Source: Hyunsoonleella aquatilis (GTDB taxonomy: Bacteria; Bacteroidota; Bacteroidia; Flavobacteriales; Flavobacteriaceae). From it: a DNA stretch of 64,000 nucleotides. The notes below the pieces were generated by a model. The model had not been told where the DNA came from and made no database searches. It saw nothing but the letters and a program-made list of their open reading frames with translations. Shown piece by piece: positions 1-64,000 of the stretch. Each line of letters starts with the position of its first letter. The first letter of the stretch is position 1. The position numbers and the translations under genes are program-made. The DNA is taken from the NCBI RefSeq assembly GCF_014270105.1, contig NZ_JACNMF010000006.1:62001-126000 (forward strand), given 5' to 3'.

Positions 1-300
1 ACCGGAGGAATTGTATCGCCGTTAATTGGTCTGATATTCGATTCGGATTTTAAAGCATTAAGATATAAATTAAAAGACGGTACATTAAACGACGCAGGCG
101 AAATGGTAGGAGAAGTGTTTTTAGAATACGGTACATTTATTACCAACGTAATTGACTTTATTATTGTGGCATTTGTGATGTTCCTAGTGGTAAAAGGTGT
201 TAACAAAATGAAGAAAGAAGAGGAGCCTGCTCCAGAACCGCCAGCAGGACCAACTCAGGAAGAACTATTGATGGAAATCAGAGACGCCTTAAAAAAATAA
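1..300 (+). CDS. mscL: Large-conductance mechanosensitive channel MscL, 5'-truncated by the window edge
   Basis: The reading frame is open from base 1, so the start lies outside the window; 99 residues are visible. The visible part holds the periplasmic loop, the second membrane helix (residues VIDFIIVAFVMFLVVK region) and the charged cytoplasmic C-terminal helix (EEELLMEIRDALKK-like end), preceded by a proline-rich linker. MscL forms a pentameric inner-membrane pore that opens under hypo-osmotic shock. A clear intrinsic terminator follows the stop codon. An internal ATG at 103 is not the real start, because conserved MscL residues continue upstream of it. Confidence 0.93.
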   Translation, partial: TGGIVSPLIGLIFDSDFKALRYKLKDGTLNDAGEMVGEVFLEYGTFITNVIDFIIVAFVMFLVVKGVNKMKKEEEPAPEPPAGPTQEELLMEIRDALKK

Positions 301-339
301 CAAATTGTTAATTAAATAACAGGCTGTTATATGTTGTTA

Positions 340-376
340 AAAAGCCCACACTTCTCAGAAATGTGGGCTTTTTTTA
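340..376 (+). terminator. Intrinsic terminator after mscL
   Basis: A 10-bp perfect stem (AAAGCCCACA with TGTGGGCTTT), a short loop and a run of T residues lie about 40 bases after the mscL stop. The A-run on the left also gives weak bidirectional character. Confidence 0.85.
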
Positions 377-399
377 ATTTTATAATTGGAATTAATACT

Positions 400-407
400 T
401 AGTTTTG
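400..407 (+). promoter_or_regulatory. Bacteroidota -7 box upstream of asd
   Basis: TAGTTTTG matches the Bacteroidota -7 consensus TAnnTTTG exactly and sits 37 bases before the asd start. I see no good -33 TTTG at the usual spacing, so the call rests on the -7 box and the position between a terminator and a start codon. Confidence 0.5.
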
Positions 408-443
408 CACACGCAAATTATTTAAAAACGTAAAAATATACAG

Positions 444-1433
444 ATGAAAGTAGCTGTAGTTGGTGCCACTGGAATGGTAGGGGAAGTGATGTTAAGAGTA
501 CTTGCCGAACGCAATTTTCCCGTTACAGAATTAATCCCTGTAGCGTCTGAGCGCTCGGTAGGCAAAACTATTTCTTATAACGGAAAGGATTATAGCGTAG
601 TTGGTTTGGAAACAGCAGTTTCCATGCAACCAGATATTGCTTTATTCTCCGCTGGCGGAGGCACTTCCTTGGAGTGGGCCCCAAAATTTGCCGAGGTCGG
701 CACCACTGTTGTCGACAATTCCTCAGCATGGCGTATGGATCCCACTAAAAAATTAGTAGTGCCAGAGATTAATGCACAAGAATTGACTAAGGAAGATAAG
801 ATTATTGCAAACCCAAATTGCTCCACTATTCAATTGGTGATGGCCTTAAACCCATTGCACAAAAAATATAAAATGAAGCGTGTTGTGGTTTCAACCTATC
901 AATCCGTTTCAGGTACTGGGGTAAAAGCGGTACGTCAGTTGGAAAATGAAATTGCAGGAGTAGAGGGTGAAATGGCCTATCCATACCCTATCGGACGCAA
1001 TGCGTTACCACATTGTGATGTGTTTGAAGACAACGGTTATACCAAAGAAGAAATGAAATTGGCCAGAGAACCGCAAAAAATTATGAACGACCGAACATTT
1101 TCCGTATCAGCCACTGCGGTAAGAATCCCAACGGCAGGAGGACATTCGGAATCAGTAAATGTGGAGTTTGAAAACGATTTTGATTTAGCTGAAGTACGCC
1201 AATTATTAAGTGCCACCCCCGGTGTTGTGGTGCAGGATGACACGGCCAATAATAGCTACCCAATGCCTATTTTTGCCCACGATAAAGACGAGGTTTTCGT
1301 AGGCCGTATCCGTAGAGATGAAACACAGCCTAATACGTTAAACATGTGGATTGTTGCTGATAATTTACGCAAAGGCGCGGCAACAAATACCATTCAAATT
1401 GCTGAATATCTAGTTGAAAATAATTTAGTGTAA
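444..1433 (+). CDS. asd: Aspartate-semialdehyde dehydrogenase
   Basis: This enzyme reduces aspartyl-4-phosphate to aspartate semialdehyde with NADPH in the shared route to lysine, diaminopimelate, threonine and methionine. The 329-residue length is normal. The N-terminal dinucleotide-binding motif GATGMVG (residues 7-13), the catalytic cysteine in NPNCSTIQ, and the late GGHSESVNVEF segment containing the active-site histidine are all visible. It has its own -7 box upstream and its own terminator downstream, so it is probably a single-gene transcript. Nothing looks damaged. Confidence 0.97.
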   Translation: MKVAVVGATGMVGEVMLRVLAERNFPVTELIPVASERSVGKTISYNGKDYSVVGLETAVSMQPDIALFSAGGGTSLEWAPKFAEVGTTVVDNSSAWRMDPTKKLVVPEINAQELTKEDKIIANPNCSTIQLVMALNPLHKKYKMKRVVVSTYQSVSGTGVKAVRQLENEIAGVEGEMAYPYPIGRNALPHCDVFEDNGYTKEEMKLAREPQKIMNDRTFSVSATAVRIPTAGGHSESVNVEFENDFDLAEVRQLLSATPGVVVQDDTANNSYPMPIFAHDKDEVFVGRIRRDETQPNTLNMWIVADNLRKGAATNTIQIAEYLVENNLV

Positions 1434-1456
1434 ATTAGATTTTAAGAGTGTTAATT

Positions 1457-1490
1457 TAAAACTCCTTCCTGTTTTGGAAGGAGTTTTTTT
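1457..1490 (+). terminator. Intrinsic terminator after asd
   Basis: An AAAACTCCTTCC / GGAAGGAGTTTT stem with a loop of about six bases is followed by a T run. Confidence 0.85.
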
Positions 1491-1575
1491 ATGATTTATA
1501 GGCACTCAAAGGGTATTTTAACGATTAAAAGGGCATTGTCGTCCTAATAATTTCTAATTCACCTTAAGTATATAT

Positions 1576-1583
1576 TAGTTTTG
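1576..1583 (+). promoter_or_regulatory. -7 box upstream of the glycosyltransferase gene
   Basis: TAGTTTTG, an exact TAnnTTTG match, ends 20 bases before the ATG at 1604. No convincing -33 element is visible. Confidence 0.45.
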
Positions 1584-1603
1584 CTTAACCCCAAATTAAA
1601 ACC

Positions 1604-2419
1604 ATGATACCTAAAATAATTCATTTTTGTTGGTTAAGCGGTGACCCATACCCAGAATTGGTAGAGAACTGCATTAGAAGTTGGAAGACCAAACTTCCTG
1701 ATTACGAATTTATGTTGTGGGATACTAATCGTTTTGATATCACTTCCACGATTTGGACCCAACAGGCTTTTGATGCAAAAAAATACGCTTTTGCGGCCGA
1801 TTATATACGGTTGTATGCGCTCTACCATTATGGAGGCATTTATTTGGACACCGATGTTCAAGTATTAAAGTCTTTTGATGATCTTCTCCATCTGCCTTAT
1901 TTCATGGGAAACCAGTTTGATGGATATATGGAAGCAGCTATAATCGGTACTGAAAAACATCAAAAATGGACCATGGACTGTTTAGGCTATTATGCCGATC
2001 GCCCTTTTATTCGAGATGATGGCTCCCAAGACACCATTATATTACCGGCCATTATTGAAAAGCAGATTGAGAAAACCAGGAGTATATACCGGCTTAGCGA
2101 CACCCAAGCCCATAACATTTCGGAGTTGATAGAAGACCAAAATAAATTTTTATTGCTTCCCTCAGGATATTTCAGCCCAAAGGATTTTAAGACGAAAAAA
2201 ATTTCAAAAACAGAAAACACCTATACCGTGCATCACTTTGACAGTGCCTGGCTTTCCAATCTCAACAAACTGCGTTTGTCATTGGAAAGGTTAATTGGTG
2301 ATGATAATGCGGAAAAAATTATTCGGTATACTGGTATACGGAAATTGATTAAAGGTGTGAATTTGGAGCCAAACAAAACTGCCGTAGCTCAAAATCATTT
2401 AGAACATTATCCTTCATAA
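1604..2419 (+). CDS. Glycosyltransferase with DXD sugar-binding region (GT32-like)
   Basis: The N-terminus IPKIIHFCWLSG and the segment HYGGIYLDTDVQ (about residues 75-86, with the DXD metal/nucleotide-sugar motif DTD) are typical of the Gly_transf_sug (Och1/capsule) family, which transfers sugars from nucleotide donors. At 271 residues it is complete, with no signal peptide or membrane helix, so it is probably cytosolic or peripheral to the inner membrane. The same-strand neighbours are an HAD-domain protein of a type found in capsule/O-antigen loci and an ABC ATPase, which suggests surface-polysaccharide work. Donor and acceptor cannot be read from the sequence. Confidence 0.85.
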   Translation: MIPKIIHFCWLSGDPYPELVENCIRSWKTKLPDYEFMLWDTNRFDITSTIWTQQAFDAKKYAFAADYIRLYALYHYGGIYLDTDVQVLKSFDDLLHLPYFMGNQFDGYMEAAIIGTEKHQKWTMDCLGYYADRPFIRDDGSQDTIILPAIIEKQIEKTRSIYRLSDTQAHNISELIEDQNKFLLLPSGYFSPKDFKTKKISKTENTYTVHHFDSAWLSNLNKLRLSLERLIGDDNAEKIIRYTGIRKLIKGVNLEPNKTAVAQNHLEHYPS

Positions 2420-2558
2420 TCTTCCATTTTACTTATTTTTGAAGTGGTTAGCATTTTAACCCAAATTGTAAATACCAATTTATAGGCTTTATCCGCATTT
2501 CGCAACATTTGATTTCAGATTTTCCCAGTAAGGTTATTGGGAATAAAAAAGACAAACC

Positions 2559-4643
2559 ATGAGTCTAACTGCCCTAAAAAAATCCCTTAAAACCAAAACC
2601 CTCAAGACCATATTTACCGACTACTATGACACCATCATCCATAGAACGGTGCACCCCAATTATGCCCTAAGGCTTTGGGCCAAGTTTTTGATTAAGGAAT
2701 GTGGTTTGATAGCTTCTATTGATGAAGTTTATTTCGTTAGAACTTCTTCAAACAAGTACCTCTCTGAAAAGTTTAAGACCGATGTGCTAGAGGTACCATA
2801 TGCCGTTCTTAAAGAAGAAATTTATCGTAGGTTGGTCAATCAAAACATGTTGCAGGTCTATTCAAAATCAGAATTCTTCGAAGTTTTTGAAAAGGCTGAT
2901 TTGAAAGCAGAAACTCAAGTGCAGTACCTCAATGATGGTGTGGTTCAATTGTTGAAAGACTTCAAAGCTAGTGGAGGCAGAGTATATCTGGTTTCGGATT
3001 TTTATGGCTCAAAATCCCTATTTGATAGCTTACTTCTCCATCACGGCATTTTAGAAATTTTTGATGGTGTTTTTAGCTCCGCTGATATGGAGTTGAGTAA
3101 AGCAAATGGCTCTATTTTTGAACCGCTTTTAACCAAACTTTCGCTTCAACCAGAGGAGGTAATGATGATAGGCGACAACAAAGTGAGCGATTATGAAAAT
3201 TCCAAAAAGCACGGACTGCATGCGTTTCAATTGCCTCATGGGAAACATTTAAGGCGTAACAAGCTTAATAATTTTGGCAACGATTTTAGAGCCTTTAAAA
3301 ACACAATTGAGGATATTCATTCCGAATGTACCAAAAGCTCGGTAATGCCTTTTGTGGAATACATTCTTTTCTATCATTTTTTTACGGAGCGTCTATATGA
3401 CAAATGCAAGCGTAATAATGTAAAAAACCTCTTTTTTCTCTCACGGGAAGGTATGTACTTGAAAAAGTTGTTCGATGCCTATCAAGCGCATCATCAATTG
3501 GATGATACACTAGCTATTAAAACACATTACCTCAAAATATCCAGACAGGCATCCATGCAGATTAACCTGAAAGAACTGGAGAAAGAGGAATTTAAATACT
3601 TAAAAGAAAAATACCCTGCCGTGAGCTTGGAGGACTTTTTGTCCTTTTTTAGCTGTCCGGAACCTGATAAAGTAACCATAGCGAAGGAATTAAATGCAGA
3701 TAGCTCAGCGGTTTTGGAGGGCTTTTTTGATTCGGAATTATTTCAAAATCTACTGGCCAACTCATCTTTTAAAAACTTTTATAAAAATCATAGAACTTCC
3801 AACAAAACTAATTTTGAAGCCTATATGAATTCCTTTGGTACGGATTACAAAAAAGAAGGCATCCATTTGGTAGATATTGGCTGGGGTGGCACCATGCAGG
3901 AATCTATTTTTGGGTTTTTGAACGAAGACATTCCCGTTACCGGTTACTATTTGGGTATCCGTGATATTTATAATTTACAGGAAGCAACGAAACGTTCAGG
4001 ATTATTGTTTTCATTGCTACCATATACGGATTACAACGACCACTTGTTGATGGCCAATACCCAATTCTATGAACAGTTTTCGGCTGCAAACCACGGCAGT
4101 GCTCTAGGCTATACCAGTGAAGAAAATGGTTTTGTTTTAGAAAAACACAACCCACAGGAAAAATGGCTTTACGACACCTATATTGAGCAACATCAACAAC
4201 AGATGTTTGAGATTCACTTGGAAATGATAAAACGATTAAGTCCAATTTGTTATAACCAAAACATGGTGCAAAAAACACTGAGTGAATTGGCATTAAAAAC
4301 TGGACTTTTTGTCAATTCCAGAAAGTTAAAATTTGTTCAGGAACTTAACAGCGGATTCTTTCAAAATATTGGAACAAATAAGGTTGGCCTGGAGTACAAA
4401 AAAGAAAAAGGCTCAGGAGTTCTGGGTTACCTAAAAACCTTTATAATGAAGCCGGAAGTGCTGTTTAGATATGTGGTAAAGCTAAAACCAGTACTCTATT
4501 CGAAAAACAAAGTTTTGGCTTTTTTCACACCAGTTTACTTCATTTACCTTTATTATAAGTTCAATAAATTTGTAAGGTACTCGATGCTGAGGCACTCATT
4601 TTTATTGAAATCCAATTATTTTAGAACAGATAAAACACAATAG
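2559..4643 (+). CDS. HAD-superfamily hydrolase fused to a capsule-locus-type C-terminal domain
   Basis: This is a 694-residue protein. Residues about 15-235 form an HAD phosphatase/dehalogenase-like domain: motif I TDYYDTI, motif II LVSDFYGS, and motif IV MIGDNKVSDYENS with the acidic pair. Residues about 260-560 contain LFFLSREGMYLKKLFD and VDIGWGGTMQESI, a pattern I associate with large HAD proteins in O-antigen and capsule loci; its function is unclear. The C-terminus is basic and weakly hydrophobic. It starts 139 bases after the glycosyltransferase and 22 bases before the ABC ATPase, so the three may be co-transcribed. Substrate unknown. The HAD call is firm; the polysaccharide role is inferred from context. 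Confidence 0.75.
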   Translation: MSLTALKKSLKTKTLKTIFTDYYDTIIHRTVHPNYALRLWAKFLIKECGLIASIDEVYFVRTSSNKYLSEKFKTDVLEVPYAVLKEEIYRRLVNQNMLQVYSKSEFFEVFEKADLKAETQVQYLNDGVVQLLKDFKASGGRVYLVSDFYGSKSLFDSLLLHHGILEIFDGVFSSADMELSKANGSIFEPLLTKLSLQPEEVMMIGDNKVSDYENSKKHGLHAFQLPHGKHLRRNKLNNFGNDFRAFKNTIEDIHSECTKSSVMPFVEYILFYHFFTERLYDKCKRNNVKNLFFLSREGMYLKKLFDAYQAHHQLDDTLAIKTHYLKISRQASMQINLKELEKEEFKYLKEKYPAVSLEDFLSFFSCPEPDKVTIAKELNADSSAVLEGFFDSELFQNLLANSSFKNFYKNHRTSNKTNFEAYMNSFGTDYKKEGIHLVDIGWGGTMQESIFGFLNEDIPVTGYYLGIRDIYNLQEATKRSGLLFSLLPYTDYNDHLLMANTQFYEQFSAANHGSALGYTSEENGFVLEKHNPQEKWLYDTYIEQHQQQMFEIHLEMIKRLSPICYNQNMVQKTLSELALKTGLFVNSRKLKFVQELNSGFFQNIGTNKVGLEYKKEKGSGVLGYLKTFIMKPEVLFRYVVKLKPVLYSKNKVLAFFTPVYFIYLYYKFNKFVRYSMLRHSFLLKSNYFRTDKTQ

Positions 4644-4665
4644 TTTTTGAATTCCCAATTGCTCT

Positions 4666-5586
4666 ATGCTTAAAGCGCAAAACATTTCTTTCAAGTATAA
4701 AACGCAATATGTCCTAAAAAAGGTTTCATTTGAAGTGAAGCAAGGCGAGCACTTTTCCATTATTGGCGAAAGCGGTTCGGGGAAAAGTACCCTTTTGAAA
4801 CTTTTGTATGGTACCTATGATTTGAATGAAGGTAAACTGTTTTGGAAAAAGCAACCTATTTTAGGTCCAAAATTCAACTTGATTATTGGTCCCGAATACA
4901 TGAAATATGTAGCACAGGAATTTGATTTAATGCCATTTACAACCGTTTCTGAAAACATAGGTGAGTTTCTGTCCAATTTTTATCCTGAGGAAAAGCAGGA
5001 ACGGATTAAAGAGTTGCTGGAAGTTGTAGAACTAACTTCCGTGGCAAACGTAAAGGTAAAAGAGTTAAGTGGCGGACAGAAACAGCGGGTAGCCTTGGCA
5101 CGAGCGATGGCTAAACAACCTGAAATACTATTGCTGGATGAGCCATTTAGCCACATAGACAACTTTAAAAAACAATCTCTGCGCCACAGTCTCTTCAAAT
5201 ATTTAAAGGATAAAAATATCACATGTGTTGTGGCAACGCATGATAAAGACGATGTGCTTTCTTTTTCAGACCGAATGATTGTTTTGCACGAAGCGAAAAT
5301 TTTGGGCCATGGCACTCCAAAAGACCTTTATGGGAATCCTAATCATCAACTTGTTGCTTCTTTTTTTGGTGAATTCAACGAAATAAATGGGCAACTAGTT
5401 TATGCCAACCAGCTTGAAATTGTTGAAAAATCCAAGCTGAAGGCATCGGTGGTGCAATCCTATTATAAAGGTTCTTATTATTTAGTCGAAGCAGTGTTAG
5501 ATGGGAAATCGGTATTTTTTGAGCACCCTACAGCTATTACATCTAAAGAAAATATTTATTTAGGGATTAAGGCAAATGCTTTATAA
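4666..5586 (+). CDS. ABC transporter ATP-binding protein, single-gene, FbpC/PotA-like
   Basis: A complete ABC nucleotide-binding domain is visible: Walker A GESGSGKST (residues 34-42), signature LSGGQ (134-138), Walker B ILLLDEP (154-160) and the switch histidine in VATHDKDD. About 80 C-terminal residues after the ATPase core resemble a TOBE-type regulatory extension, as in iron or polyamine importers. No permease or binding protein lies next to it, so partner and substrate are unknown. It follows the HAD gene by 22 bases. Its 3' end overlaps the convergent GreA/GreB-like gene by 6 bases. Confidence 0.85.
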   Translation: MLKAQNISFKYKTQYVLKKVSFEVKQGEHFSIIGESGSGKSTLLKLLYGTYDLNEGKLFWKKQPILGPKFNLIIGPEYMKYVAQEFDLMPFTTVSENIGEFLSNFYPEEKQERIKELLEVVELTSVANVKVKELSGGQKQRVALARAMAKQPEILLLDEPFSHIDNFKKQSLRHSLFKYLKDKNITCVVATHDKDDVLSFSDRMIVLHEAKILGHGTPKDLYGNPNHQLVASFFGEFNEINGQLVYANQLEIVEKSKLKASVVQSYYKGSYYLVEAVLDGKSVFFEHPTAITSKENIYLGIKANAL

Positions 5587-6042
5587 TACCATTTGAACCT
5601 TAAACTCCTGCCCTCTAAAAGTAACCCTATCCCCTATGGTTTTCCCAATAAGTAGCTTAGCTATGGGTGTATTGGGAGAAATGGCGTAAAAGGTTTGGGT
5701 TTCAACCATTAATTCACCGGCACTTATCGAGATAAAATAATTATGGATTGAAGTATATACAAGACTTCCAAGGCTAATAGTGCCGGAAGGATTATCTAGA
5801 TTTATTTTGGAAAGAGTGTTTTTAGTTTTTTGAATTTCCGCCAGTTGTTGTCCAGCTTTTTCCCGTTCCAGTTGCATCATGGCACGACCTGTTTCATGTT
5901 TGTCACCTGCTGAACTTTTAGTTTCTGATAACAATGCATTTTGTATTTCCTCAATACTTTTTTGAACCGTTTGCAAACGGTTTTCGATAAAGGCTTCGCA
6001 TTGTTGGTAGAGTTGTTTTTTTATGTTCATTTGGGCATTCAT
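5581..6042 (-). CDS. GreA/GreB-family protein (transcript-cleavage-factor-like)
   Basis: This 153-residue protein has an N-terminal coiled-coil region (about residues 8-75, rich in Q/E/K) and a C-terminal FKBP-like segment with SPNTPIAKLLIGKTIGDRV, the hallmark of GreA/GreB C-terminal domains. Gre factors enter the RNA polymerase secondary channel and stimulate cleavage of backtracked RNA. Homologues in this phylum are, to my recollection, often labelled 3-oxoacyl-ACP synthase by mistake. It is not the canonical GreA; the acidic tip residues need checking before cleavage activity is claimed. Its stop overlaps the convergent ABC gene by 6 bases, and it directly abuts the FAD oxidoreductase upstream, so the two are probably one transcript. 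Confidence 0.75.
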   Translation of the reverse strand: MNAQMNIKKQLYQQCEAFIENRLQTVQKSIEEIQNALLSETKSSAGDKHETGRAMMQLEREKAGQQLAEIQKTKNTLSKINLDNPSGTISLGSLVYTSIHNYFISISAGELMVETQTFYAISPNTPIAKLLIGKTIGDRVTFRGQEFKVQMVL

Positions 6043-7155
6043 CTAAATTAAATCCGCCAATTCTTTTCCTACCAAACTTCCAATGGCAACGCCCATGCCT
6101 CCGAGGCGCACGCCACAATATACGTGATTTGAAATCTGTTTCACTATAGGTTTCTTTTGATTGCCAACACCCATAATACCGGACCAGCGATGTTCGATTT
6201 CGAAATTGGTCTTAGGCAGAATAACAGTTTTTAAAAGGTGCTCCAATTGTTCTTGAATTAAATTAGTTTGTCCAAAATCAGTAGTACTTTCACCTTCAAA
6301 ATCAAGATTTCGACCTCCACCAAATAATATTCTGTTGTCTATATTTCGAAAGTAATAATAGCCTTTATCCAAATGAAATGTGCCTTTAATTTCTAGGTTT
6401 TGGATGGCTTTAGTGATCAGTACTTGCGCTCTGGCAGGGTTGACGTTTTCATCTAGGAGTTGCGATGCAAAACCATTAGTAGCTATCAAAAGTTTGCCAC
6501 AAACGAATTCAAAATCATTAATTTGAAGTTTTATGGCGTCATTGCCCTCCAAAAAGGCTCTAACCTCAACATTGTTAAGTATTTTAATACCTTTGGATTG
6601 TACCTTGTTCAGCAGCGCCTCCATCATTTTGCCCGTATCGATTTGGGCCTCAAATGCATTGTATATGTATTGCGAGCCCACATTGTCAAAGCCAAATATA
6701 TTTTCAATTACAGAAAACACTTTACCCTTAAAAACCGGAAGTAGCATTTTATTTGTACTATCTATTTGTGCCAAATAGCTTTCAAACAAATCTGCATGGG
6801 TATCCAAAAAAAGTTCGTAACCTCCATTTTGCCGATAGTCCAAAGCTTTATCACCTAAAGTATGGCGAAGTAATTGAAGGCCATCAACCCGTTTTTTTAA
6901 GATTTGAACCACTTCCTGCTCTGAGTGTGTTTTTAAGTCTTCTAGAATTTCACTTAAACTACCAAAACAGGCGAAACCCGCATTTTTGGTACTTGCGCCC
7001 TGGGGCAACATCCCCTTTTCAAGAATTAGGATTTTAGATTTGGGATACCTTTGCTGCAGTACCAAAGCACAATTTAATCCGACAATGCCACTTCCAACGA
7101 TACAGAAATCAACATTGGAGAACCACGATTTTATTTCCCAATAGGATAGATGCAT
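6043..7155 (-). CDS. FAD-dependent amine/amino-acid oxidoreductase (DadA/DAO family)
   Basis: This 370-residue flavoprotein has the Rossmann dinucleotide motif GSGIVG (residues 21-26), a downstream acidic residue in ILILEKG that binds the ribose, and late RWSGIMGVG and YCGVRLGGMGVAIGS segments typical of DAO-family FAD sites. Such enzymes oxidise amino acids or secondary amines, passing electrons to oxygen or quinones. No signal peptide is visible. The gene ends exactly where the GreA/GreB-like gene starts, with no spacer. The substrate cannot be inferred. Confidence 0.82.
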   Translation of the reverse strand: MHLSYWEIKSWFSNVDFCIVGSGIVGLNCALVLQQRYPKSKILILEKGMLPQGASTKNAGFACFGSLSEILEDLKTHSEQEVVQILKKRVDGLQLLRHTLGDKALDYRQNGGYELFLDTHADLFESYLAQIDSTNKMLLPVFKGKVFSVIENIFGFDNVGSQYIYNAFEAQIDTGKMMEALLNKVQSKGIKILNNVEVRAFLEGNDAIKLQINDFEFVCGKLLIATNGFASQLLDENVNPARAQVLITKAIQNLEIKGTFHLDKGYYYFRNIDNRILFGGGRNLDFEGESTTDFGQTNLIQEQLEHLLKTVILPKTNFEIEHRWSGIMGVGNQKKPIVKQISNHVYCGVRLGGMGVAIGSLVGKELADLI

Positions 7156-7216
7156 ATTGCTAAGGTAGTATTTTCCTGATCGATTTCGTGGCTTTCAAAT
7201 TTGACCAAATAGAAAT

Positions 7217-7246
7217 AAAAAACTCCGAAAATTATTTCGGAGTCTC
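7217..7246 (-). terminator. Terminator of the rpmF-fabH-accBC block
   Basis: Read on the minus strand, ACTCCGAAA / TTTCGGAGT forms a stem with a short loop, followed by a T run, directly after the accC stop. Confidence 0.8.
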
Positions 7247-7252
7247 AGTAGT

Positions 7253-8605
7253 TTAATCTTCAGCTGGCTTTTGCATTTTGAAGTCTTCCATAAACTTCGT
7301 GGTGTAATTCCCGGCAACGTAATCGGGATGATCCATCAATTGTCTATGGAATGGAATTGTGGTTTTAATACCTTCAATCACAAATTCATCAAGCGCACGC
7401 TTCATTTTACTAATAGCTTCCTCGCGGGTTTGTGCCGTAGTAATCAATTTTGCAATCATGGAGTCGTAGTTTGGCGGAATTGAATATCCGGCATACACGT
7501 GAGTGTCCAGACGAATACCGTGCCCTCCCGGGGCGTGTAATGTGGTAATCATTCCTGGGGATGGCCTAAAATTATTAAACGGATCCTCGGCATTAATTCT
7601 ACACTCTATCGAATGTAAATTTGGTGTGTAGTTTTTACCCGATATTGGCACACCGGCGGCTACTAAAATTTGTTCTCTTATCAAATCAAAATCAATCACC
7701 TGCTCCGTTATAGGATGCTCCACTTGAATACGGGTATTCATTTCCATAAAGTAGAAATTTCGGTGTTTGTCCACCAAAAACTCAACGGTTCCAGCACCTT
7801 CATATTTAATATATTCGGCGGCTTTAACGGCAGCTTCACCCATTTTTTTACGGAGGGCATCGGTCATAAATGGAGACGGCGTTTCCTCGGTCAATTTTTG
7901 GTGGCGTCGTTGTACGGAACAATCTCTTTCGGATAGGTGGCAAGCTTTACCACGGGAATCACCAACTACTTGGATTTCAATATGTCTTGGTTCTTCAATC
8001 AGTTTTTCCATGTACATATCGTCATTCCCAAAAGCAGCTTTACTTTCCTGCCTTGCAGAATCCCAAGCATCTTTCAACTTGTCTTCGGACCAAACGCCAC
8101 GCATCCCTTTTCCTCCTCCTCCGGCACTGGCCTTCAGCATTACGGGATAACCTGTTTCTTTGGCCAATTTTTTACACTCCTCAAAACTCTCAATAACACC
8201 ATCACTTCCAGGAACGCAAGGTACCCCCGCCGCTTTCATCGTGGCTTTGGCATTGGCTTTATCCCCCATTCTGTCGATCATTTCCGCAGAGGCTCCAATA
8301 AATTTGATACCGTGCTCTTCACATATTTTGGAAAATTTCGCATTTTCAGAAAGGAATCCGTAACCCGGATGTATGGCATCGGCATTGGTAATTTCAGCAG
8401 CAGAAATGACATTAGCCATTTTTAAATAAGAATCCGCGCTTGGTGGAGGGCCAATACACACAGCCTCATCGGCAAATTTTACGTGTAAACTTTCCGCATC
8501 AGCCGTGGAATAGACCGCAACGGTCTTTATCCCCATTTCTTTACAGGTTCTAATAACGCGCAAGGCTATTTCACCTCTATTGGCAATCAATATTTTTTTA
8601 AACAT
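7253..8605 (-). CDS. accC: Acetyl-CoA carboxylase biotin carboxylase subunit
   Basis: The enzyme carboxylates the biotin on AccB with ATP and bicarbonate, the first half of malonyl-CoA formation. I chose the ATG at 8605 ([14 protein letters not shown]) rather than the longer frame opening at 8650, because biotin carboxylases begin with that motif and the resulting 450 residues match E. coli AccC (449). The ATP-grasp glycine-rich loop [11 protein letters not shown], the catalytic [10 protein letters not shown] segment and [11 protein letters not shown] are intact. It follows accB by 85 bases in the fabH-accB-accC order typical of the phylum. Confidence 0.97.
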
Positions 8606-8690
8606 AACTTTTCTAATTAAAAATTTCAATTTCCAAGCTCCAAATTCCAAGAATTGGGTTTTGGGATTTGTGGATTGGAATTTTCAATGG

Positions 8691-9179
8691 TTATGATGGA
8701 TCTACTAAAAATAGCGGTTGGTCAAATTCAACAGGAGAAGAATCGTCCACTAATATCTTAACAACCTTTCCTGAAACTTCGGATTCTATTTCATTGAAAA
8801 GTTTCATGGCCTCAATGATACACAACACATCACCCTCGGCAATGGTCTGTCCTACCTCAACAAAAAGTGGTTTGTCCGGGGATGGCTTTCTATAGAATGT
8901 ACCTATCATTGGGGATTTTATAGTGATGTACTTAGAGTCGTCATCTTTAGCCTCGGCTGCAGGCGCCTCTGCTGCGGGTTTTGCTTGAGCCGCTTCAGCT
9001 GGCGGAGCAACTGCCTGAGGGATTTGTGGTGCCGCAACAGGAGCATATTGCACTGCTGGCGCATCTTGATCCGAACTTGTTTTAATGGTGATTTTTACGT
9101 CTTCCATTTCCAATTTAACCTCGCTTGCTCCCGATTTGGCAACAAACCTGATTAAGTTTTGAATCTCTTTTAAATCCAT
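8691..9179 (-). CDS. accB: Biotin carboxyl carrier protein of acetyl-CoA carboxylase
   Basis: This 162-residue protein begins MDLKEIQNLIRFVAKSG, has an Ala/Pro-rich flexible linker (about residues 40-78) and a C-terminal biotinyl domain with EAMKLFNE, whose lysine carries biotin. It swings carboxybiotin between AccC and the carboxyltransferase. The carboxyltransferase genes are not in this window. It lies between fabH and accC on the same strand with short spacers. Confidence 0.97.
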   Translation of the reverse strand: MDLKEIQNLIRFVAKSGASEVKLEMEDVKITIKTSSDQDAPAVQYAPVAAPQIPQAVAPPAEAAQAKPAAEAPAAEAKDDDSKYITIKSPMIGTFYRKPSPDKPLFVEVGQTIAEGDVLCIIEAMKLFNEIESEVSGKVVKILVDDSSPVEFDQPLFLVDPS

Positions 9180-9209
9180 AATTTAGCTATTAGTTTTAAT
9201 GGTTAGTCT

Positions 9210-10205
9210 TTAAGAATTATAGGCCCATTTTAAATAGATGGCACCCCAATTAAATCCGCCCCCAAAGGCGGCAAAGATCATATTATCGCCTTTTTTTAAT
9301 TGCGATTCATAGTCATACAAAAGCAAAGGTAAGGTGGCTGATGTTGTATTTCCGTATTTGTGGATATTTACCATCACCTTTTCTTCCTCTAAATCTATCC
9401 GCTGTGCTGTGGCATCAATTATGCGCTTATTGGCCTGATGGGCCGCGAGCCAATTTACGGTATCCCGTGTGAGGTTATTGCGCTCTAAAATTTTTACAGT
9501 AGAATCTGCCATATTAAACACAGCATTTTTAAAAACCGTTCGCCCCTCTTGGAAAGCATACTGGCCTCCTTTTTCCATAGCTTCAGGGGTCAAGGGATAT
9601 GATGACCCTCCATAGGTAGCCTGTAAAAACTCCCTTCCAGTACCATCACTTCTCAAATATTCATCCTGAAGACCAAGATTTTCTGTATTCGGCTCAAAAA
9701 GCACGGCTCCAGCTCCATCACCGAAAATAATGCACGTAGCTCTGTCTTTGTAATTAATGATGGAAGACATTTTATCGGCTCCAATTAAAAGCACGTTTTT
9801 GTAACGTCCAGACTCTATGTAGGAAGCCGCCACAGACATGCCATATAAAAAACTAGAACATGCCGCGTCCATGTCAAACGAAAAGGCATTAACCGCGCCG
9901 ATTCCCGCGGCAGTGAAAGAGGCCGTTGAGGCCGCCTTCATATCTGGTGTTGCAGTAGCTACAATCACCAATTCTATATCCTTTGGGTCCAACCCCTTTT
10001 TATTAATGAGGTCTTTTGCGGCCTTTATAGCCAAGTAAGAAGTTCCTTTGCCTTCGTCTTTTAGAATCCGACGTTCCTTGATTCCAGTTCTTGTCGTAAT
10101 CCATTCGTCATTGGTATCAACCATGTTTTCAAGCATTTGATTGGTCAATACATAGTCAGGAACATAGCCCCCGACGGCAGTTATCGCTGCTGAGATTTTA
10201 CTCAT
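9210..10205 (-). CDS. fabH: Beta-ketoacyl-ACP synthase III
   Basis: FabH condenses acetyl- or branched acyl-CoA with malonyl-ACP to start fatty-acid chains; in Bacteroidota it sets the iso/anteiso branched profile. The catalytic triad is visible: Cys in DMDAACSSFLYG, His in AAHQANKRI and Asn in HKYGNTTSATLP. The 331-residue length is standard. It sits between rpmF and accB. A terminator-like hairpin between rpmF and fabH suggests it may be partly or wholly transcribed from its own start. Confidence 0.97.
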   Translation of the reverse strand: MSKISAAITAVGGYVPDYVLTNQMLENMVDTNDEWITTRTGIKERRILKDEGKGTSYLAIKAAKDLINKKGLDPKDIELVIVATATPDMKAASTASFTAAGIGAVNAFSFDMDAACSSFLYGMSVAASYIESGRYKNVLLIGADKMSSIINYKDRATCIIFGDGAGAVLFEPNTENLGLQDEYLRSDGTGREFLQATYGGSSYPLTPEAMEKGGQYAFQEGRTVFKNAVFNMADSTVKILERNNLTRDTVNWLAAHQANKRIIDATAQRIDLEEEKVMVNIHKYGNTTSATLPLLLYDYESQLKKGDNMIFAAFGGGFNWGAIYLKWAYNS

Positions 10206-10332
10206 ACCGTGTAGTTAATTGAATAAAAAACGCCTAAAATGAACAGAAATCATCCAAATTTGATGTAAAATATGAAATTTTGGATAAATATATTCAAATT
10301 CGATCGATTTTTAACCCAGAAAAGCGCAAAAC

Positions 10333-10360
10333 AAAAAAAACGCCCACAAGTGAGCGTTTA
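10333..10360 (-). terminator. Terminator or attenuator between rpmF and fabH
   Basis: On the minus strand, AAACGCTCAC TT GTGGGCGTTT (one mismatch) is followed by eight T residues, about 20 bases after the rpmF stop. It would end or attenuate the DUF177-rpmF transcript before fabH. Confidence 0.7.
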
Positions 10361-10381
10361 ATTATGATGCATGCATATTAA

Positions 10382-10582
10382 CTATGCTAAATTTTCTTCT
10401 TCTGAATTGTCGATAAGCACCTGCCCTCTGTAGTATAATTTACCTTCATGCCAGTGCGCTCTGTGGTATAAATGAGCCTCTCCCGTAGTTGGGCAAGTTG
10501 CAATAGTTGGCGCAGTTGCTTTATAGTGCGTTCTTCTTTTATCCCTTCTCGTTTTAGAGATTTTTCTTTTAGGATGTGCCAT
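10382..10582 (-). CDS. rpmF: 50S ribosomal protein L32
   Basis: This 66-residue basic protein starts [20 protein letters not shown], the standard L32 N-terminus. It lies 8 bases after the DUF177 gene and upstream of fabH, an arrangement kept across many bacterial phyla. The usual zinc-cysteine pairs are reduced: only one cysteine (TCPTTGEAH) is visible, so this is probably a zinc-independent form. Confidence 0.96.
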
Positions 10583-10590
10583 TTTATATG

Positions 10591-11130
10591 TTATTTATTG
10601 TCCGTTAATAATTTTTTCAAAGTATCCCATCTTGGGTCAGTTTCGTCAACTGTTTTTTCATTTTTTTCGCCAGGACTTAGTTCCTCTAATTTGTTCAGTA
10701 TGTCCGATTTTAAAGTGCCGTCCTCAATTCCTGGATGAATCCGTTTTAAGGGTACGGCCAAAATAATCAACTCGTAAATGTATTGCTGAATATTCACTTC
10801 GTGTTCACCATGTGGAATAATGAGGATATCAATATTTTCATCATTGAAATCCTGGCCAAACTTCACCACCAAATCAAATTCATTTTCAATATCTTGATTA
10901 TAAGGCTCATTGGTTAAATCGCAATTCACATTTACAAAACCCGAAATCTTAAAATGTAACTCTAGCAATGTTGTTTTCTTATCCAATTCAACATTGACTT
11001 TAACAGTTACATCATTAAAATCATCATACTCAAAATAATCAAAGAACGTCTTGTCTATTCCGTACTCAAAGTCGTGTTTTCCAATCTTTAATCCCTTAAA
11101 AGGAATCGAATACGCTTTAATCGGCTTCAT
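10591..11130 (-). CDS. DUF177 (YceD) family protein
   Basis: DUF177/YceD proteins are almost always encoded before rpmF and have been linked to 23S rRNA accumulation. I start it at 11130 ([15 protein letters not shown]), giving 179 residues. The frame extends to an ATG at 11154, but that would overlap the -7 box TATATTTG at 11152-11159. The protein is acidic. A conserved cysteine segment ([12 protein letters not shown]) and the late [11 protein letters not shown]...[10 protein letters not shown] tail are family-typical. Confidence 0.88.
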
Positions 11131-11151
11131 TACCACAACTTTTTGAGCCTG

Positions 11152-11159
11152 CAAATATA
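11152..11159 (-). promoter_or_regulatory. -7 box for the DUF177-rpmF transcript
   Basis: TATATTTG on the minus strand is an exact TAnnTTTG match 21 bases upstream of the chosen DUF177 start; it also argues against the longer reading frame. Confidence 0.5.
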
Positions 11160-11190
11160 AAAATTTTTATTATAGCCCAGACAGTTATTT

Positions 11191-12246
11191 TTATTTTTTT
11201 GCCCCTACTTTTCTTGGTGCTTTTTTTAATATGTTGGCTGTAAGTTTCTCAAAATCAAGTCTGTTTCTAAAAATATGTATCCCCATAAACAGCGCTTCTT
11301 TAAAAGACCCAGCGTCTGCCAAGCCCTTTCCAGCAATTTCGTAAGCGGTTCCATGGTCTGGAGAAGTTCTTATCTGTTTGAGTCCGGCCGTGTAATTTAC
11401 GCCCTGACCAAAGGACAAGGTTTTAAACGGTATGAGCCCTTGATCGTGATAGGAAGCGATAATCGCATCAAAGTTTTTATAATTGTCGGAGCCAAAAAAA
11501 CTATCCGCCGCATAAGGGCCAAACACCAATTTGCCGTCTTCCTTTATTTTTTTCAGGGTTGGTCGCATTACGTCGTCGTCCTCGTTGCCAATCACACCAT
11601 TGTCTCCTGTGTGCGGATTGATGCCAAGGACAGCAATTTTAGGCTTTCCGATACCAAAATCCTTTTGAAGAGTATCGTAAACTGTATTAATTTTCTGGAT
11701 AATCAATTCTGGCGATATGTGCGTAGATACATCCTTCACCGGAACATGGTCCGTCAACAAACCGACTTTCAATGTATCGGTCACCATAAACATTAGACTT
11801 TGTCCGCCCAACTCTTGTGCCAAATAGTCCGTATGACCGGGAAAGGTAAATGCTTGGGATTGAATATTTTTCTTGTTAATCGGTGCAGTCAATAAAATAT
11901 CAATGGTTTCGTTTTTCAGGGCTTTTGTGGCTGCTTCTAATGATTTGAAGGCAAATTCACCTATTTTTTCATCCTCTTTTCCAAACTCAATGGATACCCC
12001 TTCCTTCCAACAGTTAAAAACGTTTAATTTGTCATCAACTGCCTGCTCCATCTTATGAATGCTATTGAAGTTCACTGCGGAATCAAAGTGTTTCTTCAAG
12101 AAATCCATCACCTTAATGGAAGCAAAAACTACGGGCGTACAGAACTCAAAAATCCTGGAATCCTCAAAAGTTTTTAGAATGATTTCTCCTCCAATTCCGT
12201 TCAGATCACCAACAGAAATACCTACAACAATTTTTTCTTCTTTCAT
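11191..12246 (-). CDS. pdxA: 4-hydroxythreonine-4-phosphate dehydrogenase
   Basis: PdxA oxidises 4-phosphohydroxy-L-threonine in the DXP-dependent pyridoxal-phosphate pathway. I start at 12246 (MKEEKIVVGISVGDLNGIGG), giving 351 residues; the longer frame to 12297 runs through the -7 box at 12285-12292. GDLNGIGGE, FPGHTDYLAQ (metal-binding His) and SYHDQGLIPFK (metal/substrate-binding His) are intact. It is divergent from ribE. Confidence 0.95.
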   Translation of the reverse strand: MKEEKIVVGISVGDLNGIGGEIILKTFEDSRIFEFCTPVVFASIKVMDFLKKHFDSAVNFNSIHKMEQAVDDKLNVFNCWKEGVSIEFGKEDEKIGEFAFKSLEAATKALKNETIDILLTAPINKKNIQSQAFTFPGHTDYLAQELGGQSLMFMVTDTLKVGLLTDHVPVKDVSTHISPELIIQKINTVYDTLQKDFGIGKPKIAVLGINPHTGDNGVIGNEDDDVMRPTLKKIKEDGKLVFGPYAADSFFGSDNYKNFDAIIASYHDQGLIPFKTLSFGQGVNYTAGLKQIRTSPDHGTAYEIAGKGLADAGSFKEALFMGIHIFRNRLDFEKLTANILKKAPRKVGAKK

Positions 12247-12284
12247 TATTAAGAATCCTAGCTTTTGTTCGTAATTTTGATGTG

Positions 12285-12292
12285 CAAATTTA
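12285..12292 (-). promoter_or_regulatory. -7 box upstream of pdxA
   Basis: TAAATTTG on the minus strand matches TAnnTTTG exactly, 38 bases before the chosen pdxA start, in the pdxA/ribE divergent gap. Confidence 0.45.
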
Positions 12293-12313
12293 ACCAATTA
12301 AACACAGATTAAA

Positions 12314-12901
12314 ATGTTTACTGGAATTATTGAGGCTTTAGGTACTGTTACTGATATAAAAAAGGAACTGGACAATCTACATATCTATATCAAAAGTAAT
12401 ATTACCGATGAATTGAAAATCGACCAAAGTGTGGCGCACAATGGGGTATGCCTTACAGTAGTAGATATAAATAAAGACATCTACACGGTTACAGCGATTA
12501 AAGAAACCTTGGACAAGTCCAATCTGGGGAGTTTAAAATCAGGGGATAGGGTAAACCTTGAACGCGCGATGAAATTAGGCGATAGGCTTGATGGCCATAT
12601 CGTTCAAGGACACGTTGACCAAACGGCAACATGTACCAATGTAGAAAACGCCGATGGCAGTTGGGTTTTTACATTTGAATATGACCCTTCACTAAACAAT
12701 GTTACCATAGAAAAAGGCTCAATTACTGTTAACGGTACGAGTTTGACCGTTGTGAATTCAGGAAGAAACAGCTTTAGCGTGGCCATAATTCCCTATACTT
12801 ATGAGCATACCAACTTCAATACCTTCGAAATAGGCACTATGGTTAATTTAGAATTTGATGTTTTGGGGAAATATGTGACCAAACTAATGGCAACACGATA
12901 G
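12314..12901 (+). CDS. ribE: Riboflavin synthase alpha subunit
   Basis: The enzyme dismutates two 6,7-dimethyl-8-ribityllumazines to riboflavin. The start MFTGIIEALG, the repeated lumazine-binding halves (AHNGVCLTVVDI in the first, EKGSITVNGTSLTVV in the second) and LDGHIVQGHVD are diagnostic. Its 195 residues are normal. Each half has a barrel domain; the internal duplication is visible. It stands alone, divergent from pdxA. Confidence 0.96.
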   Translation: MFTGIIEALGTVTDIKKELDNLHIYIKSNITDELKIDQSVAHNGVCLTVVDINKDIYTVTAIKETLDKSNLGSLKSGDRVNLERAMKLGDRLDGHIVQGHVDQTATCTNVENADGSWVFTFEYDPSLNNVTIEKGSITVNGTSLTVVNSGRNSFSVAIIPYTYEHTNFNTFEIGTMVNLEFDVLGKYVTKLMATR

Positions 12902-12904
12902 CGT

Positions 12905-13090
12905 CTACTTTTTCAACATTTTTTTACCACCATAAAACAAAGCAACGAATATCCCAACAAGAACACCACCATCGATTGGGAAACCGGGTGGCGGGGGCGG
13001 TGCAGGTGGCGGAGGCCCTTGGGCTACGCATACAATGCTTATTAATACAAATAAGATTGAGGCAAATATTCTTTTATTTTGTATCATCAT
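12905..13090 (-). CDS. Small secreted or membrane protein with a proline run
   Basis: About 61 residues if started at 13090 (or at the adjacent ATG, 13087): a signal-peptide-like hydrophobic stretch ending near VCVAQG, a Pro-rich run (PPPPAPPPPPGFP), a second hydrophobic segment (GVLVGIFVALFYGG) and a KKMLKK tail. Short proteins with this plan (leader, PPP, PIDGG, single helix, Lys tail) are common in Flavobacteriaceae and have no known function. The frame opens earlier at 13126, but the added residues would disrupt the leader. The stop is 3 bases from the convergent ribE stop. Confidence 0.65.
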   Translation of the reverse strand: MMIQNKRIFASILFVLISIVCVAQGPPPPAPPPPPGFPIDGGVLVGIFVALFYGGKKMLKK

Positions 13091-13399
13091 TGGGACGCAA
13101 ATGTAACAAAAAAAGGGTCTTAGCAAAAGAAATATACCAAAAAAACATCCATAAAGCGTTAAATATTATCGATGAAATGCACGTTTCTTGATTGCAATTG
13201 CTATTCTAGCAAACGTTAAAAACCATTTAAAAGTATAATCCTGGCTAAATTAATCCCTTTATTTTAACATGATTACAGCACAAATATAAAAAAGTTTAGA
13301 CTACACGCGGGTTAATGCCAATAAATTATTAACAAATGTAAAGTTAATAATTTGGAAGACTTTCTTTAGGGCGAAAACAAGCGCTATATGTAGGCTTAT
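13091..13399. other. AT-rich gap at the left edge of the defence island
   Basis: No gene is supported here. The notable element is an 11-bp perfect inverted repeat at 13323-13333 and 13343-13353 whose 9-base loop region overlaps a minus-strand TACATTTG (13333-13340). Confidence 0.5.
13323..13353. repeat. 11-bp perfect inverted repeat spanning a -7-like box
   Basis: AAATTATTAAC and GTTAATAATTT are exact reverse complements separated by 9 bases. No T run follows, so a terminator is unlikely. A minus-strand TACATTTG starts in the centre, so an operator-like role is possible. Confidence 0.45.
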
Positions 13400-14155
13400 T
13401 TATGCCAAATTTGAAGAAATAATTTCACTTATTCCATTTAAATCCCCAGTCTGGATATAATAGTTAGAAGCATCCATTTTAGTTTTTCCGTTTAGAAGTG
13501 CGCTTTGAGGAAGTATCTGTTTTTTGGAAATAATTTCTTGAAGAAATATCGCATGGGTTATAAATCCAGGGATGTCATAAAACCAATCTTCAGCGGTAAT
13601 CAATCCAAATAATTCATCTTTTCCAACTTTATCCGAATAGAACAGCCTGTTTTTCCTAAGGATATTTTTGATGTCCGGCTTTATTCTGATAAATACGAAA
13701 AAATCATATCGATAGGTATTACCGCTTTCTAAGTTGGGAAGGTAATGCCCTTTGTGATTCCAATCTTTTTCTTCAAGCAACAACAAGTTGGAAAAAAAAG
13801 CGGCCGATTTTACATTGATATGCTTTCCATTCACCACAAAATCAGAATCGTCCCAAAGATTTTGTCCCATAATCCTAAAATCTACTGGGGAGCATTCCAA
13901 GCCACTTGACGTGAAAAACTGAAACAAAGCTATCTCAGCCAATTTTCCCTGAAAAGTATTTGAAAATTTCTCGCCATTGCGCCTGTTGGACTGACCGCCA
14001 GACCTGTGGCCTCGATGAAACCCGCTTCCGAAACACATTTCATAAGCAAAATCAAAGGCCTTTTTTATGTCGATTTCATTTAAGGGGTTTCCGCTAAATG
14101 GCCGTTTAGAATTAATGAAATACCCGTTGGGGGCGTTGAATGATAATGGCCTCAC
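13400..14155 (-). CDS. Putative type II restriction endonuclease, partner of the adjacent methyltransferase
   Basis: This 251-residue protein starts with GTG (MRPLSFNAPNGYF), 3 bases after the methyltransferase stop, which implies co-transcription. I do not recognise a named enzyme. A plausible PD-(D/E)XK nuclease core is visible: Glu74 in FQGKLAEIALFQFF, Asp105 in DDSDFVVNG and Lys116 in INVKSA. The position normally held by Glu/Gln before the Lys is Asn114, giving D-x8-N-x-K. Context is the main support. The recognition site would be that of the methyltransferase, which cannot be read here. Cutting is expected to be blocked by C5-cytosine methylation of the same site. Confidence 0.65.
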   Translation of the reverse strand: MRPLSFNAPNGYFINSKRPFSGNPLNEIDIKKAFDFAYEMCFGSGFHRGHRSGGQSNRRNGEKFSNTFQGKLAEIALFQFFTSSGLECSPVDFRIMGQNLWDDSDFVVNGKHINVKSAAFFSNLLLLEEKDWNHKGHYLPNLESGNTYRYDFFVFIRIKPDIKNILRKNRLFYSDKVGKDELFGLITAEDWFYDIPGFITHAIFLQEIISKKQILPQSALLNGKTKMDASNYYIQTGDLNGISEIISSNLA

Positions 14156-14158
14156 GAT

Positions 14159-15202
14159 TTAAAGCACTTTTACTATTTGATTTGCAATCCTTTCCACCAA
14201 AGGCATAGTGACCGAATTACCCGCTTGCATATACAGTTTGCTATTCGCAATGTTTGGCAAAATGTATCTGTCCATTGGATACCCTTGAAACGCAAAGCAC
14301 TCTTTAGGAGTAAGCTTTCGGATACCGAAATCGTCTTTAATTAAAGGCACATTGTGCCCACCAGTACCCATATTGGCCGTTAAGGTTGGGCACACATTGC
14401 TTTTGTTTTCGCGCACATATACCCTTCGCCATTGATACATCGTATTCGGATTAGTCATGGTTTTCACCAATTCCGGGTAATATTTGTGATCAGGCGAATA
14501 GTAATATTTCTCGTCCTTTTTGTCGCTTTCCAAAAGGTCGTGAATGGTTTTGGTCAATGGCACTTTGCCTGGAAAATCAAAGTCTCTATAATTTGTAACT
14601 TGTTTCGGGTCAAAAGCCACGACAAATATTCGCTCCCTGTTCTGGGGGATATTGGCATGGGTCATAGAATTTAGCACCTCATAATACACCTTATACCCAA
14701 GTTTTTTCTCCAAAATCTCTAAAATGACTTTGAAGGTTTTCCCTTTGTCATGCGACACCAGATTTTTAACGTTTTCCAAAAACAACGCTTTTGGTCTGTG
14801 GGTTTCTATAATCTGTTCCACATCAAAAAACAAAGTGCCTCGAGTATCAGAAAAGCCCTTTCTGTAGCCCGCAATCGAGAAAGCCTGACAAGGGAAACCG
14901 GCGCAAAGCACATCAAATTTTTCAGGAATAAACTGCTTTATGGATTCATCAGTAATATCGCCAAAAGGGACATCGCCAAAATTGTCAGCATAGGTAACCT
15001 TGGCCTCTTTGTTCCATTCACTTGTAAATACACATTTACCCCCTACATTTTGCAAGGCCAATCGAAAGCCACCTATACCGGCAAAAAGGTCGATGAACTC
15101 AAATGTTGTGGATTCCGATGATGGGAAAGGGACGTTAATTTTAAAAGATTCGGTTTTAATCTCTTTCAGATTTTCTACTAATTGCATGCTGTTTATTGCC
15201 AA
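14159..15202 (-). CDS. DNA (cytosine-5)-methyltransferase of a type II restriction-modification system
   Basis: The conserved C5-MTase motifs occur in the normal order over 347 residues: I (FIDLFAGIGGFRLAL, 36-50), IV with the catalytic Cys105 (AGFPCQAFS), VI (FLENVKNL, 141-148), VIII (QNRERIF, 187-193), the variable target-recognition region (about 200-295), IX (RKLTPKECFAFQGYP) and X (QAGNSVTMPLVE). It methylates cytosine at an unknown short site. A second in-frame ATG at residue 6 is also a plausible start. It precedes its presumed nuclease by 3 bases. No controller (C) gene is visible. Confidence 0.92.
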   Translation of the reverse strand: MAINSMQLVENLKEIKTESFKINVPFPSSESTTFEFIDLFAGIGGFRLALQNVGGKCVFTSEWNKEAKVTYADNFGDVPFGDITDESIKQFIPEKFDVLCAGFPCQAFSIAGYRKGFSDTRGTLFFDVEQIIETHRPKALFLENVKNLVSHDKGKTFKVILEILEKKLGYKVYYEVLNSMTHANIPQNRERIFVVAFDPKQVTNYRDFDFPGKVPLTKTIHDLLESDKKDEKYYYSPDHKYYPELVKTMTNPNTMYQWRRVYVRENKSNVCPTLTANMGTGGHNVPLIKDDFGIRKLTPKECFAFQGYPMDRYILPNIANSKLYMQAGNSVTMPLVERIANQIVKVL

Positions 15203-15518
15203 AATTTACTCGGACAAGATAGGGAGTCTTTAAGAAAATATTCGATTTATACTAGATGGTTTTACACTTTTTTTAAACAGGGTGCAATGGATGTCATAAA
15301 AAAATTCCAAACTAAAAAATATCTTGGGCTTCTAAGTTGGGCCACCACGGTTCGGAACAACTGATTCAATATTTCTTTACCATTTAATAACGAAGTTTGC
15401 TGATAATCAAGGGTATTGACTATATGTAAGCTTAAGGGTACTATATTTTTTCTAAACAAGTAAGATTTTGTACCTTTTATTACTATTTTTTTAAATTTGG
15501 GGTTAAATAATTTATCCA
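15203..15518. other. Divergent intergenic region of the defence island
   Basis: This 316-bp AT-rich gap separates the methyltransferase (minus) and the double-DUF262 gene (plus). It holds a well-spaced plus-strand promoter (15467-15499) and a near-consensus minus-strand TAAATTTTG at 15200-15208, which overlaps the methyltransferase start region. An 85-codon minus-strand frame fills most of it but looks non-coding. Confidence 0.5.
15467..15499 (+). promoter_or_regulatory. Bacteroidota promoter of the double-DUF262 gene
   Basis: TTTG at 15467-15470 and TAAATTTG at 15492-15499 are separated by 21 bases, matching the -33/-7 architecture of the phylum. The -7 box lies 19 bases before the ATG at 15519. 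This is the best-formed promoter I found in the window. Confidence 0.65.
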
Positions 15519-18104
15519 ATGGAACAAGGAATTTTTGAAAAGATTTTTAAGGAGCATATTAAAATAGAGACATCACAAAAAAGTATTGACGGTTTGTTTA
15601 CTCCTAGGATGAAGAATAAAACTGACTATAGCCCATATTATCAAAGAAATTATGTTTGGGATGAGAGTAAGGCTACTCATTTTATAGAAAGTATTTTTTT
15701 AGGAACAGAACTTCCTCCTCTAATCTTTTTCGAAAATGAAGACGGTATTGAAATAATTGATGGAAGACAACGGTACGAAACAATCTTTAGGTTCATGGAA
15801 AATGAGTTTTCTTTAAAGCTTAATGGATTAACGGTACTCACACAACTAAAAAATCTGAAGTATAACTCCCTTGGTAAGAAGTCAAACGATCTTCTAGAAC
15901 GGTTTTTAGAGTGTAAAATTAGAATCATTAACTTTCAAATTGTAAATCATCCTCCCCTTAAAATTGATCTTCAAGACAGAATAAAAAAAGAGATTTTTCT
16001 TAGATACAACTCTGGAATCACGCCTCTGAAAAGAGAAGAGGTTGATGATGCTAGGTATGACAAAGATGAGCTAACTAATTTTTTCAAAAAGAAGCTTAAT
16101 AATCAAAATACCCACCAGTTATTCCAAAGTACCCTATTTACTGGTTCAGACGTTATTTATAAAAAACACACCGTGGCGAAAATTATGAATCAAGTTAGGG
16201 TAGAGTTGGTTTTACCGAAATATCCAATTGAACAATTTTCAAAAGGTGGTGTCTCAAAGATCGTAGAGAAACTTTATGAGTTTTATATAACAAATAAAGA
16301 CAAATCTGATGAAAAGGTTTTTATTGGGTTTAGAGATAAACTGGAGTTTTTATCCAAAGTCATCAAAAAATCTAAAAAAAATGAACGGAAAGTTAATCAC
16401 CTTGGATTAAGGACATTGTTGTGGGGAATTGGTATTCTAGAAATAGAGGGGGTTAATGTTAAGTTTAAAAATGATTTGATAGAAAAGTCCTCTTTATTTA
16501 TTGATGAGAATATTAATTATTTTTCAACAGAATATAGTACAAGAAGAGAGAATATTTTTAACCGATATTTAATAGTGCAAACCTTTTTAGAAAATATTTT
16601 TGATGTTGACTTATCATCATATATTTCAACTAATTCAAAGTTTGACAAAGTAAAAAAAGGGCTTTCGCATAGAACTCCTAAGACTAAACTTGAAGAGTTG
16701 AATAATCTCGGTTTATCTAAACCTGAACCCTCTAATATGTCGATTGAAGATGTGGTTAGAAAAATGAATAGAAGAAAGTTTCTAGTAAGACCTTCATACC
16801 AGAGGATTGAAGTCATTAATCAACAGAAAAAATCATCAATAATTGAGAGTATTTTACTTAACATAAAGCTACCCCCTATCTTTATTTTTAAACGTTTAGA
16901 TGATGTTTATGAGGTAGTTGACGGTCAACAAAGACTGCTAACTTTATTGAGTTTTATTGGGGAATCGTATACAGATCAAAACGATAAGAAAATTTACTCA
17001 AAGGACAACAAATTCAAATTAAAAGACCTCAGGATATTGTCTGAATTGAATGGATTGAGCTTTGAAAATCTTACTGATAAAATGCAAGATAAATTATATG
17101 ATTTTCAACTTTATATTGTTGAAATTGACTCTTATAAAAATCCTTCTTTTGATCCAATTGATTTATTCATAAGACTAAACGATAAACCATATCCTATAAA
17201 ACAAAATTCTTTTGAAATGTGGAATTCTTGGGTTGACAAGGAAATCATTTCAAATATAAAAACATTAAAAAACGAATTATATCCGTGGTTTCACATAAAA
17301 ACAATCACAAAAAAAAGTGATAGAGATAGGATGGAAAACGAAGAACTAATTACTTCCTTTTGTTATGTGGAAATGGCTAAAGGTAATCTTGGTGATGTTA
17401 TTGATGTATATCAACGTGATAACATTGATCTTGAGAAGACAATTACATCTAAAATTAATGCTAGAATTAAAACAAAAAGTAGAATAAACAAACTTTTACT
17501 TGAAACCTCAAAAGACGAAAAGGTGAAAAAGGAATTTTTGGGTTCTATAAAAAATGTCAAGTCTAAAATCAAAAATTTAAAAACTATCTTAATTGACCGG
17601 AATCCACAAGAAAATGAATCTTTAGCCGATTTTTTAAAAACTGAATTGGATAAGATTGTTGTTGATGGCAATTCTAGAAAACTAAAAAACTTCTATTTAA
17701 TCTGGATCTTAATTTCAAAATCAAATTTTCAATTAGTTAAATTTAAAAGAAACGACATGAAAAAAGATCTTGTTAAAATGATTAAGTTTTACAATAAAAG
17801 TCATTTGAATTTTTCCAAAGATCTCGATTATAATTTGGTAGACAAGTTTGCTGAGGACTCTAAGTTCTTCATTAAAAACTACAGTCCTATTTCAACTAGA
17901 AAAAGAAAACTTACAATGGATGAAAAAAAATCATTGTTGGATGAACAAGGTGGTAAATCTTCTATTAGCGGAGCCACAATGTATATATGGGACGAGATCG
18001 AAGTCGACCATAAAGTCCCTATATCACTTCAAGGAAAAGATGAAATCGAAAATTTAGGTATTGCACATAAGATTGAAAATAGAGAAAAAGGCAGTAAGCT
18101 TTAA
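15519..18104 (+). CDS. Tandem DUF262-DUF262-HNH protein, probable anti-phage nuclease
   Basis: This 861-residue protein is unusually Lys/Asn/Ile-rich and AT-rich against its neighbours. Two DUF262 (ParB/sulfiredoxin-like) modules are visible. The first has YQRNYVW (41-47) and DGRQR (81-85); the second has SYQRIEV (Gln428-Arg429) and DGQQR (468-472). The last 60 residues form an HNH-like site: Asp830-His831 in EVDHKVPIS, Asn845 in IENLG, and NREKG (854-858). The cysteines that usually bind zinc are absent (KSSISG where CxxC is expected). DUF262 with a nuclease is the logic of GmrSD-type modification-dependent restriction and other defence proteins. It lies beside a restriction-modification pair and has its own promoter. 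Role inferred; domains seen. Confidence 0.8.
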   Translation: MEQGIFEKIFKEHIKIETSQKSIDGLFTPRMKNKTDYSPYYQRNYVWDESKATHFIESIFLGTELPPLIFFENEDGIEIIDGRQRYETIFRFMENEFSLKLNGLTVLTQLKNLKYNSLGKKSNDLLERFLECKIRIINFQIVNHPPLKIDLQDRIKKEIFLRYNSGITPLKREEVDDARYDKDELTNFFKKKLNNQNTHQLFQSTLFTGSDVIYKKHTVAKIMNQVRVELVLPKYPIEQFSKGGVSKIVEKLYEFYITNKDKSDEKVFIGFRDKLEFLSKVIKKSKKNERKVNHLGLRTLLWGIGILEIEGVNVKFKNDLIEKSSLFIDENINYFSTEYSTRRENIFNRYLIVQTFLENIFDVDLSSYISTNSKFDKVKKGLSHRTPKTKLEELNNLGLSKPEPSNMSIEDVVRKMNRRKFLVRPSYQRIEVINQQKKSSIIESILLNIKLPPIFIFKRLDDVYEVVDGQQRLLTLLSFIGESYTDQNDKKIYSKDNKFKLKDLRILSELNGLSFENLTDKMQDKLYDFQLYIVEIDSYKNPSFDPIDLFIRLNDKPYPIKQNSFEMWNSWVDKEIISNIKTLKNELYPWFHIKTITKKSDRDRMENEELITSFCYVEMAKGNLGDVIDVYQRDNIDLEKTITSKINARIKTKSRINKLLLETSKDEKVKKEFLGSIKNVKSKIKNLKTILIDRNPQENESLADFLKTELDKIVVDGNSRKLKNFYLIWILISKSNFQLVKFKRNDMKKDLVKMIKFYNKSHLNFSKDLDYNLVDKFAEDSKFFIKNYSPISTRKRKLTMDEKKSLLDEQGGKSSISGATMYIWDEIEVDHKVPISLQGKDEIENLGIAHKIENREKGSKL

Positions 18105-18129
18105 TGAAAAAAGTAAGAGCAAATAAGAG

Positions 18130-18150
18130 TTAAGCTTCAAAAAAGCTTAA
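18130..18150. terminator. Weak hairpin after the double-DUF262 gene
   Basis: TTAAGCTT and AAGCTTAA form a perfect 8-bp stem with a 5-base loop, 25 bases after the stop. No strong T run follows on the plus strand, so terminator function is uncertain. Confidence 0.3.
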
Positions 18151-18196
18151 AAACTGAATTGATACTCAATAAAATATACTAAAAGCGTTTTAAGAG

Positions 18197-18225
18197 ACCA
18201 ACCCCTTGGAAACCAAAGGGTTGGT
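18197..18225 (-). terminator. Stem-loop immediately 3' of the tRNA gene
   Basis: ACCAACCCCTTGG AAA CCAAAGGGTTGGT forms a 13-bp stem with one mismatch. It begins 3 bases after the tRNA 3' end on the minus strand. It could terminate the tRNA transcript or guide 3' processing; the following T tract is poor. Confidence 0.5.
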
Positions 18226-18228
18226 TAG

Positions 18229-18302
18229 TGGTCCCACCTGGGCTCGAACCAGGGACTTTCTGATTATGAGTCAGATACTCTAACCAACTGAGTTATAGGA
18301 CC
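18229..18302 (-). tRNA. tRNA with CAU anticodon, probably tRNA-Ile2 (lysidine-modified)
   Basis: The 74-base gene folds fully: acceptor GGTCCTA / TGGGACC (one G-T pair), D stem ACTC/GAGT, anticodon stem TCTGA/TCAGA with loop CTCATAA, T stem CCTGG/CCAGG with TTCGAGC, and discriminator A. The anticodon is CAU. C4-G69 and C5-G68 pairs are present, the positions E. coli TilS uses to pick tRNA-Ile2 over elongator tRNA-Met, which has U4-A69 and A5-U68. The 3' CCA is not encoded. Met is the alternative. Confidence 0.85.
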
Positions 18303-18379
18303 CATTGCAAATTAATTGCAATTCTCTTAAATAAAGAGTGTGCAATATTACTATATATTTTAAAATCCTACAAGAGAAT

Positions 18380-18784
18380 TTACCGCTTTATCTCTTGGCA
18401 CAACTCAATCAACACGCCATTGGAAGACTTGGGGTGTAGGAACGCCACCAACTTGTTATCCGCCCCTTTTTTGGGGGTTTCATTCAATACTTTAAATCCT
18501 TCTTCGGTCAATCGTTTTATCTCTGCTTCAATATCGTCCACATCAAATGCAATATGATGGATGCCCTCTCCTTTTTTTTCAATAAACTTGGCAATAGGGC
18601 TATCTTCTTTTGTGGCTTCCAGCAATTCTATTTTGTTCTCGCCAACCTTAAAAAAAGAGGTGCATACGCCCTCACTTTGTACTTCCTCCACTTTATAATG
18701 TGGTTTGCCAAAAAGCTTTTTAAATAAGGCGTTTGAGTCTTTTAAGCTCTTTACCGCTATCCCAATATGTTCTATTTTGTTCAT
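18380..18784 (-). CDS. mce: Methylmalonyl-CoA epimerase
   Basis: This 134-residue vicinal-oxygen-chelate protein interconverts the R and S forms of methylmalonyl-CoA, linking propionate and succinyl-CoA metabolism. Metal ligands are visible: His in KIEHIGIAV, His in GIHHIAFDV and Glu in GVLIELCQ, with the characteristic LLEATKEDSPIAKFIEKKGEG segment. It is divergent from rbfA and sits just beyond the tRNA. The methylmalonyl-CoA mutase genes are not in the window. Confidence 0.93.
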   Translation of the reverse strand: MNKIEHIGIAVKSLKDSNALFKKLFGKPHYKVEEVQSEGVCTSFFKVGENKIELLEATKEDSPIAKFIEKKGEGIHHIAFDVDDIEAEIKRLTEEGFKVLNETPKKGADNKLVAFLHPKSSNGVLIELCQEIKR

Positions 18785-18821
18785 TCCCTGTTACTTTTAA
18801 AGAAAGATACAAAATATGCAC

Positions 18822-18829
18822 TATTTTTG
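18822..18829 (+). promoter_or_regulatory. -7 box upstream of rbfA
   Basis: TATTTTTG matches TAnnTTTG exactly, 24 bases before the ATG at 18854. It also shows that the longer upstream frame from 18767 is not the real start. Confidence 0.5.
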
Positions 18830-18853
18830 CATCAAAGGTGTATCAATATTTCT

Positions 18854-19249
18854 ATGGAAGAAACGCAAAGACAGAAAAAAATAGGTTCGGTATTGCAACG
18901 TGATTTGGCCGATATTTTACAACGCTCGGCAACGGATGGTGGCATGCACGGGGTGATTATTTCGGTTTCAAAAGTAAAGGTGACCGTAGATTTGTCGGTG
19001 GCCAAAATATACCTGAGTATTTTTCCGAACGATAAAGGGAAGGAACTTGTTGAAGGCATTAGAAGCAATACCCCGCTTATTCGGCATGAATTGGCGCAAC
19101 GCACCAAGAACCAGTTAAGGCGCATGCCCCAATTGGAATTCTTCATTGACGATTCTTTGGAATATATTGACCGTATCGAACAATCCTTAAAAGGAAAGGA
19201 CAACCCTCTTGATAATCCCGATTTACTGGATAAAAGAAAAAAGTCTTAG
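18854..19249 (+). CDS. rbfA: 30S ribosome-binding factor A
   Basis: RbfA helps mature the 16S rRNA 5' end and cold-shock ribosomes. The start at 18854 gives MEETQRQKKIGSVLQRDLAD, the expected N-terminus, and 131 residues. The KH-like core is visible in VTVDLSVAKIYLSIFPND and RHELAQRTKNQLRRMPQLEFFIDDSLEY. The frame opens 29 codons earlier, but the -7 box falls inside that stretch. It is followed after 67 bases by a LolC/E-like permease. Confidence 0.95.
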   Translation: MEETQRQKKIGSVLQRDLADILQRSATDGGMHGVIISVSKVKVTVDLSVAKIYLSIFPNDKGKELVEGIRSNTPLIRHELAQRTKNQLRRMPQLEFFIDDSLEYIDRIEQSLKGKDNPLDNPDLLDKRKKS

Positions 19250-19316
19250 TCGGTTTAAAAAAACCTTCAATAATTACGTTATAGTTTTTAATTATCTTTT
19301 TTATTAGACAATAGTA

Positions 19317-20522
19317 TTGAATGTTCCGTTTTATATAGCTAAACGTTACCTGCGCTCCAAGAGCAGTAATAATGCTATTAATTTTATCACCATTATCGCC
19401 CTTATTGGCGTGGTTTTAGGCGCGGCATCCTTGTTTGTGGTGCTGTCTGGGTTTGCAGGATTAAAGGATTTTACCTTGCAATTTTCCACTATTGTTGATC
19501 CCGATTTAAAAGCCGAAACAACAATCGGGAAGTCTTTCGTATTGAGCTCCACCCAACGGAAACAGCTCGATGCGCTTGAAGATATTTCCCTATATTCCGA
19601 GGTGATTGAAGAACGGGTTGTCGTGCTCGCAGACGGTAAAAACTATCTGGCCAGTATCAGGGGCGTAGACGCTAATTATAACAAGGTAAACCCTATCGAT
19701 TCCGTAATTTCCTATGGCAGTTGGTTAGAGCAAAAAACCAATCAGATTGTAGCCGGGTGGGGCGTATCCCAAAACCTGTCTTTCGGGGTACTTGACTATG
19801 GAAAGGCCGTAAATCTCTATGTGCCAAAGCCAGGAACGGGCCAAATCGAATCCATTAAAAGTGCCTTTAATACGGTTCGCGCCATCAATGTGGGCATCTT
19901 CGATATCAATGAAAAATTAAACGATAACTATGTGTATGCGTCCATTAGTTTGGCAAGACGGTTGTTAAGTTATCAACCGAATCAAATTTCGGCCATTGAA
20001 TTCAAACTTAAAGAAGGGGCGGACGAAACTGCAGTAAAAACACAAATCCAAACTATTTTTGGGAATAACGTAGCACTAAAAAACCGTGTCCAACTCAATG
20101 ATGCCCTATATAAAATGCTAAACAGTGAAAATCTGTTGATTTATCTTTTGCTTACCCTCGTTTCGGCTTTATTGATATTTAACGTTGTTGGTTCCATCAT
20201 CATGATGATTCTCGAAAAAAAACCGTCGCTCAACACACTTTTCAATTTGGGCGTACCCATAAAAAATATGCGAAAGATTTTTTTTATACAGGGCTCGGCA
20301 ATTACGCTTATAGGTTGTGTAGTTGGTCTGCTTTTAGGGTTTTTGGTGGTGTTGCTTCAACAAACTTTCGGACTTGTTCCCATCACGCCAACCTTGGCCT
20401 ATCCTGTCAGTATAAAACTGGAAAACTTTGTCATCGTGTTCCTTACCATTTCGGTGTTGGGCATTTTATCTTCTAAAATAAGTGCTACGAAAATTACGGA
20501 GAAGTTGGTTACTGGGTATTGA
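19317..20522 (+). CDS. ABC transporter permease of the LolC/LolE (FtsX-like) type
   Basis: This 401-residue inner-membrane protein starts with TTG (MNVPFYIAKRYLRSK), which matches the conserved N-terminus of Bacteroidota homologues; no in-frame ATG lies nearby. One helix (about residues 21-45) is followed by a periplasmic MacB-like domain and three C-terminal helices (about 270-390) forming an FtsX domain. Such permeases extract lipoproteins from the inner membrane with a LolD ATPase, which is not adjacent. It is probably co-transcribed with rbfA. Confidence 0.85.
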   Translation: MNVPFYIAKRYLRSKSSNNAINFITIIALIGVVLGAASLFVVLSGFAGLKDFTLQFSTIVDPDLKAETTIGKSFVLSSTQRKQLDALEDISLYSEVIEERVVVLADGKNYLASIRGVDANYNKVNPIDSVISYGSWLEQKTNQIVAGWGVSQNLSFGVLDYGKAVNLYVPKPGTGQIESIKSAFNTVRAINVGIFDINEKLNDNYVYASISLARRLLSYQPNQISAIEFKLKEGADETAVKTQIQTIFGNNVALKNRVQLNDALYKMLNSENLLIYLLLTLVSALLIFNVVGSIIMMILEKKPSLNTLFNLGVPIKNMRKIFFIQGSAITLIGCVVGLLLGFLVVLLQQTFGLVPITPTLAYPVSIKLENFVIVFLTISVLGILSSKISATKITEKLVTGY

Positions 20523-20580
20523 TGTCTTGGGCGAGTTGCCATTTCCAAAAAAATGGCAACCGGCTTTCGGCAATCGCTTT

Positions 20581-20600
20581 CTCCCGATAGCTATCGGAAG
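20581..20600. repeat. Interspersed palindrome, CTCCCGATAGCTATCGG type
   Basis: CTCCCGATAGCTATCGGAAG is a near-perfect 20-base palindrome (one mismatch). A perfect version lies at 63757-63776. It sits in the gap between convergent genes. Confidence 0.6.
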
Positions 20601-20683
20601 AGGGAATTCAACAGACCCCCCGCTGAACGCAGTCTAAGCATGCCTCAATCCCTCTCGCGGGTAATATTTACATTGGTTTTTTC

Positions 20684-21811
20684 TTAATCAACGCCTAGTT
20701 TATTTGCCAATACGTTGGTAATAGCATCTTTATGCACGGTAATACTGATAGCTTTCAAACGCATGTAGCTTCCGCTAAAATATACATAACCACCATTGGC
20801 ATTTCTATTGACATCTGTTCCCCAACTGTTTTTTACCTTGTAATATTTAGTCCCATTTTGGTCTTTTAATATGCCCGTAATGTGCATTAAATGATCGTCG
20901 GTAGTGGTGAAGTTTTCAAATTCGTCCTGACGGTATTGTTGCGTAATTTGTTTTTCAGGATAAATGGCCTCTAAGGCTTTTTCGTTGTTTTCTGTTGATT
21001 CTGGAATTATTGCCACACCGCTTTCGGAGGAAAATGTTCGTTCACTCACATCGCAGTCTAACTCTACTGTAAATCCATTTTCCAGAGCATTGTCTATAGT
21101 TTGCATCATCTCATCCAAATTCACATTATAAAAACTGCCATAGCTCCAATTATCTGGAACGTTTAAAATAAATTTTGAATAAAATGGCGCATGTGTAAAC
21201 GATGTGATACTTACATAATCTGACGGATTAATTTTTGTCATTTCTAAAAACGACTGCGGTGTATAGGTTTTGCCATCATACTTAAATGTCTTTGGGTTTT
21301 CGCCAATATATGTCGAAAGCACAGCATCTATGGCTGGTTTCCATTTTTTGCTTAACTTTTTTCCTGGATTATCTACATAGGTTTCTACCATTCCTCTTAA
21401 AACTGCGACTAATTCAGCATGATTATGATAGGTTTCGCCTCCAAATAAACCACTAAATGCAGTATTCGGCACCAAGCCGTATTCTGCTACAGAATTAAGT
21501 ACATCGTGTGCTAAACCACCTTCACTAAATTGCGCTTTCCCTTGGCGCATCACAAAATTATCTGCCTTTTTGGGATAAGTATTGCGTACCGTGTACATTT
21601 CAGATAAGTCAATTTGCTGTCCTGTAAGTCTAATAATTTCAGATTCTAAAAACGACGTGCTTGAAAAGCTCCAACATGTCCCAGTGCGACCTTGACTAAT
21701 GACAGGCGTTGCTTCTAAATCAATAACTTCGGTAAACTGATAGGGCTCTTGCGCTTTAAGACATGTAAATGAAAGTGAAACTGTGAGTAGTGAAAAAATG
21801 AATTTAAACAT
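20684..21811 (-). CDS. Secreted C1-family (papain/bleomycin-hydrolase-like) cysteine peptidase
   Basis: This 375-residue protein has an N-terminal signal peptide (cleavage expected near LKAQ, residue 21). Catalytic residues are in the order of the C1 family: Gln40 and Cys46 in SQGRTGTCWSFS, His310 in DDHLMHITG and Asn328 in YKVKNSWG. The KNSWG and DHLMH motifs favour the bleomycin hydrolase (C1B) branch, aminopeptidases of broad specificity. The leader implies export to the periplasm, unlike cytosolic PepC enzymes. It stands alone. Confidence 0.88.
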   Translation of the reverse strand: MFKFIFSLLTVSLSFTCLKAQEPYQFTEVIDLEATPVISQGRTGTCWSFSSTSFLESEIIRLTGQQIDLSEMYTVRNTYPKKADNFVMRQGKAQFSEGGLAHDVLNSVAEYGLVPNTAFSGLFGGETYHNHAELVAVLRGMVETYVDNPGKKLSKKWKPAIDAVLSTYIGENPKTFKYDGKTYTPQSFLEMTKINPSDYVSITSFTHAPFYSKFILNVPDNWSYGSFYNVNLDEMMQTIDNALENGFTVELDCDVSERTFSSESGVAIIPESTENNEKALEAIYPEKQITQQYRQDEFENFTTTDDHLMHITGILKDQNGTKYYKVKNSWGTDVNRNANGGYVYFSGSYMRLKAISITVHKDAITNVLANKLGVD

Positions 21812-21887
21812 AGCGAGTGATACTTTTAGATAAATAGTATGGCTAAGGTATAGAAATGATTCTGCTTAAAACAACGACCAATATTGA

Positions 21888-22166
21888 TTATTTTTTTCGA
21901 TCAATATGGCCTAAATCCTTATCTGGCGCAATCACATCCCTAACTTGTCGTTTCAGTTCGGTAATTTCAGGAAAACCATTCATGTCTTTCCGCGACCAGA
22001 TTTTTTCATCATTGGCATAAACCTCAAAAATGCCTCCAGAGCAAGGAACCAATGTCAATTCATCGATTTCATCAGCAAAAGTAGTTAACAGTTCTTGGGA
22101 CATCCAAGTGGCGCGTAACATCCATCGGCATTGGGTGCAGTAGATAATTTTGATTCTATTTTCCAT
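21888..22166 (-). CDS. SelT/SelW/SelH (Rdx) family thioredoxin-like protein
   Basis: This 92-residue protein has the CxxC redox motif CTQC near the N-terminus (YCTQCRWMLRATWMSQELL), the family signature GGIFEVYAND...IWSRK, and a basic C-terminus. Rdx proteins are small thioredoxin-fold proteins thought to act in redox reactions; no selenocysteine is indicated because the second position is Cys. No partner gene is adjacent. Confidence 0.85.
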   Translation of the reverse strand: MENRIKIIYCTQCRWMLRATWMSQELLTTFADEIDELTLVPCSGGIFEVYANDEKIWSRKDMNGFPEITELKRQVRDVIAPDKDLGHIDRKK

Positions 22167-22222
22167 TAATCAATCTGGGTTTTAAAAGCTATGCTAAAGG
22201 AACAAAAAAAATTACACGGTGT

Positions 22223-22295
22223 TGTCATTCCTGCGAAGGCAGGAATCTAAAATCGTTACTAAGAGAGGTGGATTACTGCCTTCGCAGGAATGACA
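22223..22295. repeat. Inverted pair of REP-like 25-mers
   Basis: The left arm (22223-22247) and right arm (22271-22295) are reverse complements over 24 of 25 bases, separated by 23 bases. Each arm is itself a small hairpin around CTGCGAAGGCAG. This is the classic doublet layout of REP-type intergenic repeats. Confidence 0.75.
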
Positions 22296-22315
22296 GAACG
22301 TTTTTCAGGTGGTTC

Positions 22316-23311
22316 TTAGCTCGTAAACTCATATCCCGCAAATCGCTCCAAAACCTCATCAAACGTAGCAAAAACATCCTCGGAGTGGTCACTCGTCACC
22401 ATTTTCATGCGATAGTCCTTAAAATGCGGAATGCCTTTAAAGTAGTTGGTATAATGACGACGGGTTTCAAATACCCCAAGTTTTTCGCCTTTCCAATCAA
22501 TAGACATTTGTAAGTGGCGTCGTGCTGCTTCCACACGTTCTTCTAAAGAAATTGGAGGCAAATGTTCACCTGTTTCAAAATAATGTTTTACCTGTTTAAA
22601 AAACCAAGGGTTTCCTATACTAGCACGACCGATCATCGCACCGTCCAAACCGTAACTATCACGCATTTCTATCGCACGCTCGGGGGTATCCACGTCCCCG
22701 TTTCCAAATACAGGAATATGCATTCGCGGATTATTTTTTACCGCCGCAATCGGTTTCCAATCTGCATTACCTTTATACATTTGAGCGCGAGTACGGCCAT
22801 GGATGGCAATGGCTTTGCAACCCACATCCTGCAAGCGTTCGGCCACCTCAACAATTTTTATGGAATCGTGGTCCCATCCCAAACGGGTTTTTACCGTAAT
22901 GGGCAAATGGGTACGCTTCACCATTTCGGCCGTCAGTTTTTCCATCAAACAGATGTCCTTTAAAATACCGGCTCCAGCACCTTTGCTAACCACCTTTTTC
23001 ACCGGACAACCAAAGTTGATATCAATAATATCCGGGTTGGATTTTTCAACGATATCAATCGTTTGGAGCATACTGTCTAAATTCGCCCCAAAAACCTGAA
23101 TACCCACAGGACGCTCCTTTTCATAAATGTCCAGTTTCATCACACTTTTGGCCGCATTTCGTATCAACCCTTCACTGGACACAAATTCGGTATAGACCAC
23201 ATCGGCCCCCTGCTCCTTGCACAAGGCTCGGAACGGTGGGTCGCTCACATCTTCCATTGGCGCTAAAAGCAACGGAAAATCAGAGAGTTCTATGTTGTCT
23301 ATTTTGACCAC
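22316..23311 (-). CDS. dusB: tRNA-dihydrouridine synthase, DusB type
   Basis: The flavoenzyme reduces uridines in the tRNA D-loop with NADPH. The start codon is GTG (MVKIDNIELSDFPLLLAPM). The FMN-binding region LAPMEDVSDPPFR, the catalytic Cys in DINFGCPVKKVVSKGAGAG, and the FGNGDV and MIGRASIGNPW motifs are intact over 331 residues. A minus-strand TATTTTTG (23328-23335) lies 17 bases upstream as a likely -7 box. Confidence 0.94.
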   Translation of the reverse strand: MVKIDNIELSDFPLLLAPMEDVSDPPFRALCKEQGADVVYTEFVSSEGLIRNAAKSVMKLDIYEKERPVGIQVFGANLDSMLQTIDIVEKSNPDIIDINFGCPVKKVVSKGAGAGILKDICLMEKLTAEMVKRTHLPITVKTRLGWDHDSIKIVEVAERLQDVGCKAIAIHGRTRAQMYKGNADWKPIAAVKNNPRMHIPVFGNGDVDTPERAIEMRDSYGLDGAMIGRASIGNPWFFKQVKHYFETGEHLPPISLEERVEAARRHLQMSIDWKGEKLGVFETRRHYTNYFKGIPHFKDYRMKMVTSDHSEDVFATFDEVLERFAGYEFTS

Positions 23312-23327
23312 GTGTATAAATTTTGCG

Positions 23328-23335
23328 CAAAAATA
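23328..23335 (-). promoter_or_regulatory. -7 box upstream of dusB
   Basis: TATTTTTG on the minus strand, an exact TAnnTTTG match 17 bases before the GTG start. Confidence 0.45.
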
Positions 23336-23343
23336 AGTGAATT

Positions 23344-24471
23344 TTATCGTTTTACAACTCGTTTCACAATGGAGCTTTGGTTCATAAAATTGATCTTCAC
23401 CAAATAAACGCCCGAAGCCATATTGCTCATATCTATTTGTGCTTGGTTGCCTTTAGACAGCAATACCGACTTTGTATCGAAAAGTTCCACAGAGACTATG
23501 CCTTCTCCATTTACATACAAAACCTCAACTACCGGATTTGGAAAAAGTTTGATGCTTTCGTTGTTTTCAAAATTGGAATTACTAAGCGCGCCCTCGTCTA
23601 TTGAAAACGCCATTAGCTTGGCATCATCAGAAAAGGTAATTCCCAAACGAGTGACGGAAAAAGATTCCGAAGTCATTAAATACCGATTGGCGCTAACGAA
23701 GGCAATACCCTCAATTTGTTCCTGCCCAACATCCAATGCTGATTTTGTATTAGTTCCTGAAAACACATCGTTCCCGTTAAAACTCTCGCTTGTCCAAATA
23801 AAGGGCACCAAAAGATTGGAATAGCCCACTAAATACAATTTCCCCGAGGTATCATTAAAAAACCCTCCTGTAATAAGGCCATCACTTTCCAAAGTGGAAT
23901 TTAACGGATTTACGGCAAATGTCCCCGGCGTTTTTGGAATGAGATAGCCTTTTGTAATGTTATTAACCCAATCTTTTGTGAACAGTATTAAATGCGTATC
24001 ACTGTTAGATACTAAAGCCTCCGCATCCCATTCGGTATTATTTAAATTTGCCGTAAAATCGGATTGGTCGGCGTAACTGAAGTCAATCGTTTCAGCGATA
24101 ATATCGGTAGAATTGAGATAATCTACTTTACTGATTTTATGAACCTTTAAGTCGGTTCGGTCACCACTATTGTTACCAATATCGCCAATGAAAATTGATG
24201 TGTCGTCCTGCGTCAAAGCTTCCCAATCGGTATTCGTGGCATTGACGACCGTAACCGTTCTGGTAATAGTTCCTGAAATGGTGTCTAGCTCATACAGCTT
24301 GTTTTCCCCACCCGAATCGGTAATGGTAATCAATTTATCATTAAAAAAGATGGCTCCCGAAGACTCACTCAAAGTATTGGGCAATTTGAATTTCTGAGAC
24401 ACCTCTATGGTCTGCCCGAATATGGGATTCAGTCCGTAAACAACAATAACAACCAATACAAAATGCCTCAT
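23344..24471 (-). CDS. T9SS-secreted beta-propeller-like protein
   Basis: This 375-residue protein has a signal peptide (through about residue 19, IFGQ) and a C-terminal type IX sorting domain (about residues 303-375, starting KLFPNPVVEVLYV and ending with the KRVVKR tail). The body has repeated beta-strand units such as DWEALTQDDTSIFIGDIGNN, which resemble esterase-like or SdiA-regulated propellers; I would not name an activity. It should cross the outer membrane by the Por system and stay on the surface or be released. It lies just upstream of, and on the same strand as, dusB. Confidence 0.82.
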   Translation of the reverse strand: MRHFVLVVIVVYGLNPIFGQTIEVSQKFKLPNTLSESSGAIFFNDKLITITDSGGENKLYELDTISGTITRTVTVVNATNTDWEALTQDDTSIFIGDIGNNSGDRTDLKVHKISKVDYLNSTDIIAETIDFSYADQSDFTANLNNTEWDAEALVSNSDTHLILFTKDWVNNITKGYLIPKTPGTFAVNPLNSTLESDGLITGGFFNDTSGKLYLVGYSNLLVPFIWTSESFNGNDVFSGTNTKSALDVGQEQIEGIAFVSANRYLMTSESFSVTRLGITFSDDAKLMAFSIDEGALSNSNFENNESIKLFPNPVVEVLYVNGEGIVSVELFDTKSVLLSKGNQAQIDMSNMASGVYLVKINFMNQSSIVKRVVKR

Positions 24472-24530
24472 ACCTTATGGATATTTAACAAAAGTAGGAC
24501 AAAACAGGTATATTTAGAAAATTTTACGAT

Positions 24531-25277
24531 TTGGACATCCCCTTTGAGCCCCAACTTTTTGGCTACACCATTAATGTACATTTGATACTGGAATATCTGG
24601 CCTTTTTTGTGGCCTTTCGCTACTATGTAGTTTTAAGGCGAAAAAGTAGCGACCGTATTTCTTCAAATAACCGCTTGTCCATCATCCTTGGGGCCGCTTT
24701 GGGGGCTTTAATCGGGTCGCGGGTTGTGGGGTTTTTAGAGAATCCCGTTTTTCCGGTTTCACAGGAAAATTTGATTCAATTGTTGAATACCAAAACCATC
24801 ATGGGCGGTTTGTTTGGTGGGCTTTTGGGTGTGGAACTGATGAAGAAATATATAGGGGAAACCCAATCCTCGGGGGATTTGTTTACGTTCCCTATTATTT
24901 TGGGGATTTTTATTGGGCGCATTGGTTGTTTTTTGTCAGGTACCAATGAGTTTACTTATGGCAAGGAAACTTCATTTTTCACCGGTATGGATTTGGGAGA
25001 TGGCCTGTTGCGCCACCCAACGTCGCTTTACGAATTGGTGTTTTTGGTGCTCTTGTTTTTTGGTTTGAAACAATTACAAAACAAAGCAACTTTAAAAAAC
25101 GGCGATCTCTTTAAGTGGTTTATGATTCTCTACTTCGGATTTCGATTTTGTATTGAATTTTTAAAACCAAATGTGTTTTTTGTTTTTGGATTAAGTACGA
25201 TTCAAATTTTATGTGTAGTTTGTTGGGGGTATTATTGGAGGACGATAATAATTTCAATTAAAAGCTTTAGAATATAG
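24531..25277 (+). CDS. Prolipoprotein diacylglyceryl transferase (Lgt) family membrane protein
   Basis: This 248-residue polytopic protein starts with TTG (MDIPFEPQLFGYTINV). Lgt-type features are GSRVVGF, MGGLFGGLLGVELMKKY and GRIGCFLSG, then late hydrophobic helices. In E. coli Lgt the second motif reads HGGL with an essential His; here Met replaces it, and the GRxGNF asparagine is Cys. It may be a divergent paralogue with another activity rather than the housekeeping Lgt. It sits directly before a DUF2441-like gene with a 3-base gap. Confidence 0.7.
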   Translation: MDIPFEPQLFGYTINVHLILEYLAFFVAFRYYVVLRRKSSDRISSNNRLSIILGAALGALIGSRVVGFLENPVFPVSQENLIQLLNTKTIMGGLFGGLLGVELMKKYIGETQSSGDLFTFPIILGIFIGRIGCFLSGTNEFTYGKETSFFTGMDLGDGLLRHPTSLYELVFLVLLFFGLKQLQNKATLKNGDLFKWFMILYFGFRFCIEFLKPNVFFVFGLSTIQILCVVCWGYYWRTIIISIKSFRI

Positions 25278-25280
25278 AAA

Positions 25281-25922
25281 TTGGAAATTGTAGAAAATAA
25301 AAAATATTATCACATACATCGAGGTCATTTATTGGAAATAGGTAAAACGGTCTTCATCGGAAAAGAAAAAAATGGTTTTAACGGTTATTTTGACAAATTT
25401 GGGCACAACTATAAATCTCCAATAACTGGAGAAATGGTTAATTCCTATTTTTTATCAGACAAAATGACTGAATTTACAATGACCAATCTTAAAAACCCTT
25501 ATTTAGAAAAGCATTTTTCATATGACAGGGACGAAGCTATTAGACATTTAACAAATACCTTAAGTCATTACATTAAGTTCTCAAGAGAACAATTGTTTGA
25601 AGAAGTTAGACAGGAGTTTTTTCCGAATTATCCTTCACGAATTAAGTGCTTATGGATTATTCCTGATGATCAAACTGCTGTAGATTATTGGTGGAATGCT
25701 TTAGGACAAAAAGGAAAAATATTTGAAATCAATGTTTCAGGTAAAGTCCATCAAGCAAGTCAACAATATTTAAACTTATCTACAAATTCATTCGATTTTA
25801 TCAGAGAGCAAGCCTTTAAGTATTGGACAGCTAAAACAGGAATTAATAAAGTTGAAGATGAGTGTCTATTTGAAGGTTTTGTAAATGTCGTAGCAGAAAA
25901 AACAATCTTAGATTTTAAATAA
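25281..25922 (+). CDS. DUF2441-like protein of unknown function
   Basis: This 213-residue protein starts with TTG, 3 bases after the Lgt-like gene, so it is probably translated from the same message. The N-terminus YYHIHRGHLLEIGKTVFIG resembles DUF2441 proteins, some of which sit near ADP-ribosylation or phage-related genes. No membrane segment or catalytic motif is recognised. The gene is more AT-rich than the upstream one, which hints at separate origin. Confidence 0.55.
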   Translation: MEIVENKKYYHIHRGHLLEIGKTVFIGKEKNGFNGYFDKFGHNYKSPITGEMVNSYFLSDKMTEFTMTNLKNPYLEKHFSYDRDEAIRHLTNTLSHYIKFSREQLFEEVRQEFFPNYPSRIKCLWIIPDDQTAVDYWWNALGQKGKIFEINVSGKVHQASQQYLNLSTNSFDFIREQAFKYWTAKTGINKVEDECLFEGFVNVVAEKTILDFK

Positions 25923-26031
25923 ACTATACTTACAAAAGGTAATCGCTGAACAAAGCTAGCAAACACACCTGCGTTCCTTTGCCTTTTAAAGAAAACTTTA
26001 AAAAGTATCGACCTATTAAAAGTAAAAAATT

Positions 26032-26661
26032 ATGAATGTTATAAATCAACTTTCCTCATCACAAGGCCAAAAAGGGAATGACACCAATATCGCCCTAGCC
26101 AAAGACATTGCAACAACCGAAAATAACGATGCCATTAGAGAGCTGGTTGAGAATCTGGAAAACAAGGGCAAAAAAATACAGGCGGATTGCATAAAAACAC
26201 TTTATGAAACCGCTTATATAAAACCTGCCTTGATTGCGGATTATTATTCGGAGTTTTTGGGGTTGTTGGGTAGCAAAAACAATAGATTGGTTTGGGGAGG
26301 TATGATTGCGCTATCCACAATCGCTGATTTAAAACCCAAGGAATTATTTGAATCTATAGATTTGATTTCTGATACGGTAAATAAAGGTTCGGTGATAACG
26401 GTGGATGCTGGCGTTCAGATATTTGCAAAACTCAACACCTATCCGGAGTATCAAGATAAAGTTGAAAACTTGTTGACTGACCTGTTATGGAACTGCCCCA
26501 TAAAACAATTGCCTCAGTATATGGAGAAGGCGGCTGTTTCGATAAGCAAACATAATAAAGAGATTTACCAAAGGATCATCACTGAACGCAAAGTGGAATG
26601 TGAAAAAGAATCACAAGTAAAACGACTTGATAAAGTGTTAAAACAGATGGAGAAGCTATGA
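26032..26661 (+). CDS. HEAT/ARM-repeat-like helical protein, unknown function
   Basis: This 209-residue, almost wholly helical protein starts MNVINQLSSSQGQKGNDTN. Paired amphipathic helices such as NRLVWGGMIALSTIADLKPKE resemble HEAT/ARM repeats used for protein binding. No signal peptide or catalytic motif is visible. It is an isolated gene between a 109-base gap and a repeat-filled 221-base gap. Function not assigned. Confidence 0.55.
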   Translation: MNVINQLSSSQGQKGNDTNIALAKDIATTENNDAIRELVENLENKGKKIQADCIKTLYETAYIKPALIADYYSEFLGLLGSKNNRLVWGGMIALSTIADLKPKELFESIDLISDTVNKGSVITVDAGVQIFAKLNTYPEYQDKVENLLTDLLWNCPIKQLPQYMEKAAVSISKHNKEIYQRIITERKVECEKESQVKRLDKVLKQMEKL

Positions 26662-26674
26662 AGCCAGCAAACTC

Positions 26675-26876
26675 ACCCGCGTTAGGGATTGCAGCGGCAT
26701 CCTTTTTAAGGCTATTAAAAAACCTAATTTTGATTTTAGGCTGATTATTTAAAAGATTGCCACGGCGTAAACGCCTCGCAATGACGCATTAAAAAGATAT
26801 AGCGGAAAGCCCGCCCCGAGGATGGATTTTATATGTTTCGGACGAATGTGACATCGAGGGTAACGCCCAAAAATAT
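26675..26876 (+). repeat. Composite interspersed repeat, copy A
   Basis: It begins near GCGTTAGGGATTGCAGCGG, contains the REP-like GATTGCCACG...CTCGCAATGACG palindromic segment and AGCCCGCCCC, and ends GGTAACGCCCAAA. Copies B (30484-30651) and C (63746-63856, reverse) share both ends. Its right end lies 6 bases before the radical SAM start codon, so it may carry or influence that gene's expression signals. Confidence 0.65.
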
Positions 26877-26882
26877 TTAAAA

Positions 26883-28277
26883 ATGCCAACGAGAAAATAT
26901 ACGTATTACGATTTTACCCTGAGCTTGTGCCCTGAGTGTTTACAGCGTGTGGATGCGAAAATTGTGTTTGAAAACGGGAAGGTGTATATGCTTAAGCGAT
27001 GCACTGAGCATGGGAATTCGAAGGTGTTGATTGCCGACGACATAGACTACTACAAAAACATTAGGAATTACAATAAGCCGAGTGAGACGCCATATACCTT
27101 TAACACGAAAACGCATTATGGGTGCCCGTACGATTGTGGGTTGTGCCCAGACCACGAACAGCATTCGTGCCTCACGGTGGTGGAGGTGACGGATCGTTGT
27201 AATTTGACCTGCCCCACCTGTTATGCGGGGTCGTCGCCCACATACGGTCGGCACCGAAATTTGGAGGAAGTGAAAGCCATGTTGGATGCTGTAGTCCGAA
27301 ACGAAAAGGAACCCGATGTGGTCCAGATTTCGGGTGGGGAACCTACGATTCATCCGCAGTTTTGGGCCATTTTGGATTATGCAAAATCTTTGCCGATTCG
27401 GCATTTGATGCTGAATACCAATGGGATAAAAATTGCCAAGGATTTCGCTTTTGCGGAACGGCTAAAAACCTATGCCCCTGATTTTGAAATTTATTTGCAG
27501 TTTGATTCGTTTGAAAATGAAGTGCTTCAAGAATTGCGTGGAGCGGATTTATGGGATATTCGCCAGCAGGCTTTGGAACATTTGAATGTTTTGAATTTAT
27601 CGACGACTTTGGTGGTAACGCTTCAAAAGGGTTTGAATGATGATGAAATTGGGAAAATTATTGATTTTGCACTGCAACAAAAATGTGTGCGCGGGGTGAC
27701 GTTTCAACCCACGCAAATTGCGGGACGATTGGATAATTTTAATCCCGAAACAGACCGAATGACCCTAACGGAAGTGCGCCGAAATATTATGGAGCAGACC
27801 GATATTTTTACTTCGGACGATTTATTGCCCGTGCCATGCAATCCCGATGCCCTAGTGATGGGCTATGCCCTGAAATTGGATGATGAAGTGTTTCCCTTGA
27901 CACGCTACGTCAACCCCAACGATTTGCTGGACAACAGTAAGAACACCATTATTTATGAGCAGGATGAGCAGTTGCACGGCAAAATGATTGAACTGTTCAG
28001 TACGGGAAATTCGGTGGAAGTGGCCGAAGAAAACCTAAAAAGTATCATGTGTTGCTTGCCAAATATTGATGCACCAAATCTGGGATATGACAATTTATTT
28101 CGTATTATTATCATGCAATTTATTGACGCTTACAACTTTGACGTGCGCGCCATCAAAAAATCCTGCGTGCATATTGTGGATAAAGACAATAAAATCATTC
28201 CGTTTGAAACGATGAATTTGTTGTATCGGGATGACAAGAAAAAACAACTGGACACACTTAGATCGAATATTTTATGA
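26883..28277 (+). CDS. Radical SAM enzyme resembling archaeal tetraether lipid synthase (Tes)
   Basis: This 464-residue protein has the radical SAM motif CNLTCPTC (Cys106, 110, 113) and the SAM-contact ISGGEPT. Extra cysteine groups give the Tes-like pattern: an N-terminal LCPECL (Cys16, 19) with CTEHG (Cys40, His43), then GCPYDCGLCPDHEQHSC (Cys81, 85, 88, 96), and a C-terminal SCVHIV...IIPFETMNLLYR. From memory, these are shared with Tes, which joins lipid tails by carbon-carbon bonds, and with bacterial relatives of mostly unknown activity. It overlaps by 4 bases (ATGA) a tiny two-helix membrane protein, which suggests work at the membrane. Radical SAM assignment is certain; the substrate is inferred. 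Confidence 0.75.
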   Translation: MPTRKYTYYDFTLSLCPECLQRVDAKIVFENGKVYMLKRCTEHGNSKVLIADDIDYYKNIRNYNKPSETPYTFNTKTHYGCPYDCGLCPDHEQHSCLTVVEVTDRCNLTCPTCYAGSSPTYGRHRNLEEVKAMLDAVVRNEKEPDVVQISGGEPTIHPQFWAILDYAKSLPIRHLMLNTNGIKIAKDFAFAERLKTYAPDFEIYLQFDSFENEVLQELRGADLWDIRQQALEHLNVLNLSTTLVVTLQKGLNDDEIGKIIDFALQQKCVRGVTFQPTQIAGRLDNFNPETDRMTLTEVRRNIMEQTDIFTSDDLLPVPCNPDALVMGYALKLDDEVFPLTRYVNPNDLLDNSKNTIIYEQDEQLHGKMIELFSTGNSVEVAEENLKSIMCCLPNIDAPNLGYDNLFRIIIMQFIDAYNFDVRAIKKSCVHIVDKDNKIIPFETMNLLYRDDKKKQLDTLRSNIL

Positions 28278-28480
28278 ACTCATTATTAATGGAAGCAAAC
28301 TACGATGCCCTGTTATATTTAGTCTTGGCCATCATGTTTGGCCCAGCAATAATATTGACCATCATTGGCCTGCTGGTTCGAAAGACCAACAAAAAGGCGG
28401 CCAAGGTACTTTTTATTATTGCCGCCGTTTACTGTATAATCAGTTTGGGGATTTGTGGTGCTTTGGCTGTTGGGTTTTAA
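28274..28480 (+). CDS. Small two-helix membrane protein coupled to the radical SAM gene
   Basis: This 68-residue protein has two hydrophobic helices (about residues 10-34 and 42-66) joined by a basic loop VRKTNKKAAK. It shares ATGA with the radical SAM stop, so translation is coupled. It could anchor the enzyme or present a lipid substrate. I do not recognise a family. Confidence 0.65.
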   Translation: MNSLLMEANYDALLYLVLAIMFGPAIILTIIGLLVRKTNKKAAKVLFIIAAVYCIISLGICGALAVGF

Positions 28481-28566
28481 AATTTAATCCGAAAGCCATT
28501 CCCGTATTTTGGCATTCAAAACAATTCAGGGAAATAAAAAATACTTGAAATTTTCTTGTTTCTAAA

Positions 28567-28599
28567 AGACCTCACAGGTTTCGAAAACCTGTGAGGTCT
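28567..28599. repeat. Perfect 15-bp hairpin repeat, AGACCTCACAGG type
   Basis: AGACCTCACAGGTTT CGA AAACCTGTGAGGTCT is a perfect inverted repeat. Related diverged copies lie at 63921-63947 and 63969-64000. No T run follows, so this is an interspersed repeat, although it could still stop transcription. Confidence 0.6.
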
Positions 28600-28625
28600 G
28601 GCACGACATCTGACCAAAAAACAAC

Positions 28626-28633
28626 TATATTTG
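28626..28633 (+). promoter_or_regulatory. -7 box upstream of lepA
   Basis: TATATTTG, an exact TAnnTTTG match, 28 bases before the lepA ATG and just after a hairpin repeat. Confidence 0.45.
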
Positions 28634-28661
28634 CAACATCTTTTTTTAGGTGAATTGATTT

Positions 28662-30458
28662 ATGAAGCACATTAGGAACTTTTGCATTATCGCGCATATT
28701 GATCATGGGAAAAGTACGTTGGCCGACCGTTTGTTGGATTATACAGGTTCGGTAACGGCACGTGAAAAGCAGGACCAGTTATTGGACAATATGGATTTGG
28801 AGCGCGAACGTGGGATTACCATCAAATCGCACGCCATTCAAATGGACTACGAGTATCAAGGCGAAAAATATATTTTAAACCTCATCGATACCCCTGGTCA
28901 TGTGGATTTCTCTTATGAAGTGTCCCGATCTATTGCCGCTTGCGAAGGTGCTTTGTTGATTGTAGATGCGGCGCAAAGCATTCAAGCACAAACCATTTCC
29001 AATTTATATCTGGCTTTGGAAAACGATTTGGAAATTATTCCAGTTTTAAATAAAGTGGATTTGCCAAGCGCCAACCCAGAAGAAGTGACAGATGATATTG
29101 TGGATTTATTGGGTTGTGACCCTAAAGAAGTGATTCATGCCAGCGGTAAAACCGGCTTTGGTGTGGACAACGTTCTGTCCGCTATTATTGAGCGCATTCC
29201 AGCACCAAAGGGTGACCCAAATGCACCATTGCAAGCCTTGATTTTTGATTCTGTTTACAACACCTTCCGCGGGATTGAAACCTATTTTAGGGTATTTAAT
29301 GGTGAAATCAAGAAAGGGCAACATATTAAATTTGTCGCCACAGGCAAAGATTATTACGCCGATGAAGTGGGTACTTTAAAGCTGAATCAAGTCGCCAAAC
29401 AAAGCATAAAAGCTGGTGATGTTGGCTATTTGATTACAGGTATAAAAACGGCCAAGGAAGTAAAAGTTGGGGATACCATTACAGATTTTGCTAAACCAAC
29501 TCAAAACATTGTTGAAGGGTTTGAAGATGTGAAACCTATGGTATTTGCCGGGATATATCCCGTGGACACCGAGGATTATGAAGAACTTCGTGCATCCATG
29601 GAAAAACTGCAACTGAATGATGCCTCTTTGGTGTTTCAACCTGAAAGTTCAGCAGCATTAGGTTTTGGTTTCCGATGTGGGTTTCTAGGGATGCTCCACA
29701 TGGAAATTATCCAGGAACGCTTGGAACGCGAATTTGATATGACGGTAATTACCACAGTGCCCAACGTGTCCTATCATGCATTTACAAATAAAGAACCCGA
29801 CGAGATAATTATTGTAAACAACCCGTCTGATTTGCCCGATCCTTCTACTTTAAACCGTGTGGAAGAACCTTATATCAAGGCTACCATTATTACAAAAGCT
29901 GATTTTGTGGGCAACGTGATGTCACTGTGTATCGAAAAGCGCGGTATTATCACCAATCAAACGTATTTGACCACCGAGCGGGTTGAACTGACATTTGAAA
30001 TGCCTTTGGCAGAAATTGTTTTTGATTTTTATGATAGGCTCAAAACAGTATCAAAAGGCTATGCGTCTTTTGACTACCACCCCATTGGTATGAAGCCTTC
30101 AAAATTAGTACGATTGGATATCTTACTGAATGCGCAACCAGTTGATGCACTTTCGGCCTTGATACATGCAGAAAACGCCCAAACCATTGGTAAAAAGATG
30201 TGTGAGAAATTAAAAGAACTGATTCCGCGTCAGCAGTTTGACATTCCAATTCAAGCGGCTATTGGTGCCAAAATTATTTCGAGGGAAACTGTAAAAGCCC
30301 TCCGAAAAGACGTAACTGCAAAATGTTACGGTGGCGATATTTCGCGTAAACGTAAACTTTTAGAAAAGCAGAAAAAAGGTAAAAAACGCATGCGCCAAGT
30401 AGGTAATGTTGAAATTCCGCAACAAGCATTTATGGCGGTTCTGAAGTTGAATGATTAA
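28662..30458 (+). CDS. lepA: Elongation factor 4 (back-translocating ribosomal GTPase)
   Basis: This 598-residue translational GTPase begins [19 protein letters not shown] with G1 AHIDHGKS, G3 DTPGH and G4 NKVD, and ends with the LepA-specific C-terminal domain ([25 protein letters not shown]). The length matches the family. Its last 69 bases are repeated almost exactly at 34967-35035, which shows that foreign DNA has been inserted after the gene; lepA itself remains intact. Confidence 0.98.
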
Positions 30459-30483
30459 GCACAGACTTTAGCGCATTGTTACT

Positions 30484-30651
30484 AGGGATTGTAGTGGCAT
30501 ACGTTTTAAGGCTTTTGAAAAGCTAAATTTGATAATAAAAATCATTTATAAGATTGCCAAGTTGCTTTGCTCCTCGCAATGACGCCTTAAAAAAACTACA
30601 AGAAGGCCAGCCTAATAGAAAGCTCGACCCTTGTGGTAACGCTCAAAAACT
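30484..30651 (+). repeat. Composite interspersed repeat, copy B
   Basis: It runs from near TAGGGATTGTAGTGGC through GATTGCCAAG...CTCGCAATGACG and CTCGACCC to GGTAACGCTCAAAAA. It matches copy A in order and spacing but is diverged. It fills the space between lepA and the convergent LytTR gene. Confidence 0.6.
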
Positions 30652-31415
30652 TATTGTTCTAACCACTTTCTGAAATCTGATGTGGTGGAGGAGCTCGTCA
30701 TTACTTTTTCTCTTACATGCGTCATTTGGATAAGCAACCTGTTCTTAAAATGGCTTTCTATGTTTTCGATATAATCGATATTTATAATCTCGCTACGGTT
30801 AATTTTAAAGAACTTTGTGGGGTGCAATTGTTGATGAATGGCACCTAGATTTTGCGATATACTATGACGTTTTCCTTTGTTATCTGTAGCAATACAAAAA
30901 TCTCCCGAAGCCTCAATAAGATTGATGTCTGACACATTTAACAACTGAATACCTTTTGCTTTTTTGATGACAAAACGTTTTTTGTAATTGTTGTGCTCTG
31001 CTCTTAAAGCCGATTTGAGTTCGGCAATGGTTTGCTGATTTAACTTGTTATAATTTCCTTTTTGAAATAACGATTGGTATTTCTCAATGGCTTTTTTAAA
31101 ATCGGATTGTGTATAGGGTTTTAAGATATAGGCGATACCATTGGTGTTAAAGGCTTGAAATAAATACTCGTCGTGTGCAGAACAGAATATAATGGGAGAT
31201 TCTATGAAAATTTCATTGTACAAATCGAATGACAAACCATCTAACAATTGAATGTCTGATAAAATAAAATCGTATTTATTTTTGAGAAGTAATTCCATAC
31301 CTTCATTATTTGATCGCGCCCAGTCGTGAGAAACTTCTTCTTCAAAATAATCATTTACAAAAGAAACTAATTTCTTGTATGCAGGTATTTCGTCTTCTAA
31401 AATTAAAATTTTCAT
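30651..31415 (-). CDS. LytTR-family response regulator
   Basis: This 254-residue regulator has a receiver domain (1-120; acidic pocket Glu7/Asp8, phospho-acceptor Asp54 in ILSDIQLLDG, the switch Lys in ILKPYTQ) and a C-terminal LytTR DNA-binding domain (about 155-254; NRSEIINIDYIENIE). It follows its LytS-type kinase by 9 bases. The kinase, regulator and TonB-type receptor form one minus-strand operon inside the lepA-tail-bracketed insert. Confidence 0.92.
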   Translation of the reverse strand: MKILILEDEIPAYKKLVSFVNDYFEEEVSHDWARSNNEGMELLLKNKYDFILSDIQLLDGLSFDLYNEIFIESPIIFCSAHDEYLFQAFNTNGIAYILKPYTQSDFKKAIEKYQSLFQKGNYNKLNQQTIAELKSALRAEHNNYKKRFVIKKAKGIQLLNVSDINLIEASGDFCIATDNKGKRHSISQNLGAIHQQLHPTKFFKINRSEIINIDYIENIESHFKNRLLIQMTHVREKVMTSSSTTSDFRKWLEQ

Positions 31416-31424
31416 GCCTGAAAA

Positions 31425-32429
31425 TTATTCAATAAGTTTAATAATTGGAATGGAAATAGTATATTTTTTATCTGTGTTTATAATAACAATTTTTTTGTCC
31501 GATAGTAATTGATACCTTGCTTTTAAATTATCTAATCCTGTTCCAAAAGATTCGTTTTTAGAAGGGATACTCGATTTTGTATTTATAACTTTTAGCGCAT
31601 TGTCTTCTACTAAAATAGTAGCTTTAATTGCTTCGTTATTTCGAGGTTTATTATGTTTTACCACATTTTCTAAAAGGGTTTGTATGGCTCCTGTGGGAAT
31701 AAATTTGTCTTCAATAGTAGTATTAACATCAACCTTAAAATCGTAATCATTTTCAAAGCGCGTTTTGATTAAAAAAATGTAGTTTTCTGCTAATTCAATT
31801 TCCTCAGCTAGTTCCATAACCTCGGCATCTTTTGTTTTAATTAAATAACGGTAAATTAAAGATAATCTGTTAGTGTATTCTTTTGCTTTATCTGGGTTAC
31901 CATCAATTAAACAGTCTAAGGTATTTAGGTTATTAAACAAAAAATGCGGGTCTATTTGAGAACGTAGTGATTTTAGCTCGTTTTCTTTTTGTTGTTTTTC
32001 AACAGTTAATAACAATGTTTGGTTTTCATAGAATTTTTTGGTTAAAAGTAATCCGAAAAGAAACCCTGTATTGTCTGAAGCTGTCGAAATTCCTAGAATA
32101 GCAAGCTTGTGCCATTTTGGGAGTTCGCTCCAACTGTAACCTTGTGCAAAAAAAACGATAGTTTCAAGTAAGGCCCCAAAAAAGGACAATATTAAAACTC
32201 CAAAGACAATAAAATAAAAGTATCTTTTCTTAAATAAATACTTTGGAATCAGCACATTAAAGAAAACAACAATAATAATTAACGAAATGAATATAGATGA
32301 AAAAGTATCAGCTATAAAAACGCTGTACAAGTCATTTTTAGAATGGTATGTAACTGTCATTAAAAGGACGAATACCGAATAGTAAATTACCAATAAGATT
32401 CTATCTGATGTATTAAATTTAGTTACCAT
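31425..32429 (-). CDS. LytS/YehU-type sensor histidine kinase
   Basis: This 334-residue membrane kinase has four predicted helices in residues about 10-130, then a linker and the His_kinase domain with the phospho-accepting His162 in SQIDPHFLFNNLNTL. The ATP-binding region has an N-box (LLENVVKHNKP) and a GTGLDNLKARY glycine motif. No extracellular domain is present, so the signal is probably sensed in or at the membrane. It lies 16 bases after the receptor gene and 9 before its LytTR partner. Confidence 0.92.
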   Translation of the reverse strand: MVTKFNTSDRILLVIYYSVFVLLMTVTYHSKNDLYSVFIADTFSSIFISLIIIVVFFNVLIPKYLFKKRYFYFIVFGVLILSFFGALLETIVFFAQGYSWSELPKWHKLAILGISTASDNTGFLFGLLLTKKFYENQTLLLTVEKQQKENELKSLRSQIDPHFLFNNLNTLDCLIDGNPDKAKEYTNRLSLIYRYLIKTKDAEVMELAEEIELAENYIFLIKTRFENDYDFKVDVNTTIEDKFIPTGAIQTLLENVVKHNKPRNNEAIKATILVEDNALKVINTKSSIPSKNESFGTGLDNLKARYQLLSDKKIVIINTDKKYTISIPIIKLIE

Positions 32430-32445
32430 TAGTTAGTGTTTACCT

Positions 32446-34842
32446 CTAGTTTCCCGTGCGCCCTTTCTCTTCTGTGTTTCCAGTTTGATGTCTTTTAGCA
32501 TTAATGTTTTTATTGCCAAATTTGTAGCTCACAGATAGTTGAAACCATCTGCTGTCATAATAATATCTTGCTGTTTGAAATACGCCATTAACTCTACTTT
32601 CATTTCTTTCTACAGAACTTTTAAAAATATCATTTCCTCTCAAGGATATATTTAAATCCTTTTTCAACATTAAATATTGCAGGGATAAAGATAACGAACT
32701 GGCTGATTTCGTGTTAAAAACACCATTTACACCAGGAAAGCTATACCAAAAATAGACTCCTAATAGTAACGTTTTATCAGTATTCACATTAAAATCATTA
32801 TAGGTTGAAATGGTTGCATTTACTCCTTTTTGATCCTCTTGTTGCTCTTCTAAATTAAATTCTGATTTGGAATAATTTACATCGAAACTATTATTACTGC
32901 TCCACCATTTAATTTTATTGAATGTGTAGTTTTCTGAAAAGCCAATTCGATTTGTATTTATAAAATTTTCATTGGTAAAACGAATAATATTTGTAGAAGT
33001 ATCTGCTAATGGCACTTGTGAAAACAAATTATCTTCGTAGCTATAGTATAGTTTTGTTATGAAGTTTTTATGAGTATTTATTAATTCAAAATTATCTATG
33101 AAGGCTGGTTGTAAAAAAGCATTTCCTTCGATGGTTTGAAACGGGTTAACAAAATATAAATTTGGATTCAACTCAAAAAAACCTGGTCTATCAATACGCT
33201 TGCTATAATTAAATGAAAACATTGAGTTTTCTGTTGCGTTATATGACAAATAAAACGTTGGAAACAACTTTGTGTAATTATTTTTAACTGATGGATTTAA
33301 ATTAATGGATTTAGAATTTGTTTGAGTCGCTTCCATTCTTAACCCAAATTTCACACTCCACTTATCACTTAGATTTTTATTAGCAGAAATATACAATGCT
33401 TGAATGTTTTCTTTATACTGAAAATCATTTTCAGATAAGGGCAAATTTGTAACTGGAGCGTTAACCAATCCACTGTTAAAAAACAAAATATCATTTAATG
33501 AGTTTGTGTTTGATATTTTCCCTCCAAAACTTAAATCTATCCTGTCTAAAGGATATTCTATATCTAATTTAACAGATACATTTGTTACATCTTGTTTATT
33601 TGTGTTTGTGCCTCTATAAAATTGTTCTGAAAATGGGTTTTTTATAATTGAAACCCCATCATAGGTTTTGGTGTCTAGGTTTTTATATGCGAAGTAATCT
33701 AAATTAAAAATTATTTTTCGCCCTAAAGTATCTATGGCAACCTCATTGTTATAGTTTAAGGAATGAATTTCTGGTCTTAAATCCATTGTTCCGTCAGATT
33801 GGAGTGATCTTAAAGTTTCATTGGTATTGTAATCAAAAACAGGAGTAAAAGGAGCATCTGTTACACCAAAATTTGTGTTATTGTATAAATACTGGCCGCC
33901 CATTGCCCATTTAGAGGTGATTTGGTAATTTATATCTATTCTTCCATTGAGCCTCTTAATATCTGCTTTAAAAGGAGAAGACGTGTACCAAAGTCCATCC
34001 GGAAAATAGGCGTAATCGTCTTGTTCTTGATAATAAGTTCCGTTGTTATAATTAAATGACGTTGCTACACTAAACTTATTTTTGTTAAAATTAAAATTCC
34101 CTCCCAAAGATCCCGTAGAATAGCGCTGCTGTCTGTAAGCAGATTTTAACTGGGCATTCCACGAATCCTTCTTGGCTTGTTTTAAAATAATATTAACCAA
34201 CCCGCTATTGCCCAATGCTTCATATTTTGCCGGGGGCGTTGTAATAACTTCTATTCTTTTTATGTCCTCTGATGCTATTGATTTTAAAAATTCGGAAAGA
34301 TCTTCGTCTGATAATTGTACGATTTTATCGTTAACCATTACCTGAAGACTACTTTTCCCTATCATAGTAATTCTATTGTTTTGTACATGTATCGCCGGAG
34401 TAACCTTTAAAACTTCTAAAGCATCCCCCTGAGAAGCTTTTGATGAATTTTCAACATTAAAAACTAGGCGGTCTATTTTTTGTTGAATTAGCTTCTTTTT
34501 TGCTTCAACAACAACTTCACCCAATTCCCGAGAACTTTCAACACCTATAACACCCAAGTTAATAGGTTCCTCTGCTACAGTAATCTGCTTGGAATAAAGT
34601 ATTTGCCCAACATAGGTAACTTGCAAGGTGTAATTTCCTCGATTGGCATTGAATTTAAACATGCCCTTTTTGTCCGTTATAACACCCGTAACAATCGAAG
34701 ATTGATTAGTAAGTAACGTTATTTCAGCGAACTCTAAAGGTTGTTTGTTTTCATCTATTATTGTTCCTGAAACCTGGTTTTGAGCGCGCAATGAAATTAA
34801 GCCTAATAGGAATACTATGATAATTTTGATTAATACATTCAT
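32446..34842 (-). CDS. TonB-dependent outer-membrane beta-barrel receptor
   Basis: This 798-residue protein has a signal peptide (to about LRAQ, residue 20), a CarboxypepD_reg-like fold (about 22-100; SGTIIDENKQPLEFAEI), a plug-like segment (about 115-220; KKLIQQKIDRLVFNVENS...GLVNIILK) and a long outer-membrane barrel ending in YKFG. This is the 'outer membrane beta-barrel family' subtype without a SusD partner. The ligand is unknown. It is first in an operon with a LytS kinase and LytTR regulator, so uptake and signalling are probably linked. Confidence 0.88.
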   Translation of the reverse strand: MNVLIKIIIVFLLGLISLRAQNQVSGTIIDENKQPLEFAEITLLTNQSSIVTGVITDKKGMFKFNANRGNYTLQVTYVGQILYSKQITVAEEPINLGVIGVESSRELGEVVVEAKKKLIQQKIDRLVFNVENSSKASQGDALEVLKVTPAIHVQNNRITMIGKSSLQVMVNDKIVQLSDEDLSEFLKSIASEDIKRIEVITTPPAKYEALGNSGLVNIILKQAKKDSWNAQLKSAYRQQRYSTGSLGGNFNFNKNKFSVATSFNYNNGTYYQEQDDYAYFPDGLWYTSSPFKADIKRLNGRIDINYQITSKWAMGGQYLYNNTNFGVTDAPFTPVFDYNTNETLRSLQSDGTMDLRPEIHSLNYNNEVAIDTLGRKIIFNLDYFAYKNLDTKTYDGVSIIKNPFSEQFYRGTNTNKQDVTNVSVKLDIEYPLDRIDLSFGGKISNTNSLNDILFFNSGLVNAPVTNLPLSENDFQYKENIQALYISANKNLSDKWSVKFGLRMEATQTNSKSINLNPSVKNNYTKLFPTFYLSYNATENSMFSFNYSKRIDRPGFFELNPNLYFVNPFQTIEGNAFLQPAFIDNFELINTHKNFITKLYYSYEDNLFSQVPLADTSTNIIRFTNENFINTNRIGFSENYTFNKIKWWSSNNSFDVNYSKSEFNLEEQQEDQKGVNATISTYNDFNVNTDKTLLLGVYFWYSFPGVNGVFNTKSASSLSLSLQYLMLKKDLNISLRGNDIFKSSVERNESRVNGVFQTARYYYDSRWFQLSVSYKFGNKNINAKRHQTGNTEEKGRTGN

Positions 34843-34966
34843 AACTGCTCGTTATTGATTGATGGAATAAATTTATGCGCATAAGCTTGGTTTTGGAAAC
34901 AGTTTCTGACGAATCGGGGTTAAAACAGGTTAAAGACTGTTTTTTTGTTGATGAGTTTAAAAACTA

Positions 34967-35035
34967 ATGCGCCAAGTAGGTAATGTTGAAATTCCGCAAC
35001 AAGCGTTTATGGCCGTTTTGAAGTTGAACGATTAA
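34967..35035 (+). pseudogene. Duplicate of the lepA 3' end
   Basis: These 69 bases match 30390-30458 at 65 positions and encode the identical last 22 LepA residues and stop. All four differences are synonymous (GCA/GCG, GCG/GCC, CTG/TTG, AAT/AAC). The copy is therefore a displaced genuine lepA end rather than a random repeat. It marks the right border of the inserted receptor/signalling cassette. Confidence 0.9.
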
Positions 35036-35055
35036 TCTTTTTTGTATCTTTCTTT

Positions 35056-35706
35056 ATGTATATTGCTTGCATGGAGGGCCGACCAAAACACATCCTTATT
35101 TGCGAAGACCATCAAATTGTTGTTGATGGCCTGCTTTCTATTTTTGAAAACCAGCCTGATTATCAGGTTAAGGGCTATATTTCAGACGGAAATAAAGTCA
35201 TTCCTGAAGTAAAAAAGCATAATCCCGATGCTATTTTATTAGACCTAAATCTTCCCAATAAAAACGGTATTGATATTTTAAGGGAGCTCAAGATTTTGTT
35301 TCCAAAGTTAAAGGTGATTATACTCACCATGTACAATAAGGAAAGTATCGTAAAAAAAGTGCAACAGCTAAAAGCGGATGGATTTTTGCTGAAAAATTGT
35401 ACTTCTAATGACCTTTTAAATGCCTTTGATTCGGTTTTTGAAAATGGCAAATTTTACCTTGGGAAAGGGGTAAAAAAGACAATCGACGAAACCGATGGCT
35501 TCATTCAAAAAATAAATATCACCCGAAGGGAAAAGGAAATTATTGCAGAACTTATTGAAGGCCTAAATGTTCCCGAAATAGCAGAAAAGTTATTTATTAG
35601 TGCCTATACTGTAGAAACCCACAAAAAAAATATCTTCAAGAAATTAAATATCCATAATTCCATTGACCTTGTAAAACTTGTAAATGAAAAAAAGTTGCTT
35701 TCATAA
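35056..35706 (+). CDS. NarL/FixJ-type response regulator
   Basis: The receiver domain has the acidic pair in LICEDHQ and phospho-acceptor Asp63 in ILLDLNLPNKNG. The C-terminal LuxR helix-turn-helix (about 150-212) reads TRREKEIIAELIEGLNVPE...YTVETHKKNIFKKL. An alternative start at 35071 (MEGRPKHILI) would shorten it by five residues. The last 23 bases overlap the following kinase gene, so the two form a coupled two-component pair. Before the insertion, this gene lay about 20 bases after the lepA stop. Confidence 0.92.
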   Translation: MYIACMEGRPKHILICEDHQIVVDGLLSIFENQPDYQVKGYISDGNKVIPEVKKHNPDAILLDLNLPNKNGIDILRELKILFPKLKVIILTMYNKESIVKKVQQLKADGFLLKNCTSNDLLNAFDSVFENGKFYLGKGVKKTIDETDGFIQKINITRREKEIIAELIEGLNVPEIAEKLFISAYTVETHKKNIFKKLNIHNSIDLVKLVNEKKLLS

Positions 35707-37504
35707 CAGTATTCTTTTTTTCCTCATAGCTTGTTTAGGCTCTTGTCTCAGCACGCAAGCGCAGATGGATACCCTTGTGTTAGACTCAAACTTCAAGACC
35801 ATCAACCTAAAGCAGTTTTCGGTAATTAATCAAGACGAAAGTCATCAGAAACCAGACACTAGGAACTACTTTTATTTCAGTTTCAACAACACCTTCAACA
35901 CTATTGATTTCGTACTAAAAAATGAGACTGACGCGGATAGAACCGTCATGTTACAGTTGAGTTATGTGTACATTAAAGAAATAGTTTTGAGCAAAAATGA
36001 AAAAGGTGGTTTAATCCCGCTTTCTACGACCGGCATTGAGCACCCTATTTCCAGTAAGGCAGTTTCGCATAGGTTGTTTACGTTCCCCATTCGGCTCAAC
36101 CCAAAAGAAATAGGGGCTTACCAACTAAAATTGAAAAAAGAGGAAGGTAAACCATTGGCCACTTCGGTGTGCTTAAAAAGTGAAAACACCTTTGCAAAAC
36201 AAAATTTTAAGCAGCAGTTACTGATTGGGGGCTATTTTGGGGTGAGCCTCTTGTCCTTCGTTTTCAGTCTGTTTATCTTTTTCTTTCTAAGGAATAGTAT
36301 TTATGTCATTTATGCTGCCTATATAGTTTCTTTGGGCCTGTTTATCAGTGCCTACATTGGAGTATTTTCACAGGTGTTTTTAGATGAAAACAGTACCGTA
36401 AATAAATATGCCAATTATGTAGTATTTAGCGAAGTTTCCTTAATCCTTTTTGCATTGTTTTCGCAAAAAATATTGGAGACCAAAACTTATACACCCAAAT
36501 TAAAAAAAGGTATTGAGTTTTTTTTAGGTATCGTAATAGCATTAAGGCTATCGATACACTTTATTTTTACACATATTTTTGAAAATGCAGTTGCCGTATT
36601 TATGAAAATCTGGTATGGGTTTTTTATCATTCTCATCAGTATCATAATTGTGCAAATAACGGTGTATTACAGAAAGAACAATAAGCGCACATCCCTTTTT
36701 GCGCTCGCCTATATTTTTATGATTTTTGGAACATTTGCCAGCATTCTATACCACAGCTATGGTTTAATCGACACCTATTTTTACGATTTACCAGTGCTTT
36801 TTTACACTTCGTTTTTAGAAATACTATTCCTAACACTTACAGTGGTATTTATGGTGAAGGACATATATGACGAACGTAATGTGCTTTCTGAAAAAATAGT
36901 TATTGAGGAACGTAAAAACTTAACTGCGTTTATAAAAGGCGAGGACGAAGAAAGAAAGCGCATAGGCAAGGAATTGCACGATAACATAGGAAGCAAGCTT
37001 AGTGTTTTGAAACGTTTTGTTTCCGATAAGTTTAATGATGAAAAAGTTACCGAAACCATTGATGCCATTTGTAATGATGTTAGAAATTTATCCCATGAAA
37101 TTTCGCCATCGGATTTAAAAATCGTGGGGTTTAAAAATGCGGTGGAAGACCTTTCAAAAACACTTACAGATCAAACATCGCTACAAGTTAATTTTAACAG
37201 CTTTCAATTTCCAGAAACTTTAGACGAAGAAACCTCGATTCAATTATATAGAGTTATTCAAGAAGCATTTAATAATATTTTAAAGCATGCCAACGCAAAA
37301 CAAGTGGATGTACAACTTATGGGGCATGATGATAGCTCTACCATATCTATAGAAGACGATGGCAATGGTTTTGATTTAGCGAATACTAAAAATGGTTTGG
37401 GCTTAAAAAATATGCAATCTAGAATTCAACAAATAGGAGGTTCAATTTCTATCGATACTTCTCCACAAAAAGGCGCATCAATTCTTATTTCAATATCTAA
37501 ATAA
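35684..37504 (+). CDS. 7TMR-DISM-type sensor histidine kinase (HisKA_3)
   Basis: This 606-residue kinase has a signal peptide (to about STQAQ), a periplasmic beta-rich DISMED2-like domain (about 30-165), seven membrane helices (about 180-395), then HisKA_3 with His432 in ERKRIGKELHDNIGSKLS and an HATPase_c domain (N-box QEAFNNILKHANA, G-boxes DDGNGFD and GLGLKNM). This is the standard partner of NarL-type regulators. It overlaps the regulator gene by 23 bases. The extracellular domain probably binds a carbohydrate or other small ligand; no ligand can be named. Confidence 0.92.
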   Translation: MKKSCFHNSILFFLIACLGSCLSTQAQMDTLVLDSNFKTINLKQFSVINQDESHQKPDTRNYFYFSFNNTFNTIDFVLKNETDADRTVMLQLSYVYIKEIVLSKNEKGGLIPLSTTGIEHPISSKAVSHRLFTFPIRLNPKEIGAYQLKLKKEEGKPLATSVCLKSENTFAKQNFKQQLLIGGYFGVSLLSFVFSLFIFFFLRNSIYVIYAAYIVSLGLFISAYIGVFSQVFLDENSTVNKYANYVVFSEVSLILFALFSQKILETKTYTPKLKKGIEFFLGIVIALRLSIHFIFTHIFENAVAVFMKIWYGFFIILISIIIVQITVYYRKNNKRTSLFALAYIFMIFGTFASILYHSYGLIDTYFYDLPVLFYTSFLEILFLTLTVVFMVKDIYDERNVLSEKIVIEERKNLTAFIKGEDEERKRIGKELHDNIGSKLSVLKRFVSDKFNDEKVTETIDAICNDVRNLSHEISPSDLKIVGFKNAVEDLSKTLTDQTSLQVNFNSFQFPETLDEETSIQLYRVIQEAFNNILKHANAKQVDVQLMGHDDSSTISIEDDGNGFDLANTKNGLGLKNMQSRIQQIGGSISIDTSPQKGASILISISK

Positions 37505-37588
37505 TTTAAAAATCTACCTGAACTCTGGTATTGCGTCTGATGGTGGTTTTAGCCTAGTTTTACACTAATCAATTTAAAGCATACCCTA

Positions 37589-40042
37589 ATGAAAACACAA
37601 TTAGTAATTCTGATGGTGTTAGTTTGCCTTTTCAAACTAAACGCCCAAACCGACGGCTGGCACCTATTTACAAAGCCAAGCGAGATCAGCAAAATTATAC
37701 CAGACGACATTAACGCCAACGAGTTGCATATAGCTACCGACATAGGTTATATAAAATACAACACCAGTAGCAATATGGTCACCGATATGTTGAATTTGAC
37801 CAGTCAAGTTCCTGCAATAACCAATGTAAAAGATATTGCCCTGGATCCAACTAGCAACGATATAGCCATGACTATCAAAAATGGAATCGCCATTTATAAT
37901 GGGAGCACATTGTCTGTTTATACATACGACACCTCCGATTTAACCATTGGCGAAAGCACTTCGCAGTTTCGTTATTTAAAAGTGGCTTATGCCAAAGATG
38001 GTACTCTTTACATTTTTAAGGAAGATGCTTTTGGCTATCAAATTTTTGATAATAGTGTTTTTCAAAATGAAAACACAACTACGTTTAGACCTCAAGATGT
38101 TGTTGAAAACAGTGCCGGCACCAAAGCATTTTTTGCCACAAGCAGTAAAGGCCTTTGGGAACTGGATAAAGGCACAGATACTTGGACAAATTTTACGCCA
38201 TCAAACTCCGACGTAGTTTCAAACAACCTCACTTCGCTATTTATGAGTACCACCGATTTGCTATATATTGGCGGATATTCCGGTTTGAATACACTTAGCG
38301 ATTCCGGAGTGTGGAACACATATCAGGAAAATGATCCCGTAAATGCCTTTCCCTATAATATTTTCGATATTTCATTAAACGAAACATCAGGCGAACTGCT
38401 TTTACAAACCTCTCTAGCAAACTCATATTATTTTGGAATAACTTTGGCCAATTTAAGCACGTCTACATGGACAAATTACAGAGACAACGATGCCAACTGC
38501 CTTAATGAAAATGTTTTTACCGCAACAACTTTTGATGCGACTGGAAAAATCTATGTTGCGCCACAAATTTTTTCAAGTATCCCCGATATAGGTAAGTTGG
38601 TTGAGTTTACCCCTTCACCTGAAAATTGTTCTACTTTAAACATTAATTATTTAAATGCTCCAGTGGCCACCGGTTCTAATACGGTTGCGGATTTTTCAAT
38701 ACGTAAAAAACCCTCAGGGAACTTTGATATTGGATTTACCAGAACAAATGATGTTCATATTTCTGAAATTAATCCTACTACCTTTAATGGAACATTTTCG
38801 GCACCCTCAACATTAACGCCTTCTGCTGGTAACTTTACCTACAGCATAATTGGCGATAATAACTACTTTATAGTTGAAAACAATGCAGGTTGGGTGTTTA
38901 TTGATGAAAATAATACCTTGGTGCCCTATGCTCATGGCATATCTGATTACCTGGCGATAGTGACTAAAAAATCAACCGTCGCTGATTCGAACGACGGTTT
39001 CATTAATTTGATACACAAAGGTTTTGATGCTTCCTTTAATTATCGCGTTTATAAAACCCGTTGTAATACTGCAACAGGAACTTGTACCGCACCCGAGGAA
39101 ATATTTACGAATGATAGGGACCTTTCTAAGAACATAATTTTTGGTTCTTCTGAAAACTCCAGTACAAACAAAACACATGCTGTTGCCCTCAAAACCGATA
39201 ATTCTGGAAATTTAAAACGAACCCAAGAAAGCTGGGAACCGAACCAACCCGCCGTAAATAATTGGGATAGGATACATGATGTTTTTCCTCGTTTTGACCC
39301 CGTTGTATTTTCTTTTGTATTAGATGATTTGGTAACAATTGCATCGTTATTTGCACCAGCACAAGAAACCGATCTAGATATTAAAGAGGATGATAGTGAT
39401 GGAGGTGCATTTACTGAAACTAAAACCTTTGACAGCAACAATAATGGCAATAATGAAGATATTGAAACAGTTACAGAACTGGTTTTAACGGATGATGAAG
39501 CCACCAAATTTATTGCAGCTATTATTATAGGGCTCGAGCAATTTAATAGTGATCCCAGGTTTAATCATTTTGCGACAAAATATTTGTATTTGAAAAATAT
39601 CGATCCCATAACCAAAAGACTTAATTCGGAAGAACGTGATTTGACCGACACATCTTGGGACACCAGCAACCTCCCTGAAGACTTTTCAATTAGGAAAGCC
39701 GAAATAAAGCAGTACAGTAGTACGGAAGCATTTATGGTTTTGTTTACCAACTATGGGATGCTTATTAAAACCGCAATCGATATTTCAAACTTACTATTAG
39801 ATGTCAAGCAATACCAATCGAACATTAATCCTATTGTGCTTTTCCCAAATCCTGCATTGGACACCGTAAGTTTTTCGAATAAAAGTATTTTAAAAACCGA
39901 AATATTTGATCTAAATGGAAGAAAATTACTCAGCACAAATGGATACACCATCTCAGTAAAATCATTACCAAATGGATTATATGTAGCCAAAGGTGCTACC
40001 CAAGATAATAAGACAATTTCTCGAAAATTAATAAAAATATAA
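37589..40042 (+). CDS. T9SS-secreted propeller-like surface protein
   Basis: This 817-residue protein has a signal peptide (to about FKLNAQ, residue 20), repeated propeller-like units in the first half (for example GLWELDKGTDTWTNFTPSNSD and GGYSGLNTLSDSGVW) resembling two-component-regulator propeller repeats, an acidic middle (about 600-640) and a type IX sorting domain (from about 745; VLFPNPALDTVSFSNKS, ending SRKLIKI). It lies 84 bases after the NarL/7TM kinase pair on the same strand, so that system may control or sense it. Activity unknown. Confidence 0.82.
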   Translation: MKTQLVILMVLVCLFKLNAQTDGWHLFTKPSEISKIIPDDINANELHIATDIGYIKYNTSSNMVTDMLNLTSQVPAITNVKDIALDPTSNDIAMTIKNGIAIYNGSTLSVYTYDTSDLTIGESTSQFRYLKVAYAKDGTLYIFKEDAFGYQIFDNSVFQNENTTTFRPQDVVENSAGTKAFFATSSKGLWELDKGTDTWTNFTPSNSDVVSNNLTSLFMSTTDLLYIGGYSGLNTLSDSGVWNTYQENDPVNAFPYNIFDISLNETSGELLLQTSLANSYYFGITLANLSTSTWTNYRDNDANCLNENVFTATTFDATGKIYVAPQIFSSIPDIGKLVEFTPSPENCSTLNINYLNAPVATGSNTVADFSIRKKPSGNFDIGFTRTNDVHISEINPTTFNGTFSAPSTLTPSAGNFTYSIIGDNNYFIVENNAGWVFIDENNTLVPYAHGISDYLAIVTKKSTVADSNDGFINLIHKGFDASFNYRVYKTRCNTATGTCTAPEEIFTNDRDLSKNIIFGSSENSSTNKTHAVALKTDNSGNLKRTQESWEPNQPAVNNWDRIHDVFPRFDPVVFSFVLDDLVTIASLFAPAQETDLDIKEDDSDGGAFTETKTFDSNNNGNNEDIETVTELVLTDDEATKFIAAIIIGLEQFNSDPRFNHFATKYLYLKNIDPITKRLNSEERDLTDTSWDTSNLPEDFSIRKAEIKQYSSTEAFMVLFTNYGMLIKTAIDISNLLLDVKQYQSNINPIVLFPNPALDTVSFSNKSILKTEIFDLNGRKLLSTNGYTISVKSLPNGLYVAKGATQDNKTISRKLIKI

Positions 40043-40387
40043 ACAATGCTATTAATCAGCCCTTTTGGGGTAACCAACCAAATCAAGATGTATGTTTTAA
40101 ATTGATTTAACAGGTATCTTGAAAAAGGAGGTTTCAACTGAAGATGGAGCCTCCTTTACCTTAGATTATCTCAACTTTAGTATATGGAACGCTTGCTTTA
40201 CAAAACTCTGTGCCGTCAATTCAAGATAAAATATTATGACAACATTTCAACTTAATTTTACCATAAGACACTATAAACCAATATATTATTCGATTTTTTA
40301 TTGTATATTTAAACTGTCCATACCTCAACTTTCTGCTTTTTTCAATCTTCTTAAGTTAGAAACCGTAACCAATTCAAACTATATATT
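40043..40387. other. Intergenic gap with a terminator-like hairpin
   Basis: AAAGGAGG (40124-40131) and CCTCCTTT (40150-40157) can form an 8-bp stem with an 18-base loop, without a clear T run. The remainder is AT-rich and I see no gene. Confidence 0.4.
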
Positions 40388-41155
40388 ATGAAAACAAGAC
40401 ACCTTAACTTCGTTTGCATTTTACTGCTCTTTCTTCTTTCCAACAGCATGTTTTCCCAGGAGAACAACATGTTTAAATTGATTGCCGATGCCACAGAGCA
40501 TACATTTGAAATTGTTCCAACTGCCTTAGAGATTGCCGAAGATGCTCCTGAGGCATTAATGGGCATTTCAGATGATTTCAGGGAATCCTATGCCTTGGAG
40601 CCCCATGACCCCGACGGAGCCTATGTACTTGCTGCGACTATGATTGCCATCGGAGCAGGAATTGGATTTGGAGATAACCAATTTGGCGTAAACCAATTCC
40701 TCTATTGCCTTCATGCCGCGTATTTTATTCGACTCGCCACAATGGGTAAATCATTCCTTTACGGAGCCGTAGGTCTAGCCTTATTAGGCACAAGTACAGA
40801 CAACCTTACACGGACACTTTTGGAGCCTTCGTTGAGAGTACTGATGTTTTCGCCACTTACCATGTTTAGTCAGGTTTATCTCTTTTACGGCCTCATGTTC
40901 GCATATGCCTTTGGCACGGAAGACTTTGACAACGGGTTCAAGTATGATATTACATTGCTCACCGCAGCATTAGTGGTTGGTTTTGCTATTATTTTGAGCT
41001 CTACTTTAACTTTGAAAATTCAAACGCATCTTGTTTCACATACAAGACAGACTCAAGAGCCTGATGGCGGTGGTGCCAAATCAGAAATCAATAGAACTTG
41101 GGGTACTATTATGCAAAACAATCTCTTATTATTTGCCCTGCTTATAAATTTATAA
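40388..41155 (+). CDS. Orphan membrane protein with signal peptide
   Basis: This 255-residue protein has a leader (to about MFSQ, residue 21), an acidic soluble stretch (about 25-72) and four hydrophobic segments (near residues 78-95, 105-130, 150-178 and 190-212), then a basic linker and a final hydrophobic end. The segment DPDGAYVLAATMIAIGAGIGFGD is glycine-rich. I recognise no family. It is a single gene closed by a terminator. Confidence 0.55.
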   Translation: MKTRHLNFVCILLLFLLSNSMFSQENNMFKLIADATEHTFEIVPTALEIAEDAPEALMGISDDFRESYALEPHDPDGAYVLAATMIAIGAGIGFGDNQFGVNQFLYCLHAAYFIRLATMGKSFLYGAVGLALLGTSTDNLTRTLLEPSLRVLMFSPLTMFSQVYLFYGLMFAYAFGTEDFDNGFKYDITLLTAALVVGFAIILSSTLTLKIQTHLVSHTRQTQEPDGGGAKSEINRTWGTIMQNNLLLFALLINL

Positions 41156-41697
41156 GGTAACAAGTGGATATATAGAAAAGGAAATAAAAGCCCGAGCTTC
41201 TTGATTTGCGAGGGCTTTTTGTTTCGATATCTACTTTTATGACAAACAAGCCCGCTTTTCCATTTTATTTATGCATTTCCAAGAAATCGTCAAAATTCTT
41301 TAACAACTCCATCGGATTGGCATTTTTTTTTATTGAAAATTTCCTTTTCTTTTCAAAACACCTTTTTTTCCATAAAAATTTCGTAGCTCCAAAATTGTTA
41401 ATAATTAATTTTGTAAATTTAGAACTGAGACTTTTACATGAAAGTCTCATTTTTGTCAAAACCCCAAAAACACTATAAGTTTCAACTATTTTTTGTAGGT
41501 AGGCAATAGTCTTAAAATTAAAAATTGTTATTAACAATTTAACATTTGTTTAGACTGTATTCTATTATATGTCAAACAATTACAACGTTCTAAAATCATA
41601 TTCATAATTATTAAAAGTAGCATCGAGAAAAGGATGTCGCGTTGCTTAAATTCCTTTCTTTTGATGAGAATTAGACTAAAAACTGACACTAAACTTT
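41156..41697. other. Long AT-rich leader region before the glucan cluster
   Basis: This 542-bp gap holds a terminator (41186-41221) and then very AT-rich DNA with T tracts and an exact TAATTTTG -7-like box at 41406-41413. Short reading frames here look like chance. The promoter of the glgM-glgC-glgE-mak-glgB operon must lie in this gap. Confidence 0.5.
41186..41221 (+). terminator. Intrinsic terminator after the orphan membrane protein
   Basis: AAAAGCCC and GGGCTTTT form a stem around a GC-containing loop, followed by a short T run. Confidence 0.6.
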
Positions 41698-42900
41698 ATG
41701 AAAGCACTTTTTTACACTAGGGAATTTCCGCCATATGTTTATGGGGGAGCAGGGGTACATGTTGAATATCTGGCCGATGAGCTTTCCAAATTAATGGATC
41801 TGGACGTAAGATGCTTCGGCGATCAGGACACAAAAAATGGTAGTTTGAGTGTAAAAGGCTTTCCCTTTGAAGACGGGGTTTTTGCGGATAGTGACGACAA
41901 ACTAAAATCGGTATTTAAAACCTTAAGCACGGCGCTGCATATGAATGCCGATGCCGTAGATGCCGATGTTGTGCATTGCCACACATGGTACTCGCATTTT
42001 GCCGGCATCATTTCCAAACTTTGCTATGGGACCCCATTGGTTATCACAACACATTCATTAGAACCATTGCGCCCATGGAAACGGGAGCAATTGGGCCGAG
42101 GTTACGATGCCTCTGCCTGGGTAGAAAAAACAGCGATTGAAATGGCGGATGCCCTAATTGCAGTTTCAGAAGAAACCAAAGAAGATGTGATTAAGCATTT
42201 TGATGTGGATGAAAGTAAAGTCAAAGTCATTTACAACGGGATCAACTTGCAACAGTACGTTCAAACTTCTGAGACCTCGACTTTAGATGCCTACGGTGTT
42301 GATAAAAACAAGCCTTATGTGCTTTTCGTGGGGAGAATTACACGTCAAAAAGGGATTATTCATTTAGTAAATGCGATAAAATATATTGACCCAGACACGC
42401 AAATCGTACTTTGTGCCGGCGCTCCAGACACTAAGGAAATTGGGCAAGAAATGGAAGATGCGGTAAATGTGGTGAAAAAAACGAGGGATAACGTTATTTG
42501 GATCGATAAAATGGTCACCAAAGATGAAATTATCCAATTGTATTCCCATGCCGATGTATTTTGTTGCCCATCCATTTATGAGCCTTTTGGCATTATCAAC
42601 ATTGAAGCCATGGCCTGTAATACGGCTGTTGTAGCCAGTGCTGTAGGTGGCATAAAAGAAGTAGTCGTTCATGGTGAAACAGGTCTGTTGATTCCGTTAG
42701 AACAGCAAAAAGTTGCGCCTTTTGAACCTATCGATCCGGACAAATTTGCACGGGACTTGGCTGATGGGGTTAATAAAGTCATCAATGACGAGGCCTTAAA
42801 AGCATCGATGGCCAAAAAAGGCAGGAAACGCGTGGAAGATTACTTTGATTGGATAGCGATTGCCAAACAAACAGCAGAACTATATAAATCATTGATTTAA
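41698..42900 (+). CDS. GT4 glycogen synthase, GlgM/GlgA-Coryne type (maltose-1-phosphate synthase)
   Basis: This 400-residue GT4 enzyme starts MKALFYTREFPPYVYGGAG, the N-terminus of the actinobacterial GlgA/GlgM family rather than classic GT5 GlgA (about 480 residues). HCHTWYSHFAG, FVGRITRQKG and the donor-site EPFGIINIEAMA with its Glu pair are intact. The mycobacterial GlgM joins ADP-glucose and glucose-1-phosphate to maltose-1-phosphate, the substrate of GlgE. The neighbours glgC and glgE fit this role exactly. First gene of the cluster; 34 bases before glgC. Confidence 0.85.
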   Translation: MKALFYTREFPPYVYGGAGVHVEYLADELSKLMDLDVRCFGDQDTKNGSLSVKGFPFEDGVFADSDDKLKSVFKTLSTALHMNADAVDADVVHCHTWYSHFAGIISKLCYGTPLVITTHSLEPLRPWKREQLGRGYDASAWVEKTAIEMADALIAVSEETKEDVIKHFDVDESKVKVIYNGINLQQYVQTSETSTLDAYGVDKNKPYVLFVGRITRQKGIIHLVNAIKYIDPDTQIVLCAGAPDTKEIGQEMEDAVNVVKKTRDNVIWIDKMVTKDEIIQLYSHADVFCCPSIYEPFGIINIEAMACNTAVVASAVGGIKEVVVHGETGLLIPLEQQKVAPFEPIDPDKFARDLADGVNKVINDEALKASMAKKGRKRVEDYFDWIAIAKQTAELYKSLI

Positions 42901-42934
42901 ACTAAACATTCAACTAAATAAAAACAACTAAAAT

Positions 42935-44203
42935 ATGATTAACAATAAAGTTTTAGCCATTATATTAGGTGGCGGTCAGGGCTCCAGATTGTATCCGTTA
43001 ACCGAAAAACGTTCTAAACCGGCAGTTCCGATTGCAGGAAAATACAGGTTGGTGGACATCCCTATCTCAAATTGCATAAATGCTGATATTAAACGCATTT
43101 TTGTTTTAACTCAATTTAACTCCGCAGGTTTAAATAAGCATGTTAAAAACACGTATCAGTTTAGTTTTTTTAGCAGTGCATTTGTAGATGTTTTGGCCGC
43201 TGAGCAAACACCGGAAAACAAAACATGGTTTCAAGGAACTGCCGATGCGGTAAGACAATGTATGCCACATTTTTTAGGTAATGATTTTGAATACGCCCTA
43301 ATTTTGTCTGGTGACCAATTGTATCAAATGGATTATGATAAAATGATTGAAGCCCATGAGGAGGCTGGCGCAGAAATTTCCATTGCAACAATTCCCGTTA
43401 ATGCTAAGGACGCCACCGGTTTTGGGATCCTAAAGGCAGACAACGAAAATACTATTACCTCCTTTATTGAAAAGCCTGACGCCAGTTTATTGCCAGAATG
43501 GACATCAGAAGTAAGTGCCGACATGAAGGCTCAAGAGCGCCATTATTTGGCTTCAATGGGTATTTATATCTTCAATAAAGATTTATTGGTTAAGTTAATG
43601 GAAAACAAGGACACGATGGACTTTGGCAAAGAAATCATTCCGCAGTCTATTGATTCGCACAAAACCTTAAGCTATCAATATGAAGGCTACTGGACTGACA
43701 TAGGAACCGTAGAATCTTTTTTTGAAGCTAATTTAGGGCTAACCGATGCAATCCCTAAATTTGATCTTTACGACAATAACAGAAGGATTTACACGCATGC
43801 CAGAATGCTGCCCACCACAAAGATTGCCGGAACCGTTTTGGATGCCGCTGTTATCTCTGAAGGTTGTATTATAGCCGCTTCGAAAATTGAAAAATCGGTT
43901 ATTGGCATTCGGTCAAGGATAGGAAAAGAAACCACAGTCACTAATACTTATATGATGGGTAACGACTTTTACGAAACCCTTGAAGAAATGGAGGCTAATA
44001 ACATAGAAATTCTAATGGGTATCGGTGAACGCTGCGTTATTAAAAATGCTATCTTAGATAAAAACTGCCGCATTGGGGATGACGTTAGGATTATCGGTGG
44101 CAAGCATCTTGAGGACATTGAAACAGATACCTACTGTATTAAGGACGGTGTTGTAGTTGTTAAAAAAGATGCAACAATTCCAAAAAATACAATCATAGAA
44201 TAA
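42935..44203 (+). CDS. glgC: Glucose-1-phosphate adenylyltransferase
   Basis: It makes ADP-glucose from ATP and glucose-1-phosphate. The 422-residue protein has the nucleotide loop GGGQGSRLYPLTEKRSKPA, the PISNCINA segment, the sugar-phosphate-binding FIEKPD and a C-terminal beta-helix (GCIIAASKIEKSVIG). The product feeds the upstream GlgM-type synthase. It lies 34 bases after that gene and 40 bases before the glgE ATG. Confidence 0.96.
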   Translation: MINNKVLAIILGGGQGSRLYPLTEKRSKPAVPIAGKYRLVDIPISNCINADIKRIFVLTQFNSAGLNKHVKNTYQFSFFSSAFVDVLAAEQTPENKTWFQGTADAVRQCMPHFLGNDFEYALILSGDQLYQMDYDKMIEAHEEAGAEISIATIPVNAKDATGFGILKADNENTITSFIEKPDASLLPEWTSEVSADMKAQERHYLASMGIYIFNKDLLVKLMENKDTMDFGKEIIPQSIDSHKTLSYQYEGYWTDIGTVESFFEANLGLTDAIPKFDLYDNNRRIYTHARMLPTTKIAGTVLDAAVISEGCIIAASKIEKSVIGIRSRIGKETTVTNTYMMGNDFYETLEEMEANNIEILMGIGERCVIKNAILDKNCRIGDDVRIIGGKHLEDIETDTYCIKDGVVVVKKDATIPKNTIIE

Positions 44204-44243
44204 AAATTTTCAAATAACTTTTATATCACTATTGACCAAAACT

Positions 44244-46184
44244 ATGCAAGACCAAAGACGTGTTGTAATTGACCATATATCACCAAGTGTAAACTGTGGT
44301 GAGTTTTACATCAAAAGAGTTGTAAACGAAATTGTAAATGTTAGAGCACATATCCTAGCTGACGGCCACGATGTTTTAGGGGCGACCATTTATTATAAGC
44401 ACGAAAACGAGAAAAAGTGGCGCGAAACTAGAATGACCCTCGATTTCAACAATGAATGGCAGGGGGCTTTTACTGTCAAAAAACAGGGGTTTTACAGCTA
44501 TAAAGTTGAAGCTTGGGTAGACTACGCTTTAAATTGGAGGCATGGGATCATCAGAAAAATTGATGACGGACAATATGTACGTTCCGAATTATTGGAAGGT
44601 GCCGATTATGTAAAAGACATCATCGACAAAGTAGCTTCTGCTGAAGATAAAGCATATCTAAAGGAATTACGGGCCATTTTCACCAATGAAGACAAATACG
44701 GTGAAGCGTTGAATGAAGCAACTTCCGAAAGATTATATAAATTATTTTATGATAACCCTGTAAAACTTTTAGAAGCCACCTCAAAGGGGTATGATGCATA
44801 TGTAGACAGGAAAAAAGCACGTTTTAGTACATGGTACGAATTCTTTCCGCGTTCGGCCTCCGAAAAGGAAGGGGTTCACGGTACTTTTAAAGACTGCGAA
44901 CGCCTATTGCCCCGTATTAAGAACATGGGGTTTGATGTGGTATATCTGCCGCCAATTCACCCCATCGGAGAAGTTAACCGAAAAGGTAAAAACAATACAA
45001 CCGATGCAAAACCAGATGATGTCGGCTCCACTTGGGGTGTGGGTTCTAAATATGGTGGACACAAGGATATCCATCCAAAACTGGGATCTTTAGAGGATTT
45101 CAAATCCCTGGTCCAAAGAGCAAAGGACAACAATCTGGAAATAGCCATGGACTATGCCCTGCAAGCAGCACCCGATCATCCATGGGTGAAAGAACATCCT
45201 TCATGGTTTAAATGGCGACCTGATGGGACCGTTCAGTATGCGGAAAACCCGCCTAAAAAATATCAGGATATATTACCGATTTATTGGGAAACAGAAGATT
45301 ATCAAAACCTATGGCACGAGTGTTTGGACATTTTGCTACATTGGATTGATTGCGGTATTGAAATTTTCAGGGTGGATAACCCGCATACCAAGCCGTTTCA
45401 CTTTTGGAATTGGATCATTACCCAAGTGAAATTGAAACATCCCAACGTTATCTTTTTGGCCGAAGCATTTACGGCTCCAAAAGTGATGCAGCAATTGGCA
45501 AAACAAGGCTATACGCAATCTTATACTTATTTCACTTGGAGAAACACTAAACACGAATTGACCGAATATATTGAGGAATTGACCAAAACGGAATTGCGTG
45601 AGTATATGCAACCCAATTTTTGGCCAAATACTCCAGATATCAACCCGTTCCATTTGCAAAGTACAGGTGAATCCAAACATATGCAGCGCTATGCGTTGGC
45701 CGGGACCTTAAGTTCTTCTATTGGTATTTATGGACCTGTTTTTGAGTATATGCTATCTGATTCCCTTTTGGGAAAAGAGGAATATTTAAATTCCGAAAAA
45801 TTCCAAATAGCCCATTACGATTGGAACATTCAAAATAAATTGACCACGGTAATTGCCAAAATCAACTACATCAGGCACTTAAATGAAGCGTTGCAACAGA
45901 CCAATAATATTAAATTCTGCTATGTAGATAACGATAATTTAATGGCCTACTACAAGTGGAACGATGCCAAAACCAACCACATTTTTGTGATTATTAGCCT
46001 AGATGCCCACAATTCTCAGCAGGGCACAGTGCAATTGCCTCTTCAAGAACTTGGTGTGCAGGCTGGTCATAATATCGAAATGCACGATTTAATAACCGAT
46101 AGCCGATACAACTGGCACAACGAATGGAATTTTGTAGAGCTTCACCCTACATTGCCATTCCATATATTTCAAATAAACAAGTAG
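44244..46184 (+). CDS. glgE: Alpha-1,4-glucan:maltose-1-phosphate maltosyltransferase
   Basis: GlgE (GH13_3) transfers maltosyl units from maltose-1-phosphate onto alpha-1,4-glucan. I start at the ATG (MQDQRRVVIDHISPS, 646 residues); a TTG four codons earlier is also possible. The N-terminal domain is followed by a GH13 barrel with FPRSASEKEGVHGTFKDC, nucleophile Asp378 in FRVDNPHTKPFHFW, acid/base Glu407 in FLAEAFT, and the third acid in TPDINPFHL. All are typical of GlgE and distinguish it from amylases. The adjacent maltokinase and GlgM-type genes supply its substrate. Confidence 0.95.
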   Translation: MQDQRRVVIDHISPSVNCGEFYIKRVVNEIVNVRAHILADGHDVLGATIYYKHENEKKWRETRMTLDFNNEWQGAFTVKKQGFYSYKVEAWVDYALNWRHGIIRKIDDGQYVRSELLEGADYVKDIIDKVASAEDKAYLKELRAIFTNEDKYGEALNEATSERLYKLFYDNPVKLLEATSKGYDAYVDRKKARFSTWYEFFPRSASEKEGVHGTFKDCERLLPRIKNMGFDVVYLPPIHPIGEVNRKGKNNTTDAKPDDVGSTWGVGSKYGGHKDIHPKLGSLEDFKSLVQRAKDNNLEIAMDYALQAAPDHPWVKEHPSWFKWRPDGTVQYAENPPKKYQDILPIYWETEDYQNLWHECLDILLHWIDCGIEIFRVDNPHTKPFHFWNWIITQVKLKHPNVIFLAEAFTAPKVMQQLAKQGYTQSYTYFTWRNTKHELTEYIEELTKTELREYMQPNFWPNTPDINPFHLQSTGESKHMQRYALAGTLSSSIGIYGPVFEYMLSDSLLGKEEYLNSEKFQIAHYDWNIQNKLTTVIAKINYIRHLNEALQQTNNIKFCYVDNDNLMAYYKWNDAKTNHIFVIISLDAHNSQQGTVQLPLQELGVQAGHNIEMHDLITDSRYNWHNEWNFVELHPTLPFHIFQINK

Positions 46185-46187
46185 TAT

Positions 46188-47813
46188 ATGCTTGAAACCT
46201 CTTCGAAAGCAAAACTAAAACCTCCTTTGGTTTTTGATGTGGTCTGGGAACAACTTCTGGACGACACAAATTTCATATCGGTGTTTTTATCAGATGTTTT
46301 AGAAGGGTATATCCAACAACAACGCTGGTACGGGGGCAAGGCCAGTATGCTTAAATACATCGAACTTTCTGAATATTTTAGGATTCAGCAGAACGAAGAA
46401 GTCTATTATGGGTTAATTCTAGAGGTGAATTTTGTTGAAGCCTTTTACCAGCACTACTTCCTGCCAATTGCTTTTGTAACGGACGATTCCTTTGCTGAAA
46501 AAGACAGGATACTGCCTATTTCTATCGGCGGTAAGGATGGGCATATCATTGATGCCATTAATCTTGAAGCCTTTAGAAAATTGGTTTTTGAACGCATTAT
46601 GACTGCCGAACCAATCGACCGTACCAAAGTACAGTACCATAAAAGTGCACGTTTTCAGGATACAGCCTATAAAACCTCACGGTTTATGGGCCTAGAGCAA
46701 AGCAACACCTCAATTATCTATAATGATACCTGTGTGTTAAAGTTCTTCAGAAGGATTTATGCTGATAAGAATCCTGATTACGAAATGAGCCGATACCTTT
46801 CGGAAAAAAGGGAGTTTAAAAACACGCCACCTTATTTGGGAAGCATCAATATTTTAGATTCCGAGAAAGAACTAATTACCATTGGACTCATGCAGGAAAT
46901 GATTCCTAATGAAGGGGATGCATGGGATTACATGTTAAAAGAATTCAAAAGAATTTTTAAGGCGTTCGATGATAAAGGTATTAATGCCTCGGCCATTCCT
47001 AAAACAAAGCCGTTTTTGAAGCTAGGGATAGAAGATCTCCCTGCAGTATTGATAGATTGGGTAGGCTTGGATGTTTTAAAAAAGGTGCAAACCTTGGCCA
47101 AGCGTACTGCCGAAATGCACATCGCACTCGGCTCAGAGTTTGAAGAAACTGCTTTTACGCCAACGCATTATAACGGAGATTATGAAGTTTGGCTGAAAAA
47201 TCGCCTGTTGTATCAATTTCAAAACCGATTGAATACTGTTGAAAATAACCTGGATAAACTTGAAGGTTTAGCTAGAGACATGGCACGAGAGTTTCTTGAC
47301 AAGAAGAACCTTATTAGAAAACGTTTTGTGAATTTTGATTGGACACAATTGAAAGGTCAGCGCATTCGTATTCATGGAGATTACCACCTTGGTCAAATTT
47401 TAGTTAAAGACAATGATTTTTACATTTTAGATTTTGAAGGTGAACCCGAAAGCACAATCAGGGACAGAAAGGTAAAACAACCCCCGTTAAAGGACGTAGC
47501 AGGCCTATTCCGAAGTTTTCATTATGCTATTTATACCACTATTTTCAACCACTTAAATAACCAAAAGAACAACGAAGCAATTTTTTCCGCTGGCGAAACC
47601 TTGTACGACTATATAATTGGATTATTTTTGGGCACCTACATTACAGATATAAGAGATGCTAACTTAAATATAGGCTACAGTCAGGAACGTATTTTTTTAT
47701 TGAAATATGCCTTGCTGGAAAAGGCCGTTTACGAATTGGGTTATGAACTTAATTCGCGCCCGCAGTGGGCAATTATTCCCCTTAAGGGAATTTCTAATAT
47801 TATAAATAACTAA
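46188..47813 (+). CDS. Maltokinase (Pep2/Mak-like)
   Basis: This 541-residue kinase phosphorylates maltose to maltose-1-phosphate for GlgE. The N-terminal cap has QQRWYGGKA, a Mak hallmark. The catalytic domain has IHGDYHLGQILVKDNDF with the catalytic Asp, and ILDFEGEP with the metal-binding Asp. It starts 3 bases after glgE and ends 6 bases before glgB, so it is tightly operonic. In actinobacteria the maltose comes from trehalose through TreS, often fused to or beside Mak; no treS is here, so its maltose source differs or is encoded elsewhere. Confidence 0.9.
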   Translation: MLETSSKAKLKPPLVFDVVWEQLLDDTNFISVFLSDVLEGYIQQQRWYGGKASMLKYIELSEYFRIQQNEEVYYGLILEVNFVEAFYQHYFLPIAFVTDDSFAEKDRILPISIGGKDGHIIDAINLEAFRKLVFERIMTAEPIDRTKVQYHKSARFQDTAYKTSRFMGLEQSNTSIIYNDTCVLKFFRRIYADKNPDYEMSRYLSEKREFKNTPPYLGSINILDSEKELITIGLMQEMIPNEGDAWDYMLKEFKRIFKAFDDKGINASAIPKTKPFLKLGIEDLPAVLIDWVGLDVLKKVQTLAKRTAEMHIALGSEFEETAFTPTHYNGDYEVWLKNRLLYQFQNRLNTVENNLDKLEGLARDMAREFLDKKNLIRKRFVNFDWTQLKGQRIRIHGDYHLGQILVKDNDFYILDFEGEPESTIRDRKVKQPPLKDVAGLFRSFHYAIYTTIFNHLNNQKNNEAIFSAGETLYDYIIGLFLGTYITDIRDANLNIGYSQERIFLLKYALLEKAVYELGYELNSRPQWAIIPLKGISNIINN

Positions 47814-47819
47814 CAAACC

Positions 47820-49730
47820 ATGGCACACGTTAAACCGTACAGTTTATTTACAGAATTTGATATTAACCTGTTTAAGGCCGGGAAGCATTTTAGGCTCTAT
47901 GAAAAATTTGGTTCCCACCTCGTTACCGTTGACGGTATTGATGGCGTTTATTTTGCGGTTTGGGCACCAAGCGCAAAACAAGTATCTGTAATTGGCGATT
48001 TTAATTATTGGATGGAAGGCGAGCACCAATTGAACGTTCGCTGGGACTCCAGTGGTATCTGGGAAGGTTTTATTCCTCTTATTGGAAAAGGAGCTACTTA
48101 TAAATATAAAATCCAAAGTCATAACAATGACATTAAAACGGAAAAAGCAGACCCTTACGCTAGACGATATGAGCACCCTCCCAGAACTGCATCGATAGTA
48201 TGGGATGATGATTATAAGTGGAAGGACAAAAACTGGATGAAAACCCGTAAAAAGAATAATGCAATTGATGCGCCCTATTCTGTTTACGAGGTGCATTTGG
48301 GTTCTTGGAAAAGAAACATTGAAGAAGATCGTTTTATGTCCTATTTCGAGCTTGCAGATGATTTGGTAAAATATGTTCAGGACATGAATTTTACCCATGT
48401 AGAATTAATGCCAATTATGGAATATCCTTATGACCCTTCATGGGGATACCAATTAACAGGATATTTTGCTCCAACCTCGCGTTTTGGTTATCCGGAAGAA
48501 TTCAAATATTTGGTGGACAAATTACATCAGGCTGGTATTGGAATTATTTTGGATTGGGTGCCATCACATTTCCCTGAAGACGCGCATGGGCTAGGTTTCT
48601 TCGATGGATCTCATTTATACGAACATCCGGATAAACGCAAAGGCTACCATCAAGATTGGAAGAGTTTAATTTTTAATTACGAGCGTAATGAAGTGCGTTC
48701 TTTCCTTATTAGTAATGCTATTTTCTGGCTGGATCAGTACCATGCCGACGGTTTAAGAGTTGATGCCGTTGCATCGATGTTGTTTTTGGATTACTCCAGA
48801 GAAGATGGCGAATGGGAACCCAATATTTACGGCGGACGCGAAAATCTTGCAGTGATCGACTTCCTAAAGCAATTGAATGAAGAAGTATATGCCTCTTTCC
48901 CCGATGTACAGACAATTGCGGAAGAATCCACAGCTTTCCCAATGGTTTCTAAACCCACATTTTTAGGAGGACTTGGATTTGGCATGAAATGGATGATGGG
49001 ATGGATGCACGACACTTTGGAATATTTCGCAAAAGATCCAGTGTACAGAAAGTACCATCATAATGAAATCACTTTCAGTTTGGCCTATGCATTCACCGAG
49101 AATTTTATGTTGCCATTATCGCACGATGAGGTGGTGTATGGCAAAAACTCTATTTTAGGCAGAATGCCAGGCGACGAGTGGCAACGTTTTGCCAACCTAA
49201 GATTGCTTTATGGCTACATGTTCACGCACCCCGGCACCAAATTATTGTTCATGGGAGGCGAATTCGGTCAATACAACGAATGGGATTTCCAAGAAAGTTT
49301 AGATTGGAACCTGTTGGATTTCAAACCGCATCAAGATGTTCAAAATTATTTTAAGAACTTGAACAAGCTATACAAATCCACACCAGCGCTCTATGAAAAA
49401 GGATTTAGCCATGAAGGGTTTGAATGGATCAGTTATGACGACTATGAGAACTGTGTGATTTCATATATCCGAAAAGGCTATAAAGAAGAGGAAAACGTGG
49501 TTGTGGTTTGTAATTTAACCCCAGCAGTTAGGAAAAACTACAAGATTGGGGTGCCTTCCAAAGGAAAGCTGAAGGAAGTTTTTAACAGTGATGCCAAAGA
49601 ATTTGGTGGTAGCGGTATTTCAAATTCAAGGCAAATCACTATTAAAAAAGATGCCTGGAATGGAAAGGACTATTCTGCTGAAATTACCTTGCCACCTCTG
49701 GCGATAACCGTGTTTGAGTTTAAGTCGTAA
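47820..49730 (+). CDS. glgB: 1,4-alpha-glucan branching enzyme
   Basis: It introduces alpha-1,6 branches. The 636-residue protein has a CBM48-like N-terminal module (about 25-115; GVYFAVWAPSAKQVSVIGDFN) and a GH13_9 barrel with DWVPSHFPEDAHGL, the nucleophile Asp in GLRVDAVASM, the acid/base Glu in TIAEESTAFP and the transition-state Asp in PLSHDEVVYG. It is the last gene of the tight block before a 322-base gap. Confidence 0.97.
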   Translation: MAHVKPYSLFTEFDINLFKAGKHFRLYEKFGSHLVTVDGIDGVYFAVWAPSAKQVSVIGDFNYWMEGEHQLNVRWDSSGIWEGFIPLIGKGATYKYKIQSHNNDIKTEKADPYARRYEHPPRTASIVWDDDYKWKDKNWMKTRKKNNAIDAPYSVYEVHLGSWKRNIEEDRFMSYFELADDLVKYVQDMNFTHVELMPIMEYPYDPSWGYQLTGYFAPTSRFGYPEEFKYLVDKLHQAGIGIILDWVPSHFPEDAHGLGFFDGSHLYEHPDKRKGYHQDWKSLIFNYERNEVRSFLISNAIFWLDQYHADGLRVDAVASMLFLDYSREDGEWEPNIYGGRENLAVIDFLKQLNEEVYASFPDVQTIAEESTAFPMVSKPTFLGGLGFGMKWMMGWMHDTLEYFAKDPVYRKYHHNEITFSLAYAFTENFMLPLSHDEVVYGKNSILGRMPGDEWQRFANLRLLYGYMFTHPGTKLLFMGGEFGQYNEWDFQESLDWNLLDFKPHQDVQNYFKNLNKLYKSTPALYEKGFSHEGFEWISYDDYENCVISYIRKGYKEEENVVVVCNLTPAVRKNYKIGVPSKGKLKEVFNSDAKEFGGSGISNSRQITIKKDAWNGKDYSAEITLPPLAITVFEFKS

Positions 49731-50052
49731 AACAAGTAAAAAATAAGCTCAAAAATTTCCCAAATGAACATAATTAGGGGGATTTTTGAGTTTTCATTTG
49801 GAATTGTATCCTTCGGTAGTCTTAACTCGTTTAATGCCAAACCTTTTGACAAATATTTGGGCGTTTTGTCGTTTTTGGCTTCCGCTCAAAGTTATTGAAT
49901 TCCCGTTGTTTCGTCCTTTCTTTAAAAATCATTAATTATACCCCCTTTAAATTGTATTTTATCCAACTAATTAACTGTTTTTTTGATAAAAAGAAACAAT
50001 ACAAGCATTTAAAATTTAGTACTTTCGTGGATTAATATTAATACCATTTTAC
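49731..50052. other. Gap between glgB and the GH31 gene
   Basis: No gene is visible in this 322-bp AT-rich gap. A one-mismatch -7 box (TACTTTCG, 50020-50027) lies 25 bases before the GH31 ATG, suggesting a separate promoter for that gene. Confidence 0.4.
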
Positions 50053-52455
50053 ATGATATTAAATACAGAATTAGAATATAAAGGGAACTTATTTCCTTCT
50101 AAAATAGTTAAGTACGAAAAGAATCTTAACGTGCTCTCATTCACCGCTGAAAACGGTGTTGTGCTTCAGGTGACAGTCCGCAGGGACAGTATCCTTCGCT
50201 TTAGATTTACCACCACGGGGATTTTTGAAAATGACTTTTCTTACGCCATTACCAAATACGCCAGTAGAGGTTACAACCACCTTGAAGTTACCGAAGATGA
50301 GGATTATTATGTCATCACCACTGCAAAATTAATTTGCAATATCTCAAAAACTGACCTAAGAGCTTCCATCTACGATGCAAAAGATAAAACTTTAATCTGT
50401 GAAGATGAGCTTGGTTTCCACTGGGAAGAAAGCTACGAATTTGGTGGGGATGTTGTAAAAATGTCTAAAACGGCTCAACCGGGGGAAAGCTATTACGGAT
50501 TAGGTGATAAACCAGTAGATAATAACCTGAAAGGTAAGCGTTTTGAAAACTGGGTGACGGATTCTTATGCCTATGGCAGGGAAACCGACCCGATTTATAA
50601 AGCGATTCCTTTTTATACTGGGCTTCATCACAAAAAAGCCTACGGTATTTTCTTTGATAACACCTTCCGTTCGTTTTTTGATTTCTGTAACGAGCGCAGA
50701 AATATTACGAGTTTTTGGGCGCATGGTGGTGAGATGAACTATTATTTCATTTACGGACCAGATATGTCCGAAGTCGTTGCGAACTACACCGATTTAACCG
50801 GCAAACCTCATGAAATGCCCGCACTTTGGGCGCTGGGGTACCATCAATGTAAATGGAGTTACTATCCAGAATCCAACGTAAAGGAAATCACCGCAAAGTT
50901 TAGGGAATTGGAAATTCCATGTGATGCAATCTATTTGGACATCGATTACATGGAGGGCTTTAGGTGTTTTACCTGGAGTAAAGAATATTTCCCCGACCCA
51001 AAACGCATGGTTAAGGAATTGGCCGATGATGGCTTCAAGACCATTGTTATCATAGATCCTGGTATCAAAATAGATATGGATTATTCGGTATTTAAGGAAG
51101 GCCTTGAAAACGACTACTTCTGTAAGCGAGCTGATGGTCCTTACATGAAAGGTAAAGTGTGGCCTGGGGAATGTTACTTCCCAGATTTTACAAGACCGGA
51201 AGTTAGGGAGTGGTGGTCTGACTTGTTCAAGGAATTGATTGAAGATATCGGGGTAAAAGGTGTTTGGAACGATATGAACGAGCCAGCAGTTATGGATGTT
51301 CCCGGAAAAACCTTCCCAAATGATGTTCGACATGATTACGACGGCAACCCTTGTAGCCACAGAAAGGCGCACAACGTTTATGGGATGCAAATGGCACGCG
51401 CTACTTATCAGGGCTTAAAGAAGTTTTCATATCCAAAACGTCCGTTTGTAATTACTCGTGCCGCCTATTCTGGTACACAACGTTATACCTCAAGTTGGAC
51501 CGGTGATAACATTGCCACCTGGGACCACTTGAATATTGCAAACCTTCAGGCACAGCGTATGTGTATGTCAGGATTCTCGTTTGTGGGGTCCGATATTGGT
51601 GGATTTGCAGAGCAACCTAACGGCGAATTGTATGCCCGTTGGATCCAATTGGGTATTTTCCACCCATTCTGTAGAACGCACTCCTCTGGTGACCATGGAG
51701 ACCAAGAACCTTGGGCATTCGGTGATACCATTACGGATGTAGTTCGAAAGTTTATCGAGATTAGATATCAATTATTACCTTACTTATATACCGCGTTTTG
51801 GAGGTATGTGGAAGAAGGTATTCCAATCTTAAAATCTTTGGTGCTTTACGATCAAGACGACCCGCAAACACATTACAGAAATGATGAGTTTATCTTTGGT
51901 GAAAAGATTTTGGCCTGCCCTATCAATGCACCAAACCAAAAGGGAAGGCGTATGTATATCCCAAGAGGTAATTGGTACAATTTCTGGAATGACGAGATTG
52001 TTGAAGGTGGTTCTGAGCAATGGGTAGATGCCGATTTGGACAGTATGCCAATTTTCGTAAAAGAAGGTTCTATCATCCCTAAATACCCAATTCAGCAATA
52101 TGTTGGTGAAAAGGTGATTGACGAACTGTTATTGGACGTATATTACAAATTAGGCAAGGAAACTTCAGAAGTGTATGAGGATGCTACCGATGGCTATGAT
52201 TACATCAAAGGCCGATACAGCCACAGAAGCTTTAAATTACTTGGAAAGAAGAAAGAATTGATTATACAGCAACACAAAACTGGTAAGTTTGTAACCACTT
52301 ATAAGACCTTCAAATTAAACTTACATGGGTTACCATTTAAGATCAAAAAGGTACAGGTAGACAACGTGGATATCCTATTAAAAGATTTGAAAATCAACGG
52401 CGATAACACCTTGACCTTAACCAAGGAATTTACGGAGTTACATATCGTAGGATAG
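50053..52455 (+). CDS. Glycoside hydrolase family 31 alpha-glucosidase
   Basis: This 800-residue enzyme lacks a signal peptide, so it acts in the cytoplasm. The GH31 barrel is clear: YYGLGDKPVDNN, LDIDYMEGFRCFTW, the nucleophile Asp in GVWNDMNEPAVMD, and the acid/base Asp in SSWTGDNIATWDH, followed by the C-terminal beta-sandwich. It probably releases glucose from the non-reducing ends of maltodextrins or the stored glucan, completing the cluster. An intrinsic terminator follows. Confidence 0.93.
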   Translation: MILNTELEYKGNLFPSKIVKYEKNLNVLSFTAENGVVLQVTVRRDSILRFRFTTTGIFENDFSYAITKYASRGYNHLEVTEDEDYYVITTAKLICNISKTDLRASIYDAKDKTLICEDELGFHWEESYEFGGDVVKMSKTAQPGESYYGLGDKPVDNNLKGKRFENWVTDSYAYGRETDPIYKAIPFYTGLHHKKAYGIFFDNTFRSFFDFCNERRNITSFWAHGGEMNYYFIYGPDMSEVVANYTDLTGKPHEMPALWALGYHQCKWSYYPESNVKEITAKFRELEIPCDAIYLDIDYMEGFRCFTWSKEYFPDPKRMVKELADDGFKTIVIIDPGIKIDMDYSVFKEGLENDYFCKRADGPYMKGKVWPGECYFPDFTRPEVREWWSDLFKELIEDIGVKGVWNDMNEPAVMDVPGKTFPNDVRHDYDGNPCSHRKAHNVYGMQMARATYQGLKKFSYPKRPFVITRAAYSGTQRYTSSWTGDNIATWDHLNIANLQAQRMCMSGFSFVGSDIGGFAEQPNGELYARWIQLGIFHPFCRTHSSGDHGDQEPWAFGDTITDVVRKFIEIRYQLLPYLYTAFWRYVEEGIPILKSLVLYDQDDPQTHYRNDEFIFGEKILACPINAPNQKGRRMYIPRGNWYNFWNDEIVEGGSEQWVDADLDSMPIFVKEGSIIPKYPIQQYVGEKVIDELLLDVYYKLGKETSEVYEDATDGYDYIKGRYSHRSFKLLGKKKELIIQQHKTGKFVTTYKTFKLNLHGLPFKIKKVQVDNVDILLKDLKINGDNTLTLTKEFTELHIVG

Positions 52456-52478
52456 TATTAATTTACGCTTTATATACA

Positions 52479-52508
52479 GACCCCGCTTTACAAAAAGTGG
52501 GGTTTTTT
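52479..52508 (+). terminator. Terminator after the GH31 gene
   Basis: ACCCCGCTTT and AAAGTGGGGT pair with one mismatch around a short loop and are followed by a T run. Confidence 0.75.
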
Positions 52509-52552
52509 ATTACCTTTCATTAGCAAAATGTATTTAAAAACACACTTGTTCT

Positions 52553-52832
52553 TTCATTAATTGTGCTGACAGGCTTTGCTCAACATAAAATGGAAACAAC
52601 CAAACATATGAAATTTAAGGGCGTTCCGATTGATGGCACACTAAAAGAATATGTCCTAAAAACGAAAGCCGTCGGATTTACTCATATTGGAACAGAGGCA
52701 GGGATTGCAATGTTGAAAGACGATTATCCCTTTTCCTAGTGAAGATGTAACCCCGCCGGTTACGAAAATGCACTTAGTATTGGTTGTCATGTTACACTTA
52801 TAAGCGCAGGCAAATTTTCAAAATTAAATTAG
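52553..52832 (+). pseudogene. 5' part of a decayed gene for a secreted Bacteroidota protein
   Basis: One frame reads a leader-like VLTGFAQ, then KFKGVPIDGTLKEYV and GFTHIGTEAGIAMLKDDY. It hits a stop (52737) and a second (52740), then resumes in frame with NPAGYENALSIGCHVTL until a stop at 52830. I recall a Bacteroidota family of unknown function with GIPIDGTL, GFTHIGTEDG and a GY-x-CTIG segment in this order. The proper start is also lost. The 3' part lies at 53561-53751. Confidence 0.6.
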
Positions 52833-53076
52833 TTATTAGGGAATTGTTTTTTGACTATTTAGAAGGAGGTTGTTAACAATGAAAAATGGTAAAATTGTTT
52901 ATGTTTTGGATTGAGTTTGTAGAAAATTTCGATTAAAATCTATTCATATCAAGCCTAAAATATTGAAATTACCTGCTTTCATCTATAGCTGAACAACTTA
53001 ATAGTATGACTAATTCAAGGATCATCTTAAATAATAATTATCTTTATATTCATGAATCTATGATTATATTATCAAA

Positions 53077-53490
53077 ATGAAGAGATTACTTTTATCTTTA
53101 ACAATAATAGCATTAACATCATGTAGAAGTGATGATGATTCTGCGGTTCAAACAGATGATTCTTTTATAATAGGGTCATGGACACTCTCCAAAAGCCTAT
53201 TAGATGGGAATGAACGCAATATAGATGATTGTATCAAACGAAGTAATTTCATATTTAAATCAGATGGAAATTATACAGAATCAATATATTTTACTGAGAG
53301 AGATGGACCTTGTGAATTAGATATTGAAAAATTAGGTATATGGGAAAACTTAGGCAAGAAAACTGTTAGACTAAAATACACCCCAAATCCTGCAGGAGGA
53401 ACGCCATATGAAGAAGATATAATTATAAATGGTAATACTTTTTCAATATATTACGACACCCCGTATATTTCTATTTATAAAAAAAATTGA
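53077..53490 (+). CDS. Small lipocalin-like lipoprotein
   Basis: This 137-residue protein has a lipoprotein leader with Cys16 in IALTSC followed by a Ser/Asp-rich linker, and a beta-rich domain starting IIGSWTLSKSLLDGNE with NFIFKSDGNYTESI, a pattern seen in lipocalin-like lipoproteins of the phylum. It should be lipid-anchored in the envelope; the ligand is unknown. It is very AT-rich and lies between the two halves of a decayed gene, so it probably arrived with the event that split that gene. Confidence 0.65.
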   Translation: MKRLLLSLTIIALTSCRSDDDSAVQTDDSFIIGSWTLSKSLLDGNERNIDDCIKRSNFIFKSDGNYTESIYFTERDGPCELDIEKLGIWENLGKKTVRLKYTPNPAGGTPYEEDIIINGNTFSIYYDTPYISIYKKN

Positions 53491-53877
53491 GTATACTAAC
53501 CTAACAACTCTTAAATTATTTACTTCACGAAAACACTATAATTTAAGCTTAATAAAATTAACTGCAGGTGGAGATAGAATGCATGCAGTTAAAATGGGTA
53601 ATTGTAAATACCTTACAACTTACGAAACAGACAGCGGTGGTATACCAATTATCAATTGACCATGAAAGCATAATCCGCTGTTTTATATGATTTCTTATTA
53701 CGCAAAATCAATTCTCAAATTATTAGAGAAAAAGCTAAAGATGACTTATAAAGCTGAAACGGAAAACGGAGTTGAATTTGTAAATTGCCTCGATAAAATT
53801 TATTAATAGAAGCTAAATTTCTTAAGTTACCTAAAATTCAATGCCTTATTTCCTGTCATAATCCATGGGCGAAACCC
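53491..53877. other. AT-rich gap with gene debris
   Basis: No intact gene is present. The region holds the 3' pseudogene fragment (53561-53751) and, after it, a short frame reading KAETENGVEFVNCLDKIY before a stop near 53805 that may be further debris. Confidence 0.5.
53561..53751 (+). pseudogene. 3' part of the decayed gene, frameshifted
   Basis: Three frames together give RMHAVKMGNCKYLTTYETD, then SIDHESIIRCFI, then RKINSQIIREKAKDDL and a stop at 53749-53751. I recall this order at the C-terminus of the same family whose N-terminal motifs lie at 52590-52740. At least two frameshifts separate the pieces. Confidence 0.55.
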
Positions 53878-54849
53878 TTAATCAATCCTTATCGTCTTAA
53901 TAATAGACTCCAACTCAAAAATATAATTGCGCTTTTCAACGGAGGGTGCAAAGGCAAAACCTTCTGCTATCAGCCAACGGGTGTTGGCCTTATCCTCAAT
54001 AGCGTAATTGATATACGGGCCACTCATAAAGGCGTTTTTTACTTCCCATAGCCCTTTGGTTTCCAATGTGGGCTTGCCATCCAATATTATCTCACTTTGA
54101 AAGGGCGTATAAGCGTACTCTGTAATCATATAACTGCCCTCGGTAGGTCCCTCGATATGTGCCTTCCCTATGGAATCCCTGATTTTTACAATCTGGTTGA
54201 TGATGCTATCGTTTCGCTGTATGGCATGGTAAGGCAACTCATAAAGCATCAGATTTAAGGTCCCAGTACGTACATCCTTTCTAATCCAGAAAAAGGTATC
54301 ATCGTCCTTTGCGATACGGTAGGCAGTTTGGAACTCAATATTGACACCCAATTTATCCTTAATTACCTTGGTATTGTAAAGTGATTTTCGCGTCAGCTTT
54401 TGCTTGTATTTCAATTCAATCCCTTTAAAGGTCTCAATGATCTTAGAGGCGTTCTCCTTTAAAAGTCCAATGACTTCCTGCTTGTTCCCCGATACTACAA
54501 TCACCTTTTGGGGTTTAGCGTAAACGTTATCTGCAAATGCTATTCCCGCAGGTTTGCCCAATTCTATCTTTAAAACAGTTCTTGTACGAGTGATAAAATC
54601 TGAAAATACCTGTGGTGGAATCTGATTGATAATAAAGGTAGGTTCATCCTGTGGCAATCCATAAATAGGCGTAGCCAAAACGTCACGAATAGCCTCGCCA
54701 ACGCTTCCTTTCCAATTGTCATTGCCAATCACCACTGAAACATCATTAAGTTTTCCTTCTGAATCAAAAAGGATTTTATCTGAAGTTTTGCTGTCCTTAC
54801 ATGACAACAGCGCTAGCGCCAACACTAAAACACTTAAAAGTTTTTTCAT
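53878..54849 (-). CDS. DUF4837 family lipoprotein
   Basis: This 323-residue protein has a lipoprotein leader with Cys17 in LALLSC. The early segment VVIGNDNWKGSVGEAIRD and the YGLPQDEPTF motif match DUF4837, a Bacteroidota-restricted family of unknown function. It directly follows the MltD-like gene on the same strand (22 bases), an arrangement I believe is conserved, which hints at a role in the cell envelope. Confidence 0.82.
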   Translation of the reverse strand: MKKLLSVLVLALALLSCKDSKTSDKILFDSEGKLNDVSVVIGNDNWKGSVGEAIRDVLATPIYGLPQDEPTFIINQIPPQVFSDFITRTRTVLKIELGKPAGIAFADNVYAKPQKVIVVSGNKQEVIGLLKENASKIIETFKGIELKYKQKLTRKSLYNTKVIKDKLGVNIEFQTAYRIAKDDDTFFWIRKDVRTGTLNLMLYELPYHAIQRNDSIINQIVKIRDSIGKAHIEGPTEGSYMITEYAYTPFQSEIILDGKPTLETKGLWEVKNAFMSGPYINYAIEDKANTRWLIAEGFAFAPSVEKRNYIFELESIIKTIRID

Positions 54850-54871
54850 TTTTTTGTCTGTTTTCTTGAAT

Positions 54872-56431
54872 TTACCCCTTGGAAATTTTGAGTTTCATTC
54901 CCGGTTTTAATGAACTACCACTAATACCGTTCCAATCTTTAATATTTTGTACAGAAACTCCGGAAAATTTTTGTGAGATGCTCCAAAGTGAATCCCCACT
55001 TTTTACTGTGTAGATGATAACATCTCCCGTTAGGGGCTTTGGTTTGGGTTTTGTACTTGTACTTTTAGCCACTGCAACATAGGGCTTTCTCGGATAAATT
55101 GTTAACCGTTGACCGATACTAAGATTATTGCTACGCAGGCCGTTCCAGCGTTTAATATCACTAACGCGAACCCCATACATTCTTGAAATTTTACCCAAAT
55201 AATCTCCCGACCTTACCCGATATCGAATTCTGTCATTGGCATTAAAAAACTGTGGCAAAGGTTTCTCGCGTTTATCCAATTCTTCTTTTGCGAAAGCATA
55301 AATTTTATCTTCATTATTGACAAAAGTGCCCAGCACATCGGTTGGCAATCGCAAGCTGTAATTCTCTCCCTTTATCACGGGAATAATGTCCAGTTTATAG
55401 GAAGGGTTTAAAAACTGCAACTGCTCAATTGGGGTCCCTGTAACCTCGGATACTTGGTCTAAAGTAATCATCTGTTTTACCAAAATGGTATCTGTTTCAA
55501 AATAGGTTTTTTCCGGTTTGTAGCGTTTAAAACCGTGCTCCTCGGCATACTCAAAAATGTACATATTGGCCAAAAATGCAGGCAAATAACCAGCTGTTTC
55601 GCGAGGTAAATTATGGCGAATGTTCCAATAATTTTGATAACCACCAGAACGCCTAATAGCTTTGGTGACGTTACCTGGTCCGGAATTATAGGCCGCCAAA
55701 GCCAAATCCCAATCGCCAAAAATCTCATAGAGCTTTGCCAAATATTTTGCAGCCGCTTTGGTAGATTTGATGGGGTCGCTACGCTCGTCCACATAACTGC
55801 TAACGTCCAAGCCGTAAATCTTGCCCGTACTGAACATAAATTGCCAGAGGCCGGTAGCACCCACTCTGGACTTTGCCCTGGGTTTTAATGCAGATTCAAC
55901 AATGGCCAAATACTTTATTTCCAAAGGAATATTATGATTATCCAATTCCTGTTCAAACAATGGGAAATAAAATGCACTCAACGTCATCAACTTTTGAAGA
56001 TGCTTTCGCCTGTGTTTTAAATAGGATTTGATAACGTTTTCCAAAGACGGATTATAGGCCACGTTGAAAGGCGTTCTGGCATCCAATTCTTCAAGTCGCT
56101 TTTTTAGTGTGTCTGTTGGCAATTCAGGATATTCAACCTCTTCAAACGTCATTTCAGTCACGGACTTGTAAATGGTATCAAACAGAGAGTTACTATACAA
56201 TTCCTCCTGCCATTTTTTGTCAATTTCGGCAGAAAAAGAGTCATCAGATAAATTCTTTATGGAAAGGCTATCGGTTTCAGCAATGGCTTCAATGGGCTTT
56301 ACAACCTCAACCTTGGCATCGACCAATGTATCCTTTGGTATTTCTGATTGAACGCTAACAGAATCTTGTGTCTGGGCATGACAAATACCGCAGTATAAAA
56401 GTATATTGAGTAAAAAAAAACGAAAAGCCAT
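54872..56431 (-). CDS. Membrane-bound lytic murein transglycosylase D-like protein with LysM repeats
   Basis: This 519-residue protein has a signal peptide (to about CHAQ, residue 20), an SLT domain (about 155-320) with catalytic Glu179 in AIVESALKPRAKS followed by GATGLWQFM and AYNSGPGNV, and two C-terminal LysM modules (about 405-450 and 473-517; YRVRSGDYLGKIS and YTVKSGDSLWSIS). It cleaves peptidoglycan glycan strands to 1,6-anhydro ends in the periplasm. It is followed by the DUF4837 lipoprotein gene. Confidence 0.93.
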   Translation of the reverse strand: MAFRFFLLNILLYCGICHAQTQDSVSVQSEIPKDTLVDAKVEVVKPIEAIAETDSLSIKNLSDDSFSAEIDKKWQEELYSNSLFDTIYKSVTEMTFEEVEYPELPTDTLKKRLEELDARTPFNVAYNPSLENVIKSYLKHRRKHLQKLMTLSAFYFPLFEQELDNHNIPLEIKYLAIVESALKPRAKSRVGATGLWQFMFSTGKIYGLDVSSYVDERSDPIKSTKAAAKYLAKLYEIFGDWDLALAAYNSGPGNVTKAIRRSGGYQNYWNIRHNLPRETAGYLPAFLANMYIFEYAEEHGFKRYKPEKTYFETDTILVKQMITLDQVSEVTGTPIEQLQFLNPSYKLDIIPVIKGENYSLRLPTDVLGTFVNNEDKIYAFAKEELDKREKPLPQFFNANDRIRYRVRSGDYLGKISRMYGVRVSDIKRWNGLRSNNLSIGQRLTIYPRKPYVAVAKSTSTKPKPKPLTGDVIIYTVKSGDSLWSISQKFSGVSVQNIKDWNGISGSSLKPGMKLKISKG

Positions 56432-56573
56432 AGTATCTATTCTCCTTTTAGCGAACGATAATATGGCTAAAATCGTGTTTTTTGGCTGAAATACAAAAAG
56501 TAGCCCTTGATAGTTTTTAGGCTGCGATTCTTTTGTTTTACTATTTAGACCTTGATGGAAGCGCCTCTCTCCG

Positions 56574-57119
56574 TTACACTCTTTCCAATTTAATATGTGG
56601 TTCTTCGGGTAATTTAACTGTTATTTCATCCCCTGTTTTTACCTCACCTCCTTCTAAAACTACCCCCATTATTCCAGCCTTCCTTATCAGGTTTCCCTTA
56701 TCGTCTCTATCCAATACGGCTTTCATCAGTCCTTGTTTAAGTGAATCTAGTTGTTTACATGGATTTCTCAATCCAGTCACTAGGATTTTAGCTTCATCCC
56801 CAATACTTAATACCGAATCTATAGGTAGCCTAAGTAGTTCTATTCCCTTTGTCGTAATGTTTTCGCCGATTTCTCCCTCTTTTATATCAAATCCCTTTTC
56901 TTTCAACTCGTCAAAAAGCTCAGAGTGAATCAAATGAACTTGTCTTAAATTAGGCTGATTTGGGTCTTTTGATACTCTAGAACGATGTTTAACCTTAGTT
57001 CCTGAGTGAGCGTCGCCATCTACTCCTAATCCTTTGAGTAAGTATATTTTTTCACAAGTATATTTACTAAAAGTATGGGTGCTACTTTTGCTCACCGAAG
57101 TCACAATTGGTTTAATCAT
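56574..57119 (-). CDS. MOSC domain protein
   Basis: This 181-residue MOSC (Moco sulfurase C-terminal) protein has GVDGDAHSGTKVKHRS, EIGENITTKGIEL and the conserved Cys121 in LRNPCKQLD. MOSC proteins bind or transfer sulfur or oxygen at molybdenum cofactors, or act with reductases such as YiiM. No molybdenum enzyme lies nearby, so the partner is unknown. It lies 68 bases beyond pgk on the same strand. Confidence 0.88.
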   Translation of the reverse strand: MIKPIVTSVSKSSTHTFSKYTCEKIYLLKGLGVDGDAHSGTKVKHRSRVSKDPNQPNLRQVHLIHSELFDELKEKGFDIKEGEIGENITTKGIELLRLPIDSVLSIGDEAKILVTGLRNPCKQLDSLKQGLMKAVLDRDDKGNLIRKAGIMGVVLEGGEVKTGDEITVKLPEEPHIKLERV

Positions 57120-57187
57120 CTTATTTAGGTTTGGTTAGCAAAGCACTTCATCAAAAAATGCTTATGTGTGCTTTGCAATACATTCGC

Positions 57188-58375
57188 TTAACTCAAAATT
57201 GCAGCAATTCCCGGCAAGGTTTTACCTTCCAAGCTTTCAAGCATGGCACCACCTCCGGTGCTCACATAACTCACTTTATCCTGGAAGCCAAACTGTTTTA
57301 CGGCGGCTACGGAATCCCCTCCTCCAACAAGCGAAAAGGCACCATTTTCGGTAGATTCGGCTATGGAATTTCCAAGTTCAATTGTGCCTTTGGCGAATTT
57401 TTCCATTTCAAAAACACCTAATGGGCCATTCCAAAGAATGGTTTTTGATGCCATCACCACATTATGAAATTGTTCCACGGATTTTGGTCCAGCATCCACA
57501 CCTTCCCAACCATCGGGAATGGCATTGATGTTTACGATTTGTGTATTGGCATCATTACTGAATGCATCTGCCGCAACCGTGTCCAAAGGAATATGGACTT
57601 GTACGTTTTTGGCTTTGGCTTGCTTTAAAATATCTAGAGCTAAATCCATTTTGTCATCCTCGCAAATAGAATTTCCGATGCTTCCCCCTTGCGCCTTTAC
57701 AAACGTAAATGCCATGCCGCCACCGATAATCAAGTGGTCTACCTTATCTAAAATGTTTTCTATAATCGTGATTTTTGAAGACACCTTTGCGCCACCGAGA
57801 ATTGCCAAAACGGGTTTTTCACCAGTTTCCATTACTTTTTTGATACTATCAATTTCTTGAGCCAATAAGTTTCCGAAGCATTTTTTACCTTCAAAAAACT
57901 GTGCTACAATTGTTGTTGAGGCATGGGCTCTATGCGCAGTACCAAAGGCGTCGTTTACGTAAATATCACCTAGCTTTGACAATTTTTCGGCAAAACCTAC
58001 ATCGCCAGCGGTTTCTTCTTTATAATAGCGAAGGTTTTGCAATAACAAAATCTCTCCAGGTTGTAAATTGGCGGCCGCCGCTTCCACATCTTCACCAATG
58101 CAATCTTCAACAAATTTTACGCCCACGCCCAAAACATCCTCAACTTTGGAAACAATATGCTTCAACGAAAACTCATCCTGAAATCCTTTTGGACGCCCTA
58201 AATGCGACATCAAAATACAACTGCCACCATCCTCTAAAATTTTAATGATAGTTGGTTTTGCTGAAACTATTCTTGTAGCATCTGTTACCTCAAAATTCTC
58301 GTTTAATGGTACATTAAAATCTACACGTATTAGGGCTTTTTTATTTTCAAAATTGAAATCGTTTAGCGTCTTCAT
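57188..58375 (-). CDS. pgk: Phosphoglycerate kinase
   Basis: It catalyses ATP formation from 1,3-bisphosphoglycerate. The start at 58375 ([21 protein letters not shown]) gives 395 residues, the family norm; the frame extends 15 codons further, but through the -7 region. [29 protein letters not shown] and the C-terminal [13 protein letters not shown] are intact. A TACATTTG box lies 28 bases upstream. Confidence 0.97.
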
Positions 58376-58402
58376 TTTTATGGTTTTAAATGGATTTAGC
58401 CA

Positions 58403-58410
58403 CAAATGTA
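58403..58410 (-). promoter_or_regulatory. -7 box upstream of pgk
   Basis: TACATTTG on the minus strand matches TAnnTTTG exactly, with a T-rich tract about 18-20 bases further upstream in place of a clear TTTG. Confidence 0.5.
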
Positions 58411-58480
58411 GGCAATTCAACAGGGATAAAAAATGACTTTTTTCACGAAAACGTTTGAAGTAGAAAAGAATTTTAAAAAT

Positions 58481-59554
58481 CTAAGGGTCAACGGTTTCAT
58501 TAGGCGAAAAACCTGAGTCAATCAGCAACATCAAGTCCTTGATGCTTTCCGAAATATTTGCATTAAGTTTTGATTTGAGAAGCGGTTTCATAATTATCCC
58601 AAAGGGCTTGAAATCGACAAAAGCTTCAATGTTCAATTTTGTTTTGCCGTCTTCCATTTCTTCCAGTACAAAATAACTATTGAAACGTTTTGTGAAGGGC
58701 ACATCGCTGGTAGTTTCACCATACACCAATTGGTTTTGCTCAACTTTTTTTGAAATGGTAGTTACCTCAACATCATCATTCTTATTGAACAGGCATTTAT
58801 GCTTTTCGCTTACTCTGTTCACCTTGTTCTTTTCGTACTCCAACTTATCAATGCCTTTATTCCAAAGCAATCTGTAGTCAAAATTGCTGATGACTTCATA
58901 CAGGTCGTTGATAGGTAAATTAATGATTTCGGTTTCATCAAATAACTTGTGCTTTGGAACATCATCTGGAATAGGATGAACCTCTGGAAGCTTTGCCCTT
59001 AAGGGTTTTAGAGGATTGTACGAAAATGAAATGTCTCCAAAATCATAAGTTGTTGTAATGGCTTTTTCTTGTGTTTTGTCAATTTCCTTAACGCTTTCTG
59101 TAAAAAGTGCGTACTCGTCAACAGGCACTTCGTTTTTTAACAGACGATGCACTTGAATCACGTTACTTCCGTATGGCTTTTTAGAGTTTTTTACTTTGAT
59201 GAATTCAATTTCGCCATAATGCACCACAAACTTCAGTTTCAAATTATAGGCCGAAGAACAGGCCCCACACTGGCAAATACGCTGATATTCATACCGCTTT
59301 AAATGGGTATGAAACGCTACATACATTTTCTCAATTTGGTCATCGAGGGATGACAGCTCAGATCCATCCGACATTTTATAAAAGAACAGAGCATCGCCTT
59401 CAATTTCAGCCAATTCCAAACCCATTGTATTATTGTCGATTAACAGTTCCAATAACTCCGAAATAATATGCCGACTATGATTTATGGATGTGTGATGTAC
59501 AAACTCCGTAAAGCCGGAAATATCAGGAATAAAAAGAATGGCGTTTTGACTCAT
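58481..59554 (-). CDS. DUF2652 protein with cyclase-like N-terminus and SRPBCC-like C-terminus
   Basis: This 357-residue protein starts MSQNAILFIPDISGFTEFV, the DUF2652 pattern that resembles the beginning of class III nucleotide cyclase domains (metal Asp in PDISGF, then EIEGDALFFY). The later half (about 200-340) resembles a START/SRPBCC ligand-binding fold (LYEVISNFDYRLLWNKGIDKL). Whether it makes a cyclic nucleotide is unknown. It precedes pgk on the same strand but with a 105-base gap. Confidence 0.72.
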   Translation of the reverse strand: MSQNAILFIPDISGFTEFVHHTSINHSRHIISELLELLIDNNTMGLELAEIEGDALFFYKMSDGSELSSLDDQIEKMYVAFHTHLKRYEYQRICQCGACSSAYNLKLKFVVHYGEIEFIKVKNSKKPYGSNVIQVHRLLKNEVPVDEYALFTESVKEIDKTQEKAITTTYDFGDISFSYNPLKPLRAKLPEVHPIPDDVPKHKLFDETEIINLPINDLYEVISNFDYRLLWNKGIDKLEYEKNKVNRVSEKHKCLFNKNDDVEVTTISKKVEQNQLVYGETTSDVPFTKRFNSYFVLEEMEDGKTKLNIEAFVDFKPFGIIMKPLLKSKLNANISESIKDLMLLIDSGFSPNETVDP

Positions 59555-59638
59555 GCCTTGAGGTTTCGGTTGGTTTTGAGGATAAAAATAAGACGATTTT
59601 AATTGAATTTGTTACAATAAAAAGTTAAAACCAATACC

Positions 59639-59646
59639 TATATTTG
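59639..59646 (+). promoter_or_regulatory. -7 box directly before holB
   Basis: TATATTTG matches TAnnTTTG exactly and ends 4 bases before the ATG at 59651. If used, transcription would start at or near the start codon. Confidence 0.5.
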
Positions 59647-59650
59647 CTTA

Positions 59651-60805
59651 ATGCTGTTTTCAGAAGTTTTAGGGCAAGAGCACATCAAATCGCATTTAAC
59701 GCTGAGTGCGGATAATGGCCGTGTGCCACATGCGCAAATGTTTGTTGGGCCAGAAGGCAGTGGTACTTTGCCGATGGCCATAGCTTATGCGCAATATATT
59801 TTATGCCGGAACATTAATGGTGAAAATACTTCTGGAAACGACGCTTGTAATATCAAGTTTAAAAACTTTTCGCATCCTGATTTGCATTTTGCCTTTCCCG
59901 TTACTACAAGTGACAAGGTAAAAAGTAAACCCGTTTCCAATTTTTATCTTGAAGAATGGCGCCAATTGCTGAACGAGCAACCGTATGGCAACTTGTTTGA
60001 TTGGTACAAGTTACTTGGTGTGGACAACAAACAAGGGCAGATCGGCGTGGACGAAGCACATGAGATCGTAAAATCTCTCACGCTAAAATCTTATGAAGGC
60101 GGCTATAAAGTAATGTTGATTTGGATGGCCGAAAAAATGAACATTGCTTGTGCCAATAAATTGTTGAAACTGATTGAAGAACCGCCAAACAAAACTGTTT
60201 TTTTGTTGATTACCGAAGATGAAGAACAGATTATCAATACCATTCGGTCGCGTTGCCAAATCTTGCACTTTCCCCCTTTGGCTGAAGAGGTTATTAAGGA
60301 TGCTATTATCAAAAATTATAATCTGGAAGCCTCAATTGCCACAAAAATTGCACATCAGGCCAACGGGAATTATAACAAAGCCTGCGATTTGGTGTACCAT
60401 GATTCTGAAGACACCCAATTTGAAACCTGGTTTATCTTTTGGATAAGAAGTGCTTTTAAGGCTAAAGGCAATAAGGCTGCTATCCATGATTTAATTTCTT
60501 GGAGCGAGGATATAGCAAAAACCGGCAGGGAAACGCAGAAACAGTTCCTTAATTTTTGCTTAGATTTTTTCCGTCAGGCTTTATTGATGAACTATAATGC
60601 AACCGATTTGGTTTATTTTGAGCCAAAGACCGAGAAATTTCAATTGGAAAAATTTGCACCTTTTGTTCACGGTAACAATATTATGGATATTAGCAACGAA
60701 CTACAAGACGCTATTTACCATATTGAGCGCAACGGCAATTCAAAAATTATACTTACGGATTTATCGATTAAATTGACTCGGTTGTTGCACAAGAAGATGG
60801 ATTAA
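59651..60805 (+). CDS. holB: DNA polymerase III delta' subunit
   Basis: This 384-residue clamp-loader subunit begins MLFSEVLGQEHIKSHL and has a degenerate P-loop (VGPEGSGTLPMA, lacking the Walker Lys), IDEAHEIVKSL-like VDEAHEI, and IRSRCQILHFPPL (SRC motif). This is the delta' pattern: ATPase fold without catalysis. It is complete. The stop overlaps the convergent beta-barrel gene by 4 bases. Confidence 0.9.
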   Translation: MLFSEVLGQEHIKSHLTLSADNGRVPHAQMFVGPEGSGTLPMAIAYAQYILCRNINGENTSGNDACNIKFKNFSHPDLHFAFPVTTSDKVKSKPVSNFYLEEWRQLLNEQPYGNLFDWYKLLGVDNKQGQIGVDEAHEIVKSLTLKSYEGGYKVMLIWMAEKMNIACANKLLKLIEEPPNKTVFLLITEDEEQIINTIRSRCQILHFPPLAEEVIKDAIIKNYNLEASIATKIAHQANGNYNKACDLVYHDSEDTQFETWFIFWIRSAFKAKGNKAAIHDLISWSEDIAKTGRETQKQFLNFCLDFFRQALLMNYNATDLVYFEPKTEKFQLEKFAPFVHGNNIMDISNELQDAIYHIERNGNSKIILTDLSIKLTRLLHKKMD

Positions 60806-61473
60806 AAATTATCCTTGACCTTCTTTTTTCTGCCCATATTGAAAATTCCAATTTTAAGTCCAGCACCAACAGAGAAGCCATTTAAGTTTCCCCGGTCGTA
60901 AGGTGACAAATTGAAATTACTCGTAAATCGGTATCGAATACCCGTTTCAAACTGTGTAAATCTGGAGAAATTATAAAGGATATTAATCCCCGGTTCTACC
61001 ACAAAAAACTCATCAAAATCCTCATCCCGTAAGTCGTCATACTCGTCAGTAAAACTGTTTCCAAAATAGCCTACTGCTCCACCTCCTACTAACACGGGAA
61101 ACGAAACACTTATAAAGCGTTTTCCATAGAGAATTGGTTCCAAATGGATACCGGCATAACCGCCAATCAAGGCAATTTTATCACCATTAAAAAGATCTGG
61201 CCGATTGTTGTCCCTTTCATTAAAAAAAGCCGTCACCCCAAACCCCACATCCAGTTTTTGGTTGGCCACATAGGCCAACTTAAAATTGCCCATAAAGGCA
61301 TCCTTATTTCCCGGCACGTCAAATCGTGCGTAATGGAAATTAAAGCCAAAATACACGCCATGTACTACATTTTTCCTGTCGTCAAATTGGACATAATCTG
61401 CAGATTTCTCTTTTTGGGCATAAATACTGTTCCAAGTGATTAAAACGGATAGTATTATAATTATTCTGTTCAT
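60802..61473 (-). CDS. Outer-membrane beta-barrel protein
   Basis: This 223-residue protein has a signal peptide (to about SIYAQ, residue 20) and alternating beta strands with aromatic ends (HGVYFGFNFHYARFD, YNFSRFTQFETGIRYRF, NGFSVGAGLKIGIF), typical of a small barrel of 8-10 strands. It is the last gene of a minus-strand operon with sigma, anti-sigma-like and DUF4097-like genes (12-base gap upstream). Confidence 0.72.
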   Translation of the reverse strand: MNRIIIILSVLITWNSIYAQKEKSADYVQFDDRKNVVHGVYFGFNFHYARFDVPGNKDAFMGNFKLAYVANQKLDVGFGVTAFFNERDNNRPDLFNGDKIALIGGYAGIHLEPILYGKRFISVSFPVLVGGGAVGYFGNSFTDEYDDLRDEDFDEFFVVEPGINILYNFSRFTQFETGIRYRFTSNFNLSPYDRGNLNGFSVGAGLKIGIFNMGRKKKVKDNF

Positions 61474-61485
61474 TTTTTGATTGAT

Positions 61486-62580
61486 TTAAAGTTCTTTAAA
61501 TATGATGATGCCTTTATATCCGGTAATATCCACAATACCTTGATTGCCTTTTCCGTATCCGGCCCTAATTTGCCGAATTTTATTTTTTTCGTCCAAAACC
61601 TTACTATTAATCCCGCTCATAGTTTTGGGCAATCGCAATACACCCTGCTCCAGCTCAGCACTAAAATTGAAATTGGTTTCAGAGATATTTATATAAACCT
61701 CCGACGATTTTTGATGCACGTTTACAACAGGCGCCGTGGTGCCAAATTTCATCACCCGCAACTCCGCAAGGTTTAAATTTAAATTCACTTTAGAAATGAC
61801 ATTGCTCAATAAAACCCGAGAATATTTTATGCTTCCAAAGACATTTTTAATACTATTGATTTCAATATCGTCCTTATTAGAATTGATATCCAATTGACCA
61901 ACTTCATCCAAGCTTAGGTTTGATCCGTCGGAGTCCAATTTTAAAGTTTCAGCCTTTTCAAAAGACAAAGTGGCATCCTTAGCATAAATGCTGGTTTGGG
62001 TTAAAACATTTGCTCTTAACTTGCCGTATTTCACGGAGAGTTTTGAATCGTTTAACTCATCCGTAATTCTTAAATCGCCGTGCTCCACATCCGCAATTAA
62101 TTTTCCGTTCCAATCCGAAATAATGATATCGCCGTACTTGTTATACACCTCCACTTCCGCATGACGGGGCAAATAGATAGTATAGTTGATATCCGAATTG
62201 GCCTTATGGCTGTTTAACGGGCCTATTTTATTGATGTACTTATTGAAAAAGGATGGGTTTTTATCGGATATTTGGGTTTTAACAATAATCTGTTTGTTTG
62301 TAATGACAAAGTCTGGATTTATACGTTTCAACAAGTCCTTAGCTTTGTCCAGACTTTTTCCCTTTACCTCAACGGATACATCTATCCGAATACTGTCCGT
62401 GTCCCAACCATTTATAAAAACATTACCATATTTGTTCTCCAAATACAGAGCTCCTTGGTTATTTAAAGGGTATGCCTTTTTGATTTCCTTACTTAGCTTA
62501 TCCTGCCCAATTGCAATGGCGGACCATAGCACAAAGGCAATAAAAAGAAAGGGTCTATAGAGTAATTGCTTCATCTTCAA
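61486..62580 (-). CDS. DUF4097-like secreted beta-helix protein
   Basis: This 364-residue protein has a signal peptide (to about AIAIGQ) and repeated short beta units (YGNVFINGWDTDSI, YGDIIISDWNGKLIADVEHGDLRI) like the putative auto-transporter adhesin or DUF4097 fold. It is probably exported to the periplasm or outer surface. Its start overlaps the anti-sigma-like gene by 26 bases, so it is co-translated. These repeats often occur beside ECF sigma/anti-sigma pairs in the phylum. Confidence 0.7.
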   Translation of the reverse strand: MKMKQLLYRPFLFIAFVLWSAIAIGQDKLSKEIKKAYPLNNQGALYLENKYGNVFINGWDTDSIRIDVSVEVKGKSLDKAKDLLKRINPDFVITNKQIIVKTQISDKNPSFFNKYINKIGPLNSHKANSDINYTIYLPRHAEVEVYNKYGDIIISDWNGKLIADVEHGDLRITDELNDSKLSVKYGKLRANVLTQTSIYAKDATLSFEKAETLKLDSDGSNLSLDEVGQLDINSNKDDIEINSIKNVFGSIKYSRVLLSNVISKVNLNLNLAELRVMKFGTTAPVVNVHQKSSEVYINISETNFNFSAELEQGVLRLPKTMSGINSKVLDEKNKIRQIRAGYGKGNQGIVDITGYKGIIIFKEL

Positions 62581-63097
62581 AGTCAGTTTTAATTGGATAA
62601 GAACGCTTTAATAGGTCTTCCATCAGTTGGATTTTTTTTCTGTAATTACTAATTATGGCTTCAATAATTTTCTCATTATTGATACCTAATTTGAGTTCGT
62701 TTTTAAGGATTTCATACTCTTCATCCAAATCATCAATCAGAGACAAAAAATCGTCCTGATCCTCCTTGGACAAGTAGTTGCTATTTTTAATCAATTGAAT
62801 TTGATTATTAACCAAAAGTTGGTAATGACTATCAATTTCATGGAGTTCTTGATTGACAATCTGTTGTTCGGCATCTGTGTTTCCAGATATTAAAAAGAAA
62901 AAGGCACATCCTATCAAAAGCAGAACACTGGCTGCAAACCTAAAACCAGCCCTTTTCCAAAGCGGAATGACTTTTACAGGCTTTTCTGGAAGTTCGGAAA
63001 CAATGTCTCCCCAAAGTCGTAATCTATCCGCTTCGTCCAGATTATATTCGTCAAACTTACCTTGATTTTCGGTAGTGTATTTCTTCAAATTATCCAT
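62555..63097 (-). CDS. Membrane-anchored anti-sigma-factor-like protein
   Basis: This 180-residue protein has a charged cytosolic N-terminus (about 1-48), one membrane helix (about 52-70; FAASVLLLIGCAFFFLI) and a helical extracytoplasmic part with coiled-coil character. It lacks a recognisable zinc-binding HxxxCxxC motif. It lies 5 bases after the ECF sigma gene and overlaps the next gene by 26 bases, the standard place for an anti-sigma factor. Role by context. Confidence 0.68.
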   Translation of the reverse strand: MDNLKKYTTENQGKFDEYNLDEADRLRLWGDIVSELPEKPVKVIPLWKRAGFRFAASVLLLIGCAFFFLISGNTDAEQQIVNQELHEIDSHYQLLVNNQIQLIKNSNYLSKEDQDDFLSLIDDLDEEYEILKNELKLGINNEKIIEAIISNYRKKIQLMEDLLKRSYPIKTDFEDEAITL

Positions 63098-63102
63098 TCT
63101 CC

Positions 63103-63639
63103 TTAATTCATTAATGCTATTAATTTCTTTTTCGCTCTGTGGTATTGGGATTTTGAGGTTGATGTAGTGATTCCCAAAATTTCCCCAATTTCTACATGGT
63201 CGTATCCTTCAATTAAATACAAATTGATAATGGTCTGATAGCCCTGTGGCAACTGTTTTATGGCAAGCATTATACTGCTCACATCCAAATCAGCTTCTTT
63301 TACATCTTCCTCGGCTTCTGAAATCCGATAATCGTAATCCTCCAAGGCCACCAGTGGTATTCGTTTTAACTTTAAATGGTTAATGCTTTTATTGATGACA
63401 ATACGCTTTAACCAAGAGCCAAAGGTGCTTTCGTATCTAAAGCTATCCAGGTTTTTAAAAGCATCCACAAAACTTTCCTGCAATATATCCTCTGCGTCTT
63501 CCTTTGATTTTACCATCCGCATGCTCACGTTAAACATAGCATTGACGTACAGCGAATACAGCTCGTATTGCGTTTTACGGTCGCCCAATTTACTCTTCTC
63601 AATAAGATTCTTATGTGTAAATAGTACTTGGTTAGCCAC
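63103..63639 (-). CDS. ECF-family RNA polymerase sigma factor
   Basis: This 178-residue sigma-70 factor starts with GTG (MANQVLFTHKNLIEKSK). Region 2 has MVKSKEDAEDILQESFVDAF and SWLKRIVINKSIN; region 4 has LPQGYQTIINLYLIEGYDHVEIGEILG and KSQYHRAKKKL. It should direct transcription of envelope genes, including its own operon, and be held by the downstream membrane protein. No clear TAnnTTTG box precedes it, which fits recognition by an alternative sigma. Confidence 0.93.
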   Translation of the reverse strand: MANQVLFTHKNLIEKSKLGDRKTQYELYSLYVNAMFNVSMRMVKSKEDAEDILQESFVDAFKNLDSFRYESTFGSWLKRIVINKSINHLKLKRIPLVALEDYDYRISEAEEDVKEADLDVSSIMLAIKQLPQGYQTIINLYLIEGYDHVEIGEILGITTSTSKSQYHRAKKKLIALMN

Positions 63640-63745
63640 TACATTTTGATGTAAAATCGATTCTGGATTCAGTTGCTATTATTATAGACAACGGAGTTTT
63701 TAAAAGGTTGCACCAAATTACAATTAATTTAATATTTAGTATTTG

Positions 63746-63856
63746 GGCGTTACCCACTCCCGATAGCTATCGGGAGGGTCGGGCTTTCCGTTCCAAGTCC
63801 TCGCACCTCCTGCGTCGGGCTGTGGGCTTTCCTCTGCAATCCCTAACGCGGGCAAA
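63746..63856 (-). repeat. Composite interspersed repeat, copy C
   Basis: Read on the minus strand it begins GCGTTAGGGATTGCAGAGG, carries AAGCCCGACCC and ends GGTAACGCCCAAA, like copies A and B. It contains the perfect 20-base palindrome at 63757-63776, absent from the other two copies. Confidence 0.6.
63757..63776. repeat. Perfect 20-base palindrome
   Basis: CTCCCGATAGCTATCGGGAG is fully self-complementary; a one-mismatch copy lies at 20581-20600. Confidence 0.7.
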
Positions 63857-63920
63857 TCCGCCAACACATGGTCGCAAAACAAACCTACACGTACTTTTGC
63901 CAAAGTCAAATTTTACTTTT

Positions 63921-64000
63921 CCTGCAAGGTTTTGGAAACCTTGTTGGTACAAAAGCAAACTTTCATACAGACCTACAAGGTTTTTGAAACCTTTCAGGTC
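63921..64000. repeat. Two diverged copies of the AGACCT-CAAGG-TTT hairpin repeat
   Basis: 63921-63947 pairs AAGGTTT with AAACCTT; 63969-64000 pairs AGACCT-CAAGGTTT with AAACCTTTCAGGTC and is cut by the window end. Both resemble the perfect hairpin at 28567-28599. Confidence 0.55.

Follow-up and report, generated by a model that had tools for sequence, protein, structure and literature searches.

A second lepA 3' end downstream of lepA in Hyunsoonleella aquatilis and the variable genes beside it in Flavobacteriaceae

Many islands insert at the 3' ends of genes, and islands integrating in this way restore the gene that they enter, as e14 does in icd of Escherichia coli. At lepA, the gene for elongation factor 4, a gene end may likewise have been replaced by an incoming copy and the old end displaced. 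Unlike integrase-driven gene-end islands, however, the lepA inserts examined are without an integrase, and the displaced ends (tails) are without a constant attachment core.

According to the available part of a 2017 study of hotspots (PMC5635113), variable genes often lie between conserved genes without a recognisable mobile element, and recombination in the flanks explains their exchange. The lepA site resembles the hotspots described there in holding variable genes, with no mobile-element genes found in the inserts examined. It would belong among the core-gene-flanked turnover hotspots, set apart by retained tails and serial stacking: whereas that account has double recombination at both flanks, at lepA partial core-gene ends remain and modules stand in series. 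In homology-facilitated illegitimate recombination, as the accessible portion of an experimental study presents it (PMC3240628), homology at one end is combined with illegitimate joining at the other, so that one junction would be clean and the other arbitrary; the lepA site, by comparison, is read from genomes only. Merodiploids made by natural transformation, so far as the available text describes them (PMC3784515), arise when chromosomal DNA is duplicated via alternative pairing with the sister chromatid; there the duplicated stretch lies between two repeats, whereas here it is some 70-200 bases of one gene end. The portions available to us of the literature on lepA integration sites, islands and integrases, and on lepA in flavobacteria, hold no description of this site, and the part of PMC4494060 that we could consult uses lepA as a marker only.

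The repeated lepA end in the window

The window is the whole 64-kb stretch of H. aquatilis DNA that was analysed (Table 1). An earlier sequence-only reading had described a repeated lepA end here, and a recount confirms it: the two copies form an ungapped direct repeat alike at 65 of 69 bases, both code for the last 22 LepA residues and the stop, and the four differences (positions 39, 48, 52 and 63) are all synonymous, the first 38 bases being identical. An in-frame ATG opens the displaced copy. Extended upstream, the repeat is alike at 74 of 82 bases, the added 13 containing four mismatches; left of the displaced copy only a short AAAAAC is common to lepA, which itself reads through. The runner-up among ungapped 69-base matches within the window reached 35 of 69 on the plus strand and 34 on the minus strand (mean 18.2, s.d. 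3.7), a comparison that rules out a chance origin. The sequence-only reading had allowed that the tail might prove a general repeat, or that all relatives might share one arrangement with both tails. Neither is so: searched with the second copy and its flanks, the 3.93-Mb genome to which the window belongs (G000) yielded no third copy, the tail thus standing at two places only, and the relatives vary in arrangement. The repeat and the LytTR, LytS and TonB-type receptor genes that it had placed between the tails were also recovered, by Pfam domains and own-genome matches.

Table 1. Features of the window around the two lepA 3' ends
Feature	Position	Strand	Basis
lepA, complete gene of elongation factor 4 (598 aa)	28662..30458	+	ORF; PF06421 LepA_C, PF00009
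lepA 3' end, repeat copy 1	30390..30458	+	65/69 vs copy 2
Dispersed repeat, lepA to LytTR gene; end overlaps LytTR stop	30478..30660	.	12 further partial own-genome matches
LytTR-type response regulator	30651..31415	-	PF04397, PF00072
LytS-type membrane histidine kinase	31425..32429	-	PF06580
TonB-dependent-receptor-like outer-membrane beta-barrel protein	32446..34842	-	PF14905, PF13715, PF00593
TTTCTGACGAATCGGG box upstream of receptor gene, candidate regulator site	34903..34918	+	similar in relatives
Displaced lepA 3' end, repeat copy 2 (putative joint scar)	34967..35035	+	match to copy 1
lepA-stop/narL junction, resembles empty sites	35033..35072	+	37/40 G002, 36/40 G008
NarL/LuxR-type response regulator	35056..35706	+	PF00072, PF00196
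7TMR-DISM histidine kinase	35684..37504	+	PF07695, PF02518

Neighbours of lepA and displaced tails in relatives

What follows lepA differs from genome to genome. Across 97 loci, the recognised gene that came first in the 1.5 kb next to lepA was glgA in 26, a member of another family (c8) in 25, LytTR in seven, RR/HK in five, a lipoprotein gene in five and narL in two, the remaining 27 having none of the listed families; variable content therefore lies beside the same conserved gene, as at core-gene-flanked turnover hotspots. Empty sites, in which the lepA stop lies about 20 bases before narL and which the sequence-only reading had suggested looking for, exist in G002 and G008, and the other cargo that it had anticipated is found as well, relatives carrying other modules after lepA. 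The arrangement lepA-narL without the LytTR operon occurs also in another genus (L214), and the LytTR operon runs from lepA to glgA without narL in L192, L222 and L245. In the sister pair G007 and G002 (100/100 in the lepA tree) the operon is present in one and missing from the other. G003 and G007 have both the LytTR operon and narL, yet no decayed tail was detected in either at E values up to 1. This counts against a joint scar: either an old tail can vanish by decay, or certain joins leave no tail behind.

Displaced lepA tails (E<1e-6) amount to 12 copies in 10 genomes, some outside the genus of the window, all downstream of lepA and on its strand; lepA upstream regions gave a single chance-level match (E 0.27). 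lepA is full length in all 10 genomes, which, together with the other cargo, supports the proposal that its end is a cargo site that keeps the gene whole. The order of modules is lepA-LytTR operon-tail-lipoprotein-RR/HK-narL in G005, lepA-RR/HK-tail remnant-LytTR operon in L098, lepA-lipoprotein-tail-LytTR operon-tail-glgA in G248 and lepA-RR/HK-tail-glgA in L242. Tails range from about 66 to more than 200 bases and their left ends differ between copies; G005 has a decayed tail of about 206 bases, and the window, G198 and G324 have copies that start at the same ATG, codon 577.

The 12 copies do not include those of L047 (E 0.0023) and L102 (E 0.75) or the 27-base remnant in L098, which was read by eye; L182 and L227 (E 0.46 and 0.77) were treated as chance, and G179, which was flagged too, is uncounted because the second lepA end there lies on a different contig. 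Five of the 10 genomes (G198, G248, G270, G324 and G385) were chosen since a family-wide tail scan flagged them. L246 was left out of the sample, six of the other 79 loci have less than 6 kb downstream, and L036 and L046 were too short for the displaced-tail search. The rate is modest, an extra LepA tail in cis being found in 6 of 397 family genomes and in 1 of 79 in a less selected sample. No pgk tail in cis was found in the same 397 (Fisher P 0.03), a contrast that concerns one gene and small numbers, and the pgk end is less conserved, which makes remnants harder to detect; pgk gave two second matches, one on another contig and one 2 Mb away.

A proposed joining of two lepA neighbours and its alternatives

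We consider it on balance probable that Flavobacteriaceae have a site of gene turnover bordered on its left by the lepA 3' end, that the window holds two of its alternatives in series and that the displaced tail is the scar of their joint. Relatives show lepA-LytTR and lepA-narL separately, whereas the window has both in series, and we read the second tail as the joint. The modules after lepA vary by genome: LytTR/LytS/receptor, narL/HK, RR/HK, a small lipoprotein and others are found, and in some genomes nothing precedes glgA. The window has lepA with LytTR/LytS/receptor and lepA with narL/HK in series, and the 69-base tail would be what remains of the lepA end of the second arrangement. One-sided homologous recombination probably made the joint: DNA of a related strain would have entered and recombined through homology at one of its sides, either within lepA or to the right of the tail, and its other side would have been joined with little or no homology. 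The direct repeat would permit an exact loop-out, restoring the empty site. We note that a ComEC-type competence gene is present; as 10 of 14 control genomes carry one too, E. coli among them, the support that it lends is weak.

Hotspots free of mobile elements are usually explained by traceless double crossovers, whereas here partial copies of a core gene would expose single events. Such events would be roughly datable, copies with synonymous differences only looking young and decayed copies old. The entry of genes into such sites would thus be readable from genomes and testable, in this case for receptor and sensor genes exchanged beside a housekeeping gene that remains intact.

If instead the lepA end and its downstream DNA had been duplicated locally in tandem, with deletion and divergence afterwards, nothing need have come from another strain. 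The 12 displaced copies together show 66 synonymous and 35 non-synonymous differences, an excess with P values of 1e-10, 2e-7 and 1e-5 at expected synonymous shares of 0.34, 0.40 and 0.44, the range that we estimate for a drifting local copy; at a share of 0.6 the excess is gone (P 0.16). For the four of four synonymous differences in the window alone, P is 0.013-0.038 at shares of 0.34-0.44 if the differences are shared with lepA, 0.002-0.006 if only the free copy has changed, and 0.13 at 0.6. Three copies (both in L109, and L242) show no synonymous excess, and that of L101 has 6:3 synonymous to non-synonymous differences in its last 69 bases and 21:22 over 206. Under most assumptions, then, 66:35 exceeds the drift of a local duplicate and favours recombination between lineages, and judged by these differences one of the tails more likely stems from another lineage than from this one. 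This much of the sequence-only reading, that a lepA end came from a related strain, gains in likelihood. Different modules flank the tail in the window, G005, G248 and L098, which also argues against local duplication. In its favour are the lipoprotein-tail-lipoprotein order of G270, the two tandem non-coding 265-base units of G324 and the 3-kb repeat bearing a lepA end in G385, which at least partly resemble tandem duplication and so count against joined modules, as well as the identical 38 bases with which the window tails begin. We regard local duplication as unlikely.

Quite unlikely, in our view, is that one old insertion took place in an ancestor of the genus, that the second tail looks young only through repeated refreshing by gene conversion with lepA, and that G002 and G008 lost the operon when their tails recombined with each other. 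It would suit the LytTR tree, in which the window is grouped with G003, G005, G007 and two uncultured Algibacter (98/98), and G003 itself, whose right junction begins at the lepA stop (37 of 40 bases alike to the corresponding junction of the window) and which by eye has the start of the lepA-LytTR spacer in common with the window. The decayed tail of G005 bears no trace of refreshing, however, and the receptor and the LytS sensor half of the window are of another kind than their counterparts in the genus.

Distinctly unlikely is that Flavobacteriaceae use the lepA 3' end as a dedicated, integron-like growth point, to which convergent sensor modules are added successively, the lepA end being renewed at every addition and the previous one left as a scar; if it were, a row of dated scars would record the order of acquisition. 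Site-specific integration, in which a recombinase acting in trans would insert modules at the lepA end with the 38 identical bases as attachment core, would account for lepA staying whole, for the shared codon-577 start of three copies and for one site reused with different cargo, but is very unlikely, as no recombinase or mobile-element gene was found among 14 ORFs between lepA and tail (Pfam) or six more assigned by similarity to LytTR, LytS and receptor, and tails of such varied length and left end are unlike a fixed core.

For the joining of two lepA neighbours, which we prefer, the direction can be taken either way. The sequence-only reading had the cassette enter and displace the old tail; the mirror event, in which narL/HK with its own upstream lepA fragment arrived and was added on the right-hand side of a lepA-LytTR operon already in place, would produce an identical structure. 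The nearest lepA end assigned no donor to either tail, 69 bases being too few, and sliding identity along the lepA of the window showed no break near its 3' end. Branching near the window in the narL/HK tree, compared with the lepA tree, is too weak to indicate direction; L099 and L100 are placed differently in the lepA and LytTR trees, in which the forks near the window are weak.

The receptor operon and the NarL pair

The LytTR, histidine kinase and receptor domains lie in adjacent genes on one strand, as in a two-component system with a receptor. From what is known of these families, the receptor most likely senses or imports, LytS signals and LytTR regulates the receptor promoter. The operon adjoins lepA in 57 of 80 LytTR loci of relatives, convergently in all 57, which rules out a cassette foreign to the lepA neighbourhood; it is probably an old neighbour, and therefore not stray cargo that chanced on lepA. 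The receptor of the window is 81% identical to that of L098 and 22-31% to those of other loci, among the receptor matches listed, and segment identities show the N-terminal sensor half of LytS to be unlike its counterparts in the genus. A Flaviramulus-like donor of the whole operon fits the receptor and the LytS sensor half only and is unsupported for LytTR.

Of 12 genomes of the genus, 6 have a match to the NarL regulator at E<=1e-60. The regulator may in fact begin with the ATG at 35071, and the 7TMR-DISM kinase is its probable partner. By eye, G003 has sequence resembling the dispersed repeat at 30478-30660 in the corresponding position, and L098 has such sequence ahead of LytTR. The TTTCTGACGAATCGGG box, with up to three mismatches and counted over the 7 kb after lepA irrespective of its place relative to the receptor, occurs on the lepA strand in 23 of 56 loci and on the other strand in 6 of 56.

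Two neighbours of lepA in series

The window carries two alternative arrangements of lepA in series, lepA-LytTR and lepA-narL. Its two lepA ends are identical at 65 of 69 bases in a pairwise comparison and are separated by a dispersed repeat and by the LytTR operon, which encodes a regulator of LytTR type, a kinase of LytS type and an outer-membrane receptor of TonB type; behind the second end, or tail, lies the narL/HK pair, which encodes a NarL regulator and a histidine kinase. Elsewhere in the 64 kb no place exceeds 35/69 identity to the lepA end, and no third copy turned up when the window's genome (3.93 Mb) was searched. We note that 2 of the 13 matches of the dispersed repeat flank lepA in this genome, one on either side.

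Features of the window
Feature	Position	Remark
Cytosine methyltransferase and 861-aa protein	13400-18104	opposite strands
Dispersed repeat, match before lepA	26683-26795
lepA, complete	28662-30458
Dispersed repeat, match after lepA	30478-30660
Receptor and LytS sensor half	31425-34842	seem to move as a unit
Box like TTTCTGATGAATTGGG	34903-34918	candidate LytTR target
Second copy, last 69 bases of lepA	34967-35035	4577 bases further on

Neighbour counts indicate that lepA-LytTR and lepA-narL are two among several standing alternatives. Across 97 loci (79 taken with the most similar lepA ends first, plus the 18 nearest relatives), we scored the first recognised gene to start no more than 1.5 kb beyond lepA: glgA in 26, a member of family c8 in 25, LytTR in 7, another response regulator/kinase pair (RR/HK) in 5, a lipoprotein gene in 5 and narL in 2; 27 loci, short contig ends included, had none of the recognised families. 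The LytTR operon is a common neighbour of lepA: when genome contigs were scanned with LytTR and the best 80 of 155 relatives kept, a full lepA lay within the fetched DNA at 57 of the 80 loci and was convergent with LytTR in all 57.

Within the genus, the NarL gene has a match at E<=1e-60 in 6 of the 12 genomes sampled. The sequence-only reading had proposed looking for an empty site, and two of these genus-mates, G002 and G008, have one, with about 20 bases between the lepA stop and narL; the window's junction behind its second tail agrees with them at 37/40 and 36/40 bases, respectively. In G003 and G007 the LytTR operon sits between lepA and narL with no tail detectable, and the right junction of G003 begins at the lepA stop, with 37/40 bases as in the window. 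The order in G005 is operon, decayed tail of about 206 bases, lipoprotein, RR/HK pair and narL. The lepA tree places G007 and G002 as a sister pair (100/100); the operon is present in G007 and absent from G002.

Displaced lepA ends in the family

A protein-level search of 397 family genomes with the last 66 LepA residues gave more than one match in seven. In six of them (G000, which is the window's own genome, G198, G248, G270, G324 and G385) an additional match sits no more than 6 kb downstream in the same orientation; in G179 it is on a different contig. The end of pgk, used as a control, had a second match in 2 of the 397 genomes and none in cis (6 vs 0 in cis, Fisher P 0.03). Run on 80 oriented loci in which some genomes are represented twice, a profile built from lepA-end DNA recovered 11 distinct displaced copies from 9 genomes (E<1e-6). 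Every one lies downstream of lepA and in its orientation, and the upstream regions gave a single match, at E 0.27. The sample of 79 loci added one further tail, at locus L242 (E 1.6e-8), and its reversed sequence gave no lepA-end match at E up to 1.

Tails stand behind the LytTR operon in the window, G005 and G248, behind RR/HK in L242, behind small lipoproteins in G270, L171 and G248, behind a protein of 350 aa in L099 that starts like a lipoprotein and has no Pfam match, behind a T9SS-sorted protein of 659 aa in G385, and behind non-coding units with hairpins in G198 and G324. These last units (L089, from G324, 2000-2540; L090, from G198, 1990-2260) are about 190 bases long with inverted hairpins at their borders, are in tandem in G324, and have behind each of them a lepA tail that begins at the same ATG. 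At L091, L093, L171, L041 and L037 we also observe cysteine-containing proteins (80-90 aa) that resemble lipoproteins and are encoded on the strand pointing towards lepA; the three tested had no Pfam match. Of the ORFs of at least 60 residues between lepA and tail, 17/18 point towards lepA (19/20 with the borderline locus L047). Pfam searches on 14 of the 20 gave no recombinase match, and the remaining six are similar to LytTR, LytS or the receptor.

Origin of the tails and direction of the join

Over their last 69 bases, the 12 displaced copies differ from resident lepA by 66 synonymous and 35 non-synonymous changes. For a copy drifting freely beside a constrained parent we estimate from site counts an expected synonymous share of about 0.34-0.44, at which this excess has P 1e-10 to 1e-5 (0.16 at a share of 0.6). 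It is located in the window, G324, L091, L099 and L171, the last with few differences, and is absent from the tails of L109 and L242. In the window, bases 1-38 of the repeat are identical and the four differences, within the last 31 bases, are all synonymous; P is 0.002 to 0.006 assuming drift in the free copy alone and, if part arose in lepA, 0.013-0.038 at shares of 0.34-0.44 and 0.13 at 0.6. From the synonymous excess across the 12 copies we conclude that most well-kept tail/lepA pairs probably accumulated their differences while both were functional lepA ends, each in its own lineage, and came together afterwards. This supports the earlier suggestion that DNA of a related strain recombined here. 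Already known are hotspots exchanged through recombination at flanking core genes (PMC5635113) and one-sided, homology-facilitated illegitimate recombination (PMC3240628); alternative neighbours stacked at lepA with scars of the core gene did not come up in the part that was read of our literature search, which was limited to open-licence papers.

As to which side arrived, the evidence leans slightly towards the narL/HK pair having brought along a piece of its own lepA: the start of the window's lepA-LytTR spacer is, by eye, like that of G003, and the window LytTR groups with those of G003, G005, G007 and two uncultured Algibacter (98/98). On the alternative, that of the sequence-only reading, the operon would have arrived together with a new lepA end and the old tail would have been pushed downstream; no break was seen in the window lepA, and the window tails are too short to place.

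Apparent exchange within the operon, and other loci

Identity to the window receptor is 81% for the receptor of L098 (uncultured Flaviramulus) and 22-31% for the other receptors listed. Residues 1-120 of the window LytS show 67-82% identity to L098 and 25-40% to G003, G005 and G007, and residues 151-260 show 85-88% to all four alike; on this profile the window LytS is a mosaic, with an apparent exchange break near residue 120-150, and the kinase core and LytTR follow other relatives. The same break appears between the LytS of L098 and that of its LytTR sister L167 (32-37% before vs 87-96% after). Judging by these identities, receptor and LytS sensor half seem to move as a unit, in the window as in L098 and L167, apart from the kinase core and LytTR.

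The TTTCTGATGAATTGGG-like box lies before the receptor gene and has similar sites in relatives, on the lepA strand at 23 of 56 loci and on the opposite strand at 6 of 56. L037, L038 and L093 have between LytS and receptor one more membrane protein, about 180-210 aa long, that the window lacks; it carries a HEMSH motif and by eye is metallopeptidase-like, and the two tested had no Pfam match. Elsewhere in the window, a cytosine methyltransferase (PADLOC MTase_II) adjoins an 861-aa protein that matches NsnA and REase_II models and that we take to be DUF262-like, a possible defence locus.
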